Assembly: GCA_021737045.1 (NCBI GenBank)
Contig: JAIPES010000010.1
Span: 1 to 53,602 of the forward strand
Length of the DNA stretch: 53,602 bases
Direction: 5' to 3'
Source: Desulfobacteraceae bacterium
Lineage (GTDB): Bacteria; Desulfobacterota; Desulfobacteria; Desulfobacterales; Desulfosalsimonadaceae
In this document: positions 1 through 53,602 of the stretch, one piece after another
Numbering within the stretch: the first letter of the stretch is position 1
Layout: the number at the start of each line of letters is the position of its first letter
Notes under the pieces: model-generated
What the model was told of the DNA's origin: nothing
The model's database searches: none
Seen by the model: only the letters and a program-made list of their open reading frames with translations
Made by a program: the position numbers and the translations under genes

Positions 1-366
1 CTGCCCAGCGGACTGGTCGTGACCTGCCAGGATGAAAAGTCCCAGCACAAAAACAAGGCCAAGGCCATGAAAGTGCTGCGCGCCCGGCTCTTTGATATCC
101 AGCTTCAGGAGCAGAACGACAAGATTTCCCAGCAGCGGCGCAACCAGGTGGGCAGCGGCGACCGCAGCGAGCGGATCCGCACCTATAATTTTCCCCAGGG
201 CCGGGTGACCGACCACCGCATCGGATTGACCCTCTACAAGCTGGAACAGGTGCTTCAGGGGGCTTTGGACGAAATCATCGACGAGCTGGCCACTTTTTAC
301 CAGGCGCAGGCATTACAAAATGAGCAAACCCAGTCCCCGGAAAATGCCCACATGGACCGTGCTTGA
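1..366 (+). CDS. prfA: Peptide chain release factor 1, 3' fragment
   Basis: This is the C-terminal part of release factor 1, which recognises UAA and UAG stop codons in the ribosomal A site. The reading frame is open from base 1, so the gene begins outside the window and only about 121 residues are present. The start of the visible part ([20 protein letters not shown]) is the well-conserved stretch just after the GGQ loop of RF1, and the end carries the usual DHRIGLT motif. The last 47 bases overlap prmC, whose product methylates the GGQ glutamine of this factor. The pairing prfA-prmC is very common in bacteria and supports both calls. The family call is firm. Confidence 0.96.
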
Positions 367-1213
367 CGCCCTGCAGTGGACAGCCGGATATTTTGACACC
401 CACGGAATCGATTCTCCCCGACTGACTGCAGAGATTCTTTTGGCCGCGGTGCTGCAGACCACTCGCATTGATCTTTACATGCGCCACGATCAGCCCCTGG
501 CGGAAGAAGAACGGGCCGCTTTTCGTCAGATGATCCGCCGCCGGGTCAGCCGTGAGCCGGTGGCTTATATACTCGGTGAAAAGGAGTTTCTGGGCCGCCG
601 CTTTACCATTACACCTAATGTTTTGATTCCCAGGCCTGAAACCGAGCACCTGGTGGAAGCCGCACTTGAGCGCCTGCCCGAAGATGGCGGTCGCAGCCGA
701 AAAATTCTGGACCTGGGCACCGGCTCCGGGGCCATTGTTGTCTGTCTTGCCGCACAAAGGCCCGGAAACCGATATTTCGCCGTGGACCGCTCGCCTGCCG
801 CCCTGCAGGTGGCACGGAAAAACGCCGCAGCTCACGGGGTGGCCGGTCTTATTGATTTTTTCGCCGGCAGCTGGTTGTCCCCTGTAAATGCCGGTTGTGC
901 CGGTTTTGACATGATTGTTTCCAACCCGCCTTATATCCCGTCTGCCCTGTTCGGGGACCTGCAGCCGGAAGTGGGGCAATACGAACCCCGAATGGCACTG
1001 GACGGCGCTGAAGACGGGCTGTCTGCTATCTCGCAGCTTGTGGCTGAAGCACCGGATTATATGTCTGCGGGCGGATTTTTGCTCATGGAAATCGGCTGGG
1101 ACCAGAAAGCAGCGGTTGAAAAACTTTGCCTTGAGGCCGAGGATTATACCCCGGCCGAATTTGTGCGGGATTACGGCGGTCATGATCGGGTGGCGATCCT
1201 GCAGAAAAAATAG
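320..1213 (+). CDS. prmC: Release factor glutamine methyltransferase
   Basis: PrmC (HemK) transfers a methyl group from S-adenosylmethionine to the glutamine of the GGQ motif in release factors, which is needed for efficient termination. The 297-residue protein has the family's usual length. An N-terminal helical domain is followed by a Rossmann methyltransferase with the SAM loop DLGTGSG at residues 131-137 and the catalytic NPPY at 202-205, followed by IPS as in true PrmC proteins. The gene overlaps the end of prfA by 47 bases, so the two are translated from one message. The start ATG has only a weak purine-rich stretch before it. Confidence 0.95.
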
Positions 1214-1252
1214 ATCCCGGCCCCGGACGTACTGGAATGCCCATAAAAAACA

Positions 1253-1281
1253 TTGCGATCCCGGACGGGTTTTGCTATAGA
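1253..1281 (+). promoter_or_regulatory. Sigma-70 type promoter of the rpsB operon
   Basis: TTGCGA (1253-1258) and TATAGA (1276-1281) are separated by exactly 17 bases, in the 192-base gap between prmC and rpsB. Transcription would begin near 1288 and leave a 5' leader of about 118 bases before the rpsB start. The leader can form a GC-rich hairpin around 1320-1362. rpsB leaders are autoregulated by S2 in some proteobacteria; whether that holds here cannot be read from the sequence. Confidence 0.7.
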
Positions 1282-1405
1282 TACTCATTTTATGAATTAA
1301 CGACGCACGCCCTTTGACCGGCGGCCTCGGTGCTTTGGCATAAAGTCGGCAGCCGGGAGGATAAGGGCGGAGGAATCCAAAACCGAAGCAAAAGGAGTGT
1401 TGTCA

Positions 1406-2290
1406 ATGGCCTATGTAACAATGAAGGAACTGCTCGAATCCGGTGTCCATTTCGGCCACCAGACCCGCCGCTGGAATCCCAAGATGAAAAAATACATTTT
1501 CGGGGCCAGAAACGGCATCTACATCGTTGATCTGCAGCAGACGGTCCGGATGTTTAAGACCGCCTATGATTTCGTGGCCAACACGGTGGCAAACGGCAAA
1601 AGCGTTCTGTTTGTGGGCACCAAGAAGCAGGCCCGGGAATCGATCTACGAAGAAGCCAACCGGTGTGAAATGTATTATGTGCACAACCGCTGGATCGGCG
1701 GCATGCTCACCAACTTTCCCACGGTCAAAAAGAGTATCGAGCGGCTCAATTATCTCAATACCATTGAAAATGACGGATCCATTAACCTGTATCCCAAAAA
1801 GGAACGGGTGAAAATGCTAAAGGAGCGGGCCAAGCTGGACAGCAACCTCGGCGGTATCCGCACCATGAAATCGCTTCCCGGCGCCATGTTTGTGGTGGAT
1901 CCCAAAAAGGAGGGCATTGCCGTTCGTGAAGGACTCCGTTTGGGCATTCCCGTGGTGTCCGTGGTAGACACCAATTGTGATCCGGATCTTATTGATTATG
2001 TGATCCCCGGCAATGATGACGCGATCCGCTCCATCCGGCTGATTACCTCCAAGATTGCTGATGCTGCCATTGAAGGCGCTCAGCGCAGGGAAGAGAAAAT
2101 GCAGGCCGAAAAAGACAAGCAGGCCGAGGAATCCCGGACGCAGGCGGGGGGAAAAGCCGAACGCCGTGTGGAGACCCAGGATGAAGAAGGGCCGGTGGTG
2201 GAAGTGATTCGCAAGGCATCCGCGGCCAAGCCCCAGACACCGGCTCAGGAATCGGAACAATCTGAAGAAGCTGTGAATACAGGAGAGTAA
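1406..2290 (+). CDS. rpsB: 30S ribosomal protein S2
   Basis: S2 is a late-assembling protein of the small ribosomal subunit. The 294-residue product starts [20 protein letters not shown] and carries the typical S2 signatures ([11 protein letters not shown] near the start; [19 protein letters not shown] near residues 190-210). An in-frame GTG three codons earlier (1397) was not chosen because AAGGAG at 1393-1397 is ideally placed for the ATG at 1406. The last 60 or so residues are a charged Glu/Gln/Lys-rich tail beyond the usual S2 core, a feature seen in some lineages. First gene of the translation operon; its stop overlaps the tsf start region. Confidence 0.97.
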
Positions 2291-2292
2291 TG

Positions 2293-2892
2293 ATGGCAAC
2301 AATTAGTGCTGATATGGTAAAGCAGCTCCGCGACCGTTCGGGCGCGGGGATTATGGACTGCAAGGAGGCCCTGAGCGAGTGTGACGGGGATATGGAAAAA
2401 GCCGCTGACTACCTTCGTAAAAAAGGCCTGGCCACCGCTAAAAAACGCTCAGGGAAAGTGGCCGGCGACGGTGTGATTCAGTCCTATATACACATGGGCG
2501 GCAAGATCGGGGTGCTCGTGGAAGTCAACTGTGAAACCGATTTTGTGGCCAAGACCGATGAATTCAAGGAATTTGCCAAAAACATCGCCATGCACATTGC
2601 CGCCTCAAGTCCGCTCGGCGTTGTTCCCGAAGACATCCCCGAAGACCTGGCCGAGCGGGAAAGGGAAATCTACCGCCAGCAGGTACTGGAGATGGGCAAG
2701 CCGGAAAACGTGGCCGAAAAGATCGTCGAAGGCAAGATGAACAAGTTTTACAAGGAATCCTGCCTGATGAACCAGCTCTACATCCGGGATACCAATTTGA
2801 CCATCTCAGATGTGCTAAACGAGATGATTGCCAAGACCGGGGAAAAAATTACCATTAACCGGTTTGCCCGTTTTCAGATCGGAGAAAGCTGA
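2293..2892 (+). CDS. tsf: Translation elongation factor Ts
   Basis: EF-Ts exchanges GDP for GTP on EF-Tu. At 199 residues it belongs to the short class of EF-Ts. The N-terminal UBA-like domain contains [13 protein letters not shown] and the core contains the signature [16 protein letters not shown]. Two ATG codons follow each other at 2290 and 2293; the second is preferred because AGGAG at 2281-2285 then lies seven bases upstream. The gene follows rpsB almost without spacing, the near-universal bacterial order, and precedes pyrH. Confidence 0.96.
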
Positions 2893-2897
2893 AAATC

Positions 2898-3623
2898 TTG
2901 AACCAGGCCAAATACCAGCGCGTATTACTGAAGCTTAGCGGCGAGGCCCTGATGGGCGACGGCCACTACGGCATCCACCCCGAAACCCTGGGGTATGTGG
3001 CCCAAGAGGTCAAATCCGCGGTGGATCTCGGGGTGGAAATGGCCGTGGTGGTCGGCGGTGGCAACATTTTCCGGGGCGTGGCCGGCAGTTCTCAGGGCAT
3101 GGACCGGGCGTCGGCCGACTATCTGGGCATGCTGGCAACTGTCATGAACAGCCTGGCCCTGCAGGAGGCCCTGGAAAAACTCGATATTCCCACCCGGGTG
3201 CTTTCAGCCATATCCATGCACCAGGTGGCCGAGCCCTATATCCGAAGACGGGCGGTCCGGCATCTGGAAAAAAAGCGGGTGGTCATATTTGCCGCAGGTA
3301 CTGGTAATCCTTATTTTACCACGGATACGGCCGCTGTGCTCCGGGCGGCAGAGATTCACGCTGAAGTTTTGCTCAAGGCCACCAAGGTGGACGGCGTCTA
3401 TGACATGGATCCCGTGGGAAATACCACTGCAAAGTTTATCCGGGATATTGATTACATGACGGTCCTGGAAAAAAGGCTGCATGTCATGGATTCCACCGCC
3501 ATTTCCCTGGCCATGGACAATCACTTGCTGCTGGTTGTCTTTAATCTCAGACAAAGCGGCAATATCCGCAATGCCATCTGCGGGCAGGCCATCGGAACAC
3601 AGATTTGCGAGCCCCGGAAGTAA
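2898..3623 (+). CDS. pyrH: UMP kinase
   Basis: PyrH phosphorylates UMP to UDP with ATP and is the hexameric, GTP-regulated bacterial UMP kinase of the amino-acid kinase fold. The 241-residue product begins at a TTG codon (2898), five bases after the tsf stop, and reads [20 protein letters not shown]; the GGGNIFRG loop and [13 protein letters not shown] segment are diagnostic. There is no in-frame ATG that would keep the conserved KLSGEAL strand, so the TTG start is well supported. Part of the rpsB-tsf-pyrH-frr set. Confidence 0.96.
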
Positions 3624-3694
3624 GGATTGCCAGCCGGTTGGTTTCGGTTGAAATCAGAGACATCTGTCAACCACAATTTTGAGGGCAAAAAACC

Positions 3695-4252
3695 ATGATC
3701 GATTTGATTATCAGTGAAGCCAGTGAAAAAATGGACAAGTCGGTGGACGCCCTGAAAAAGGATTTGAAAAAAATCCGCACTGGGCGGGCATCGCTGAGTC
3801 TGCTCGACGATGTTCGCGTCAATTACTACAACACGCCCACTCCGCTAAACCAGCTTGCATCCCTGTCCGTACCGGAAAGCCGCCTGATTACCATTCAGCC
3901 TTGGGATCCATCGGCGATCAAGGAGATTGAAAAGGCGATCATGAAGTCCAATCTCGGCCTGACACCCTCCAGTGATGGAAAGATTATCCGCATTACCATG
4001 CCGCCGCTGACCGAAGACCGGCGCAAGGATATTGTCAAGCAGGTCAACAAGGTCTGCGAGGACTACCGGATTGCCGTGCGAAACATCCGCAGGGAGGCCA
4101 ATGATTCCTTAAAAACCCTGAAAAAAGACGGCGATGCCTCAGAAGATGACGTGGCCAAGGCCTTTGACCAAATCCAGAAACTTACAGACGAGCATGTAAA
4201 GCAGATAGACGATCTGTACAAGGACAAGGAAAAGGAGATCCTTGAAGTCTGA
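3695..4252 (+). CDS. frr: Ribosome recycling factor
   Basis: RRF acts with EF-G to split the post-termination ribosome. The 185-residue length is exact for the family. Visible signatures are KKIRTGRASLSLLDDV, VNYYNTPTPLNQLAS and the C-terminal helix ending DDLYKDKEKEILEV. The gene lies 71 bases after pyrH, and its last 11 bases overlap the start of uppS, pointing to coupled translation. Confidence 0.97.
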   Translation: MIDLIISEASEKMDKSVDALKKDLKKIRTGRASLSLLDDVRVNYYNTPTPLNQLASLSVPESRLITIQPWDPSAIKEIEKAIMKSNLGLTPSSDGKIIRITMPPLTEDRRKDIVKQVNKVCEDYRIAVRNIRREANDSLKTLKKDGDASEDDVAKAFDQIQKLTDEHVKQIDDLYKDKEKEILEV

Positions 4253-4988
4253 TTCTGCCGAAGATACAGGACTGGATTCGTCGAGACTGCCCGTTCATGC
4301 GGCAGTGATCATGGATGGAAACGGCCGGTGGGCCCAGAAACGGATGTTAAACCGGGTCAAGGGCCATGAGCGGGGGGCGGACACGGTACGGGCGGTGGTA
4401 CGCGCCAGCCGGGAAATCGGTATTCAGTATCTGACCCTGTACGCTTTTTCCACGGAAAACTGGCAGCGGCCCAAATCCGAAGTAAAAGCTCTGATGACGC
4501 TGCTTAAACGCTTTCTGGCATCTGAGCGCAAGGAGATGGTTGAAAACAATATTCAACTTCGCGTGCTGGGCCAGATCCACCATCTTCCGGAAGATGTTCG
4601 GGAGGGCCTGACTGATGTCATGGCGGAAACCAGTAAAAATGACGGCATGTGTTTGTGCCTGGCGCTTTCCTACGGGGCGCGCTCGGAAATTGTTGAGGCC
4701 GCCCGAAATCTTGCCCGGCAGGTCAAAGACGGGCGCATGGATCCTGAAGACATCACCGAAGAGCTGTTTTCGCAAAATCTCTACACCCACGGTATTCCGG
4801 ATCCGGAATTGCTGATCCGCACCAGCGGCGAATACCGGATCAGCAATTTTTTGTTGTGGCAGATCGCCTATTCGGAGATTTTTGTGACCCCCACCCTGTG
4901 GCCGGACTTTACCCGCGAGGAATTCATCGGCATTCTCAAGGACTTTCAAAGACGCGAGCGCCGTTTCGGCAAGGTTTCGGAGAAATGA
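4242..4988 (+). CDS. uppS: Undecaprenyl diphosphate synthase (isoprenyl transferase)
   Basis: This cis-prenyltransferase condenses isopentenyl diphosphate onto farnesyl diphosphate to make the C55 lipid carrier for peptidoglycan and O-antigen. The 248-residue protein has the diphosphate-binding motif VIMDGNGRWA near residues 22-31, the SFSTENW-like segment AFSTENWQRP and the C-terminal PDLLIRTSGE-like segment PELLIRTSGEYRISNFLLWQ. Translation starts at a TTG (4242) inside the frr end, with AAAGGAG four bases upstream. It sits between frr and cdsA as in most proteobacteria. Confidence 0.95.
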   Translation: MKSDSAEDTGLDSSRLPVHAAVIMDGNGRWAQKRMLNRVKGHERGADTVRAVVRASREIGIQYLTLYAFSTENWQRPKSEVKALMTLLKRFLASERKEMVENNIQLRVLGQIHHLPEDVREGLTDVMAETSKNDGMCLCLALSYGARSEIVEAARNLARQVKDGRMDPEDITEELFSQNLYTHGIPDPELLIRTSGEYRISNFLLWQIAYSEIFVTPTLWPDFTREEFIGILKDFQRRERRFGKVSEK

Positions 4989-5046
4989 TGCCGCTGGCAT
5001 TTGTTGCGCCGATTTCCCCTGACCCCAACTTATCCGGGATCGTGTT

Positions 5047-5856
5047 ATGCATTTAAAGCGTTGGATTACCAGCATTATTGCCGTTCCCCTGCTGATTGCC
5101 CTGATTTTTTGGGCATCGCTGCCGGTGTTTGCCGCATTTATTTCCATAGTGGCGGCAGTGGCGCTTTATGAATATTTCTTCATTGTTTTCAGGGGGGACC
5201 GCGGGCGAATATTTTCGCCTGTTGCCTTGTCGGGAATCGCAGCCGGGATTGCCATGATCATGGCGGTTGCCTGGCTGCCGGCAAAGAGTCTGCCGTTTTT
5301 CCTGTTTCTTGGCCTGGCGGCCGCTGCACTGCTTTCCATGCAGGTATACAAAAAAAACCCCCGGATCATGGACACGGTCGCCCTCCAGCTCCAGGGCCTG
5401 GTTTACGTTCCTCTCTGCCTGTCCATGCTGGTACTGCTGCGCGCACAACCTCAGGGACTCGCATGGCTTTTTTTCGTGCTCTTTGTTGTTTTTCTCGGAG
5501 ATGTGGGTGCTTTTTATGTGGGCACGTACAAAGGACGGCACAAGCTCAATGCCGCCATCAGCCCCGGCAAAACCATAGAAGGGGCCCTGGGGGGCCTTGG
5601 GGCAAACCTGGTTGTGGGCCTGATATTTAAGCTTCTTTTTATTCCCGGGCTCCCGGTGCTGCATACTGTGGTGCTGGTGGTGCTCATGGGCCTTGCCGGC
5701 CAGGCAGGCGATTTGTTTGAGTCCGAGCTCAAGCGTACCGCCCGGATCAAGGACTCGGGTTCGATTCTGCCGGGCCACGGCGGGATTCTGGACCGCATTG
5801 ACGCTTTGTTGTTTGCCGTGCCCGTGGCTTATGCATGGAAAATACTGGTGCTTTAA
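5047..5856 (+). CDS. cdsA: Phosphatidate cytidylyltransferase
   Basis: CdsA makes CDP-diacylglycerol from phosphatidic acid and CTP, the branch point of phospholipid synthesis, in the inner membrane. The 269-residue protein is almost wholly hydrophobic, with about seven or eight membrane segments, and ends with the family signature KRTARIKDSGSILPGHGGIL followed by DRIDALLFA. The gene follows uppS after 58 bases, and its end overlaps an alternative upstream start of dxr. Confidence 0.95.
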   Translation: MHLKRWITSIIAVPLLIALIFWASLPVFAAFISIVAAVALYEYFFIVFRGDRGRIFSPVALSGIAAGIAMIMAVAWLPAKSLPFFLFLGLAAAALLSMQVYKKNPRIMDTVALQLQGLVYVPLCLSMLVLLRAQPQGLAWLFFVLFVVFLGDVGAFYVGTYKGRHKLNAAISPGKTIEGALGGLGANLVVGLIFKLLFIPGLPVLHTVVLVVLMGLAGQAGDLFESELKRTARIKDSGSILPGHGGILDRIDALLFAVPVAYAWKILVL

Positions 5857-5870
5857 CCGGAAACAAGTAT

Positions 5871-7031
5871 ATGAATTCCCGCAAACTGGCCATTCTCGGC
5901 TCCACCGGTTCCATCGGCAGAAATACCCTGGCTGTGGCAAAGCGTTTTCCCGAACGGTTTTCGATCCGGGCCCTGACTGCCAAAAACAACATTGATTTGC
6001 TGGCGGCGCAGGTTCAGCATTTTTGCCCTGAGGTTGCGGTTGTCTATGATCCCGCTGATGCAGGGGAGCTTAAAAAGAAGCTGGGCCGGCAAGTTTCCAC
6101 GAAGATTTTGCACGGGGAGCAGGGCTATCTGGATGCCGCCACCCACGAGGGCGTGGACATGGTGGTTTCCGCCATGGTGGGGGCGGCCGGCCTGCTGCCG
6201 ACGCTTGCGGCCATAGAGGCAAAAAAGGACATTGCCCTTGCCAACAAGGAAACCCTGGTCATGGCAGGGGACCTGGTCATGGACAAGGCCCGGACCTGCG
6301 GGGTGCGGGTGCTGCCGGTAGACAGCGAGCACAGCGCCATTTTTCAATGCATTTGCGGCAACCGGCCAAAAGATGTGGAAAAGATCCTGTTGACAGCCTC
6401 AGGCGGTCCGTTTTGCAACAGTCCGGCTTCTGAATTCGCCAGAGTGAAACCCGATGATGCCCTGGCACATCCCACCTGGCAGATGGGCAGCAAGATCACC
6501 ATTGATTCGGCAACATTGATGAACAAGGGCCTGGAGGTGATCGAGGCCATGCACCTGTTTTCATTGCGTGTAGACCAGGTGGAGGTGGTAATCCATCCTC
6601 AGAGCATTATCCATTCCATGGTGGCGTATTGCGACGGCACGGTCATGGCCCAGATGGGACTGCCGGATATGCAGGGCGCCATTGCTTATGCCCTGTCATA
6701 TCCGCAGCGGTTGCCCCTGGGTTTATCCAGTCCTGATTTTCCCGGCATTGGAAAGCTTACCTTCCAGGCCCCGGATTTGGAAAAATTTGCCTGCCTGGCC
6801 CTGGCCCTGGAGGCCGGAAAAACCGGGGGCACCATGCCCGCAGTTCTCAATGCCGCAAATGAGGTGACTGTGGCTGCATTTCTTGAAGACCGCATCGGAT
6901 TTGACCGGATTTCCGGGTTGATCGGAGCCGTTATGCAGCAATATGAGCCGTTGATGAATCCCGACCTGGACACCATACTGGCCGCGGATGCCTGGGGCCG
7001 CAGGGCAGCCCGGGCACAGCTGCCTGAATAA
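5871..7031 (+). CDS. dxr: 1-deoxy-D-xylulose 5-phosphate reductoisomerase
   Basis: Dxr (IspC) converts DXP to 2-C-methyl-D-erythritol 4-phosphate with NADPH, the first committed step of the non-mevalonate isoprenoid route, which supplies the substrate of the neighbouring UppS. The 386-residue protein starts MNSRKLAILGSTGSIGRNTL, with the GSTGSIG NADPH loop at residues 10-16; the metal-binding region LPVDSEHSAIFQ and the loop KITIDSATLMNKGLE are intact. An upstream in-frame ATG at 5835 lies inside cdsA and adds 12 unconserved residues, so 5871 is preferred. Confidence 0.95.
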   Translation: MNSRKLAILGSTGSIGRNTLAVAKRFPERFSIRALTAKNNIDLLAAQVQHFCPEVAVVYDPADAGELKKKLGRQVSTKILHGEQGYLDAATHEGVDMVVSAMVGAAGLLPTLAAIEAKKDIALANKETLVMAGDLVMDKARTCGVRVLPVDSEHSAIFQCICGNRPKDVEKILLTASGGPFCNSPASEFARVKPDDALAHPTWQMGSKITIDSATLMNKGLEVIEAMHLFSLRVDQVEVVIHPQSIIHSMVAYCDGTVMAQMGLPDMQGAIAYALSYPQRLPLGLSSPDFPGIGKLTFQAPDLEKFACLALALEAGKTGGTMPAVLNAANEVTVAAFLEDRIGFDRISGLIGAVMQQYEPLMNPDLDTILAADAWGRRAARAQLPE

Positions 7032-7054
7032 GACTTACAATAGGAACACGCTAT

Positions 7055-8119
7055 ATGAGTACGGTTATCGGATTGGCCATAGTCCTGGGGGTATTGATTT
7101 TTTTCCACGAGCTGGGACATTTTCTTGTGGCCAAGGCTTTTGGGGTGGGGGTGGAGCGCTTTTCCCTGGGATTCGGCCCCAAGATTTTAAAAAAAACCAT
7201 TGGTGAAACCGAATACTGTTTATCCGCGCTTCCTCTGGGCGGATACGTGAAAATGGTGGGCGAGCAGCCGGACGAGGAACTCGCCGAGGAGGATATCCCC
7301 CGGTCATTTACCCACAAGCCGGTTTCCCGGCGTATGCTGATCGTGGCCGCAGGGCCGTTTTTCAACTTCATCCTGTGCATATTGATTTTTTTCGGCATAT
7401 TCAGTATCTCCGGGGAAAGGATCCTGGAGCCGGTCATCGGCAAAATCAAGGACGGGTCCCCGGCCCAGTCCGCGGGGCTGGAAAGCGGGGACCGGGTTGT
7501 GGCCGTACAGGACAAGGCTATTGACGCATGGCCTGAGATGGCCGAAGCCATCGGCCAGAGCGGAGGCCGGCCCATTGATTTTACCATAGAGCGCGACGGC
7601 CGAAGGCACCAGGTAACCCTTTCCCCTGTAAAGGAGAAGGTGGAAGACGTTTTCGGCCAGACCCATGAGCGTTTTCTTGTGGGTATTACCGCGGCCGGCG
7701 AGGTCCGGTCAGAGCGGCTTAATCCGGTGGCGGCAATGGGCGAAAGCCTGCGCCGGACCTACATGATCGTGGAACTGACCATCGTGTCCGTGGTTAAGAT
7801 TATTCAGGGGGCCATTTCAGCCGATACCCTGGGCGGGCCCATCATGATCGCCCAACTGGCCGGCGAGCAAGTGGAGCACGGCATGGTCAGCCTGCTTGCG
7901 TTTATCGCCCTTGTGAGCGTGAACCTGGGAATCTTAAACCTGCTGCCGGTGCCGGTGTTAGACGGCGGGCATATTCTGTTTTTCGGCATTGAGGGCATTA
8001 TCGGCCGCCCGGTGTCGCTGCGGGTTCGGGAAGTGGCCCAACAGGTGGGCATATTTCTTCTCATGCTGCTGATGGTTTTTGTTTTTTATAATGATATCAT
8101 GAGATTGTTGACGGGATAA
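7055..8119 (+). CDS. rseP: Site-2 intramembrane zinc protease RseP
   Basis: RseP cleaves transmembrane anti-sigma factors and leftover signal peptides in the inner membrane. The 354-residue protein has the zinc motif HELGH at residues 18-22 in the first membrane segment, a central PDZ domain (about 130-200, with GSPAQSAGLESGDRVVAV), and the third metal ligand in NLLPVPVLDGGH near residue 292-303. It contains one PDZ domain, where E. coli RseP has two. It ends the isoprenoid/phospholipid part of the operon as in many proteobacteria. Confidence 0.94.
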   Translation: MSTVIGLAIVLGVLIFFHELGHFLVAKAFGVGVERFSLGFGPKILKKTIGETEYCLSALPLGGYVKMVGEQPDEELAEEDIPRSFTHKPVSRRMLIVAAGPFFNFILCILIFFGIFSISGERILEPVIGKIKDGSPAQSAGLESGDRVVAVQDKAIDAWPEMAEAIGQSGGRPIDFTIERDGRRHQVTLSPVKEKVEDVFGQTHERFLVGITAAGEVRSERLNPVAAMGESLRRTYMIVELTIVSVVKIIQGAISADTLGGPIMIAQLAGEQVEHGMVSLLAFIALVSVNLGILNLLPVPVLDGGHILFFGIEGIIGRPVSLRVREVAQQVGIFLLMLLMVFVFYNDIMRLLTG

Positions 8120-8124
8120 GTGTC

Positions 8125-11118
8125 ATGCCCCATCGCCTGGAAATCGCTTTAAAAAATGAATTGTTTGACGCAGAAGGTGCAGCCGTGGCCGGCAAGGCGG
8201 CTGCCTATTTCGGCATCCGGGTGCAGGACGTCCGGGCTGTACATATTATCACCCTGGATGTGGATCTGTCCCCGGAGCAGCTCGAAACCGTCCGCAAGGA
8301 GATCTTTACCAATCCTGTGACTCAGGTATCGGCTTTTGCGCCCCTGGATCTGGGCTTTGACTGGTGCATCTGGGTGGGATACAGGCCAGGGGTCAAAGAC
8401 AATCCCGGACACACAGCCATAGAAGCCATGGAAGATGTTCTCGGCATACGCCTGGGCGAAGGCGAGGGCGTTTTTACCTCAAAGCGCTTTTGTATCAAGG
8501 GCCCGGAAATCAGTCAGGACGATGCCCAATGCATCGCAGAGCAGCTGCTGGCAAACGAGATTATTCAGCAGGTTAAGATTTTTTCCAAACATGACTGGGA
8601 TTCCGAAAACGGAGTGGGCATCATCATCCCAAAAGTCCGTCTGGACCACAAGCCCACGGTGACCCCGGTGAGCGTGGATTCGGATGCAGTCCTGCAGCAG
8701 ATCAGCGATGAGCGAAACCTTGCCCTCAATGTCAATGACATCCCGGTGATCCGGCAGTATTTCCTGGATCCGGAAGTGAGGCGGCAGCGGCAGGCCATTG
8801 GCCTGAACGATCCCACGGACGTGGAGCTCGAATACATTTCCCAGGGCAGAAGCGATCACTGCAACCACAACACCTTCCAGGGCCGGTTTTACTACCGGGA
8901 TCTTTCCACCGGTGAAACCGAAACCATTGACAATTTGTTTAAGGCCTGTATTCAGGAGCCCACCCGGCAGCTTCAGGCGCAAAAGGACTGGGTGATCTCG
9001 GTGCTGTGGGACAACGCCGGGGTGGGACGCTTTGACCGGGACCACTATTATGTGATTACCGGCGAGACCCACAATTCTCCCTCCAACATGGAAGCCTATG
9101 GCGGGGCCATTACCGGCATTGTGGGTGTGTACCGCGATCCGCTGGGAACAGGCAAGGGCGCGCGCCTGATCATGGGCAGCTATGGCTTTTGCACAGGCGA
9201 CCGGGATTATGACGGGGAGCTCAAACCCAGGCTGCACCCCAGACGGCTGCTTGACGGCATCATTGAGGGGGTGCGCGACGGGGGCAACAAAAGCGGCATT
9301 CCCACGTCTTTCGGTCAGGTGACCTTTGACCACGGTTACATGGGAAAATGCCTGGTTTTTGTCACTGCTTTGGGCATGATGCCGGCCACGGTGGCCGGCA
9401 CGCCCTCTGAGGAAAAAACCACCACCGCCGGCGAGTTAATCGTCATGTGCGGGGGCCGGGTGGGAAAAGACGGCATCCACGGGGTGACGGCCTCATCCGA
9501 AATTTTTACGGAAAACACCCCGGCCGGCCACGTCCAGATCGGTGATCCCTATACCCAGAAAAAAATGCACGATTTTTTGCTACAGGCCAGGGATGAGGGG
9601 CTGATCCGGTTTGTCACCGACAACGGCGGCGGCGGGCTGTCATCGTCGGTGGGGGAGACCGCCCGGTTTTCCGGGGGGTGTGAAGTGTGGCTCGACCGGG
9701 TGCCCCTGAAGTACGAAGGGCTTGATCAATGGGAAATCTGGGTTTCCGAATCCCAGGAGCGCATGACCGTTTCCCTGCGCCCGGAGGACGAGGACCGGTT
9801 CATGGCGCTTTCGGAAAAGCACGCGGTGGAAAGCACCGTGATCGGCAAATATACCGATTCGGGAAAGCTTCACATCACCTATGAAGGGGCCACTTGCGCA
9901 TATGTGGACATGGATTTTCTCACCCGGGGCTTTCCCCAGTGGGAGTTTGATGCCGAGTGGCGGTCACCTGAAATGCGCGGGCTTTATGAACCGGTGATGG
10001 GCGAGCCCCGGGATTACAACCGGCTTTTGACCGATCTTTTGGCCCGGCCCAATATTTGCTCCAGGGAATGGATCATCCGGCAATACGACCACGAGGTTCA
10101 GGGCACCAGCGTGATCAAGCCCCTGGTGGGAGCTGACCGGGATGTCAACAGTGATGCCTCGGTGATCCGGCCGGTGTTGACCTCCGAGCAAGGACTGGCG
10201 TTTTCTCAGGCCCTGCTGCCGTTTTATTCCGCCATTGACGCCTTTCATATGACCGCCTGCACCATTGACGAAGCCGTACGCCGGCTGGTGGCTGTGGGCG
10301 GCGATCCGGAACACATCGGCGGGGTGGACAATTTCTGCTGGCCCAATATCCAGTATGATCCGGTGCGGAACCCGGACGGCCGGTTTAAGGCCGCGCAACT
10401 GGTGCGCTCCTGCAGGGCCCTGGCCGATACCTGCCGGGCTTACGGAATTCCGTTGCTTTCCGGAAAAGACAGCATGTATGTGGACGGCCATCTGGCCGGG
10501 GCCTACGGCGAGACCCATAAGCTTTCGGCCCCGGAGACCATGCAGTTTTCCGCGGTCAGCGTTGTCAAAGACATTGCCTCCTGTGTAACCCTGGATATCA
10601 AGTGTTCCGGCGATCTTGTATATGTTCTGGGCGTGACAAAAGACGAGCTCGGGGCTTCGGAATACTATGACCGGTTCGGCTATACCGGCTGCAATGTGCC
10701 GGTCGTTGACGCGTCGCGCTTTTGGCCCTTATACAAAGATCTTCATGCGGCAATGGAAAAAGGCCTTGCCGCATCGGTTCACGGGATTTACCGCGGCGGA
10801 CTGGGGGTTCATCTGGCCATGTGTGCCATGGCCGGAAACCTGGGCATCCGTGCAGATATTGGCAAGGCGCCCGGCGCAGAGGATCTGCGGGCCGATCATC
10901 TGCTTTTCTCCGAGAGCCCGGGCCGGTTTGTGGTGACCGTGGCACCGGAAAACGCCAAAGATTTTGAATCCGTGATGAAAAATAACCACCTTGCCTGCAT
11001 CGGCGAGGTGACAGAAGCGCCCCGGCTGGATCTGTCCTATGGTGCAGACTCTCTGGTGTCGGTGCCGGTGGCCGATCTCAAGGGCGCATGGAAAGCCCCG
11101 TTTGGACAATTGGTATAG
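8125..11118 (+). CDS. purL: Phosphoribosylformylglycinamidine synthase, PurS-PurL fusion
   Basis: The enzyme converts FGAR to FGAM in purine synthesis, using ammonia from PurQ. At 997 residues it is intermediate between small PurL (about 730-800) and large single-chain PurL (about 1300). The first 160-170 residues resemble PurS twice in tandem (TNPVTQVSAF and LLANEIIQQVKIF close the two units). The PurL part follows, with the linker HCNHNTFQGRF and the ATP/FGAR-site segment GETHNSPSNMEAYGGAITGI. There is no glutaminase domain; that is supplied by purQ directly downstream. Starts five bases after rseP. Confidence 0.93.
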   Translation: MPHRLEIALKNELFDAEGAAVAGKAAAYFGIRVQDVRAVHIITLDVDLSPEQLETVRKEIFTNPVTQVSAFAPLDLGFDWCIWVGYRPGVKDNPGHTAIEAMEDVLGIRLGEGEGVFTSKRFCIKGPEISQDDAQCIAEQLLANEIIQQVKIFSKHDWDSENGVGIIIPKVRLDHKPTVTPVSVDSDAVLQQISDERNLALNVNDIPVIRQYFLDPEVRRQRQAIGLNDPTDVELEYISQGRSDHCNHNTFQGRFYYRDLSTGETETIDNLFKACIQEPTRQLQAQKDWVISVLWDNAGVGRFDRDHYYVITGETHNSPSNMEAYGGAITGIVGVYRDPLGTGKGARLIMGSYGFCTGDRDYDGELKPRLHPRRLLDGIIEGVRDGGNKSGIPTSFGQVTFDHGYMGKCLVFVTALGMMPATVAGTPSEEKTTTAGELIVMCGGRVGKDGIHGVTASSEIFTENTPAGHVQIGDPYTQKKMHDFLLQARDEGLIRFVTDNGGGGLSSSVGETARFSGGCEVWLDRVPLKYEGLDQWEIWVSESQERMTVSLRPEDEDRFMALSEKHAVESTVIGKYTDSGKLHITYEGATCAYVDMDFLTRGFPQWEFDAEWRSPEMRGLYEPVMGEPRDYNRLLTDLLARPNICSREWIIRQYDHEVQGTSVIKPLVGADRDVNSDASVIRPVLTSEQGLAFSQALLPFYSAIDAFHMTACTIDEAVRRLVAVGGDPEHIGGVDNFCWPNIQYDPVRNPDGRFKAAQLVRSCRALADTCRAYGIPLLSGKDSMYVDGHLAGAYGETHKLSAPETMQFSAVSVVKDIASCVTLDIKCSGDLVYVLGVTKDELGASEYYDRFGYTGCNVPVVDASRFWPLYKDLHAAMEKGLAASVHGIYRGGLGVHLAMCAMAGNLGIRADIGKAPGAEDLRADHLLFSESPGRFVVTVAPENAKDFESVMKNNHLACIGEVTEAPRLDLSYGADSLVSVPVADLKGAWKAPFGQLV

Positions 11119-11174
11119 ATTTCCGGATTGGTTTGCGCTACATATTTGTGAAATGATCATCCAAGAAGAAATAT

Positions 11175-12008
11175 ATGAAAAACAATTCTGAAATAAACGC
11201 CCTTGTGCTGACCGGTTACGGACTTAACTGCGACGTGGAAACCGCCCATGCATGTGAGTTGGCCGGGGCCCGGGCCGCGTGCGTGCATATCAACGACGTG
11301 ATATCCGGGGCCGTGTCCCTGGAGGATTTTCAGATTATGGTCTTTATCGGCGGATTTTCCTGGGGCGATGATCACGGCGCAGGGGTGATCCAGGCCGTGC
11401 GCATGAAAAAAAACGCCGGGGACCGGATCATCGGATTTATCAACCAGGGCGGCCTGGTGCTCGGCATCTGCAACGGGTTTCAGACCCTGGTCAATTTCGG
11501 GCTCCTGCCGGGGATGGACAATGATTACACCGCCCGCACCGTGGCCCTGACCTACAATGACTGCGGCAATTTCCGCGACGACTGGGTACATTTGTCCATA
11601 AACACCCAATCGCCCTGCGTGTTTACCCGCGGCATGGAAAACCTGGAACTGCCGGTGCGCCACGGTGAGGGCAAGTTTATTGCCGATCAAAAGGTGATTG
11701 ACCGGCTCATTGACCAAAACCAGGTGGTGTGCAGATACGCAAGGGCAGACGGAGACGGCGCTTTTGCCGGCGGCGCTTTTCCGGGCAATCCCAACGGGTC
11801 CATGGCCGATATTGCGGGCATCTGCGATCCCACCGGACGGGTTTTCGGCCTGATGCCGCACCCGGAGGCTTACAATCATCCGGCCAATCATCCGGACTGG
11901 AGCCGGGACAAACAGGTGCGCCGGTGCACCAGCGCAGATGAAAAACCGCCTTTGTCCGCTGCCGGAGTCCGCATCTTTGAAAATGCGGTTGCATATTTCC
12001 GGGCCTGA
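11175..12008 (+). CDS. purQ: Phosphoribosylformylglycinamidine synthase, glutaminase subunit
   Basis: PurQ hydrolyses glutamine and channels ammonia to PurL. This 277-residue class I amidotransferase has the nucleophile cysteine in VLGICNGFQTLVNFG (around residue 98) and the His-Glu pair in LMPHPEAYNHP near the end. It is longer than Bacillus PurQ (about 227) and resembles the glutaminase domain of large PurL. It sits 56 bases after purL, matching the split-subunit architecture there. Confidence 0.94.
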   Translation: MKNNSEINALVLTGYGLNCDVETAHACELAGARAACVHINDVISGAVSLEDFQIMVFIGGFSWGDDHGAGVIQAVRMKKNAGDRIIGFINQGGLVLGICNGFQTLVNFGLLPGMDNDYTARTVALTYNDCGNFRDDWVHLSINTQSPCVFTRGMENLELPVRHGEGKFIADQKVIDRLIDQNQVVCRYARADGDGAFAGGAFPGNPNGSMADIAGICDPTGRVFGLMPHPEAYNHPANHPDWSRDKQVRRCTSADEKPPLSAAGVRIFENAVAYFRA

Positions 12009-12047
12009 GTTTGATTTTTGACTGATAACCAGCAATGCCGGACGATC

Positions 12048-14570
12048 ATGAAACCACACCTGATTATCGTCAAATTTGTTGCAGCAGACCGGCTCGAAGC
12101 CTTCCATGATCAGCTTCAAACCGGTTCCCGGGACCTTGCCCTGAAACGACCCCTGCCCGAAGACACGAAAATCGTTTTATTTCTGACCGCACCGGACATG
12201 GAAGCCCCTGTGGTGGAAAACGCCGTTGTGACGCAGCATACAGAAGACAACACCCGGATTGCCCTGGTCAATGGTTCCGGAAAACAGATCATACCCACTC
12301 TGCCTGAACAATCTGCCGGGTCCCGAAGTTCAAACGCCCCGGGTCCGGCATCCTTTGAATGGATTCAGGAGGTGGTTTCCGAGCAGGAACGGGAAGTCGA
12401 ATCCGAGCCGGCAGCCGGGTTTGCAGATCGGTTTGCTGAGGAAAACAAAACCCCTGACCCGGATGAGCGCGAGCGGATCCGGCCAGTGGGCAAATGGCTC
12501 ATGAAGCTGGCCAGGGCCATCCTGCACACCGGCTATCATGATACCCAATATCCGGGTGATGCAGATGCCGGGCCCAAGCTGCATCAGGAGTTTCAGCAGG
12601 TCCTGGGCGACTGTCCGGAGATGGTTCTCAGCCTGGAAGAAAACCGGCAGCAAACCGATATTGTCATCTCCGGGATCCTGGATGCGCCGGTATCCGTGCA
12701 AACCGCAGTGGGCAAGGGATCGGCTTCCCAGTATGTCTCCAGGCTGTTTGAGTATTTCGAGCAAAAAAAACTGCTCAGCATTGCCATTAAAAAAAACATT
12801 TCCGCTGATCACTTTCGGGCCTTTGTCCGGATAATGAGCGATCCAAAGGCGGATCAAAGCGGGGCCCGGGAGGCCGGGCGTGTTTTGACCGCAGCTCTGG
12901 TGGAACATAACATAACCGAAGTCTCAGCGGTATTTGACAACGATCAGCTCGATTTTGAAAAAAATCTCCCCTGGCGGGTGGCAATCGCCATGCAGCGGCT
13001 GGCCAAGGACCTGATGCTGCTGCCCATGTTCAGCGGTATCTCAGAGGAAAAGGCGCAAAAGCGCAAAGAGCAGTCTGTCGGAGACATTATACGCCCCCTG
13101 CACCATCCGAAGGGGTTTAATGATTTTCTGGTCAACTGCTACATCATTGCCGACTATGTCACCCACATGGAGCCTTCAGAAATCGAGAATATTCTTGTGG
13201 ACGCCCTTCCCGCGGACCTGCTGCCGGCCACGGGCGTCTATACTTTTGAGGAACTGGACTGGCTGAATGAAAAAATTGCTGCAGATCCCGGCAATCAGCG
13301 GATTTTGGAACGTCTCGAGGCGATCCGGAGGATTTTAAAACGCATGGCCGGGCGCGTGGTGACGGAAAACATTTCCGGGGCAGAGGCTTTTCTGGCTTAT
13401 CTTTACGAAAATGAGATTGTCTCCTTTGAACACCTGTCCGAAGACGCCAGATACATTATTAAATCCCGCACGATGGCAGAAGATATTCGCGCCCACGCGG
13501 ACGCATACATAGAGGGCTTTGTATCTGCCGCAGATGATGACACGGCCATGGTTTATATCCGGTGCTTCCGCCGGGTGGTTCCGGTTTTTATTGAAAACCG
13601 TCAATGGGAGGTGTTGGAGAGCCTTTCCCGGGGGCTTATGGAAAGCCGTGAAGGCAATACAGCCCGGGATCTGGAAATATTTGACCAGGTTTTTTCCCCG
13701 CATCTGGTCCGTTTGTGCCGGGCCTATGAAAACGCCGATGATCCGGAGCGCGACCGGCTCGATGACGTGCTTGCCCGCCTGGGATATCCGGGTATCCGCG
13801 TGCTGGGCAAAATTCTGTCCGAGACCCCGGACCGAAAACTGCGGGCAAGGGTGGTCGACCGGCTGGCCGCCCTGGCCGAAGATGCCAGGAAATGGGTGAT
13901 CGATGTGCTCAGTGACTTGGACCGTCCCTGGTATGTCCACAGGAATGCATTAATGATACTGCGGCAGGTAAGCACTGATGCCAAAGATGCCCGGCTGGCG
14001 GAGGCTTTTCTCAATCATGACCATCCTCGCCTGCGTCTGGAGGCACTGGGTGCCATTGTGGCCTTAAAGCCGCCCAATGCAGAACGCCACGTGACTGAGT
14101 TGTTATCCGATCCGGATTCCCATGTGAACTGGCGGGCCATGAAGGCGATCACTGAGCTGCCGGTAAAAAATCCGGACACGGTAGACCGGATTTTGGATCT
14201 GATTACTGATATTCCCCTTGGCCATTTAAAAGAAAATTCCCCCCGGTTGAAACAGGCTGCGGCTTTGATGACCGCCCTTTCGGCCTTGTCTGATATTTCC
14301 GCAAGCACCCGGCTGGAGTCGCAGATCCTTGAGTGGATTCAGCCAATGGGCACTGGCGGGAAAAAGCGGTTGTCCCTGCTCAAACGAAACAGCCAGGCTC
14401 AGGCTGAAATTCACGTGTTAAAGGCTGCAATCGGCCTGCTGGGAAAGGTGGGCGGGGATTTTTCCGTAAGCTTTTTAAAAGATCTGGCCCGGGCGAACCC
14501 GGACCTGGCCGGGCAGGTTGATCAGGCCATTGATTCCATTGAAAAGGCAAAAAAGGATACTGCATCATAG
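12048..14570 (+). CDS. Large HEAT-repeat-like protein of unknown function
   Basis: The 840-residue protein is not recognised as a named family. It starts with about 70 residues of mixed alpha/beta character (KPHLIIVKFVAADRLEAF), then a low-complexity Glu/Ala/Gly linker, a helical middle, and from about residue 550 onward regular helical pairs (for example DLDRPWYVHRNALMIL and DPDSHVNWRAMKAITELP) that read as HEAT-type solenoid repeats. No signal peptide or membrane segment is seen, so it should be cytoplasmic, perhaps a scaffold. A TTG at 12018 would add ten residues; neither start has a convincing ribosome-binding site. Its last bases abut the next small gene. Confidence 0.7.
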   Translation: MKPHLIIVKFVAADRLEAFHDQLQTGSRDLALKRPLPEDTKIVLFLTAPDMEAPVVENAVVTQHTEDNTRIALVNGSGKQIIPTLPEQSAGSRSSNAPGPASFEWIQEVVSEQEREVESEPAAGFADRFAEENKTPDPDERERIRPVGKWLMKLARAILHTGYHDTQYPGDADAGPKLHQEFQQVLGDCPEMVLSLEENRQQTDIVISGILDAPVSVQTAVGKGSASQYVSRLFEYFEQKKLLSIAIKKNISADHFRAFVRIMSDPKADQSGAREAGRVLTAALVEHNITEVSAVFDNDQLDFEKNLPWRVAIAMQRLAKDLMLLPMFSGISEEKAQKRKEQSVGDIIRPLHHPKGFNDFLVNCYIIADYVTHMEPSEIENILVDALPADLLPATGVYTFEELDWLNEKIAADPGNQRILERLEAIRRILKRMAGRVVTENISGAEAFLAYLYENEIVSFEHLSEDARYIIKSRTMAEDIRAHADAYIEGFVSAADDDTAMVYIRCFRRVVPVFIENRQWEVLESLSRGLMESREGNTARDLEIFDQVFSPHLVRLCRAYENADDPERDRLDDVLARLGYPGIRVLGKILSETPDRKLRARVVDRLAALAEDARKWVIDVLSDLDRPWYVHRNALMILRQVSTDAKDARLAEAFLNHDHPRLRLEALGAIVALKPPNAERHVTELLSDPDSHVNWRAMKAITELPVKNPDTVDRILDLITDIPLGHLKENSPRLKQAAALMTALSALSDISASTRLESQILEWIQPMGTGGKKRLSLLKRNSQAQAEIHVLKAAIGLLGKVGGDFSVSFLKDLARANPDLAGQVDQAIDSIEKAKKDTAS

Positions 14571-14590
14571 AACGCAAACCCGATCCACGA

Positions 14591-15307
14591 TTGCGAAGTC
14601 TGGTTTCCGTGTTCAAGGCCCAGGACCTGGTCTTGAAGGGCATTGCCACGGGTGTGCGCGTCAAGCTGGAACCGGATGTGAAAATCGACATCCACAACCC
14701 CGCGGCCGGCTCCATGCGGGCCATTGCCCAAATCCGCATTTACCATCCGGATCCGGATAAAAAACAGGAGGAATCCGGCCGCATCTGTGATCAGCTCAGA
14801 AAAAAAACAACCGGCGTGGCCAGTATTTATCCCTTTAAGGCGGTAAAAGACACGCCGCAGGTTTTTGTTTATGAAGCCATCGTGGATCTTCGCCAATCCC
14901 CAACCTACCATGAAACCTTGGTTTTCGGGGATTCCGGGGAAGAGCAAGCCCCGGAGGCAGCGGCTGCCGCAGAAACCGCATCAGAAGTCCCGGAAGAATT
15001 TCAAAACCCCGCCGAAACGGCCGTGGAATTGCTGGAAACCGTGGATGCCCGAACCTTCCGCAAGGCCCTGGACGCACTTGACCTTCCCCGCACCAGCAAC
15101 CTGCGCCTTGCTCTGTCCCGTCTCCAGCGCAGCGCCATAGACGCAGAAGAACTAAACGATACCGCCAAAACCGAGGCTGCCAGGCTAACCGCACAGGCTG
15201 ATATTGAAACGCTCGGGCGCATCCAGAGCCTCAACTCGCCTGATTTTCTGGATTGTTTGATTACATTGCTGTCAAAAAATTTGAACGAACAACTGATGGC
15301 ACCGTAA
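14591..15307 (+). CDS. Uncharacterised protein whose stop codon lies in a repeat element
   Basis: The 238-residue reading frame has no recognised family. Residues 1-110 look like a compact alpha/beta domain (VFKAQDLVLKGIATGVRVKL, IAQIRIYHPDPDKK), then an Ala/Glu-rich linker and a helical C-terminus. It is probably co-transcribed with the HEAT-like gene. The TTG start at 14591 has no ribosome-binding site; an in-frame ATA at 14567 (IERKPDPRL) has AAAGGA nine bases before it and may be the true start. The frame runs into a repeat at 15295, which supplies the last codons (MAP) and the TAA stop, so the native C-terminus may have been lost. Confidence 0.6.
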   Translation: MRSLVSVFKAQDLVLKGIATGVRVKLEPDVKIDIHNPAAGSMRAIAQIRIYHPDPDKKQEESGRICDQLRKKTTGVASIYPFKAVKDTPQVFVYEAIVDLRQSPTYHETLVFGDSGEEQAPEAAAAAETASEVPEEFQNPAETAVELLETVDARTFRKALDALDLPRTSNLRLALSRLQRSAIDAEELNDTAKTEAARLTAQADIETLGRIQSLNSPDFLDCLITLLSKNLNEQLMAP

Positions 15308-15404
15308 AAGTCCAATATCTGCGTTACGCGCGATTTCTCAGAATCTCACGTACGGATAACTACGCTGTATTCTTCGAAATCGCGCAAGCCTTGATCTTGA
15401 ACTT
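15295..15404 (+). repeat. MITE-like palindromic repeat, copy 1 (half A)
   Basis: This copy begins GATGGCACCGTAAAAG and matches 53357-53467 with about eight substitutions and one gap over 110 bases. It holds an imperfect palindrome with arms GCGCGATTTC (15328-15337) and GAAATCGCGC (15376-15385). It interrupts the junction between the preceding gene, to which it gives a stop codon, and a truncated outer-membrane factor gene. It has no coding capacity for a transposase, so it would be a non-autonomous element. Confidence 0.85.
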
Positions 15405-15411
15405 TTTCCTC

Positions 15412-15940
15412 AGGTTGACGCTTTTTCCGAGGCAGAGGCCAGCCGGGTTGCTGCCGGCACCAGCGATGAGGTGCTGCGCCTGGGGCTGTCTGCCGAATAC
15501 GAAGTGGATCTGTGGGGTCGTATCCGCTCGGAAGCCGATGCCGCACGGTTGCGGGCTGAGGCGGGCCGTGAAGCTTATCGCACGGCTGCGGTTTCTTTGT
15601 CTGCTGAAGTGGTGCGCACCTGGTACCAGCTTGCCGAGGCCTGTGCCCGGCTTCGGTTCCTGCGGGACCAGATTAATGCCAATGAAAAAATCCTTTCCCT
15701 GATCCAGAGCCGGTTTGACAACGGCCAGGCCGACGGGGCTGATGTGATCCGCCAGGATCAGCTCCTGGAATCCACACGGGAGCAGGCCCATATTGCAAAA
15801 TCTGCAATCGGTGTTTTCAATCACCAGCTGGCGGTGCTGCTTGGCCGGTCTTTTGACAAAAAGGCCGGCTGCCTGTCTTCCAGACTTCCCGATCTTCCCT
15901 CCTTGCCGGAAACCGGTGTTCCCTCGCAATTGCTGAGAGG
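15412..15940 (+). pseudogene. Outer-membrane efflux protein (NodT/TolC family) fragment
   Basis: The frame that is open from about 15412 encodes the middle of an RND-type outer-membrane factor: [67 protein letters not shown] and [11 protein letters not shown], ending at PSQLLR where intact homologues continue with RRPDI. Both the N-terminal signal region and the C-terminal half are missing. The 5' break coincides with a repeat element, and the 3' break joins directly to RND permease remnants. A GTG at 15471 opens a 297-codon frame that reads through into the permease fragment, so a chimeric protein is possible but unlikely to function. Confidence 0.85.
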
Positions 15941-16001
15941 TCTATGTGAGCTATCCCGGCGCCGACCCGGCGGAAGTGGAACAAGGCATCCTGCTGCCAG
16001 T
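15940..16001 (+). pseudogene. RND efflux permease, N-terminal scrap
   Basis: In the frame beginning at 15940 the sequence reads [20 protein letters not shown], which is the conserved start of the first periplasmic domain of RND pumps (about residue 40-60 in AcrB-type proteins). This frame differs from that of the flanking fragments and lasts only about 20 codons. It shows that the permease gene originally followed the outer-membrane factor gene and lost nearly all of its length between this point and the next fragment. Confidence 0.75.
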
Positions 16002-16364
16002 GGCATCCTGCTGGGCTTTGATCTGTCGCTGATCAGCCTCATGGGCATTATCGCCCTGTCCGGCGTGGTGGTCAACGATTCATTGATCATGATCCATTAC
16101 GCAAATCAAAAAAGAGCCATGCATTCGGCTTTTGACGCCATTCACCAGGCCGGACTGCGGTGGTTCCGGCCCATTGTGCTCACCACCCTGACCACATTCG
16201 GGGGTCTGACCCCCATCATCCTGGAAACTTCCCGGCAGGCCGCCTATCTCATCCCCATGGCCATTTCCCTGGGCTTTGGCATCGTGTTTGCCACTTCCAT
16301 CATTCTGGTCATTGTGCCCTGCCTGTATTTGGTAGTGGAAGATATCGCAGGACCTGGCGGATAA
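16002..16364 (+). pseudogene. RND efflux permease, C-terminal fragment
   Basis: The 120 residues [20 protein letters not shown] to the stop, including [38 protein letters not shown] and [16 protein letters not shown], are the last membrane segments of an RND permease. About 900 residues that should lie between this and the N-terminal scrap are missing. It is in frame with the outer-membrane factor fragment. The 12-base word GGCATCCTGCTG occurs at 15985-15996 and again at 16002-16013, right at the join, which hints at a deletion through short direct repeats. Confidence 0.85.
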
Positions 16365-16388
16365 AGGCCTGACGAAACAGTGCTGCCT

Positions 16389-17384
16389 TCAGGTCTCCAT
16401 GCTTTTGATGATGCTGTCGACCATGTCCTCCATGTCAAAGGTCATCTGGTCCAGGTCATCGGTGGGCATGCCGATGGCGTCCAGAGCGCTGTCGTCCATG
16501 ACAAAATTGCTCTCCAGATTGTTGCTATTGGCCATGGCATCGGAGATGTGCAGGATGCAGGCAAGCGCGTCATGGCCGCATTCAGCCGGGCTGTGGTGAT
16601 ACCGGATGGCATGGGTCAGGTTTTCCGGGAGCTTCCACTTTTTCAGGTACCTGGCGGCCAGGGCCGCATGGTCGAATTCAAACATTTCCGTTTCCGCGTC
16701 CTGCAGGGTCTTTCCCCGGGCCAGAAGTTCATTGAATTGCCGCTGATTTTCATGGATACGGGAGTCGAGCAAAACCATGCCGGAGTCATGGATGAGCCCG
16801 GACATAAAAGCATCATTGACCAGTTCCGGATGATATTTCTCAGCAATGGCTTTGGCACCCACTGCCACTGCAAGGGAATGCTTCCATACGAATTTGGCCT
16901 CGATATTGTATCCTTCCAGGTGTTTTCCCATCATTCTGGAACTGCTGACCACGGTAATGAGTTCAAACAGGGTCTGAAATCCAAGAAGGGCAGAGGCCTG
17001 CTGTACGGATGTCACGGGCACGCTCACGCCGTAGTAGGCGGAATTGGCGATGCGCAGCACCCGGGTGGCCATGGCCTGGTCGGTTTCCAGCACCTGGCTG
17101 ATTTCTCTGAACCCGGAGTTTTCACTGGAAAGCACCTCGTTTGCCCGGGCGATGATTTGCGGCATTGGCGGCAGTGCCTTTGAGGTCTGCACAATCTTTT
17201 CCATCAAATCCGGGCCGCTCAGGGTCGGGGTCTTTGTTTCCGACCGGGTTTGATGTTGATCTTTTTGCACTCTCAGCACGGTGCTGCATTCCGGGCAAAG
17301 CAGATCAACAGGTTTGTTTTCAGGCAGTTCGCTGTCAGGTATCTGGTAGGTTTTGTTGCAACCCGTGCAGGTGATGGAAACCAA
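16389..17384 (-). CDS. HDOD domain protein with N-terminal zinc ribbon
   Basis: The 331-residue protein has an MJ0042-type zinc ribbon at residues 6-34 (CTGC and CPEC) followed by an HDOD domain from about residue 65 to 260 (SKALPPMPQIIARANEVL, RVLRIANSAYYG, SGLIHDSGMVLLDSR). HDOD proteins act in signalling, often linked to cyclic-di-GMP or two-component output, and are not known to be enzymes with certainty. Translation starts at a TTG with GAGGAG nine bases upstream. It is transcribed toward the efflux remnants and is convergent with them. Confidence 0.85.
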   Translation of the reverse strand: MVSITCTGCNKTYQIPDSELPENKPVDLLCPECSTVLRVQKDQHQTRSETKTPTLSGPDLMEKIVQTSKALPPMPQIIARANEVLSSENSGFREISQVLETDQAMATRVLRIANSAYYGVSVPVTSVQQASALLGFQTLFELITVVSSSRMMGKHLEGYNIEAKFVWKHSLAVAVGAKAIAEKYHPELVNDAFMSGLIHDSGMVLLDSRIHENQRQFNELLARGKTLQDAETEMFEFDHAALAARYLKKWKLPENLTHAIRYHHSPAECGHDALACILHISDAMANSNNLESNFVMDDSALDAIGMPTDDLDQMTFDMEDMVDSIIKSMET

Positions 17385-17415
17385 TTGAACGCTCCTCTGA
17401 ATGAATTCCCTCTAC

Positions 17416-17423
17416 AGTATATC
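17416..17423 (-). promoter_or_regulatory. Candidate extended -10 promoter for the HDOD gene
   Basis: On the minus strand TGATATACT gives an extended -10 (TG-N-TATACT) about 32 bases before the HDOD start codon. No good -35 is seen at the proper distance, which is common for extended -10 promoters. The rest of the gap 17424-17597 shows nothing recognisable. Confidence 0.4.
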
Positions 17424-17591
17424 ATCCCGGCATGGGCAGTACGATAGCCGGGCCGGATCTTAATCGTTGATGTTTTTCCTATCGGACAGGCCGGACTGTT
17501 CTTTAGGTGTCGTCTGAAAAATTTTACAATAACCTGGATCGGCGGGCAATTCAGCGCTTTTGCGGAAACGGTTTTCAGCAGGCGGGCTTTT

Positions 17592-17631
17592 AAAAATCCC
17601 GGCAGGACGGAACTCCTTCCGCCCTGCCGGG
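17592..17631 (-). terminator. Rho-independent terminator of the LysM gene
   Basis: CCCGGCAGGACGGAA (17598-17612) and TTCCGCCCTGCCGGG (17617-17631) form a long GC-rich stem with one mismatch and a four-base loop. On the minus strand it is followed by ATTTTTAAAA, giving the U-tract. It lies 29 bases beyond the LysM stop codon. Confidence 0.85.
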
Positions 17632-17659
17632 AAAAAAAGAAAGCATTCGTCGGATGCGT

Positions 17660-18682
17660 TTATTTAAAGGCCTGCAGCGGCATACCGGCCTTAAGATCTT
17701 CCTTTGAGTCCGTGATCAGTACGGTGGCCGTGTTGTCTTCGGTGTGGAGCACCAGCAGGGTGCCGATCTCCTCGTTGGTCAGATATTTCGGGGAATCCGG
17801 ACCCCAGTCCGGGTCAGTGTTGACCTCGAAAAGAATCGTGTACTGCTGGCCGACTTCAATGCCGTCGTCCCGGCCCTTGTTGATAAAGGCAATGGTGTCT
17901 TGACCAATGAAATTCCAGTCCTCTTCTGATTTCATGAGATTGGCGTTTAGATTTTCAATGCCGGGTTTAAGCCGGATGTCTGCCTTGCGATCCATCAGGG
18001 GCATTATTTTGTCGTTTTTTTGAATGTCCCGAAATGCCTTTACGATTCTGCCTGCGGCAAATTCCGATTGGGAATCCGTGATTTCTATGACTCCGGTGAG
18101 CAGGTACTGATCTCCGATATATTGATCAGTGGAAGGATCGTCAACAGCGCCTTTCATGCGGCATATCAGGTATTTTTCCCCCTTGACGATGTTTCCGTCG
18201 GCTTCCGGCCGGAGGTAGATCTTGTCACCGGGGCTTAACAGGTTATAATCATGGCGTTCAAGTGAGAGCGTCCCCAGTGTTTCAACAGGTTGCTTGCGGA
18301 TAAATCCAACTTCCCGGATCGGGGTATAAGTGAAATATTGTTCTTTTTCCTCCCGGGCGGGTTCGGTTTCCAGCCTTTTTTTATCTCCAAAGCTTTTTTT
18401 GTATATCCGGATTTTCTGGCCCGGGTAGATCCAGTGCGGATTGGGGATCTGTGGGTTGTAGTGCCATAAATCCGGCCACTGCCAGGGAGAGTCTGAAAAC
18501 GCTTCAGACAGATCCCACAGGGTGTCGCCCTTTTGGACCGTGTAGTAAAAACCGGTTTCTGTTTCAATGATGTGCTTTTCAATGCCGGCGTTTGCTGATG
18601 CAAAGAAAAACATCACGAGTGCCGCGCACAGACCGGCGGTTACAAGTTTCCGGATTCGCCTGGATTTGGATTGCGTTCTCAT
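17660..18682 (-). CDS. LysM-domain secreted protein
   Basis: The 340-residue product has a signal peptide (basic RTQSKSRRIRKL then a hydrophobic core ending FFASANA, about residue 32) and a LysM domain at roughly 45-95 (YYTVQKGDTLWDLSEAF ... PHWIYPGQKIRIY). LysM binds peptidoglycan glycan chains, so the protein should sit in the periplasm. The remaining 240 residues resemble the LysM-plus-beta-domain proteins common in Desulfobacterota, of unknown role. The ATG at 18682 is chosen because AAGGGGCAGGG precedes it and the signal peptide starts there; the longer upstream frame is not conserved-looking. Confidence 0.85.
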   Translation of the reverse strand: MRTQSKSRRIRKLVTAGLCAALVMFFFASANAGIEKHIIETETGFYYTVQKGDTLWDLSEAFSDSPWQWPDLWHYNPQIPNPHWIYPGQKIRIYKKSFGDKKRLETEPAREEKEQYFTYTPIREVGFIRKQPVETLGTLSLERHDYNLLSPGDKIYLRPEADGNIVKGEKYLICRMKGAVDDPSTDQYIGDQYLLTGVIEITDSQSEFAAGRIVKAFRDIQKNDKIMPLMDRKADIRLKPGIENLNANLMKSEEDWNFIGQDTIAFINKGRDDGIEVGQQYTILFEVNTDPDWGPDSPKYLTNEEIGTLLVLHTEDNTATVLITDSKEDLKAGMPLQAFK

Positions 18683-18778
18683 GCCCTGCCCCTTGTGGTG
18701 GTTAACGGGTTTTTCCGGAAGTGATTTTACAACCACTTCCAACAATGTAAAAGAAAAAAGGTTGGAAATGGGCTTTTT

Positions 18779-18799
18779 TTTATGAGAAATTCTCATAAA
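18779..18799. promoter_or_regulatory. Perfect palindrome, candidate operator of the LysM gene
   Basis: TTTATGAGAA-A-TTCTCATAAA is a perfect 21-base inverted repeat. It lies just downstream of the start point predicted from the adjacent promoter (about +4 to +24), the position of a classical repressor site. The stem is AT-rich, so a DNA-binding site is likelier than an RNA terminator. The regulator is unknown. Confidence 0.5.
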
Positions 18800-18809
18800 T
18801 GCCTGTTTA

Positions 18810-18838
18810 TGTTTAAAGGATTTTTGTTTGGATGTCAA
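18810..18838 (-). promoter_or_regulatory. Sigma-70 promoter of the LysM gene
   Basis: On the minus strand TTGACA (plus coordinates 18833-18838) and TAAACA (18810-18815) are 17 bases apart. The promoter lies in the gap between the kinase stop and the LysM start and would give a leader of about 120 bases that carries the palindrome at 18779-18799. Confidence 0.65.
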
Positions 18839-18855
18839 GTGCCGGATCAATCCCT

Positions 18856-20415
18856 TTATTGCGGATATCCCGTAATTTCCCGGATTTCTTCGTACAATGG
18901 TTTGAGCCGGGCATACATTTTTTGATAAATGCGCCTGTATAATGCTTCATAAAGCCTCTGGTTTTCGGCAATGGGCTCAAATGTATCTCCGATACGGGTC
19001 ATGGCTTCAATTGCAGCGGGATAGTCCGGGTACAGATTCAATCCCACGGCCGTGTTGATGGCCGCTCCCAGCCCGGAGGTTTCATAAATATGCGGCCTGG
19101 ATGCCGGCAGGTTGAAAACATCTGCAGTGACCTGCATGGCATTGCGGCTCTGGGAACCGCCCCCGGAAACCCGCAGCTGCCGGATGGGCGTTTTGGTCCG
19201 TTTTTCAATGCGCTCCTTTCCTTCGCGCAGGGCATAGGCCAGGCCTTCCAGGATGGCGCGGTACACGTGGCCGCGGGAATGGATGTCGCCGAACCCGATG
19301 ATGCTGCCCTTGGCCTCGGGGCCGGGCATTTTGATGCCGGGAGTCCAGTAAGGCTGGAGCATCAGTCCCATGCATCCGGGGGCAATGTCGTCAATCAGGC
19401 GGTCGAACAGCGCTTCTGCATCCACGCCCAGGTTTTGTGCCTTTTGCTTTTCTTTGTGCCCGAATTCGTTTTTAAACCAGCTGACCATCCAATAGCCGCG
19501 GAAAATCTGCACTTCAAGGGAATGATGGCCCGGAATGGCAGACGGGTAGGGCGGGATCAGGGATATGGGCTCTACATAGCGATTATGGGTCACATTGATG
19601 GTGGCCGTGGTGCCGTAGCTGATGCATCCGGTTTGCGCATCCATGCTGCCCGAGCCGATAACCTCGCAGGCCTTGTCCGCGGCCGCGGCAACAACCGGCA
19701 GTCCCTCGGGAATTCCTGTATGCCGGGCGGCTGTGGCGCTAATCAATCCAAGACGGCCGCCCGGCGGGATCAGCCGGGGCAGCATGTCCGGGTCAACGGG
19801 CAGGGCCCGCCATTTCCAGTCCGAATTTCCGGCCCAGGCAAGGCGCTTGTAGTCAAACGGCAGATATGCCACCTGACAGCCCACGGAATCGGAAAATTCC
19901 CCGGTGAGCCGGTAGGTGAGATACCCGGACAAAAGCAGATACTTGTGGGTCTTTTCCCAGATTTCCGGCTGATGGGCTTGCAGCCAGTTGGCCTCGGCTT
20001 CCTGCTGAAAATAGGCCACGGTGCTGGATAGGCCTGCAACCTTGAAAAGCAGGCCCCAGAGTCCGCCCACAGGCGGGGGATTCATTGCTCTGCGCTGATC
20101 CAGCCACAGGATTGCAGGCCGCAGTGGGCGGCCGTTTTTATCCACGTTGATCACGGTCCCCCGCTGGGTGGTAACCGAGACACCGGCAAGGCGCTTTCGC
20201 TCGATTTTTTTTTCACTCCACAATCCCTGGCAGGCCCGGCCGAGCAGTTCCCAGTACATTTCCGGGTCCTGTTCGGCCCAGCCCGGTTTTTCGGAAAAAT
20301 ACGGGGTGAACGGGATTTTGACAATGGCCTGCATCCGGCCGGAGAGGTCAAATGCCATGGCTTTTATGCTCTGGGTGCCGTTGTCAATGGTGAGCAAAAG
20401 ATCCTTGGTGGTCAT
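18856..20415 (-). CDS. FGGY-family carbohydrate kinase
   Basis: The 519-residue protein belongs to the FGGY sugar/polyol kinases, which phosphorylate their substrate with ATP in the cytoplasm. Visible motifs are the N-terminal [13 protein letters not shown], the VTTQRGT strand, the ILWLDQRR segment, the probable catalytic Asp in [15 protein letters not shown], and the adenine-binding region [20 protein letters not shown]. The substrate cannot be deduced; the protein has no transport or isomerase gene next to it. It differs from the glycerol kinase signature, so a xylulose/erythritol-type or unknown substrate is more likely. Transcribed divergently from aroF. Confidence 0.88.
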
Positions 20416-20457
20416 GGCCGCCTCCGTGGGGGGATCACGATCATGTGGTATTTTTCC

Positions 20458-20486
20458 TTGACGCGGATCCGGTTTTTGCCTATAGC
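20458..20486 (+). promoter_or_regulatory. Sigma-70 promoter of the aroF leader
   Basis: TTGACG (20458-20463) and TATAGC (20481-20486) are 17 bases apart. Transcription would begin near 20493, about 60 bases before the leader peptide and about 276 bases before aroF, leaving a long untranslated leader as expected for an attenuated biosynthetic operon. Confidence 0.65.
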
Positions 20487-20552
20487 ATGAAAAACAGCGG
20501 ACTTTTACCGACCGGATGACCGGTTCGTTCTGAAATTCGACAATAGCTTATC

Positions 20553-20654
20553 ATGGACATGTTCGACAATCATAATTTCGTTTGGTCCTTTTTTTGGCGC
20601 TGGTGGTCCAAGGCCGAGCAGGCGGGGTATGCCCTTCGGCCGGTGCCGCTGTAA
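20553..20654 (+). CDS. Phe/Trp-rich leader peptide of the aroF-aroB operon
   Basis: A 33-codon frame starts at ATG 20553 (or the second ATG at 20559) and ends at TAA 20652. Its centre reads FVWSFFWRWW; in all it has four Phe, four Trp and one Tyr out of 33 residues, a composition far outside chance. It lies between a good promoter and a strong terminator hairpin directly ahead of DAHP synthase. This is the layout of classical ribosome-mediated attenuation, in which a ribosome stalled at scarce Phe or Trp codons changes the fold of the leader RNA. The weak point is that no clear Shine-Dalgarno precedes the start. Function is inferred. Confidence 0.75.
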   Translation: MDMFDNHNFVWSFFWRWWSKAEQAGYALRPVPL

Positions 20655-20664
20655 AGCCGCCGGC
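20612..20664 (+). promoter_or_regulatory. Alternative stems in the aroF leader RNA
   Basis: GGCCGA (20612-20617) can pair with TCGGCC (20636-20641), enclosing a small GGG/CCC stem. GCCGG (20639-20643) can instead pair with CCGGC (20660-20664). The two stems exclude each other because they share 20639-20641. The first begins six bases after the last Trp codon of the leader peptide, where a stalled ribosome would mask or free it. The exact antiterminator partner of the terminator arm was not identified by eye. Confidence 0.5.
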
Positions 20665-20682
20665 AAAAGTTGACACGCAGAC

Positions 20683-20720
20683 AAACCGTGGGGCCCCGTC
20701 GGGCTTCACGGTTTTTTTGT
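20683..20720 (+). terminator. Attenuator-type rho-independent terminator before aroF
   Basis: AAACCGTG (20683-20690) pairs with CACGGTTT (20707-20714), and GCCC (20693-20696) with GGGC (20701-20704); the stem runs straight into seven T residues and further T-rich sequence. A terminator 50 bases upstream of the aroF start and downstream of the promoter would stop most transcripts unless an alternative fold forms. Confidence 0.85.
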
Positions 20721-20768
20721 TTTTGGGGGAAAAGTTTTTACCAGTGATATGAGACAGGAGGAAAAACC

Positions 20769-21779
20769 ATGCTGATCGTCATGCGGCAGGATGCCACACA
20801 GGAGCAGATTGATGCGGTCATTGGCATTATCGAGGAAAAAGGCTGCCGGGCCCGGCCCATTCCAGGCGGAGAAAGGGTTTCCATCGGGATTTTATACAAC
20901 AAGGGCCCCCTGGATCAAGCCGGTTTTCAGGCCCTTGCCGGGGTTAAGGAGGCCATTGCCGTAACCCGTCCATACAAATTGGTCAGCCGGGAGGTAAAGC
21001 CCCATGACACAATTGTTAGGGTGGGCAATACAGAAATCGGGGGCAGCGGCCTATCCATTATCGGCGGGCCGTGCGCGGTGGAAAGCGAATCACTGGCCAT
21101 GGCAACGGCCGAACACGTGAAAAAGGCCGGGGCCGACATTTTCCGGGGCGGCGCGTTTAAGCCCCGCACGTCGCCTTACGCTTTCCAGGGCCTGGGCGAA
21201 GAGGGGCTGAAAATCCTGGCAAAGGTACGTGAAACGTTTGACATGCCCGTGGTCACGGAGGTTTTGGACCTGGAGCATTTTGACATGGTGGAGCAATATG
21301 CCGATATCGTCCAGATCGGAACCCGAAACATGCAGAATTTCAGCCTTCTGCGCCGGGCCGGGGAGTCAAAAAAACCGGTGATGTTAAAGCGCGGCATGTC
21401 GGCCACAGTGGATGAATGGCTCATGGCCGCAGAATATATTATGTCCGAAGGAAACGAAAATATCATTTTGTGTGAGCGAGGGGTGCGAACCTTTGTGCGT
21501 CACAGCCGAAACACCCTGGATTTTTCGGCGATCCCCGTGGTCCGGCGGGAAAGTCACCTGCCGGTGATCATTGACCCGAGCCATGCCGCCGGATACCGGG
21601 ACCAGGTTCTGCCCCTGGCCAGGGCCGCGGCGGCCGTGGGTGCCCACGGGCTCATGGTGGAGGTCCATGATATGCCCGATTTTGCTCAGTGCGACGGGGG
21701 CCAGTCGCTGTACCCGGATCAGTTTGCGCTTATGTGCCGGCAGGCAAGGGCCATCTGCGATATTTTTGCTTCCTCCTGA
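20769..21779 (+). CDS. aroF: 3-deoxy-7-phosphoheptulonate synthase (DAHP synthase)
   Basis: The enzyme joins phosphoenolpyruvate and erythrose 4-phosphate in the first step of the shikimate pathway. The 336-residue protein is of the type I-beta class: an N-terminal ferredoxin-like domain of about 70 residues ([18 protein letters not shown]), which binds Tyr or Phe as feedback inhibitor in relatives such as Thermotoga, then the TIM barrel with GPCAVES at 100-106 (metal Cys 102) and [11 protein letters not shown] near the end. AGGAG lies upstream of the ATG. It heads an operon with aroB and seems controlled by the attenuator upstream. Confidence 0.95.
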
Positions 21780-21810
21780 ACGCAATTTGGGTATTTGAAA
21801 AGAGGTGGTA

Positions 21811-22836
21811 ATGAAGCGTCTTGAAATTGCCGGCCAGGCCGGGGTCTCGCAAATCCTGGTGGGGGAGCGCCTGGAAAACGCAGGCGCGTATCTGCCTGAA
21901 AATACGCGTGTGATTGTGATCACCGATGAAACCGTTAACCGGCTTTACGGTCAAAAAATGCCGGATGCAGAGCGCATTGTCATCGGCTGCGGCGAGGCGG
22001 CCAAGACCCTGGATACGGCGGCGTTTATCTACCGGCGGTTAATTGAGCTGGAAGCAGACCGCAGCGTGTTTTTGCTTGGGGTGGGAGGGGGCATTGTGTG
22101 CGACATTGCCGGTTTTGTGGCTGCCACCTATCTGCGGGGCGTGCGGTTTGGCAGTGCCGCCACCACCCTGCTGGCCCAGGTGGATGCCAGCGTGGGCGGC
22201 AAGACCGGGGTCAACCTGGACGGCTACAAAAACATGGTGGGGGTTTTTCATCAGCCCGGGTTTGTCATATGCGACCCGCACCTTTTGAAAACCCTGCCCG
22301 GCCATGAGGTGGTTTCCGGGTTTGCTGAAATTATCAAGCATGCCGCCATAGCCGATGCCGGCTATTTCGGCCGCCTGGAAACCCGTGCCGAAGAGGCCAT
22401 GGCCCTGACGCCGGATGTCATCGAGCAGATTGTTTATGACTCCGTTGTGATCAAATCCGATATTGTCAACCGTGACGAACGGGAGAAAGGCGAGCGGCGG
22501 AAACTCAATTTCGGCCACACTTTGGGCCACGCCATTGAAAAAACCATTGGGTGCAGCCACGGTCAGGCCGTAAGCGCGGGCATGGTTGCTGCCGCCCGGT
22601 TGTCTGTGAAAAAAGGGTTGCTGTGCGAATCTGATATGCAGCGCCTTTCTGATTTGCTGGCGTGCTTCGGCCTTCCGGTTTCCCTGCCTGCGGATCCGGC
22701 CGCGGTTTACGACGCTCTGGTCCGGGACAAAAAGCGGGAGGCGGATTTTATCTGGTTTGTTCTGCTTTCGGCCATTGGGGATTGCATGGTTTCACCTGTT
22801 GCCCTGACGGAGCTGCAAGCCGTGCTTGACCTGTAA
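21811..22836 (+). CDS. aroB: 3-dehydroquinate synthase
   Basis: AroB cyclises DAHP to 3-dehydroquinate, the second shikimate step, so it acts directly on the AroF product. The 341-residue protein has the NAD-binding GVGGGIVCDIAGFVAATYLRG-type loop, the VDASVGGKTGVN motif and the zinc ligands in NFGHTLGHAIE. AGAGG lies five bases before the ATG at 21811; a GTG two codons earlier is less likely. The gene ends eight bases from the convergent regulator gene, with no terminator visible. Confidence 0.95.
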   Translation: MKRLEIAGQAGVSQILVGERLENAGAYLPENTRVIVITDETVNRLYGQKMPDAERIVIGCGEAAKTLDTAAFIYRRLIELEADRSVFLLGVGGGIVCDIAGFVAATYLRGVRFGSAATTLLAQVDASVGGKTGVNLDGYKNMVGVFHQPGFVICDPHLLKTLPGHEVVSGFAEIIKHAAIADAGYFGRLETRAEEAMALTPDVIEQIVYDSVVIKSDIVNRDEREKGERRKLNFGHTLGHAIEKTIGCSHGQAVSAGMVAAARLSVKKGLLCESDMQRLSDLLACFGLPVSLPADPAAVYDALVRDKKREADFIWFVLLSAIGDCMVSPVALTELQAVLDL

Positions 22837-22843
22837 CAGATTC

Positions 22844-23125
22844 TTATCTGACCTCAAACCTGGGACTCTGGATGCGCTGGTTTTTGCATTCCGGACAACG
22901 GCCCGGCCGGGTGACCCGGTTGCGGCTGCCGAACACAAATCCGCAGACCAGGCACCGGGCGGGCTGAGTGTGAAGTTTTTTGCCCTGGGAGGCAACGCTT
23001 TTGCCCACATGGGGCAGGTGGGCATAGACTTCTTTTTCGCTGATGCCCAGTTCCCGGGAAAGATCTCTGGCATCACAGAGTCCCTGTTCCAGAATCGCGA
23101 TGATCTGCTGTCGAATGGTTGTCAT
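22844..23125 (-). CDS. Small HTH/zinc-ribbon transcriptional regulator (COG3357-like)
   Basis: The 93-residue protein has an N-terminal helix-turn-helix (TIRQQIIAILEQG, ARDLSRELGISEKEVYAHL) followed by a four-cysteine zinc ribbon (CLVC ... CPEC). This matches a family of predicted transcriptional regulators with an HTH fused to a Zn-ribbon, without a known target. The ATG at 23125 is preceded by AGGATC; a frame that is open further upstream has no support. A heptameric repeat array directly precedes its ribosome-binding site. Confidence 0.75.
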   Translation of the reverse strand: MTTIRQQIIAILEQGLCDARDLSRELGISEKEVYAHLPHVGKSVASQGKKLHTQPARCLVCGFVFGSRNRVTRPGRCPECKNQRIQSPRFEVR

Positions 23126-23131
23126 GATCCT

Positions 23132-23166
23132 AAGGGTAAAGGCCAAAGGGCAAAGGTGCAAGAAAG
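23132..23166 (-). repeat. Heptameric tandem repeat, five units, before the HTH/Zn-ribbon gene
   Basis: Read on the minus strand the units are CTTTCTT, GCACCTT, TGCCCTT, TGGCCTT, TACCCTT, followed at once by AGGATC and the ATG. The period is exactly 7 bases with NNNCCTT as the most conserved part; the outermost unit is degenerate. The same position relative to a start codon is taken by different heptamers at 28475-28544 and 44459-44500. Confidence 0.7.
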
Positions 23167-23309
23167 AAAATCCTACAGAAACAAAACGGTTTACCTGGAT
23201 TAAGGCTTCGCGATGCGGCCGGTTGCTGAGAGTTTGCGATTTTATGCTTTTCAGGGGCAGGCCGGATGTATTATGAATAAAAAAACCGAAAGTCGGGACA
23301 GGGGAGACC

Positions 23310-24257
23310 ATGACGTTGATTTCCAGGCTTTTCAGTGAGTGCCGGTCCATTAAAAGCCGCCTGCTGGGTTTTCCCCCCAAAAAGGTGCTGGTGCTCGAAG
23401 GCGGGGGCATGCGCGGCATTTTTTTGGTTGGCGTGCTTCAGGCTTTTTTGGAGCGGGGCTATTATCCGTGGCGTGCCATTATCGGAACTTCTGCAGGCGC
23501 CCTGATCGGGGCGGCATATGCCGCCCGGCAAATCCACCTTGCCCGGGACGCGTTTTTCTCTGAACTGCTGACCGGCCGGTTTATCCGGATGAGCAATATT
23601 TTCAGGCCGGAAAAGCACGTCTTGAACCTGGATTGGCTGGTGGATCAGTTCATTGCCGGACCTGAACCGCTTCATGTTCGACGGCTGCGCAGCATGGGAT
23701 GTCCCCTGTGGATTGCCGCTACCCGGTTTTATGAAGACGCACCCCCGGAACCCGTGTATCTGGGAAGCCAAGACCATGATATCCCGAAGGCATTAAAGGC
23801 TTCGTCGGCCATTCCGTTTTTGTACCGCAATTTTGTCTCCTACGGCGGACATCAGTTGATGGACGGAAGTGTCTGCAATCCCCTGCCGTACAAAAAGGCG
23901 CTGGAACTGGGCTTTGCGGAAAAAGACATTCTCGTGGTGGCCACCCGCCCCCGGGGATATCGAAAGGAGCGGGAATCCTTCTGGGTCAAGATGTTATATG
24001 AATCCTATTACAAAAAGGATCGCTATCAGCATCTGATTGCCGCCCTGGATCGTCACTGGGGGACATACAATCAACTCCTGGATGATCTGGAGACCCGGCA
24101 CCGCATTGATGTGATTTATCCGCCGTCTGATTTCCGGGTCCATCGCCTGACCCGAAGCGAGGAAAAGATCCTGGAGGGTTTTGAGCAAGGGGTCACCGCA
24201 GCCAGAAACTTTTTATACCAACGCTGCAGTTCGGATTTTCCGGAACCTGCGGCATAA
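23310..24257 (+). CDS. Patatin-like phospholipase
   Basis: The 315-residue protein is a patatin-family acyl hydrolase with a Ser-Asp dyad. Motifs are the oxyanion hole GGGMRG at residues 31-36, the nucleophile elbow GTSAG at 59-63 (Ser 61) and the DG pair at 185-186. It resembles the bacterial YjjU/YlbK-like group. No signal peptide is seen, so it likely acts at the cytoplasmic side of the membrane or on intracellular lipids. GGGGAG precedes the ATG. The substrate is not known. Confidence 0.9.
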   Translation: MTLISRLFSECRSIKSRLLGFPPKKVLVLEGGGMRGIFLVGVLQAFLERGYYPWRAIIGTSAGALIGAAYAARQIHLARDAFFSELLTGRFIRMSNIFRPEKHVLNLDWLVDQFIAGPEPLHVRRLRSMGCPLWIAATRFYEDAPPEPVYLGSQDHDIPKALKASSAIPFLYRNFVSYGGHQLMDGSVCNPLPYKKALELGFAEKDILVVATRPRGYRKERESFWVKMLYESYYKKDRYQHLIAALDRHWGTYNQLLDDLETRHRIDVIYPPSDFRVHRLTRSEEKILEGFEQGVTAARNFLYQRCSSDFPEPAA

Positions 24258-24288
24258 ACTTGCATTGATTGGAAAGGAAAGACAAGCA

Positions 24289-25536
24289 ATGGGTTTGTTT
24301 CGCATATTTTCCGGAAAAACCCCGGAGGGACATGAAGAAAAAGGCGATGAATGTTATCGAAACGCCGCCTATGGGGAAGCCCGGATCGAATTTGAAAAGG
24401 CATTGAATAAAATCAAAACCCGGCATCCGGAAAAAACCCACCTGCTTGACCGGATTGCGCAAAAGCATCAAGCGGCCAGCGAGGCACTGGCGCAAAACCA
24501 TGTGGAAAATGCCCGGGCCCTGGCTGAAGCCGGGGATCCCAGGGAAGCTGCTGAATTCTATGAACTGGCCATGGGCCTGACGGAAAATGCCGCAACCCGG
24601 GAAAAGATCCGGCAGGAATTATCCGGCCTTGTCCGGGGAGGAAAAGAAATGGGCCGGTATGCTGAACCGCAATATTCCGATTCAGCGGCAGAGCCGGATT
24701 TGTCCGGCGGGCCCGGGCAATTTGACACAGACGAGGCGGATATGTTTGCTGTGCTCTGCCACGCGCTTCCCGAAGAGACTGCAGTAGAATACCGCTCCTA
24801 TGGGGATGCCTTTGTCCGGGGATATACCGCATTGAATCAGGGTGATTTTTCAAAGGCTGTCACCGAGCTTTCCGCGGCCATGGAGCAAAACCCCGGCAAA
24901 AATTTGATTGTCATGGAACTGGCAACGGCCTGCCTGCATGCTGAAGACCACGACAGGGCCAGGCAGTTGCTGGAAACCTGCCTGGAACATAATCCTGCGG
25001 AAATCCGGGCTTATCAGCTGCTCTGCGAATTGTTCTGGGAAAACGGGCAGTATTCCGAAGCCTGGAAACTACTGGCCGCGGCACCCGAAGAGATTCAGGA
25101 AACCCGTGACATGCAGATGCTGATGGGAGAAACCTTTTTTCAGGCCGGGGATCTGGAAAAAGCCCTGGGCATGTTCCAGGCCTGTGCCGATGCCCACGGC
25201 GAAGACGAGATCGCTTCCCGGGCCCTGGCCAAGACATTGGAGGCTTCCGGGCACGTGACAGAAGCCCGGGATACATATGCCCGGATCATGAACCAGTGTG
25301 TGTCCTGTCAACAGCGCATTGACCCCTTTATCAAGCGCCGCTTTGCCGAACTGTCCTTTCAAAGCGGCGAGACTTCAACCAAGCTGCTGGATTTGTTTTT
25401 TACCCTGGTCCAGGAGGATCCGGACAACCGGCGCGGTTATTATCAGCGAATCGGCCGGTTGTATGAAAAACAGGGCGATTCGGATCAGGCGGCGCGCTAC
25501 CTGGAACTGGCCGACCGGATGAGGCAGCAGGCGTGA
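24289..25536 (+). CDS. TPR-repeat protein
   Basis: The 415-residue protein starts at an ATG with GGAAAGGAAAG before it. It contains at least two regions of tetratricopeptide-type helical repeats: an N-terminal pair (residues 20-130, with AYGEARIEFEKALNK and REAAEFYELAMG) and a longer set from about 190 to the end (ALNQGDFSKAVTELSAAMEQ, AGDLEKALGMFQAC, QGDSDQAARYLELADRM). TPRs mediate protein contacts; no catalytic motif is seen. Its stop overlaps the next gene by four bases (GTGA), so the two are translationally coupled. Confidence 0.8.
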   Translation: MGLFRIFSGKTPEGHEEKGDECYRNAAYGEARIEFEKALNKIKTRHPEKTHLLDRIAQKHQAASEALAQNHVENARALAEAGDPREAAEFYELAMGLTENAATREKIRQELSGLVRGGKEMGRYAEPQYSDSAAEPDLSGGPGQFDTDEADMFAVLCHALPEETAVEYRSYGDAFVRGYTALNQGDFSKAVTELSAAMEQNPGKNLIVMELATACLHAEDHDRARQLLETCLEHNPAEIRAYQLLCELFWENGQYSEAWKLLAAAPEEIQETRDMQMLMGETFFQAGDLEKALGMFQACADAHGEDEIASRALAKTLEASGHVTEARDTYARIMNQCVSCQQRIDPFIKRRFAELSFQSGETSTKLLDLFFTLVQEDPDNRRGYYQRIGRLYEKQGDSDQAARYLELADRMRQQA

Positions 25537-26240
25537 AAGCTTCAGGCCACTGTGCCGGCAGGACCGGTTTTGTCCGGGATCTGTTGATTGCAAATAGCAT
25601 TTGCCGGCCCATTGAATTTGACCGGCTGCTGTTTTTTGCCGGCATGCGCTTTGGCAGCCGGAAAAGCTGGTGGGGCCACGGCAGACCCCGGCCTCAGTCC
25701 CATGAAGGGCTGGATCTTTGTTTTTTTGCAGACAGGTCCGGCCGGTATTTCCGACTGGATGAAACCGTCTGTGTGCCGGCGGCATTTGACAGCCGGGTGG
25801 TGGCCATGATTCCGGATTTTCTGGGGACCACCGTGATCGCAGCCCATGAGATGGCCGGCCGTGCCGGCAGGTGCCTTTTGTTTTATGCCCACATCACGCC
25901 GGACAAGGGCCTGCATCTTGGGCAGCGCCTGGAAGCAGGCCGGTGTTTTGCCCGTATTTCCGGTGAAAACAAAAAACGCTGGCTGCCGCCGCACCTGCAT
26001 TTGAGCATGGCCGCGGAGGGAAATCTGCCGCCTTTGGAAAGACTTGACTGGCCGATGGTAAACCGCCTGGACCGGGATTTGTTCATGGATCCGGAACCGA
26101 TCCTGGATTCGGACTTTCAGATGATGGACTTTATTGCCCGCACAGATCTGTATGCGGCTTTTGTTCCGGTTTCTTCCAAGAACGGACAGCAAAGAGGGCC
26201 GGGTGCCGGAAAAACGGGCCACTGCCATGAAACGCCTTGA
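25533..26240 (+). CDS. M23 (LytM-like) peptidase-fold protein without signal peptide
   Basis: The 235-residue protein has the metal and catalytic pattern of the M23 peptidases: HEGLD (His 57, Asp 61), YAHI (His 120) and PHLHL (His 154, His 156), in the right order and spacing for a LytM domain. M23 enzymes normally cut peptidoglycan cross-links in the periplasm, yet no signal peptide or membrane anchor is present here. It starts at a GTG overlapping the TPR gene end. Either it is exported with help, or the fold has been recruited for a cytoplasmic job. The family call rests on motif spacing only. Confidence 0.65.
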   Translation: MKASGHCAGRTGFVRDLLIANSICRPIEFDRLLFFAGMRFGSRKSWWGHGRPRPQSHEGLDLCFFADRSGRYFRLDETVCVPAAFDSRVVAMIPDFLGTTVIAAHEMAGRAGRCLLFYAHITPDKGLHLGQRLEAGRCFARISGENKKRWLPPHLHLSMAAEGNLPPLERLDWPMVNRLDRDLFMDPEPILDSDFQMMDFIARTDLYAAFVPVSSKNGQQRGPGAGKTGHCHETP

Positions 26241-26289
26241 ATTTGCCGAAAAGCTCTGCTATTTATTCTAGATTTCAATCCATACGTTC

Positions 26290-26318
26290 CGATTTCCTGG
26301 TGCAGGAAATCGTTTTTT
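26290..26318 (+). terminator. Rho-independent terminator before argC
   Basis: CGATTTCCTG (26290-26299), loop GTG, CAGGAAATCG (26303-26312), then TTTTTT (26313-26318): a perfect ten-base-pair stem. It ends the patatin-TPR-M23 unit and lies 23 bases before argC, so argC must have its own start signal between or depend on read-through. Confidence 0.9.
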
Positions 26319-26341
26319 GAAACAACCTGTAAGGAGGATCC

Positions 26342-27379
26342 ATGATCAGAGCTGCTGTTGTCGGGGCCACCGGCTATGCCGGCGCAGAACTGGTGCGGAT
26401 TCTTGCCGGGCATCCGGAAGTGGTGATAACGGCTTTAACCTCGCGGCAGTATGCGGACGTGGCCTTTGACAGCATATACCCGGCCATGGCGGGAATCATT
26501 ACCCAGAAGTGTGAGACCTTTGATGCCGATTCGGTTTGCCGGCGTGCCGACGTTGTGTTTACGGCCCTTCCTCATAAACTTCCCATGCAAATCATTCCGG
26601 AAATCATTGACAAGGGCTGCCGGGTGGTGGATCTGTCCGCGGATTTCCGGTTCCGGGATCCGGCCCTGTATGCGGCTGCATACCAGACCCATTCGGCAAA
26701 ACAGCTGCTTGCCGAGGCCGTTTACGGGCTTTGCGAGATCTTTGCAGACGATATTGCCGGTGCGCGGCTGGTGGGCAATCCGGGCTGTTATCCAACCAGT
26801 GTGCTGCTGCCCCTGGTGCCATTGGTGCAGGCCGGCCTGATTGACAGCAGCACCATTATTGCCGATTCCAAGTCCGGGGTCAGCGGTGCGGGCCGCAATC
26901 CGTCTATCACCAGCCTCTACAGCGAGGTCAGCCAGTCTTTCAAGGCATACAAGGTGGCTTCTCACCGGCACGAACCGGAAATGGAAGAAAAGCTCACCCA
27001 GGCGGGGCAAAAACCTGTGAACATCACCTTTGTACCCCATCTGGTGCCCATGATTCGCGGCATGGAGACAACCATATATGCGAGCCTGGCCAGTGGCGTA
27101 AATGAGCCGGATATCCGGCAGTGTCTGGAGCAGTATTACCAGGACCGAAGGTTTGTTCGGATCACAAAGCAGGGCCGGCCGCCGGATACCCGGGACGTGC
27201 GCGGCACCAATTATTGTGATATCGGTTTTGTGGTGGATGATCAAAACCGCCGGCTGATTCTGATGTCGGCCATTGACAATCTGGTCAAGGGAGCGGCCGG
27301 CCAGGCCGTGCAGAACATGAACCTCATGTGGGGACTTTCTGAAACCACAGGCCTGACAGCAGCCCCGTATCCGGTGTGA
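26342..27379 (+). CDS. argC: N-acetyl-gamma-glutamyl-phosphate reductase
   Basis: ArgC reduces N-acetylglutamyl phosphate to the semialdehyde with NADPH in arginine synthesis. The 345-residue protein has the NADP loop GATGYAGAELVR at residues 8-19, the active-site Cys in LVGNPGCYPTSVLL, and HEPEMEE and VPHLVPMIRG segments typical of the family. AAGGAGG lies six bases before the ATG. No other arg genes are near. Confidence 0.95.
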   Translation: MIRAAVVGATGYAGAELVRILAGHPEVVITALTSRQYADVAFDSIYPAMAGIITQKCETFDADSVCRRADVVFTALPHKLPMQIIPEIIDKGCRVVDLSADFRFRDPALYAAAYQTHSAKQLLAEAVYGLCEIFADDIAGARLVGNPGCYPTSVLLPLVPLVQAGLIDSSTIIADSKSGVSGAGRNPSITSLYSEVSQSFKAYKVASHRHEPEMEEKLTQAGQKPVNITFVPHLVPMIRGMETTIYASLASGVNEPDIRQCLEQYYQDRRFVRITKQGRPPDTRDVRGTNYCDIGFVVDDQNRRLILMSAIDNLVKGAAGQAVQNMNLMWGLSETTGLTAAPYPV

Positions 27380-27441
27380 TTGGCCGTGATGACACAAAAA
27401 TATGCCCCGAATGTGTAACCCCAAACAAAGGAGTTGGAAAA

Positions 27442-28350
27442 ATGACGGCAAAACTGATTAAAGGAACTGAAATCCGGGAGCAGATCCTCGAGGAGATCGC
27501 AGACGAAGTCAAACAGATCAAGGAGAAGCACAACAAGGTGCCCGGTCTGGTTACCATCCTGGTGGGCGAAAACCCCGCCTCGGTGTCTTATGTGACCTTA
27601 AAGATCAAAACCGCGGATCGTCTGGGTTACAAGGAAATTCAGGACAACCAGCCCGAAGACATTTCAGAGGCGGACCTGCTGGCCCTGATTGACAAATACA
27701 ACAAGGATGATGAAATTCACGGCATTCTGGTGCAGCTGCCCCTGCCCAAGCACATCAACGAGAAAAAGATCCTCAATTCCATTGACCCGGACAAGGATGT
27801 GGACGGGTTTCATCCGGTCAACGTGGGCCGTTTGATGATCGGCGGATCAGAGGTGAAATACGCGCCCTGTACCCCGGCCGGGATCCAGGAGATGATCGTG
27901 CGCGCCGGTGTTGAAACCAGCGGTGCCGAGGTCGTGGTGGTGGGCCGCTCCAATATCGTTGGCAAACCCATCGCCATGATGATGTGTCAGAAAGGCGAGG
28001 GCGCCAACTCCACGGTTACCATTGTGCACACCCGTACAAAGGACCTGGCCGCCCACTGCAAGCGCGCCGATATCCTGATCGTTGCCGCAGGCGTGCCCGG
28101 GCTGGTCAAGCCGGAATGGATTAAGCCGGGCGCGTGCGTCATTGACGTGGGTGTTAACCGCGTGGGCGAAAAGGTCAGCGAGAAAACCGGTAAAACCATT
28201 GCCATTCTGCGCGGGGATGTGGATTTTGATGCCGCCAAGGAAATTGCCGGTTCCATTACACCGGTGCCCGGCGGCGTGGGTCCCATGACCATTACCATGC
28301 TCATGAAAAACACCCTCAATTCCCTGAAATATCAGCTGGGACTGAAATAG
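27442..28350 (+). CDS. folD: Methylenetetrahydrofolate dehydrogenase / methenyl-THF cyclohydrolase
   Basis: FolD interconverts methylene-, methenyl- and formyl-tetrahydrofolate; in anaerobes it may also serve the Wood-Ljungdahl pathway. The 302-residue protein shows SVSYVTLKIKTADRLGY (active-site Tyr and Lys), GILVQLPLPKHI, the NADP loop VVVGRSNIVGKP and the C-terminal PVPGGVGPMTI. AAAGGAG lies upstream of the ATG at 27442; an upstream TTG-type extension overlapping argC was rejected. A clear terminator follows. Confidence 0.95.
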   Translation: MTAKLIKGTEIREQILEEIADEVKQIKEKHNKVPGLVTILVGENPASVSYVTLKIKTADRLGYKEIQDNQPEDISEADLLALIDKYNKDDEIHGILVQLPLPKHINEKKILNSIDPDKDVDGFHPVNVGRLMIGGSEVKYAPCTPAGIQEMIVRAGVETSGAEVVVVGRSNIVGKPIAMMMCQKGEGANSTVTIVHTRTKDLAAHCKRADILIVAAGVPGLVKPEWIKPGACVIDVGVNRVGEKVSEKTGKTIAILRGDVDFDAAKEIAGSITPVPGGVGPMTITMLMKNTLNSLKYQLGLK

Positions 28351-28375
28351 TCTGTTATCCGGGTTCCAAAACCAG

Positions 28376-28405
28376 GGCCCGCTTCCCCTGTGAAGCGGGC
28401 CTTTT
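28376..28405 (+). terminator. Rho-independent terminator after folD
   Basis: GGCCCGCTTC (28376-28385) and GAAGCGGGCC (28392-28401) form a perfect ten-base-pair stem with a six-base loop, followed by TTTT. It lies 26 bases after the folD stop and ends the argC-folD unit. Confidence 0.92.
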
Positions 28406-28423
28406 GCCTTCAGCCCCGATACC

Positions 28424-28452
28424 TTGACGGCATCACGGTCAGTAAATATATT
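28424..28452 (+). promoter_or_regulatory. Sigma-70 promoter of secA
   Basis: TTGACG (28424-28429) and TATATT (28447-28452) are 17 bases apart. The start point near 28459 gives a leader of about 95 bases that is almost filled by the heptameric array at 28475-28544. Confidence 0.65.
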
Positions 28453-28474
28453 ATAGCGGACTTCAGCGCAAAAC

Positions 28475-28544
28475 CCTGAACATTGAACGTTGAACGTTGA
28501 ACGTTGAACGTTGAACGTTGAACTTTAAACCCTGAACCTTGAAC
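28475..28544 (+). repeat. Heptameric tandem repeat, ten units, in the secA leader
   Basis: The units in order are CCTGAAC, ATTGAAC, five of GTTGAAC, TTTAAAC, CCTGAAC, CTTGAAC; the period of 7 bases is unbroken for 70 bases. The central units are identical, the outer ones diverged. The array ends where the Shine-Dalgarno AGGA begins, nine bases before the secA ATG. Confidence 0.95.
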
Positions 28545-28553
28545 AGGAATTCC

Positions 28554-31091
28554 ATGGCAGCACTTGCCGCAGGCAATTTTTTAACCAAATTATTCGGCAG
28601 CAAAAACGAGCGGGTCCTAAAAAAGCTCTACCCGGTGGTCGATGCGGTCAACGCCCTTGAAACCGAATACGCGGCCATGAGCGATGCGGATCTGGCGGCC
28701 CAGACCCCCTTGCTCAAATCCCGGTACCAGCAGGGAGAGTCCCTTGAGGACCTGCTGCCCGACGCCTTTGCCGTGGTTCGCGAAGCCTCATGGCGCACCC
28801 TGGAAATGCGCCATTTTGACATGCAGATCCTGGGGGGCATTGTCCTGCACCAGGGCAATATCGCGGAGATGAAAACCGGTGAAGGAAAAACCCTGGTGGC
28901 CACCCTGGCCATTTATTTAAACGCCCTGACCGGAAAAGGCGCCCATGTGGTGACGGTCAACGATTACCTGGCCCGGCGCGATGCCGAGTGGATGGGGAAG
29001 ATTTACCGCTTTCTGGGCATGAGCGTGGGCAATATTGTCCACGGAATGAACGACCAGGAGCGCAAGGAGGGCTACGCCTGCGATATCACTTACGGCACCA
29101 ACAACGAGTTCGGTTTTGATTATCTGCGCGACAACATGAAGTTTGACAAGGAATCGCTGGTGCAGCGTGAACTTCACTTTGCCATTGTCGACGAGGTCGA
29201 CAGCATCCTTATCGATGAGGCACGCACCCCTTTGATCATTTCCGGGCCTGCGGAGAAATCCACGCATCTGTATTACCAGGTCAACAGCATCGTTCCCCAC
29301 TTAAAGCCCGAAGAACACTACACGGTGGATGAGAAGGCCAAATCCGTGACCCTGACCGATGCCGGTGTGGCCATGGCCGAGCAGCAGCTCCAGGTGGAAA
29401 ATCTCTATGATCCCAAAAACATTGAACTGCTGCACCATGTCAACCAGGCATTAAAGGCCCATGCCCTGTTTACCCGTGATGTGGACTACATCATCAAGGA
29501 CAACCAGGTCATCATTGTTGATGAATTCACCGGCCGGCTCATGCCGGGCAGAAGATACAGTGAAGGGCTGCACCAGGCGCTGGAGGCCAAGGAAAACGTT
29601 AAAATCGAAAACGAGAACCAGACCCTGGCCACCATCACCTTTCAGAATTTTTTCCGCATGTATGACAAGCTTTCGGGCATGACCGGCACGGCCGATACCG
29701 AGGCCGCGGAATTCAAGAAGATCTACGATCTCGACGTGGTCATCATTCCCACCAATGAGCCCATGATCCGGGAGGATTATCCGGATGCGATATACATGAC
29801 CAAAAAGGAGAAATACGATGCCGCCATCGAGGAGATCATCGAGTTAAACCGCGTGGGCCGTCCGGTACTGGTGGGAACGGTTTCCATCGATGTTTCGGAG
29901 TATTTAAGCGATTTGCTCAAAAAACGGGGTGTTGCCCACAATGTGCTAAACGCCAAAAACCACGAGGCCGAAGCCGAGATCATCGCCAATGCCGGCCAAA
30001 AGGGAGTGGTGACCATTTCCACCAACATGGCCGGCCGGGGAACCGACATCGTGCTCGGCGACGGGGTGGTGGAACTCGGAGGCCTGCATATCCTGGGTAC
30101 TGAGCGTCATGAGAGCCGGCGGATCGACAACCAGCTTCGGGGCCGTTCCGGGCGGCAGGGCGATCCCGGTTCTTCACGATTCTATCTCTCCCTGGAAGAT
30201 GATCTGCTGCGGATCTTTGGCGGCGAGCGGATTTCCGGGATCATGAACCGCATGGGCATGAACGAGGGCGAGCCCATCGAGCACAAGATGATCTCCCGGG
30301 CCATTGAAAACGCCCAGCGCAAGGTCGAGGCCCACAATTTCGATATCCGCAAGCAGCTCCTGGATTTCGACGATGTGATGAACCAGCAGCGGGAAGTGAT
30401 TTACCGCCAGCGCCAGCAGGCATTGAGCGACGACAGCCTCCGGCCGGTAATCCTGGAAATAATCGAAGAAAAGGCCGAACAGATTGCCTGGACCTATGTC
30501 GAGGAAAAAAAACCGCCCGAGCAGTGGGATTTAAAGACCTTGTCAGATGCCGTGTTCAGGCAGTTTAATTTTAAAATCGATTTGAGTCCCGGACGCCTGG
30601 AAGGACTGGATGCTGAGGTTCTTGCCCGCCGGATTGCAGATGAAGCCACAGCGGCCTATCACGACAAGGAAAAAATGCTGCCTGAGGAAGAATTTCGTCA
30701 CCTGGAGCGCATTGTTATGCTCCAGACCGTGGACAGCCTCTGGAAGGATCATCTGCTGTCCATGGATCATCTAAAGGAGGGCATCGGGCTGCGCAGTTAT
30801 GCCCAGCAGGATCCCCTGATGGTTTACAAGCGCGAAGCCTTTGACATGTTCCAGGAGATGATCGACCGGATTAAAGAGGAAACCCTCAAAATATTGTTCC
30901 GGATTCAGATTGCGCCCTCTGCCGAAGTCGATGACCTGGTTCAGCCCGAAGAGCAGGAAATGTCATTTTCCCACGGCAGCGGCGAGGCAGCGGCCAAAAA
31001 GCCACACAAGCGCCAGGCGGCCAAGGTGGGCCGCAATGATCCCTGCCCCTGCGGCAGCGGTAAAAAGTACAAGAAGTGCTGCGGCAAATAG
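28554..31091 (+). CDS. secA: Preprotein translocase ATPase SecA
   Basis: SecA drives secretory proteins through SecYEG with ATP. The 845-residue protein shows [20 protein letters not shown] (Walker A), [20 protein letters not shown] (Walker B), and [12 protein letters not shown] and [19 protein letters not shown] of the second nucleotide domain. The C-terminus carries the zinc/SecB-binding tail [17 protein letters not shown], complete. The ATG at 28554 is chosen over an upstream TTG because AGGA precedes it and the product begins [16 protein letters not shown]. Single gene between two terminator-bounded units. Confidence 0.97.
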
Positions 31092-31165
31092 GCCTCTTAT
31101 CCCTGTGTCCTTTCATTCTGTCCTGTTGGTGATCCTTTCTGCAGGCCGCATTTGATGAATTTGGG

Positions 31166-31195
31166 TTGAATTTTGGATGCCAATGATTTTATAAT
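31166..31195 (+). promoter_or_regulatory. Sigma-70 promoter of clpS-clpA-aat
   Basis: TTGAAT (31166-31171) and a consensus TATAAT (31190-31195) are 18 bases apart. The start point near 31202 leaves a leader of about 110 bases before clpS. No terminator was found between secA and this promoter. Confidence 0.7.
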
Positions 31196-31312
31196 TTCAA
31201 TTAACCGGGCTGACAGTCCGGGTATCGGTGTTTATATTGAATTAAAATCCCGAAAATTTGCACGAAATTATTTTTTCAGGCAAGAGGGTGTTTTCGGTGA
31301 AGCGGAGGAAAT

Positions 31313-31627
31313 ATGGAGGAAAACAGGCCGGGAACCGAAGAAAAAGTAATTTCAAAGACCCGGAAATCACTTCAGGAGCCGCCCATGTACCGGGTGCTGC
31401 TTCACAATGATGATTATACCACCATGGATTTTGTGGTGGAGCTGTTGATGAGCGTGTTTCAGAAATCTTTCGAGCAAGCCACCCGTATCATGCTGCGGAT
31501 TCACAGATCCGGAGCCGGGGAGTGCGGCGTATATACTTATGAAGTGGCGGAAACAAAGATTGAAACGGTCCATCAACTGGCTACTGAAAGAGGGTTTCCG
31601 CTGAAAAGCTCTATGGAAAAGGTGTAG
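31313..31627 (+). CDS. clpS: ATP-dependent Clp protease adaptor ClpS
   Basis: ClpS binds substrates with N-terminal Leu, Phe, Tyr or Trp and delivers them to ClpAP. The 104-residue protein has a flexible N-terminal tail, then the core with YRVLLHNDDYTTMDFVVELL, which includes the N-degron pocket residues Asn-Asp-Asp, and the histidine of MLRIHRSGAGECGVYTYEVAE. GAGGAA precedes the ATG. It overlaps nothing and is three bases from clpA. Confidence 0.96.
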   Translation: MEENRPGTEEKVISKTRKSLQEPPMYRVLLHNDDYTTMDFVVELLMSVFQKSFEQATRIMLRIHRSGAGECGVYTYEVAETKIETVHQLATERGFPLKSSMEKV

Positions 31628-31630
31628 CCT

Positions 31631-33871
31631 ATGATCAGCAAGGGACTGAGCATCGTGTTGAGCCAGGCCGTCAAAGAGGCCCGGAAAAGACGGCATGAGT
31701 ATGTGTGCGTGGAACACATGCTCCATGCAATACTTCAAGACAGCGTTGGCAGCGAGATTATCGAATCCTGCGGCGGCAATGTGGAAACCATCCAGCAGGA
31801 GCTGGAGCGGTTTTTTGACGAAAAACTGGAAAAAGTACCCAATGACCATGAATATATTCTCCAGCAGACCATCCGCTTTCAGCGGGTGATCCAGCGGGCG
31901 GTCAACCACGCCCGGTCCGCGGAGAAGGAATCGGTCTACGTGGGCGACATTCTGGCCTCCATCCTGGAGGAGCGAAAATCCCACGCGGCTTATTTCATGG
32001 CCGCCCAGGGCATTACCCGGCTGGACGTGTTAAACGTGATTTCCCACGGCACATCCAATGAAATGTTTAAGGAAAGTTCGGATACCGGCATTACCACGGG
32101 CAAAAAGCAGAAGAAAAAGGAAGCCGACCCGCTGGAAGTCTATGCCGTGGATCTTGTGGAACAGGCGTTGTGCGGCCGTCTCGATCCATTGATCGGCCGG
32201 CAGGTGGAAACGGAGCGCACTGTGCAGGTGCTGTGCCGCAGGCGAAAAAACAATCCCGTGTTTGTGGGTGAGCCCGGAGTGGGCAAAACCGCCATGGCCG
32301 AGGGTCTGGCCCAGCGCATTGCCGAAGGACAGATTCCGGATCTGCTTGAGGGCGCACGCATTTATGCCCTGGATTTGGGGGCACTGCTGGCAGGCACCAA
32401 GTACCGGGGCGATTTTGAGCAGCGGCTCAAATCCGTGATCAATGAACTGCAAAAGCGGGAAAACGCCATTTTGTTCATTGACGAGATCCACACCATTGTG
32501 GGGGCCGGGGCCACCAGCAGCGGGTCCATGGATGCTTCCAATATTTTAAAGCCCGCACTGGCAAGCGGGGAGATGCGCTGCATAGGTTCGACCACCTATG
32601 AGGAGTTCAAGAATTTCTTTGAAAAGGACCGGGCTTTTTCCCGCAGATTTGAAAAAATCGAGATTTCCGAGCCCTCTGTCGATGATACAGTCAAAATTTT
32701 AAAGGGACTGAAATCCTATTACGAAAAACACCACTGTATCGGATACACGGACGCTGCTTTAAAGGCTGCAGCCGAGCTGTCGGCCAAGTACATCAATGAG
32801 CGTTATCTGCCGGACAAGGCCATTGATGTTATGGATGAGGCCGGGGTGCTGCTGCGGCTCACCGGTTCGGGCAGAAGAAAGCGGGTTCAGCCCACGGATA
32901 TGGAAAAGGTCGTGGCCAAGATTTCCCGCGTGCCGGCCAACCGGGTGACTTCCACGGACAAGACCAACCTGGCCAGTCTCGAAACCCGGCTGGAGGAAAA
33001 GATTTTCGGCCAGCACAGCGCCATTGCCTCCCTGGTAACGGCCATCAAGCGGTCCCGGGCCGGCCTGGGTGCACCTGAACGCCCCATTGGCTCGTTTTTG
33101 TTCACCGGCCCAACGGGTGTGGGCAAAACCGAGGTGGCCCGGCAGATGGCGGCCAACCTGGGGGTGAAGTTTCTGCGTTTTGACATGAGCGAGTACATGG
33201 AAAAACACGCGGTGGCTCGGCTTATCGGAGCACCCCCGGGTTATATCGGCTTTGAACAGGGCGGGCTCCTCACAGAGCAGATCCGGAAAAATCCCTATGC
33301 CGTCCTGCTGCTCGATGAAATCGAAAAAGCCCACATTGACATGTACAACATCCTGCTCCAGGTCATGGATCACGCTGCGTTGACCGACAACAACGGCAAA
33401 GTGGCCGATTTCCGGAACGTGATTCTGATCATGACCTCCAATGCCGGGGCCAGGGAAATGGCGGCCAACACCATCGGATTTGCCGGCCGGCAGCCCGAGG
33501 ATTTCAGCCGAAAGGGCAAAAAGGCCATTGAGAACTTTTTCAGCCCGGAGTTCCGCAACCGTCTCGATGACACCATCAATTTCCAGCCCCTGACCCAGGA
33601 GATCATGGAACAGGTGGTGGACAAATTCATGGATGAACTGGCCCCGCAGCTTGCGGCGAAAAAGGTCTCAGTGCGGCTTTCAGCCAATGCCCGCAAATGG
33701 CTGGCCCAAAAGGGCCATGATCCGCATTTTGGCGCCCGGCCCCTGGACCGGCTGATCCAGAAGGAAATCAAGGACGTGCTCACAGACGAGATCCTTTTCG
33801 GCCGGCTCACAAAGGGCGGCGAGGTCTTTATAAAGGTCAAAGATGACCGGCTGATGTTTTCTTTCAGCTAG
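31631..33871 (+). CDS. clpA: ATP-dependent Clp protease ATP-binding subunit ClpA
   Basis: ClpA is a hexameric AAA+ unfoldase that feeds ClpP. The 746-residue protein has the N-terminal Clp domain ([20 protein letters not shown]), a first ATPase with [13 protein letters not shown] and [12 protein letters not shown], and a second with [13 protein letters not shown] and [14 protein letters not shown]. The tripeptide loop for ClpP binding lies near SNAGAREM-type segment; length and order fit ClpA rather than ClpB (no long coiled-coil). clpP is not in the window. Confidence 0.95.
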
Positions 33872-33877
33872 AAGAAC

Positions 33878-34597
33878 ATGCCAATCTTCCGCCTTTCCGA
33901 GAAAGTGTCGTTTCCGCCGCCGCATTTTGCGGCGGCAAACGGCTTGCTGGCCATTGGCGGCGACCTGAGCCGGGAAAGGCTGCTGCTGGCTTATGAAAAC
34001 GGCATTTTCCCGTGGTATTCGCCTTATGACCCGATTCTGTGGTGGTGCCCGGACCCGCGTCTGGTTTTGTATCCCGGGCAGGTGCATGTACCTGACCGCC
34101 TGCGCCGGACCATCAAAAGCGGCGGCTTCCGGGTTACAAGCGATACCGTTTTTGACCGGGTGATTCGGCAGTGCGCCCGGGTTCGCCTGGAAAACAACGA
34201 GGAGACCTGGCTGGTCGATGACATGATCGAGGCCTACTGCCGGCTTCATGAAGACGGATACGCCCACAGCGTGGAAGCCTGGCAAAACGACCAACTGGTT
34301 GGCGGGCTTTACGGGGTGTGTCTCGGCGGCTGTTTTTTCGGCGAATCCATGTTCACCCGGGCCAGGGACGCCTCCAAGGTGGCCCTGGTGGCCCTTTGCC
34401 GGTACATGGAGAAAAATCAATTGGACATGATCGACTGTCAGGTGGCAACAGCCCACCTGGTATGGATGGGGGCCCGGGAAGTGCCCAGGAAGGTGTTTTT
34501 GCGGCAGCTGCAAACTTCCCTGAAAAAACCGGCCCCCAGGGACAAATGGGTGGTTTCGCTTCCGGATTTCTCCGGATCCGGAAACGGTCGGTATTGA
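33878..34597 (+). CDS. aat: Leucyl/phenylalanyl-tRNA-protein transferase
   Basis: Aat adds Leu or Phe to proteins with N-terminal Arg or Lys, creating the N-degrons that ClpS recognises. The 239-residue protein shows the family signatures FPPPHFAAANGLLAIGGDL, YENGIFPWYSPYDPILWWCP and ESMFTRARDASKVALVAL. It starts six bases after clpA. Together with clpS and clpA this makes a functional N-degron operon. Confidence 0.95.
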   Translation: MPIFRLSEKVSFPPPHFAAANGLLAIGGDLSRERLLLAYENGIFPWYSPYDPILWWCPDPRLVLYPGQVHVPDRLRRTIKSGGFRVTSDTVFDRVIRQCARVRLENNEETWLVDDMIEAYCRLHEDGYAHSVEAWQNDQLVGGLYGVCLGGCFFGESMFTRARDASKVALVALCRYMEKNQLDMIDCQVATAHLVWMGAREVPRKVFLRQLQTSLKKPAPRDKWVVSLPDFSGSGNGRY

Positions 34598-34659
34598 TCC
34601 CCCCGGGGCCTCCGGATGTGTCAAAAACTGCCCTTTGATGGCCATTAAAGGAGGTTTGC

Positions 34660-35226
34660 ATGAATCACGGGCCTGAACGCAAGTTTTACCTGAAACATTT
34701 CAAGTCCATCAGCCTGGCCATTGCCACTTACGAGGATTTCACCCAGCTGGTCAACCACCTTGCTGAAGGCTTGTGCCGGACTTTTGGGGTAAAAGGCGCC
34801 AGTATCATGATTCTCGACGAAATTGAGCAGGAGCTGTTCCGGGTCAGCAGCCACGGCATCAGCGAGGCTTACGTGGAGAAGGGCCCGGTTTTTGCGGATC
34901 CTAAAAAATGCGCCTTTTACACCGGCAAGGTGGAGGTGGTGGAGGATTTTCAGAATGATGAACGGGTGCAGTATCCCGAGGCGGCAGCCAGAGAAGGCAT
35001 TGTTTCCATGATGTCGATTCCCATCAAGTACCACAATATCAACACCGGTCTTATCCGGATCTACCACAGTGACCGGCTCAGAATGCATGATGAGGATGTG
35101 GATTCGCTGAAAGTCATGGCCTGCCAGCTCGGAGTGGTTATTGAGGCCAACGGGCTGAGAAATTTTGTGGAACAGATCAAAATGGCCATTGACAATCTGC
35201 CGCCCAGAATCCGCGGGAGTTCCTGA
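34660..35226 (+). CDS. GAF-domain protein
   Basis: The 188-residue protein is a single GAF domain (residues about 25-165: FTQLVNHLAEGLCRTFGVKGASIMI, SIPIKYHNINTGLIRIYHS, LKVMACQLGVVIEANGL). GAF domains bind small ligands or cofactors; none can be named here. AAAGGAGG lies before the ATG. Its TGA shares its last base with the ATG of the following kinase-like gene, so the two products are probably partners, with the GAF protein as sensor. Confidence 0.8.
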   Translation: MNHGPERKFYLKHFKSISLAIATYEDFTQLVNHLAEGLCRTFGVKGASIMILDEIEQELFRVSSHGISEAYVEKGPVFADPKKCAFYTGKVEVVEDFQNDERVQYPEAAAREGIVSMMSIPIKYHNINTGLIRIYHSDRLRMHDEDVDSLKVMACQLGVVIEANGLRNFVEQIKMAIDNLPPRIRGSS

Positions 35227-36134
35227 TGGCGGTGTTGACGCCGGACTTCGGGGATTTTTCCCGTATTGACTGCGGCGACGAAATTGTCCTTGGCCAACGG
35301 AGATACCGGATTACCGGATTTGAACGGGAGCGGCGCTTTGGCATAGAAGACCCCAAATTCTGGGTCAAGCGGGCCGTGGATGTGGAAACCGGGGAAAGAA
35401 AACTTTTAAAATTTGCCTTTTTTGAAAGCTTTTACACATCCCTTGCCGGCGTGAAAATCCGATGTTTCCGCAACCCGGAAAAGGAAAGCCGGATACTCGA
35501 GCTTGTGGAGGACCATCCTTTTTTCATGCAGGGCTCATCGTTTTGGGATGAAAAGGGAAACAACATCCGGGTGCTTGACATTGTGCGGGGCACCAATCTC
35601 TTAGTCAAGCTCGGAAATATGGTCATGGATCACCGCACTTATTTTGAAACCAGACTGCCGGCAATTTTACAGACGCTCATTGGATCATTTGAGGCCATAC
35701 GAAAACTGCACATCAATGGATTTCGGCACGGTGATATCCGCAACGACCATCTTATCGTGGAACAGGAAACCGGCAAATACGTATGGATTGATTTTGACTA
35801 TGATTATGATGCACCGGAAAATCCGTTCAGCCTGGATCTGATCGGCATGGGAAACATTTTGCTTTATGCCATGGGCAAAGGATTTATTGAGCTCTACATG
35901 ATTGCCACGGATCCGGACAGTTACCCGGGCTTGCTGGAGCGCATCAATGCAGATGATTTTTCCCTGCTTGACAAGTCCCGGTTCATGAATCTGAAAAAAG
36001 TCTATCCGTATGTTCCCGAGGGGTTAAATGATATTTTGATGCATTTTTCCCGGGGAACCCAGGTGTTTTATGACAACATTGACGAATTTCTCGACGATCT
36101 GCGCAACGCGGTTGCCGGGTTCTGTTTGACGTGA
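35226..36134 (+). CDS. Protein-kinase-like protein
   Basis: The 302-residue protein has the core residues of a eukaryotic-like/aminoglycoside-type kinase fold: a Lys in RKLLKFAF (Lys 62), a Glu in NPEKESRIL (Glu 87), the catalytic loop HGDIRNDH (Asp 170) and a DFG-like IDFDYDYD (Asp 189-191). The glycine loop is weak. It lacks the usual Asn five residues after the catalytic Asp (His instead), as in some small-molecule kinases. Substrate unknown; the overlapping GAF gene and the UspA gene after it suggest a stress or energy-sensing module. Confidence 0.7.
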   Translation: MAVLTPDFGDFSRIDCGDEIVLGQRRYRITGFERERRFGIEDPKFWVKRAVDVETGERKLLKFAFFESFYTSLAGVKIRCFRNPEKESRILELVEDHPFFMQGSSFWDEKGNNIRVLDIVRGTNLLVKLGNMVMDHRTYFETRLPAILQTLIGSFEAIRKLHINGFRHGDIRNDHLIVEQETGKYVWIDFDYDYDAPENPFSLDLIGMGNILLYAMGKGFIELYMIATDPDSYPGLLERINADDFSLLDKSRFMNLKKVYPYVPEGLNDILMHFSRGTQVFYDNIDEFLDDLRNAVAGFCLT

Positions 36135-36158
36135 TAAAAGGAAAACGGGCATACATGC

Positions 36159-36620
36159 ATGGAGGATAGGGCATTGGGCTTTTCCATACTGGTTCCGTTA
36201 AATGATTCGGTCAGTTCCCGGGGGCTGGTGAATTTTTTGATCAATATGTCCATTTGTGCGGACTCGGAGATCACCTTTGTCCATATTTTCCGCAAGCCCA
36301 GCTCGGGCGAGGAGTTGATGGGCAAAAAATTTATGGGAGAGCTGCCGGTACGCATGCAGGAAATGCTTGAAAAGGCCCGGCTGCGCCTTGTGGAGGAAAA
36401 GGGCTTTGATCCCGGCAAAATCCGCGTCGAGCTGGTACAAGATCCCTATCCGACGATTACCGAAGGAATCATTGATTATTATAACCAGGGGGATTTTGAC
36501 ATGCTGATGATCGGCAGAAAAAAAATGTCCAAACAGGAAGAGTTCGTTCTTGGCGACATCAGCATCAAATTGATCCGGGCCCTGGGCAAAACCGCGGTGC
36601 TGGTGGTGAAAACCGGCTGA
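36159..36620 (+). CDS. Universal stress protein UspA family
   Basis: The 153-residue protein has the alpha/beta fold of UspA (SILVPLNDSVSSRGLVNFL at the start, DMLMIGRKKMSKQEEFVLGD and KTAVLVVKTG near the end). The usual ATP motif GxxG-9x-G(S/T) is not clearly present, so it may not bind ATP. No strong ribosome-binding site is visible. It follows the GAF and kinase-like genes in the same direction after 24 bases. Confidence 0.82.
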   Translation: MEDRALGFSILVPLNDSVSSRGLVNFLINMSICADSEITFVHIFRKPSSGEELMGKKFMGELPVRMQEMLEKARLRLVEEKGFDPGKIRVELVQDPYPTITEGIIDYYNQGDFDMLMIGRKKMSKQEEFVLGDISIKLIRALGKTAVLVVKTG

Positions 36621-36683
36621 TGCATGTCCACTGCCCATCCCCGGGTATCGCAAAATCCGATAATTGTGTCGCAGGGAGGCGTT

Positions 36684-37016
36684 ATGGAGTCTGATTGCCT
36701 GTTTTGCAAGATTGCAAACAAACAAATGAATACGGAATTGTTGATGGAAACCGACGATCTGGTGGTGTTCAAGGACATCAATCCGCTGGCGCCGGTGCAT
36801 CTGCTGCTTGTGCCAAAATGGCATATCCGCAGCATCAATGATTTGGAAGATACGGACGGCCCGATTCTTTCAAAGCTGATTTTCGCCGCAAAGGAAATGG
36901 CAGTCAAAACCGGTGTGAGCGCCACCGGCTACAGGCTGTTTTTCAATGTAGAAAAGGGCGGGGGACAGGAGATTTTTCATCTGCACATGCACATGATCGG
37001 GGGGTGGGAATCCTAG
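36684..37016 (+). CDS. HIT-family (histidine triad) nucleotide hydrolase
   Basis: The 110-residue protein is a Hint-type purine nucleoside phosphoramidase: CLFCKIANKQ at residues 5-14, VFKDINPLAPVHLLLVPKWH, and the triad HLHMHMIGGW near the C-terminus. GGGAGG lies five bases before the ATG at 36684; an earlier in-frame ATG at 36624 has none. It ends one base before leuC begins. Confidence 0.93.
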   Translation: MESDCLFCKIANKQMNTELLMETDDLVVFKDINPLAPVHLLLVPKWHIRSINDLEDTDGPILSKLIFAAKEMAVKTGVSATGYRLFFNVEKGGGQEIFHLHMHMIGGWES

Positions 37017-38315
37017 ATGCAGGAAAATACAGGTAAAACAGCAGCAGAAAAGATATTTGACGCCCACCGGGTCGACAACCCGGCCGGGGATATGGTTGTG
37101 CTGGGTTTGGATGCGGTATTCTGCCATGAAATCACCACGCCGGTGGCTATCAACGACCTGATTGCCAGGGGAAAGGACCGGGTTTTTGACCCATCGCGCA
37201 TCATGGCGGTCATTGATCATGTGACCCCGGCCAAGGACTCCAAAACCGCCATGCAGGGAAAGATCATGCGGGATTGGGCCCGGCGCCATCATATCGAATA
37301 TTTTTTCGATATCGGCAGAAACGGTGTCTGTCACGCCCTGTTTCCGGAAAAAGGATTTGTCCGGCCAGGCTACACGATTATCATGGGCGATTCCCACACC
37401 TGCACCCACGGCGCATTCGGCGCCTTTGCCGCCGGCGTGGGCACCACCGACCTGGAAGTGGGAATCTTAAACGGGGTCTGCGCGTTTCACTATCCCCGCT
37501 CCATTAAAATTGAAATCACCGGTGAGCTGCCAGACGGGGTGTTTGCCAAGGACGTGATTCTGCATATCATCGGCCAAATCGGGGTCAACGGGGCCACTGA
37601 CTGTGTCATCGAATTTGCCGGTCCGGTGGTGGCGGCCATGAGCATGGAGGCGCGCATGACCCTGTGCAATATGGCCGTTGAAGCCGGGGCCACCTGTGGC
37701 ATCTGCTATCCGGACATGACCACTGTGGACTATCTCTGGCCTTTTATCCGCACGGAGTATGACTCCCGGCAAGCCGCTCTGGAAGATTATCGCAGGTGGC
37801 AGCCGGATAAAGGCGCTGCCTACCAGCAGGTGCTGAAATTTGATGTCACGGATCTGCCCCCGCAGCTCACCTACGGCTACAAGCCGGACAAAGTGTGCCC
37901 GGTTTCGGAAATGCAGGGCACTGCCGTGGATCAAATCTATATTGGTTCGTGCACCAACGGCCGCATAGAGGATCTGCGGGTGGCCGCCCGGGTGCTTTCG
38001 GGACAGCGGATCAACGATTCGGTCCGGGGAATTGTCTCTCCGGCCACCCCGGAAATCTATCAAAAGGCCCTTGATGAAGGTATTATCAAAACCTTCATGG
38101 ATGCCGGCTTCTGCGTGGCCAACCCCACCTGCGGGGCCTGCCTGGGAATGAGCTGCGGGGTGATCGCAGAAGGGGAGGTGTGCGCCTCCACCACCAACCG
38201 CAATTTCTACGGCCGCATGGGAAAAGGCGGCATGGTGCATTTGATGAGTCCGGCTACTGCCGCGGCCACAGCCCTTGCCGGCCATATTGCCAATTCAAAC
38301 CTTTACAGAGAATAA
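37017..38315 (+). CDS. leuC: 3-isopropylmalate dehydratase large subunit
   Basis: LeuC with LeuD isomerises 2-isopropylmalate to 3-isopropylmalate through a [4Fe-4S] cluster. The 432-residue protein is of the shorter, homoaconitase-like LeuC group. Visible motifs are GDSHTCTHGAFGAFAAGVGTT, IGSCTNGRIEDL (first cluster Cys) and NPTCGACLGMSCG (two more). Related enzymes act on homoaconitate or dimethylmalate, so substrate is not certain; the small subunit follows directly. It abuts the HIT gene with no spacer. Confidence 0.88.
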   Translation: MQENTGKTAAEKIFDAHRVDNPAGDMVVLGLDAVFCHEITTPVAINDLIARGKDRVFDPSRIMAVIDHVTPAKDSKTAMQGKIMRDWARRHHIEYFFDIGRNGVCHALFPEKGFVRPGYTIIMGDSHTCTHGAFGAFAAGVGTTDLEVGILNGVCAFHYPRSIKIEITGELPDGVFAKDVILHIIGQIGVNGATDCVIEFAGPVVAAMSMEARMTLCNMAVEAGATCGICYPDMTTVDYLWPFIRTEYDSRQAALEDYRRWQPDKGAAYQQVLKFDVTDLPPQLTYGYKPDKVCPVSEMQGTAVDQIYIGSCTNGRIEDLRVAARVLSGQRINDSVRGIVSPATPEIYQKALDEGIIKTFMDAGFCVANPTCGACLGMSCGVIAEGEVCASTTNRNFYGRMGKGGMVHLMSPATAAATALAGHIANSNLYRE

Positions 38316-38340
38316 AACATCACCAGCGAGGCCAAGTCAT

Positions 38341-38880
38341 ATGCATACGTTCGGGGGAAAGACCCTGTTTCTGGACCGGTCGGATATCAATACAGACGAA
38401 ATTATCCCTGCCAAGTATTTAACCGAAATCTCCAAGAAGGCACTGCAGCCCTACCTGCTCGAGGATCTGAACCTGGAAGGCTTTGATCCGGCAAAAGACA
38501 TTGCCGGCTGCCGGGTGATCGTGACCCGGGCCAACTTCGGATGCGGCTCCTCGCGGGAGCACGCTCCATGGGCTTTGGAGGTCAACGGCATTCACATGGT
38601 GATTGCCCAAAGCTTTGCCCGGATTTTCCGTCAGAACATGTTTAACTGCGGTATGCCGGCCATTGATCTGCCCGAAGAAATCATTGATCGGCTTTTTAAC
38701 GAGTTTTCCGGGCCGGACACGGAAATTTATGCAGACCTGGAGACAGGCGAGCTGACTGTGGAAAAACAGGGCCAACGGACAAAGATTGCTTTTACCGTGT
38801 CCGAGTTTGACCGGGCACTGGTGGCTGCCGGCGGATGGGTGGAGTATGCGGATGCCAGATACGGGACGACCGGATCATGA
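38341..38880 (+). CDS. leuD: 3-isopropylmalate dehydratase small subunit
   Basis: The 179-residue swivelling domain partner of LeuC. It has DRSDINTDEIIPAKYLTE at the start and the substrate loop NFGCGSSREHAPWAL, both typical. GCGAGG precedes the ATG at 38341; an upstream frame inside leuC was rejected. Its stop overlaps the hisE start (ATGA). Confidence 0.9.
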   Translation: MHTFGGKTLFLDRSDINTDEIIPAKYLTEISKKALQPYLLEDLNLEGFDPAKDIAGCRVIVTRANFGCGSSREHAPWALEVNGIHMVIAQSFARIFRQNMFNCGMPAIDLPEEIIDRLFNEFSGPDTEIYADLETGELTVEKQGQRTKIAFTVSEFDRALVAAGGWVEYADARYGTTGS

Positions 38881-39140
38881 AACGCTTTGAAGAGCTGTTT
38901 TGGCAATTGCAGCAAAAGAAGAAAACCGCGGATCCGGATTCGGGCACCGTGGCCCGTCTGGCCCAGGGGCCCCATGAGATCGGCAAGAAACTGGTGGAAG
39001 AAGCCGGCGAGGTCTGGATGGCGGCCCGGTACGAAAGCCGGGAGCAGACCGCAGCGGAAATCGCCCAGCTGCTCTATCACACCCAGGTTATGATGCTGGC
39101 CTGTGACTTGAGCCTTGAGGATATTTACCAGCACCTTTGA
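38877..39140 (+). CDS. hisE: Phosphoribosyl-ATP pyrophosphatase
   Basis: HisE hydrolyses phosphoribosyl-ATP in histidine synthesis. The 87-residue all-helical protein has the MazG-like metal motif KKLVEEAGEVWMAA and the family's AEIAQLLYHTQVMM. Its ATG overlaps the leuD stop by four bases. Histidine genes are scattered here; hisN-like lies at 50.2 kb. Confidence 0.92.
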   Translation: MKRFEELFWQLQQKKKTADPDSGTVARLAQGPHEIGKKLVEEAGEVWMAARYESREQTAAEIAQLLYHTQVMMLACDLSLEDIYQHL

Positions 39141-39160
39141 AGCCTTCCCTGATCCTGGAT

Positions 39161-39200
39161 TTTTACAGGCAGTGTTAAGTTTTTACAGGGAGTGTTAAGT
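39161..39200 (+). repeat. Tandem 20-bp duplication
   Basis: TTTTACAGGCAGTGTTAAGT (39161-39180) is repeated at 39181-39200 with one substitution (GGC to GGG). It forms the edge of the longer inverted repeat copy at 39180-39249. Confidence 0.85.
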
Positions 39201-39249
39201 TTCAAGTGATTAAGTGTTAAGTAAAATCAAGAAGTTATTTTTTTTATTG
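39180..39249 (+). repeat. AT-rich dispersed repeat, copy 1 of an inverted pair
   Basis: These 70 bases match the reverse complement of 44367-44435 with about four substitutions and one extra T. The inside is built of GTTAAGT-type words of about 7 bases. The two copies enclose 5.1 kb with both hsp20 genes and the first three catabolic genes. Confidence 0.88.
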
Positions 39250-39285
39250 GTTGTCGGTTACAGAAATTTCTGGGCTTCCTTTCTG

Positions 39286-39326
39286 AAAAACAGGCGGTCT
39301 CCGGATATCCGGTGTACCGCCTGTTT
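39286..39326 (-). terminator. Terminator between hisE and hsp20 (probably bidirectional)
   Basis: AAACAGGCGGT (39288-39298) pairs with ACCGCCTGTTT (39316-39326) around an inner palindrome CCGGATATCCGG. On the minus strand the stem ends in TGTTTTTC, a U-tract for the hsp20 operon; on the plus strand GTTTGCGTTT is a weaker tract for hisE. Confidence 0.75.
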
Positions 39327-39353
39327 GCGTTTGCCTGCAGAGACAACCGTTTC

Positions 39354-39764
39354 TTAATTGGTTTTGATTTCGATTTTTCTGGGTTTTGCGGCTTCGGCCT
39401 TTGGCAGTACCAGGTGGAGTACCCCGTCTTTTAGCTCGGCGTCGATTTTTTCCTGGTCCACCAGCTCCGGCAGGGTGAACTGCCGGTAATACTGCCCGAT
39501 TTCGTATTCCACCAGGATGTCGGTTTCGTCCTGGTTTTCAAACGGCTTGATCTCGCCGGTCAGTGTCAGGGTGTTTTCCCGCACGTCAATATTGACGTCA
39601 TTTGGTGCCACACCCGGCATATCCGCCATGAGTGTGATGCCGTCTTCATTTTCAAAAATATCGACTGCCGGGATAAACACAGGCCCCGGCCGGGTCTGCT
39701 CGGCGCCCGCGACTTCCTGTTTTCCCTTCACCTGCATGTCCCTGCTCTGTGCTTCGTTTGTCAT
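39354..39764 (-). CDS. Small heat-shock protein Hsp20 (distal)
   Basis: The 136-residue chaperone has an alpha-crystallin domain (about residues 28-130): FENEDGITLMADMPGV, VRENTLTLTGEI, and the C-terminal GVLHLVLPKAEAAKPRKIEI, which contains the IxI-type tail KIEIKTN. AAAGGAGG precedes the ATG at 39764. It is the second gene of a two-gene hsp20 operon and differs enough from the first to suggest hetero-oligomer partners of A and C type. Confidence 0.93.
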   Translation of the reverse strand: MTNEAQSRDMQVKGKQEVAGAEQTRPGPVFIPAVDIFENEDGITLMADMPGVAPNDVNIDVRENTLTLTGEIKPFENQDETDILVEYEIGQYYRQFTLPELVDQEKIDAELKDGVLHLVLPKAEAAKPRKIEIKTN

Positions 39765-39801
39765 ATCGCATCCTCCTTTCGCAAAAGATCGGATGATTGT
39801 T

Positions 39802-40257
39802 TTATGCCCTGATCTGAATCTGTTTGGGCCTGGCCTTTTCAGATTTTGCAATGGTCAATGTCAGAACGCCGTTGGTGAGCCGGGCATCGATTTTATCCCG
39901 GTCAATCTCGCCGGGAAGGGTCAATGCCCTGGAAAACCGGCCGGCTTCACGTTCCCTTCGGTGATACCGGGCATTTGGATCGGGCTCGATGGTGCGCTGA
40001 CCGGAAATGGTGATATTTCTGCCGGTGGCCTGGATATCGAGATCATCAGCTTTCACTCCGGGCAATTCCGCACGCAGGATATAGTTCTCCTTTGACTCTG
40101 TGAGGTTGACCAGGGGAAATACACCGGCTCTTGGAATGCGGTAGCCGGCATCGGCCTGGCCGATGACCTGGTCGAGATATCTTCGCACCCTGTCCATTTC
40201 CTCGAAGGGATTTCTCCCGGCAAAATCCGGAAAATCAAGAAAGCGTCTGGTGATCAT
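39802..40257 (-). CDS. Small heat-shock protein Hsp20 (proximal)
   Basis: The 151-residue alpha-crystallin protein starts MITRRFLDFPDF with AAGGAGGG upstream. The domain shows YILRAELPGVKADDLDIQ, RNITISGQRT, RFSRALTLPGEIDRDKIDAR and NGVLTLTIAKSEKARPKQI, ending with the IQIRA tail. First gene of the operon, 37 bases before the second. Longer upstream frames are unsupported. Confidence 0.93.
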   Translation of the reverse strand: MITRRFLDFPDFAGRNPFEEMDRVRRYLDQVIGQADAGYRIPRAGVFPLVNLTESKENYILRAELPGVKADDLDIQATGRNITISGQRTIEPDPNARYHRREREAGRFSRALTLPGEIDRDKIDARLTNGVLTLTIAKSEKARPKQIQIRA

Positions 40258-40366
40258 GTCAATTCCCTCCTTTTTTTGCTCAAACGGGTTTTGTGGACAA
40301 CAAGATTCCGTTGCTGCTGGATACAGTTTTTTATTCATATATATCAGGATGTTGATCTTCAGAAGC

Positions 40367-40394
40367 AATGTAATCACAAACTTCGGGGTGTCAA
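40367..40394 (-). promoter_or_regulatory. Promoter of the hsp20 operon
   Basis: On the minus strand TTGACA (40389-40394) and TACATT (40367-40372) are 16 bases apart, giving a leader of about 100 bases. It does not fit a sigma-32 consensus and no CIRCE element is present. The leader has no evident RNA thermometer pairing with the AAGGAGGG. Confidence 0.5.
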
Positions 40395-40437
40395 GACGGA
40401 CTCGTGCATTTTTCTTGCCGGCAGGTGGGAAAATTGC

Positions 40438-40466
40438 TTTACAAAACTTAACGTTTACGTTACTTT
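40438..40466 (+). promoter_or_regulatory. Promoter of the acyl-CoA catabolic operon with internal palindrome
   Basis: TTTACA (40438-40443) and TACTTT (40461-40466) are 17 bases apart. The perfect inverted repeat TAACGT-TT-ACGTTA occupies 40449-40462, inside the spacer and touching the -10. A bound repressor there would block RNA polymerase. A GC hairpin (CGCCCGG 40523-40529, CCGGGCG 40533-40539) follows in the leader. The TetR gene at 51 kb is a candidate regulator, by inference only. Confidence 0.55.
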
Positions 40467-40576
40467 TTTAAAACAGATTTTACTTTTATGATCATTGTAG
40501 TATTGTTGCATCCGTTCCCCGGCGCCCGGGATCCGGGCGGACGAGGCTCCCTGCCACTGACATAAGGAGGTGAATC

Positions 40577-41725
40577 TTGGATTTCGATCTTACCACTGAA
40601 CAGGAAATGATCCGCAAGGAAATCCGCAAATTTGCCGAAAAGCAGATTGGGCCGGTGGCTGCTGAACTCGATGACCAGGAAGCTTTTTCTCCGGAACTGA
40701 CCCGAAAAATGGGCGATATCGGCTTGTTTGGCATGTTTGTTTCCGAAAAATTCGGCGGACAGGAGCTTGATTACATCTCCTATATTATTGCAGTGGAGGA
40801 AATCGCCCGGGTGGACGGCTCCCAGGCGGCCACGGTGGCCGCCGGAAATTCCCTGGGCATCGGCCCCATCCATTATTTCGGCACTCCCGAGCAAAAAGAC
40901 AAATACCTTCCAAAGCTGTGCGCCGGCGAGGCCCTCTGGGGCTTTGGGCTCACCGAACCCACGGCCGGCTCAGATGCCGGGGGAACCCGGACCACCGCGG
41001 TCAAAGACGGCAATGAGTGGGTGATCAACGGATCCAAGATTTTTATTACAAACGCTGCCTGCGAAATGTCAATGGGGGTTACCGTCCAGGCCGTGACCGG
41101 CCGGCGCGATGACGGACGGCCGGAATACACTTGTTTTCTCGTGGAACACGGCACCCGGGGTTTTGTTGCCAAACCCATGCACAAAAAAATGATGTGGCGG
41201 GCCTCCAATACGGCGGAGCTGTATTTTGACGACGTGCGCGTACCGGCGCAAAACATCCTCGGCCGCCAGGGCGAGGGGTTTCACCAGATGTTAAACACCC
41301 TTGACGGCGGACGGCTCTCCATTGCCGCCATGGGCCTTGGCGGAGCCCAGGGGGCATATGAGACGGCCCTGAAGTATGCAAAACAGCGGGTCCAGTTCGG
41401 AAAACCCATTTCCCGATTCCAGGCCATCGGTTTTAAACTGGCGGATTCGGCCATGGAAATCGAATGCGCCAGAAACCTTTTGTACAAGGCCTGCTGGCTG
41501 CGGGACAAGAAACGGCCGTTTCAGAAGGAGGCGGCCATGGCCAAGCTCTATTGCTCCGAACTCATGGGCCGGGTGGCTGATCATGCCGTGCAGATCCACG
41601 GCGGATACGGGCTGATGAAGGAATACAACGTGGAACGCTTCTACAGGGATCAGAAGCTGCTGGATATCGGCGAGGGCACTTCCGAAGTCCAGCGCCTGGT
41701 GATTTCCAGAAACATCGGTTGCTGA
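40577..41725 (+). CDS. Acyl-CoA dehydrogenase
   Basis: A 382-residue FAD enzyme that puts a trans-2 double bond into an acyl-CoA, passing electrons to ETF. It starts at TTG 40577 with AAGGAGGTGA before it. Motifs are FGLTEPTAGSDAGG, the DGGRLSIAAMGLGGAQGAYE helix and the C-terminal IGEGTSEVQR. The catalytic base is Glu 366 in EGT, the position of short- and medium-chain dehydrogenases; isovaleryl-CoA dehydrogenase uses a Glu in the other helix, where this protein has Gly (DGGRL). Genome context suggests a branched short-chain substrate, but the residue pattern argues against a plain isovaleryl-CoA dehydrogenase. Confidence 0.92.
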   Translation: MDFDLTTEQEMIRKEIRKFAEKQIGPVAAELDDQEAFSPELTRKMGDIGLFGMFVSEKFGGQELDYISYIIAVEEIARVDGSQAATVAAGNSLGIGPIHYFGTPEQKDKYLPKLCAGEALWGFGLTEPTAGSDAGGTRTTAVKDGNEWVINGSKIFITNAACEMSMGVTVQAVTGRRDDGRPEYTCFLVEHGTRGFVAKPMHKKMMWRASNTAELYFDDVRVPAQNILGRQGEGFHQMLNTLDGGRLSIAAMGLGGAQGAYETALKYAKQRVQFGKPISRFQAIGFKLADSAMEIECARNLLYKACWLRDKKRPFQKEAAMAKLYCSELMGRVADHAVQIHGGYGLMKEYNVERFYRDQKLLDIGEGTSEVQRLVISRNIGC

Positions 41726-41777
41726 AGACCCCTTTGCCGGGGCCTGTGTGCGGATATCAATACAGGAGGATCCAGTC

Positions 41778-42563
41778 ATGGAAAATGAAAACGTCCTTGT
41801 AAAAGAAGACCGGGGCCAGGTTCGGATTCTGACCCTGAATCGTCCCGACATGATGAATGCGGTGAATTTTGCCATGCTCCGGACCCTGAAGGCTGAAATC
41901 GAGGCCCTGCGTTTTGATTCCGATATCCGGGTGGTGATCATCACCGGGGGCGGGGAAAAAGCTTTCTGTGCGGGTGCGGATTTAAAGGAGCGCGCCACTT
42001 TCACCGATATACAGGTCAAGGAATTTATCTACACCATCCGCAATCTGTTAAGCGATATTGAATCGCTGAACAAGCCGGTGATTTCAGCGGTAAACGGCAT
42101 TGCCCTGGGTGGGGGAACCGAGATCGCCCTGGCCAGCGATTTGCGCATTGCCTCCATGAACGCCTCCATGGGGCTGACCGAAACCCGGCTGGCCATCATT
42201 CCCGGCGGCGGCGGCACCCAGCGGCTGCCACGGCTTGTGGGACGAGGCAAGGCAAAGGAATTGATTTTCACCGGCCGGCGGGTGGATGCCCAGGAGGCCC
42301 TGGACATCAGCCTGGTCAACAGCATCTGTGAGCCGGAACTGCTCATTGATGAGGCCCTGAAAATGGCAGAAATGATTTGCGAAACCGGCCCCATTGCCAT
42401 TGAACAGGCCAAGTTTGCCATTGATGCAGGAATGGAAACGGATTTAAAAACCGGTCTTGCCATTGAGTCCAATGCCTACTGGATTACCATTCCCACCCAG
42501 GACCGCTTAGAGGGCCTGGCTGCATTCCGGGAAAAGCGCAAACCCGTGTACAAAGGCAAATAG
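41778..42563 (+). CDS. Enoyl-CoA hydratase, methylglutaconyl-CoA hydratase-like
   Basis: The 261-residue crotonase-fold protein has the oxyanion loops FCAGADLKER and GIALGGGTEIALASD, and MGLTETRLAIIPGGGGTQRLPR-type sequence that closely recalls the AUH group (methylglutaconyl-CoA hydratase). Both acidic residues of a hydratase are present (Glu in GTEIAL, Glu in TETRL). AGGAGG precedes the ATG at 41778. It would hydrate the carboxyltransferase product to HMG-CoA in leucine breakdown. Confidence 0.85.
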   Translation: MENENVLVKEDRGQVRILTLNRPDMMNAVNFAMLRTLKAEIEALRFDSDIRVVIITGGGEKAFCAGADLKERATFTDIQVKEFIYTIRNLLSDIESLNKPVISAVNGIALGGGTEIALASDLRIASMNASMGLTETRLAIIPGGGGTQRLPRLVGRGKAKELIFTGRRVDAQEALDISLVNSICEPELLIDEALKMAEMICETGPIAIEQAKFAIDAGMETDLKTGLAIESNAYWITIPTQDRLEGLAAFREKRKPVYKGK

Positions 42564-42575
42564 GAGACCCATCCC

Positions 42576-44177
42576 ATGACAGAAGCCATGACTGAAAACC
42601 GGCAGCATTGGTTAAACGAGGAAGCAAAGCTCGATGAACGCGTCAATGAGGCTTTGTGGCCCGGCGGGCAGGAGGCCGTGGACCGCCTGGCCAAACAGGG
42701 CAAAAAACCCGTGCGCGAGCTTATTGATCAGTTGATCGACCCGGGCACCCAATTTTTTGAACTTTCCCGGATTGCCGGATTCGGGATGAATTACCCGGGG
42801 GTCGAGGACGTGCCCTGCGCCGGGGTTGTCACGGGCCTTGGAAAAATCTACGGCAACTGGACCATGATTTTTGCCAATGACAGCCGGGTCAAGGCCGGGA
42901 CCTATTTTCCCATTACCCTGAAAAAGCACATGCGTGCCCAGGCCATTGCGGAAAAAAACGGGCTCAACTGCGTCTATATCGCTGATTCCGGCGGGGCGTT
43001 TCTGCCCATGCAAGCCGATGTATTCCCGGACGACCAGCATTTCGGCTCCATGTTTTACAACATGGCCCGGATGTCGGCCATGGGATTAAAGCAGGTGACC
43101 CTGAGCACCGGCGGCAATACCGCAGGCGGGGCCTATATCGTGTTTATGGCCTGCGAGGCCGTAATGATCGACAAAATGTCCTATTCCTTTCTGGGCGGCC
43201 CCCCCCTGGTAAAAATGGCCACCGGAGAGGAGATTTCCGCGGAAGATCTGGGCGGTGCGCGGGTGCACACCCATGTATCAGGAGGGGCCGATCATTTTTG
43301 CAAAAACCAGGACGAAGCCATCGAGAAAGTGCGGGAGGTTTTGTCCCTGGAGCCTTTGCAGACCTGCCATCTACAGCGTTTTGAGGAAAGCCCGCCTTTA
43401 TATCCCATGGAACGGATCTATGATATTCTGCCGGCCCTGGGCAGCCAGGCCATTGATACCCGGTCCGTGATCGAAACCATGGCCGACGACAGCCATTTTA
43501 TTGAATACAAGGCCCATTACGCCCCGGGCCGCGGCGATAATATTCTTGCCGGCAAGGTCCGGATCAAGGGCTATCCCATGGGCGTGATCGCCTCCAACCG
43601 CATCGGGATCATATTCGAGGAAGCCGCCCGCAAGGCCGCGGAATGGATCGTGCGCTGCTCCCATGAAAAGATCCCCATCTTGTTTGTCCAGGGCTCGCCC
43701 GGCTACATGGTGGGCTCTGATGCCGAGCACAACGGCATCGGAAAATACGGGGCCGACATGGTAAGGGCCGTGTCCTGCGCCCAGGTGCCCAGGATTCAGC
43801 TGGTTATCGGCCAGGACAACGGGGCGGCCAACTACGGCATGTGTGGAAGGGCGTACCGGCCCACGTTTTTGTTTAACACCATGCGGGGCCGGACTTCGGT
43901 GATGAGCGGCAGAAGTGCCGGCGGGGTGCTGCTTTCCATTGAGGACAGAAAGCGACAGGCCCAGGGCCGCCCAATGACCGACGAAGAGCGCGATGCATTT
44001 TACAAAAAAATGGTGGAAAAATACGACGGCGAGGCCCATCCGTTTTTCTGCGGAGCCCGGCTCTTAAATGACCGGACCCTGAAATTTACCGAAATCCGGG
44101 ACTGGCTGGCCATGGCCGCAGAAGTCAGCACCCTCCGGCCCATTGGCGAGCCCGGCTTCGGCAATTTCCGCTTTTAA
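42576..44177 (+). CDS. Acyl-CoA carboxylase carboxyltransferase subunit, MCC-beta-like
   Basis: The 533-residue protein has two crotonase-like halves typical of biotin-dependent carboxyltransferases. The length and segments such as GFGMNYPGVEDVPCAGVVTG, YIADSGGAFLPMQADVFPD, LSTGGNTAGGAYIVFMACEA and MCGRAYRPTFLFNTMRGRTS resemble methylcrotonyl-CoA carboxylase beta. The related glutaconyl-CoA decarboxylase alpha subunit is an alternative. No biotin carboxylase, biotin carrier or decarboxylase membrane subunit lies nearby, so the partner must be elsewhere or the direction of catalysis is open. Confidence 0.85.
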   Translation: MTEAMTENRQHWLNEEAKLDERVNEALWPGGQEAVDRLAKQGKKPVRELIDQLIDPGTQFFELSRIAGFGMNYPGVEDVPCAGVVTGLGKIYGNWTMIFANDSRVKAGTYFPITLKKHMRAQAIAEKNGLNCVYIADSGGAFLPMQADVFPDDQHFGSMFYNMARMSAMGLKQVTLSTGGNTAGGAYIVFMACEAVMIDKMSYSFLGGPPLVKMATGEEISAEDLGGARVHTHVSGGADHFCKNQDEAIEKVREVLSLEPLQTCHLQRFEESPPLYPMERIYDILPALGSQAIDTRSVIETMADDSHFIEYKAHYAPGRGDNILAGKVRIKGYPMGVIASNRIGIIFEEAARKAAEWIVRCSHEKIPILFVQGSPGYMVGSDAEHNGIGKYGADMVRAVSCAQVPRIQLVIGQDNGAANYGMCGRAYRPTFLFNTMRGRTSVMSGRSAGGVLLSIEDRKRQAQGRPMTDEERDAFYKKMVEKYDGEAHPFFCGARLLNDRTLKFTEIRDWLAMAAEVSTLRPIGEPGFGNFRF

Positions 44178-44182
44178 ACATT

Positions 44183-44199
44183 GATGGCGCCGTAAAAAG
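44183..44199 (+). repeat. Terminal motif GATGGCGCCGTAAAAAG
   Basis: A 17-base motif that recurs as GATGGCACCGTAAAAG at 15295 and 51742, GATGGTGCCGTAAAAAA at 51768 and GATGGCGCCGTAAAAAG at 53357. It looks like the terminal inverted repeat of a MITE-like element; here it borders the 137-base copy at 44204-44340. Confidence 0.85.
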
Positions 44200-44203
44200 C
44201 TTT

Positions 44204-44340
44204 TTACCGCGTCCGCTGTTGTTGCAGGAAGGAAGCCCTGCGGCCGGGGTCAGTTTTTTCGCTCCTGACCGTTTACGGAGGTTTCCGTAAACGCTCAATG
44301 TCGCTTCAAAAACCGACCCCGCCCTTAGACTTCCTTAGAA
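44204..44340 (+). repeat. 137-bp dispersed repeat (half B), copy 1 of an inverted pair
   Basis: This matches the reverse complement of 53466-53602 with four substitutions over 137 bases. It contains the palindrome CGTTTACGGA-GGTT-TCCGTAAACG at 44270-44293. It lies in the 338-base gap between the carboxyltransferase and the HMG-CoA lyase-like gene and may also act as a transcription barrier there. No coding capacity. Confidence 0.92.
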
Positions 44341-44366
44341 GGCCTAAAACTGGCATGAGCGCCATT

Positions 44367-44435
44367 CAATAAAAAAATAACTTCCTGATTTTACTTAACA
44401 CTTAATCACTTAAAATTTAACACTACCTGTAAAAA
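44367..44435 (-). repeat. AT-rich dispersed repeat, copy 2 of an inverted pair
   Basis: The reverse complement matches 39180-39249. It is followed by AAAAAAGACTTTTTACAGGCG, which resembles a degenerate right end (CTTTTTACGGCGCC) of the MITE-like family. Located just upstream of the heptameric array that precedes the HMG-CoA lyase-like gene. Confidence 0.88.
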
Positions 44436-44458
44436 AGACTTTTTACAGGCGTATCAAC

Positions 44459-44500
44459 CCTGAACATTAAACCTTGAACCTTGAACATTGAACTTTGAAC
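44459..44500 (+). repeat. Heptameric tandem repeat, six units, before the HMG-CoA lyase-like gene
   Basis: The units are CCTGAAC, ATTAAAC, CTTGAAC, CTTGAAC, ATTGAAC, TTTGAAC, with an exact 7-base period. The consensus NTTGAAC is that of the array before secA. The array ends four bases before the ribosome-binding site AGGGGGG of the gene at 44516. Confidence 0.92.
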
Positions 44501-44515
44501 CAACAGGGGGGATTT

Positions 44516-45685
44516 ATGACCGAATATGATCTCTGGGAAATTTTTCCGCGCATGCCCGGAAAAGTCACCATCGGCGACATTACTGTCCGCGACGGGTTCC
44601 AGCATCTGGAAAAGTTTATCTCCACCCGGGCCAAGATCTTTTACGCAGAAGAAATGATTTTTGCCGGCTGCCGCAACATCGAGGTCACCAACCTGGGAAA
44701 CCCCTACCTGCTGCCCCAGTTCTCGGATGCAGAGGAAGTGCTGGGCTATCTTCGGGGAGAGCGGTTTAAAAAGCGCTGCGCCAAAAAGGGAATCAACCCG
44801 GATGATGTCTGCATCACGGCCGTGACCATCCGGGAGCCGTCTGTGGACCGGGCCATTGATCTAAAGCAGAAGGGTATCGGCCCGGACCGGGTGCTGATGA
44901 TGGTTTCCACAGAAGAGGAGCATCATTTTGCCAATTCCGGGGTCACCCTTCCCATGTACTGGAAGGAGGCCGAGCGGTGCATCAAAAAATGCACGGATGC
45001 GGGAATCAAGATGTGCGGCACCGTGAGCACCATTTGGGGCAGCCCCATTGCCGGGGCCACGGAATTAAAGGATGCAGTGGAGTTTACCAAGCGGTGGCTG
45101 GAAATCGGGGCCGCGGATATCGAGCATGCAGATCATGACGGAAGCGCTTCAGCCCCTGATGTATACCGCTATTTTTCCATGATCCTCGATGAAATACCCA
45201 ACACGGATCTCCACTTGGCCCATTTCCATGAAACCAAGCGTGTTGCCGCAGCCTCCATTCTGGCGGCACTGCAGGCGGGCATCACCCAGTTTGAGGCCAC
45301 CCTCGGCGGAATGGGCGGCCAGCCGGCCAATTTTCTGGATGACTGCCCGGTGCCGGGAACCGGGGAATATTATTACGAGGACCCGCGCTATGTGGGATTA
45401 AACTGCCTGGAGGACTTGCTGGTGCAGATCGATGAGATGGGCATTGCCCACGGATACGACGTGGACCGGGTGCTCTGGCTGGGCCGTCAGATGGAGCGCA
45501 CCGCCGGTCACAGGCTGCGCAGCGAGGCGGTGATCAACGGCCGGACATTAAAGGAGGGGCACATGAAATTTGCCCGGCCGGGCTTAAACCAGCTCAAGCA
45601 AAAGCAGGGGGAAAGCCCGGGCCAGCTGGTGCCGGCAGATTGGGGAGACCAGGCCCTGCTGCCAAAACAACACAGGCCCGGGTAA
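44516..45685 (+). CDS. HMG-CoA lyase-like (pyruvate carboxyltransferase superfamily) protein
   Basis: The 389-residue TIM-barrel protein resembles 3-hydroxy-3-methylglutaryl-CoA lyase, which yields acetyl-CoA and acetoacetate. It has the metal/catalytic start ITVRDGFQ (Arg 25, Asp 26), NIEVTNLGNPYLLPQFSD, and the metal ligands HFH (236-238). Where HMG-CoA lyase has the catalytic cysteine loop GLGGCP, this protein has GMGGQP (264-270), Gln 269 for Cys. It is also about 80 residues longer than the usual lyase. A changed reaction is possible. AGGGGGG precedes the ATG; the downstream gene activates acetoacetate, supporting a role in ketone-body type steps. Confidence 0.75.
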   Translation: MTEYDLWEIFPRMPGKVTIGDITVRDGFQHLEKFISTRAKIFYAEEMIFAGCRNIEVTNLGNPYLLPQFSDAEEVLGYLRGERFKKRCAKKGINPDDVCITAVTIREPSVDRAIDLKQKGIGPDRVLMMVSTEEEHHFANSGVTLPMYWKEAERCIKKCTDAGIKMCGTVSTIWGSPIAGATELKDAVEFTKRWLEIGAADIEHADHDGSASAPDVYRYFSMILDEIPNTDLHLAHFHETKRVAAASILAALQAGITQFEATLGGMGGQPANFLDDCPVPGTGEYYYEDPRYVGLNCLEDLLVQIDEMGIAHGYDVDRVLWLGRQMERTAGHRLRSEAVINGRTLKEGHMKFARPGLNQLKQKQGESPGQLVPADWGDQALLPKQHRPG

Positions 45686-45759
45686 AGTCGGCTTTATCCT
45701 GAAAACGGTAGAGGCCGGAAACCAAAAAGCACTGCGATCAAAAAAAAGGGGGGCCGAAG

Positions 45760-47715
45760 ATGTCCAAACTGCTTTGGCAGCCATCTGAACAACGAATCCG
45801 GCAGACGCGCATGTACCGGTTCATGGCTTATGTCAATGAGCGGTACGACAAGGATTTTTCTTGTTATGACCATTTGTACCAGTGGTCTGTCACAGAGATT
45901 GCCGATTTCTGGGCAGCGGTCTGGGATTTCATGGAAATCCGGGCATCTGTGCCCTATGATCAGGTTATCGACGATGTGACCAAAATGCCCGGGGCCAAAT
46001 GGTTTGGCGGGGCACGGCTCAATTTTGCGCAAAATCTGCTGCGATATCGCGATGACAAAACCGCCCTGGTTTTCCAGGGTGAAGACCGGGCCCCGGTGTA
46101 CTGGAGCTATGCCCGGGTCTATGAAGAAGCCGCGCGCCTGGCCGCATCCATGAAGGAACTGGGCGTGGGTCCGGGCCACCGGGTGGCCGGGTATATGCCC
46201 AACATGGCCGAAACCGTCATTGCCATGCTGGCGGCCGTGAGCCTGGGGGCAACCTGGTCTTCGTGCTCTCCGGATTTCGGCATCAAGGGCGTGCTCGACC
46301 GGTTCGGCCAGATTGAGCCCACTGTGCTGTTTGCAGCTGACGGCTATTTTTTCAAGGGCAAGCGCATTGACACCATCTCCCGCCTGGAAGAAATCGCCGG
46401 GCAAATCCCGTCGGTCAAACGATTTGTGGTTGTGCCCTATACCATGGAAAATCCCGACATTTCGGGTGTTGAAAACGCCGTGATGTATCCGGATTTCCGG
46501 GCCGGCGGACCGGCACCGGAAATGGAATTTGCTCAATTGCCGGCCGATCACCCCCTTTATATCATGTATTCTTCCGGCACCACCGGTCTTCCCAAGTGCA
46601 TGGTCCAGGGGGCCGCGGGAATCCTGGTCAACCAGTTGAAGGAAATGGTGCTGCACACGGATGTGGGGCGCCAAGACACGGTTTTTTATTTCACCACCTG
46701 CGGGTGGATGATGTGGAACTGGCTTGTCAGCGCCCTGGCCACGGGTGCCACCATTGTGCTCTATGACGGCAATCCGTTTTACCCGGGTCCGGAAGCCTTA
46801 TGGAAAATGGCAGAAGATCAGAAAATCAGCGTTTTCGGCACCAGCGCCGGATATCTGGGAGCACTGGAAAATTCCGGATTGCGGCCGGGTGACCGGTTTG
46901 ATCTGAGCGGTCTGCGGGCAGTTTTGTCCACCGGCTCTCCCTTGTCCGAGGAGGGCTTTGAGTTTGTTTATGATGCAATCAAAAGCGATCTGCAGCTGGC
47001 CTCCATTTCCGGGGGAACGGACTTAAACGGCTGCTTTGCCCTGGGCAATCCCATGGGCCCGGTTTACGCAGGTGAATTGCAGTGCCGGGGTCTTGGCATG
47101 AAAGTGGAAGCCTATGATGACCAGGGGCGGCCGGTTACGGGGCGGCAGGCGGAACTGGTATGCAGCGCGCCTTTTCCGTCCATGCCTCTGTATTTCTGGA
47201 ATGATCCGGACAACAAGAAATATTTGTCCGCCTATTTTGATGTCTATCCCGGGGTGTGGCGGCACGGGGACTATATCGAGATCAACGAGCGCGGCGGGGT
47301 CAGGATTTACGGCCGGTCGGATGCCACATTAAATCCCGGCGGCGTGCGCATTGGCACGGCTGAGATTTACCGCAGGGTCAATGATTTCGCCGAGGTCGAA
47401 GACAGTCTGGTGGTGGGCCAGAACTGGAAGGGGGACGTGCGCGTGGTGCTGTTTGTCAAACCGGTCCAGGGCTGTGCAGTGGATGCGGATCTGAAAGACC
47501 GGATCAAAAAAAATCTGCGTCAAAATGCTTCACCCCGCCACGTGCCGGCCAAAATTCTGGAAGTACCCGATATTCCCTATACACTCAACATGAAAAAAGT
47601 GGAGCTGGCGGTTAAAAACATCATTGAAAACAAATCCGTGAGCAACCGGGACGCACTTTTAAACCCGGATGTACTCGATTTTTATGCCAACATCAAGCAA
47701 GTGCATGAGGAGTAG
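45760..47715 (+). CDS. Acetoacetyl-CoA synthetase
   Basis: The 651-residue acyl-adenylate enzyme activates acetoacetate to acetoacetyl-CoA with ATP. The P-loop YSSGTTGLPK, the LNFAQNLL start of the N-domain, GCFALGNPMGPVYAGELQC, ATLNPGGVRIGTAEIYR and the C-terminal TLNMKKVELAVK (reactive Lys) match this family, and the length is exact. GGGGGG lies before the ATG. It follows the HMG-CoA lyase-like gene by 74 bases and would recover the acetoacetate made there. Confidence 0.93.
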   Translation: MSKLLWQPSEQRIRQTRMYRFMAYVNERYDKDFSCYDHLYQWSVTEIADFWAAVWDFMEIRASVPYDQVIDDVTKMPGAKWFGGARLNFAQNLLRYRDDKTALVFQGEDRAPVYWSYARVYEEAARLAASMKELGVGPGHRVAGYMPNMAETVIAMLAAVSLGATWSSCSPDFGIKGVLDRFGQIEPTVLFAADGYFFKGKRIDTISRLEEIAGQIPSVKRFVVVPYTMENPDISGVENAVMYPDFRAGGPAPEMEFAQLPADHPLYIMYSSGTTGLPKCMVQGAAGILVNQLKEMVLHTDVGRQDTVFYFTTCGWMMWNWLVSALATGATIVLYDGNPFYPGPEALWKMAEDQKISVFGTSAGYLGALENSGLRPGDRFDLSGLRAVLSTGSPLSEEGFEFVYDAIKSDLQLASISGGTDLNGCFALGNPMGPVYAGELQCRGLGMKVEAYDDQGRPVTGRQAELVCSAPFPSMPLYFWNDPDNKKYLSAYFDVYPGVWRHGDYIEINERGGVRIYGRSDATLNPGGVRIGTAEIYRRVNDFAEVEDSLVVGQNWKGDVRVVLFVKPVQGCAVDADLKDRIKKNLRQNASPRHVPAKILEVPDIPYTLNMKKVELAVKNIIENKSVSNRDALLNPDVLDFYANIKQVHEE

Positions 47716-47724
47716 AAAACCACC

Positions 47725-48489
47725 ATGACACAAAAAAATCAAACAGCGGCGTTTTCCTCTATTGAAGAAATGTCTGAATCCGACCTGGGCCGGTATATGG
47801 TCACCATGATGCACCGGATGGTCATGCACCACGTGCTCTGGTTCTCCGAGGTCAAACACCAGATGGGTTTTGAACAGGCCATGGAAATGCTGGATCAGGC
47901 CTTTGAAACAAGTTTTCAGATTCAGCTCAAACGTCTTTCCAAGATTCTGAATTTTGATATCAGAGACGGCCTGCCTGCGCCCCTGCTCGATCTTTCAGCG
48001 GAGAAAAAGGGCGAACTCATTGGCGCGCTGTGCGCCAACTGGCTGGTCAATGACGGGGTCTGGTTTCAGACCGTGGAGCAGACGCACGGCATGAACGAGG
48101 CCAAGCGGTGCAATGATTCCTGCTGGAGCCAGTTTTCTCCGGTGGAAGCCGGTCTGATCCGCAGGTTTCTGGGGCTTTCAAAAAAACCCGGCCTGGAGGG
48201 ACTCAAAAAGGCCCTTGGATTTCGCATGTATGCCAATATCAACACCCAGTCCATTATTGACGAAGGACCCAACAGTTTTGTGTTCCAGATGAATGAATGC
48301 CGGGTCCAGGTGGCCAGAAAACGCAAGAACCTGGCCGATTATCCCTGCAAATCCGCCGGGTTGGTGGAATACAGCTATTTTGCTGCAGCCGTTGATCCGC
48401 GCATCCGCACCGAGTGCATCGGATGCCCGCCTGACGAGCACCCCGAAGAATGGTATTGCGCCTGGCGCTTTTCCATGGGAGAAGAATAA
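47725..48489 (+). CDS. DUF6125 family protein
   Basis: The 254-residue soluble protein matches a family of unknown function found mostly in anaerobes. It is cysteine-containing; the C-terminal part has EYSYFAAAVDPRIRTECIGC then PPDEHPEEWYCAWRF, with conserved Cys in CIGCPPDEHP and EWYCAWRF and a further NECRVQVARKRK segment. The Cys and His spacing could bind a metal. It follows the acetoacetyl-CoA synthetase by nine bases and is likely co-expressed with it. Confidence 0.75.
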   Translation: MTQKNQTAAFSSIEEMSESDLGRYMVTMMHRMVMHHVLWFSEVKHQMGFEQAMEMLDQAFETSFQIQLKRLSKILNFDIRDGLPAPLLDLSAEKKGELIGALCANWLVNDGVWFQTVEQTHGMNEAKRCNDSCWSQFSPVEAGLIRRFLGLSKKPGLEGLKKALGFRMYANINTQSIIDEGPNSFVFQMNECRVQVARKRKNLADYPCKSAGLVEYSYFAAAVDPRIRTECIGCPPDEHPEEWYCAWRFSMGEE

Positions 48490-48495
48490 TGATCG

Positions 48496-48834
48496 ATGCC
48501 CCTGCGGGCAAACAAGACATTTGAACGCAAGTGGAAAATGCTGCCCATGGAAAAGAAAAAAGAAATGGTGTTTATCACCGTTATTGGCGAGGACAAAAAA
48601 GGAATCGTGGCCACGGTGGCCACCTATCTTTATCATCAAAACATCAATATCATCGATATCAACCAGCGGATCATGCCCGACGGCTGCTTTGTCATGTCCA
48701 TGTTTGTTGATGTCTGCGATGCAGCTGTCAACATGGAGGAACTGAGCCTGGGCCTTGAAAAAATCGGCCGGGAGCTGGCCATGTCCGTACAGGTTCAGCA
48801 TGAAAACATTTTCCGGATGATGCACAGGATCTGA
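48496..48834 (+). CDS. ACT-domain protein (UPF0237 type)
   Basis: The ACT domain (from MEKKKEMVFITVIGEDKKGI on, about 95 residues) typically binds an amino acid. The frame is open from ATG 48496; the domain itself could start at 48547. Neither start has a strong ribosome-binding site, though GGGAGAAG precedes 48496. The next gene encodes UPF0210, and the pair UPF0237-UPF0210 is a well-known conserved couple in bacteria and archaea. Confidence 0.85.
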   Translation: MPLRANKTFERKWKMLPMEKKKEMVFITVIGEDKKGIVATVATYLYHQNINIIDINQRIMPDGCFVMSMFVDVCDAAVNMEELSLGLEKIGRELAMSVQVQHENIFRMMHRI

Positions 48835-48839
48835 AAAAA

Positions 48840-50198
48840 ATGCCATTTGAAGTCGAAGAGATTTACGAAACCGCCAGCATGATCCTGCGTCAGCATTTAG
48901 ACATCCGGACCACCACCCTGGGCCTGAATCTCAAGGACTGCATTGATTCCGACTTCGGGGTTTTCCGCAAAAACGTCTATGACAAGGTCTGCTCCCATGC
49001 CGAACGGCTGATTGCTGAATCTGCAAGGCTTGAGAGAAAGTACGGCATTCCGGTTGTCAATAAGCGCATTGCCGTCACCCCGGTGAGCCTGATCATGGAA
49101 ACCCACTGCGAGCCGGAAAAGTTTCTGGAAATGGCTCAGACCCTGGATGCGGCCGCCCGGGACGCCGGGGTGGATTTTATCGGCGGATTCGGCGCCCTGG
49201 TGCAGAAGGGACTGACCCGTGCTGACAGCATGCTCATTGACGTGCTGCCGGATGTCTTGTCTCAGACCGAAAGGGTCTGCTCCTTTTTAAACGTTGGCTC
49301 TTTTGTCTCCGGCATGAACCTGGATGCGGTTAACCGGATCGGCCCGATGCTCAGGCAGACCGCATCCAAAAGCGAAAACGCTGTTGGATGTGCCAAGTTC
49401 GTGGTATTTGTCAATGCCCCGGAGGACAACCCGTTTATGGCCGGGGCCTTTCACGGGGTGGGCGAGGCGGATGCGGCATTAAATATCGGCATCAGCGGCC
49501 CCGGGGTGGTTCGCAGCGTAGTTGAGCAAAACCGGGACTGTGACCTGACCCGGCTCTCAGAGGTGATCAAGCGCACGGTGTTTAAAATCACCCGGGCAGG
49601 GGAGTTAATCGGCCGGGAACTGGCCCGGTCACTGGATATCGGATTCGGGATCGTGGATATTTCCCTGGCTTCCACCACGGCCCGGGGCGATTCCGTGGCC
49701 GGGGTGATCGAGGCATTCGGCATTGAAAAAATCGGGGCCCACGGCTCTACCCTGGCCCTGGCGCTTTTGATGAATGCGGTGAAAAAGGGCGGGGCAATGG
49801 CCAGCGGGAATGTGGGGGGGTTAAGCGGCACATTTATTCCCATCAGTGAGGACTCGGGCATGATTGATGCGGTCTGTGCCGGCGCCCTTGGTTTGGATAA
49901 GCTCGAAGCCCTGACCGCGGTCTGCTCCGTGGGCCTGGATATGTTTGCCGTACCCGGAGATACGCCCGAAGAAACCCTTTGCGCCATTATTGCCGATGAA
50001 CTGGCCATCGGGGTGATCAACAACAAGACAACAGCCGTGCGGGTCATTCCGGTGCCGGGCAAAAAGGCCGGGGATCTGGTCCAATTCGGCGGCCTTCTGG
50101 GCACCGCACCGGTGATGCATGTCAACGGGTTTTCCTCAAGGGATTTTTTAAAGCGGGGCGGTCGGCTGCCCGCGTCTGTAACCAGCATGCGCAATTAA
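48840..50198 (+). CDS. UPF0210 / PFL-family protein
   Basis: The 452-residue protein matches the UPF0210 (DUF711) group, whose fold is related to pyruvate formate-lyase although no glycyl radical motif is present; biochemical function is unknown. Typical segments are DIRTTTLGLNLKDCID, VNKRIAVTPVSL, DFIGGFGALVQKGLT and NVGGLSGTFIPISEDSGMI. It starts five bases after the ACT gene, its usual partner, which suggests amino-acid-dependent control of the pair. Confidence 0.9.
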   Translation: MPFEVEEIYETASMILRQHLDIRTTTLGLNLKDCIDSDFGVFRKNVYDKVCSHAERLIAESARLERKYGIPVVNKRIAVTPVSLIMETHCEPEKFLEMAQTLDAAARDAGVDFIGGFGALVQKGLTRADSMLIDVLPDVLSQTERVCSFLNVGSFVSGMNLDAVNRIGPMLRQTASKSENAVGCAKFVVFVNAPEDNPFMAGAFHGVGEADAALNIGISGPGVVRSVVEQNRDCDLTRLSEVIKRTVFKITRAGELIGRELARSLDIGFGIVDISLASTTARGDSVAGVIEAFGIEKIGAHGSTLALALLMNAVKKGGAMASGNVGGLSGTFIPISEDSGMIDAVCAGALGLDKLEALTAVCSVGLDMFAVPGDTPEETLCAIIADELAIGVINNKTTAVRVIPVPGKKAGDLVQFGGLLGTAPVMHVNGFSSRDFLKRGGRLPASVTSMRN

Positions 50199-50225
50199 GC
50201 CTGGCATGGCAATGGAGAAAAGCAG

Positions 50226-50999
50226 TTGAGCAACCATCTGGCATCTTATCTGGATTTTGCCGTGGAAACCGCCTATCTGGCCGGCCGGCTGACCCTTGGA
50301 TATTTTCAGGCGGGCATCCGACCCGACTTCAAGGCGGATCAGACGCCTGTGACCGTGGCCGATCAAAAGGCAGAGGAACTCATCCGTGGCCGCATTGAAA
50401 AAAAATTTCCGGACCATGCCATTGTGGGCGAGGAATTCGGGGAATCAGCCCATAAGGGGGCAAGCCATCGCTGGTATATTGATCCCATTGACGGTACAAA
50501 GGCCTTTACCCGGGGCGTTCCCCTTTACGGAGTTCTGCTGGGCCTGGAAATAGAGGGTCGGGTGGAAGCCGGCGTGGCCTATTTCCCGGCGCTGGACGAG
50601 ATGGTGGCCGCTGCCACCGGCCTTGGCTGCCGTTTCAACGGCCGGCCGGCCAGGGTGTCTTCAGTTGAGAAAATGACCGATGCGGTGGCCGCATTCACGG
50701 ATCCGGGCAGCTTTGCCCAATACGGGCGCGCCGAAGCCTGGCAGAGAATTCAGCAGGCGGCATACGTGTGTGCGGGCTGGGGCGATGCCTATGGACACTG
50801 CCTGGTGGCCACGGGCCGGGCCGAAGTCATGCTCGATGCTGTGGTCAATGTCTGGGACTGTGCCCCGTTTCCGCCGATTTTAAAGGAAGCCGGCGGTTAT
50901 TTCGGCGATTGGTCCGGCAATGAAACCATTTGCGCAAACGAGGCCATATCCGCAAATGCCGCTGTTTTGCCCCGGGTCCTGGAGCTTATTCGCGGGTAG
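50226..50999 (+). CDS. hisN: Inositol-monophosphatase family, probable histidinol-phosphatase
   Basis: The 257-residue metal-dependent phosphatase has VTVADQKAEELIRGRI, the metal site GEEFGE (about residue 67), the DPIDGTKAFTRGVP loop, and WDCAPFPPILKEAGG. The WYIDPIDGTKAFTRG signature and ending resemble HisN (histidinol-phosphatase) more than SuhB or CysQ. It starts at a TTG with GGAG ten bases upstream; no ATG or GTG fits the frame. Its 3' end overlaps the convergent TetR gene by 14 bases. Confidence 0.82.
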   Translation: MSNHLASYLDFAVETAYLAGRLTLGYFQAGIRPDFKADQTPVTVADQKAEELIRGRIEKKFPDHAIVGEEFGESAHKGASHRWYIDPIDGTKAFTRGVPLYGVLLGLEIEGRVEAGVAYFPALDEMVAAATGLGCRFNGRPARVSSVEKMTDAVAAFTDPGSFAQYGRAEAWQRIQQAAYVCAGWGDAYGHCLVATGRAEVMLDAVVNVWDCAPFPPILKEAGGYFGDWSGNETICANEAISANAAVLPRVLELIRG

Positions 51000-51597
51000 A
51001 GGCTTCAAATGTGGCCGCCAGCACGTCGGTGAGCCGCAGGGTGTGTTGCCGGATTTCCTCCGGGGTTCTTCCGGGATACCGGCCGTAGCTGATCATCAGG
51101 CCGTTTAGCGCAGAAAACAGCGCATGGGCGGCAATTCTTGTATCCTTTTGAATGCCGGCCAAAATCACCGCCTGTTCGATGCGGTCCACCATGGAGCGCA
51201 TGCTGTTGTTGAGATTATGGACTCCGTCCTCGGAGAGCTCACCGCCGAGGATAAAGTTGCTCATCATCTGGAAAAAGGTCATGTTTTCGTTGAGGTAATT
51301 GACGTAAGTCCTGCAGAATCTTCGAAAAACATCTCCGTCCTTGTTTTCCAGGGCAGAATCCATCAGGTCGGTGATTTCCTTGGCGCTTTCCAGAAACACG
51401 TCCAGAAAGACTTCGCCAAGGCTGGTATAATGATTGTAAATGGTACCCACACTCACACCGGCGGTTTTTGCGATTTCCCGGACCGTGACATCCCGGAAAA
51501 CCTTTCTGGAAAAAAGATCCCGGGCCGTATCGGCAATCAGCCGGCGGCGGGCTTCTCTTTCCTCTGTCTTGAGTTGTTCAAGGGTTCTTAACGCCAC
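50986..51597 (-). CDS. TetR-family transcriptional regulator
   Basis: The 203-residue repressor has the typical N-terminal HTH (RRLIADTARDLFSRKVFRDV, VREIAKTAGVSVGTIYNHY) and a helical ligand-binding C-terminal domain. It begins at a GTG with GGAG eight bases before it. TetR proteins next to fatty- or branched-acid catabolic genes often bind acyl-CoAs; here it closes the catabolic block and could act at the palindrome in the 40.45-kb promoter. That link is inference. Confidence 0.88.
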   Translation of the reverse strand: MALRTLEQLKTEEREARRRLIADTARDLFSRKVFRDVTVREIAKTAGVSVGTIYNHYTSLGEVFLDVFLESAKEITDLMDSALENKDGDVFRRFCRTYVNYLNENMTFFQMMSNFILGGELSEDGVHNLNNSMRSMVDRIEQAVILAGIQKDTRIAAHALFSALNGLMISYGRYPGRTPEEIRQHTLRLTDVLAATFEASTRE

Positions 51598-51620
51598 GAT
51601 TCATGCTCCTTTCAAAAAAA

Positions 51621-51641
51621 ACCGGCGGGTTTTTGCCCGGT
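51621..51641 (-). promoter_or_regulatory. Terminator-like hairpin in the TetR gene leader
   Basis: On the minus strand ACCGG (51641-51637) and CCGGT (51625-51621), with an inner CGGG/CCCG option, are followed by eight T residues and then the AAGGAG of the TetR gene. A hairpin with T-run so near a start codon may be an attenuator. The stem is short, so it could be incidental. Confidence 0.35.
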
Positions 51642-51741
51642 ATTGTAGTTTGATTACCCGTTCATATTTCAAAACTCCATTCTACATGCAATTGTTATGA
51701 TTTTCCAGCACAATTTTCAAAAATTCTTTTCCTGCAAAAAG

Positions 51742-51784
51742 GATGGCACCGTAAAAGTCTGATTTCAGATGGTGCCGTAAAAAA
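51742..51784 (+). repeat. Tandem pair of GATGGYRCCGTAAAA motifs
   Basis: GATGGCACCGTAAAAG (51742-51757) and GATGGTGCCGTAAAAA (51768-51783) lie 26 bases apart, start to start. The pair looks like two ends of the MITE-like family without its inside. GGCACC and GGTGCC pair to form a hairpin which on the minus strand is followed by ATCCTTTTTG, so it may terminate the ABC gene. Confidence 0.8.
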
Positions 51785-51791
51785 GGATTGT

Positions 51792-53288
51792 TTAAGAAAG
51801 CCTGCCGGGCAGATGCAGAGTGTTCTGGATACAGGACGGCAGCTGTTCTGCCTGATGGGTTACATAGACAATGGTGAGTTCGCTGATGGCGGCAATGGCG
51901 TCTGTGAGCTGCTGAAACGCCATTTGCTGACTGCGCGCCAGGCCCTGGCAGGGTTCGTCGAGGAGCAAAAGATAGGGGTTTTTCACCAGAGCCCGGGCCA
52001 GCAGGCACAGCCGCTGTTTTCCGGCTGACAATTGCGAAAAATAACTGGCGCCAAACTCAGACAAGCCCAGGATGTCCATCCACTGCTCTGCTTTTTGACG
52101 GTTTTGGGGGCTGTTTTGCCGCAGCATGCCCAGGGTGTCGTAAAAACCCGACTCCACCACGTCAACACAGGTGTATCGGAGCGGAAAGTGCTGGAACAGC
52201 TCAGGGGACATGAAACCGGTGTTTTTCTTGATCTCCCAGATACTTTCCCCGGAGCCGCGTTTGCGGTCAAACAGGACAATGTCATTGGCGTAGGCCTGTG
52301 GGTGATCCCCGTTGATAAGGCTGAGCAATGTGGATTTGCCGGATCCGTTTGGACCGGACAAGGCCCAGTGGTCGCCCTGACGGATCTGCCAGTTGATGTT
52401 TTCAAAGATCACAGTGCTGCCATAGGCCACCCGGACATTTTTCATGCCCACCATCACGTTAAAACGCTGTCTGGCGCTGTTGTTCATCAGTGTCCTGAGC
52501 CGACGGGTGTCTGCCTGGCCCGGAAACCGGTTTTGCCCGAAGGATGGACAGAATGCCTTTTTTTCATACACCTGCAGGTTTTTTTCAGGTGTCGGTACGG
52601 CCACATGCGTAATTACATCCGGGATCTGGTCCGGGTTGGTGGCCATGACCAGGCAGATGCCGGAATCTGCAATTTGGAAAAAAAGAGCCTCAAAGGTTTG
52701 ACGCGTTTTTTCATCCAGACCGGCCAGGGGGCAATCCAGCAGCAGCAAAACAGGATGCTGCAAAAGGGCTGCGGCAATGCGCAGTCGCTTGCTTTCCCCG
52801 CTGGAAAGTTTGATCACGTGGCGCCGGGCGATGGCCTGAAGGTGGAAGCAGTCATATATGCGTTCCAATGTCCAGGGGGTGTCCGGGCTTGCTTTTTGCG
52901 CTTTTTTGGCCAGGTATTGCGCCACAGTTGGCGCGTGGTCGGCATAGCCGGCATTAAAGCGCTGCTGGTAATAAAAACGGCCTGCGCCGGCGGGGGGCTG
53001 AAAATCATGGCGGATGTCCACGTATACGGATCGGCGCCGGTTGGCCGCAGCCGGAGTTGCGGGAGGGGATTTTTGGATGCGGTCATATTCGCTGTGCCGG
53101 ATTTTTCCTCTCAGCACAGGCAATTGTCCGTCAAGCGCCCGGAGCAGGGCGCTTTTGCCCGATCCGCTTTCTCCCACCACAGCCAGGTGCTGGTTTTTTC
53201 GGATTTCAAGGTTCAGGTTTGAAAAAATCCGTTGCTGATGATACGTGATATCCGTATTTTGAATGCTCACAAGCCGGGTGTTGTCCAT
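51792..53288 (-). CDS. ModF-like ABC protein with two ATPase domains
   Basis: The 498-residue protein has two ATP-binding cassettes and no membrane segment. The first has GESGSGKS (about 39-46), LSSGESKRL, and Walker B LLLLDCPLAG, where the catalytic Glu is replaced by Cys 186. The second has GPNGSGKS (about 312-319), LSAGKQRL and LLLLDEPCQG (Glu 445 present). The layout resembles ModF/PhrA of molybdate loci. The start is set at ATG 53288; a longer frame to 53396 is made of repeat sequence. No strong ribosome-binding site is seen. Transporter partners are not in the window. Confidence 0.82.
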   Translation of the reverse strand: MDNTRLVSIQNTDITYHQQRIFSNLNLEIRKNQHLAVVGESGSGKSALLRALDGQLPVLRGKIRHSEYDRIQKSPPATPAAANRRRSVYVDIRHDFQPPAGAGRFYYQQRFNAGYADHAPTVAQYLAKKAQKASPDTPWTLERIYDCFHLQAIARRHVIKLSSGESKRLRIAAALLQHPVLLLLDCPLAGLDEKTRQTFEALFFQIADSGICLVMATNPDQIPDVITHVAVPTPEKNLQVYEKKAFCPSFGQNRFPGQADTRRLRTLMNNSARQRFNVMVGMKNVRVAYGSTVIFENINWQIRQGDHWALSGPNGSGKSTLLSLINGDHPQAYANDIVLFDRKRGSGESIWEIKKNTGFMSPELFQHFPLRYTCVDVVESGFYDTLGMLRQNSPQNRQKAEQWMDILGLSEFGASYFSQLSAGKQRLCLLARALVKNPYLLLLDEPCQGLARSQQMAFQQLTDAIAAISELTIVYVTHQAEQLPSCIQNTLHLPGRLS

Positions 53289-53356
53289 GGGGCATACAAG
53301 CCTGATCCGGAGCCTGCTGACGGCGGCGGGCCCGTGGTTTTGATTTTGTATTGATT

Positions 53357-53467
53357 GATGGCGCCGTAAAAAGTCCAATATCTGCGTTACGCGCAATTTC
53401 TCAGAATTTCACGTACGGCTAAGTACGCTGCATTCTTCGAAATTGCGCAAGCCTTGATCTTGAACTT
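53357..53467 (+). repeat. MITE-like palindromic repeat, copy 2 (half A)
   Basis: It begins GATGGCGCCGTAAAAAG and matches 15295-15404. The hairpin arms are GCGCAATTTC (53391-53400) and GAAATTGCGC (53439-53448); where copy 1 has a G:C pair in the arms this copy has A:T, a compensatory change. It continues without break into the half B repeat at 53466-53602. Confidence 0.88.
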
Positions 53468-53602
53468 CCAAGGAAGTCCAAGGGCGGGGTCGGTTTTTGA
53501 AGCGACATTGAGCGTTTACGGAAACCTCCGTAAACGGTCAGGAGCGAAAAAACTGACCCCGGCCGCAGGGCTTCCTTCCTGCAAAAACAGCGGCCGCGGT
53601 AA
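53466..53602 (-). repeat. 137-bp dispersed repeat (half B), copy 2 of an inverted pair
   Basis: The reverse complement of 44204-44340 with four differences; the same perfect palindrome occurs at 53513-53536. The match runs to the window edge, so the element probably continues to a right end CTTTTTACGGCGCCATC outside. With half A it suggests a full element of about 265 bases between two terminal motifs. Confidence 0.9.

Follow-up and report, generated by a model that had tools for sequence, protein, structure and literature searches.

The cyanobacterial STRR heptanucleotide repeats are intergenic heptameric tandem repeats. Heptamers of another type, GGGNATC, were described in Xanthomonas and Nostoc, where the arrays contained 2 to 26 units and were dispersed and mostly intergenic (Rehm et al. 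2015; PMC4692102). These arrays were located almost exclusively nearer to the 5' neighboring ORF, regardless of the ORF orientation (28 versus 160 nt), formed inverted pairs, and differed in length among close relatives (PMC4692102). TAACTGA heptamers, which were described in Beggiatoaceae, cyanobacteria, and Bacteroidetes, were found mostly just before starts (147 sets faced starts and 12 faced stops), and a role in translational regulation was suggested (MacGregor 2015; PMC4679880).

Here we describe NTTGAAC heptamer arrays, starting from one in the leader of secA. The window, which is the whole 53,602-nt stretch of DNA that was analyzed, was contig C6 of G000, a 2.86-Mb draft genome with 148 contigs and 88% completeness. 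As with GGGNATC, the NTTGAAC unit was a heptamer with few variable positions, and the arrays were dispersed, variable in length, found in inverted pairs, and much closer to one neighboring ORF irrespective of its orientation. The sequences of the two families were unrelated and they occurred in different phyla. In addition, the G tracts of GGGNATC can form a G-quadruplex, whereas NTTGAAC and its complement have no runs of three G nucleotides and hence cannot. The four-unit preference of GGGNATC was not evident among the tabulated NTTGAAC arrays of at least three units, and NTTGAAC was tied to MITEs, whereas the GGGNATC study found no link to mobile elements (PMC4692102).

In the case of TAACTGA, both families consisted of direct heptamer repeats before starts, including those of essential genes, both were patchy across phyla, and both had stop codons in every forward frame and none in the reverse frames. 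However, the sequences differed, and NTTGAAC had no start bias, as stops were at least as frequent. The STRR repeats were also intergenic, heptameric, and tandem, and they differed in sequence and lineage. MITEs and REP-like elements resembled the arrays in that they were dispersed and intergenic, with inverted ends and with empty sites in relatives, but the arrays had no fixed body or clear target-site duplication. A literature search using the repeat letters found no paper on such a repeat, judging by titles and abstracts. On the basis of these comparisons, NTTGAAC appeared to be a new sequence family within an already known kind of repeat, and it follows the same polarity law as GGGNATC.

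The array in the secA leader

Table 1. Features of the window that are discussed in the text
Feature	Position	Strand	Basis or remark
Putative secA promoter, TTGACG-17-TATATT	28424..28452	+	Consensus scan; position conserved upstream of secA in congeners
(NYTRAAC)10 heptamer array, secA leader	28475..28544	+	Direct reading of the sequence
AGGA, putative Shine-Dalgarno sequence, adjoining the last unit	28545..28548	+	Sequence; also 3' of the array in G002, G004, and G005
secA	28554..31091	+	Pfam SecA domains
AGTGTTA heptamer array, part of another dispersed element	39191..39222	+	Genes on either side converge, ending at 39140 and 39354
Composite MITE-like element (GATGGCGCCGTAAAAAG ... CTTTTTACAGGCGTATC), inserted in the 44.46-kb array; remnants AAACATT (left) and AACCCT (right)	44183..44455	+	Comparison with G004 and G002
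ACTTAAC/GTTAAGT heptamer array within the 44183..44455 element	44393..44424	-	Inverted counterpart of the 39191 array; about 90 nt before the gene start
Second array of the NTTGAAC family, 6 units	44459..44500	+	15 nt 5' of the start of an HMGL-like gene (ATG 44516); 1 unit in G004, 2 in G002

An earlier note on this DNA described ten in-phase heptamers between a predicted secA promoter and the AGGA, and the sequence and the promoter scan bore this out (Table 1). The units were, in order, CCTGAAC, ATTGAAC, five copies of GTTGAAC, TTTAAAC, CCTGAAC, and CTTGAAC, all in a single phase, and the last unit was followed without a gap by AGGAATTCC and the ATG of secA. The identical center and decayed outer units that the note had pointed out were also seen, as the five central units were the same and the variation was confined to the outer ones. 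Chance was a poor explanation for the array, in agreement with the note: there were 20 local matches compared to 4.4 expected from shuffles, and the pattern TTGAACNTTGAACNTTGAAC had 169 overlapping three-unit matches in the G000 genome, compared to 0 for the reversed pattern.

The gene behind the array, secA, is a housekeeping gene and not a surface or antigen gene of the type associated with phase variation. An Rfam search of the secA leader returned zero matches at E values up to 1. The leader folded weakly (z = -1.74), and this fold was due to AACGTT, a self-complementary string in the G-type units that most other copies lacked. A known RNA leader was rejected on these two grounds. No array was present in five congeners (G001, G003, G006, G007, and G008), although these had secA with a similar promoter. 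The Rfam result, the weak fold, and the array-free congeners gave no support to a role tied to secA. An inverted partner array was looked for in the secA spacer and was absent, and the array itself had no MITE-type terminal inverted repeats with a target-site duplication.

Two other arrays with a 7-base period were thought to occupy the same place before other genes in the window. This was true only of the array upstream of the HMGL-like gene; the AGTGTTA array was located between converging genes, and the ACTTAAC array was located in a dispersed element (Table 1). The array-bearing genes identified in the window, secA and the HMGL-like gene, had no evident common function. AGTGTTA and ACTTAAC represented a second heptamer family, and the 39-kb site of G004 carried a different MITE.

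In the units of G000, base 1 was C in 122 cases, T in 37, A in 18, and G in 11. Bases 2 to 7 each matched TTGAAC in more than 97% of the units, which was partly due to ascertainment because most of the counted units were found via a neighboring TTGAAC. When units flanked by perfect ones were considered, few deviated at bases 3 to 7. In G010, an array-rich relative, base 2 was also C in about 13% of the units. The pattern resembled a hexamer of fixed sequence, set apart by one-base spacers, more than it did a microsatellite in decay. Invariant bases 2 to 7 beside a free base 1 are unlike the products of neutral decay, and they hint that TTGAAC is recognized by something. The leading string AACCCTGAACATTGAACGTTGAAC occurred in identical form at secA and at the unlinked locus C136 and in nearly identical form at C8, a hint that sequence has been copied from one locus to another.

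Unit number variation and mobile elements

Unit numbers were compared across congeneric species, and the growth and loss of units that the earlier note had proposed were observed. The secA array had 10 units in G000, 4 in G002, 3 (plus a MITE) in G004, and 2 in G005, and AGGA was located at the array end in all four of these leaders. The SecA proteins of G000 and G004 were 98% identical. Unit numbers also differed at 44.46 kb (6 in G000, 1 in G004, and 2 in G002) and at loci L013 (8/2/2), L022 (at least 19 versus 3), and L043 (9/3). The genomes were drafts, one per species, and these were length differences between species. The array tables were limited to arrays with at least three units, and the tabulated lengths ranged from 3 to 25 units. 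Between species, units were gained and lost at a fixed place, and slippage is the presumed mechanism.

A separate element, a MITE with the ends GATGG...CCATC, used the arrays as targets. Its target was about 6 bp, and the flanks of 112 MITE ends yielded the consensus AANNTT. Each array unit supplies AACNTT, which is an AANNTT-type site, and MITEs were located exactly at AACNTT^GAAC in the secA and L013 arrays of G004 and occupied corresponding positions at L052 and 44.46 kb. The target-site preference raised in the earlier note thus stood in part, in the sense that the arrays themselves were good targets for an AANNTT-preferring MITE. The converse idea that the arrays were 7-bp target-site duplications of the MITE was ruled out by the duplication of about 6 bp and the AANNTT consensus.

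Copies of this MITE were located at 17.46 and 18.76 kb in G004, where they were flanked by duplications of 6 to 7 bp (AGGTCTT and AAGGTT); G000 lacked both copies, and positions 17458 to 17464 and 18758 to 18764 of the window were empty sites. Judging by this comparison, the GATGG...CCATC family has moved recently. A short GATGGCACCGTAAAA fragment of the MITE family at positions 51744 to 51779 of the window was absent from G004. At positions 15937 to 16004, about 4.5 kb that was present in G004 (C2) was missing in G000.

Thirty arrays were inspected in G000, and roughly half of them formed an internal module of a composite MITE-like element that was itself dispersed (...GCCGCATGCTTAAAAGCTTTGATTTTATTTT[TTTGAAC...]GAAGTTATTTAGAAG...), and some of the other arrays abutted stop codons. 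In G002, the 44.46-kb spacer consisted of only two units, and the stop codon of the upstream gene was located in the first of them. The composite element of G000 apparently entered at this place and displaced the upstream gene.

Blocks of the form [GTTCAAN]n-core-[NTTGAAC]n with both ends were present at L048, L051, L052, and L009. At L048 and L051, the outgroup spacers were roughly 20 to 40 nt long and array-free, and the block was carried by G000 and, at L051, by G002 as well. At L052, the spacer of G002 was empty, the block was present in G000 and G004, and G005 had a MITE plus three units at the right-hand edge. Excision instead of insertion was possible at L052 because G005, which is more distant, has an array there. 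The spacers of G010 had a similar plan, and REP-like palindromes (GTAGGGGCGGACCTGCGTGTCCGCCC, GGGATTCACATCCCGAC, and GGGCGATTCACGAATCGCCC) were packed between inverted heptamer arrays in spacers such as L110, L118, and L135.

Placement of the arrays relative to gene edges

Genes were called with a small home-made codon-usage caller, which was checked by eye on the window, and the arrays were listed from exact patterns, which favored regular arrays. The "...TTGAAC" end of the arrays pointed to the nearest gene edge, whichever direction the gene ran. In G010, the TTGAAC side was the nearer one to a gene in 64 of 69 arrays and the farther one in 5 (P = 4e-14). This and the other polarity P values are optimistic, given that the arrays of a single genome are not independent of one another. 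The TTGAAC end was at most 40 nt from a gene in 55 of the 69 arrays, and the opposite end was within this distance in 1. When arrays were placed at random in the same spacers, 12 ± 3 near-gene ends were obtained, and the placement of the arrays was therefore nonrandom, as the earlier note had supposed. The TTGAAC side was also the nearer one in G000 (19:4; P = 0.003) and in a multi-phylum sample (59:17; P = 1e-6), whose 76 arrays were obtained by scanning GTDB genomes with an exact pattern; the ratio in this sample was 44:15 when Desulfobacterota were removed. Permutation nulls for G000, G010, and the multi-phylum sample agreed with this polarity. One set of sampled stretches left out known array-bearing contigs, and the absence of arrays in that set was not an estimate of density.

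The 55 near-gene arrays of G010 faced an antisense stop in 38 cases and a sense start in 17. This result spoke against a function specific to the Shine-Dalgarno sequence. A role tied to the Shine-Dalgarno sequence or to secA also fit poorly with the many arrays that were located inside a dispersed element. When only tandem gene pairs were considered, arrays in the sense orientation were located near starts and those in the antisense orientation near stops (Fisher P = 3e-8 in G010 and 7e-5 in the multi-phylum sample); therefore, neither promoter avoidance nor a message-strand signal explains the polarity. Stop codons inside the arrays were rejected as the cause of the orientation because they would suit starts and not stop edges; in our own reading of their sequence, GGGNATC arrays have no stops on either strand. 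Inverted array pairs were present in G000 and in G010, and they were common in G010. We infer that the polarity reflects a directional process at the DNA level, either directional insertion or the presence of blocks that end in inverted arrays, and not a signal at the mRNA level.

In this way, a curiosity at secA led to a general and testable rule, which is gene-edge polarity at the DNA level and not ribosome placement. The finding of the same rule in unrelated heptamers and distant phyla suggests a common directional process, as yet unnamed. We tentatively consider it possible that unrelated heptamer families (NTTGAAC, GGGNATC, and perhaps TAACTGA) obey one cross-phylum architecture, with mostly fixed bases plus a free one, gene-edge polarity, and often inverted pairs. 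If true, this would suggest that heptamer arrays are written or spread at gene borders by an unrecognized enzyme or element that acts directionally.

Explanations for the secA array

The explanation that we favor, with a probability of roughly 0.6, is that the array at secA represents a single locus of a dispersed, spacer-borne (N-TTGAAC)n variable-number family that is varied by slippage, tolerated, targeted by MITEs, and subject to a DNA-level polarity. Units would be gained and lost through slippage, and arrays would persist because spacers tolerate them provided that the stop codon and the Shine-Dalgarno sequence plus start stay spared. Mobile elements entering the arrays would then displace the other gene, and directional insertion or inverted-end blocks would produce the polarity. 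At secA, each unit of the array would add 7 nt to the leader, ahead of a Shine-Dalgarno sequence that stays intact, and the array may, as a side effect, alter expression a little. The retention of an array directly 5' of AGGA in four species counts against a tolerated repeat, and it could reflect selection. The fixed bases 2 to 7 beside a free base 1 count against it as well. More generally, a slippage repeat can act as a MITE landing pad that leads to larger spacers, and a repeat beside a ribosome-binding site need not be a translational regulator.

It is doubtful, but within reason, that a non-autonomous mobile element of the form [GTTCAAN]n-core-[NTTGAAC]n inserts in short spacers and has the arrays as its terminal inverted repeats; single arrays such as that of secA would then be solo or decayed ends. 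Such an element would account for the outward polarity and the nearness to genes, and it is consistent with the abundance of inverted pairs in G010, with the two-ended blocks, and with the empty or short spacers of sister species. However, no transposase was linked to the arrays, and the secA array had no inverted partner upstream. In addition, the cores differed among loci and no clear target-site duplication was seen. For these last two reasons, the entry of inverted-end blocks into short spacers, which would directly explain the outward polarity, is a model and not a result.

A minority rival, which we consider rather unlikely, is that the array is a regulatory element of the leader. According to this explanation, repeats before the Shine-Dalgarno sequence bind an RNA-binding protein (S1, Csp, or Csr type) or set ribosome standby or spacing, and the unit number tunes SecA. 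The location of the array in the predicted leader, the AGGA at its end in four species, the nearly invariant TTGAAC core, and the published parallel of the TAACTGA heptamers in Beggiatoaceae (PMC4679880) are in its favor. However, antisense stops outnumbered starts in G010, such that the transcribed form of most copies near genes would be GUUCAAN, located in 3' regions, and the array-free secA leaders of five congeners, the weak fold, and the lack of an evident common function among the array-bearing genes of the window also stand against it. A tolerated DNA repeat that also draws small mobile elements is more likely than a secA regulator.

A pure neutral microsatellite, generated by slippage from chance seeds in spacers without directionality or constraint, would fit the changes in 7-bp steps and the commonness of heptameric SSRs in bacteria (PMC4692102), but it is quite improbable given the polarity (unless the gene caller was at fault), the restriction of variation to base 1, the presence of the NTTGAAC family in many phyla, and the leading units shared by the unlinked secA and C136 loci.

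The reversed control pattern, CAAGTTN, was itself a large heptamer family in G254, G189, and G298 (same order), with 386 matches in G254. These three genomes host other heptamer families.
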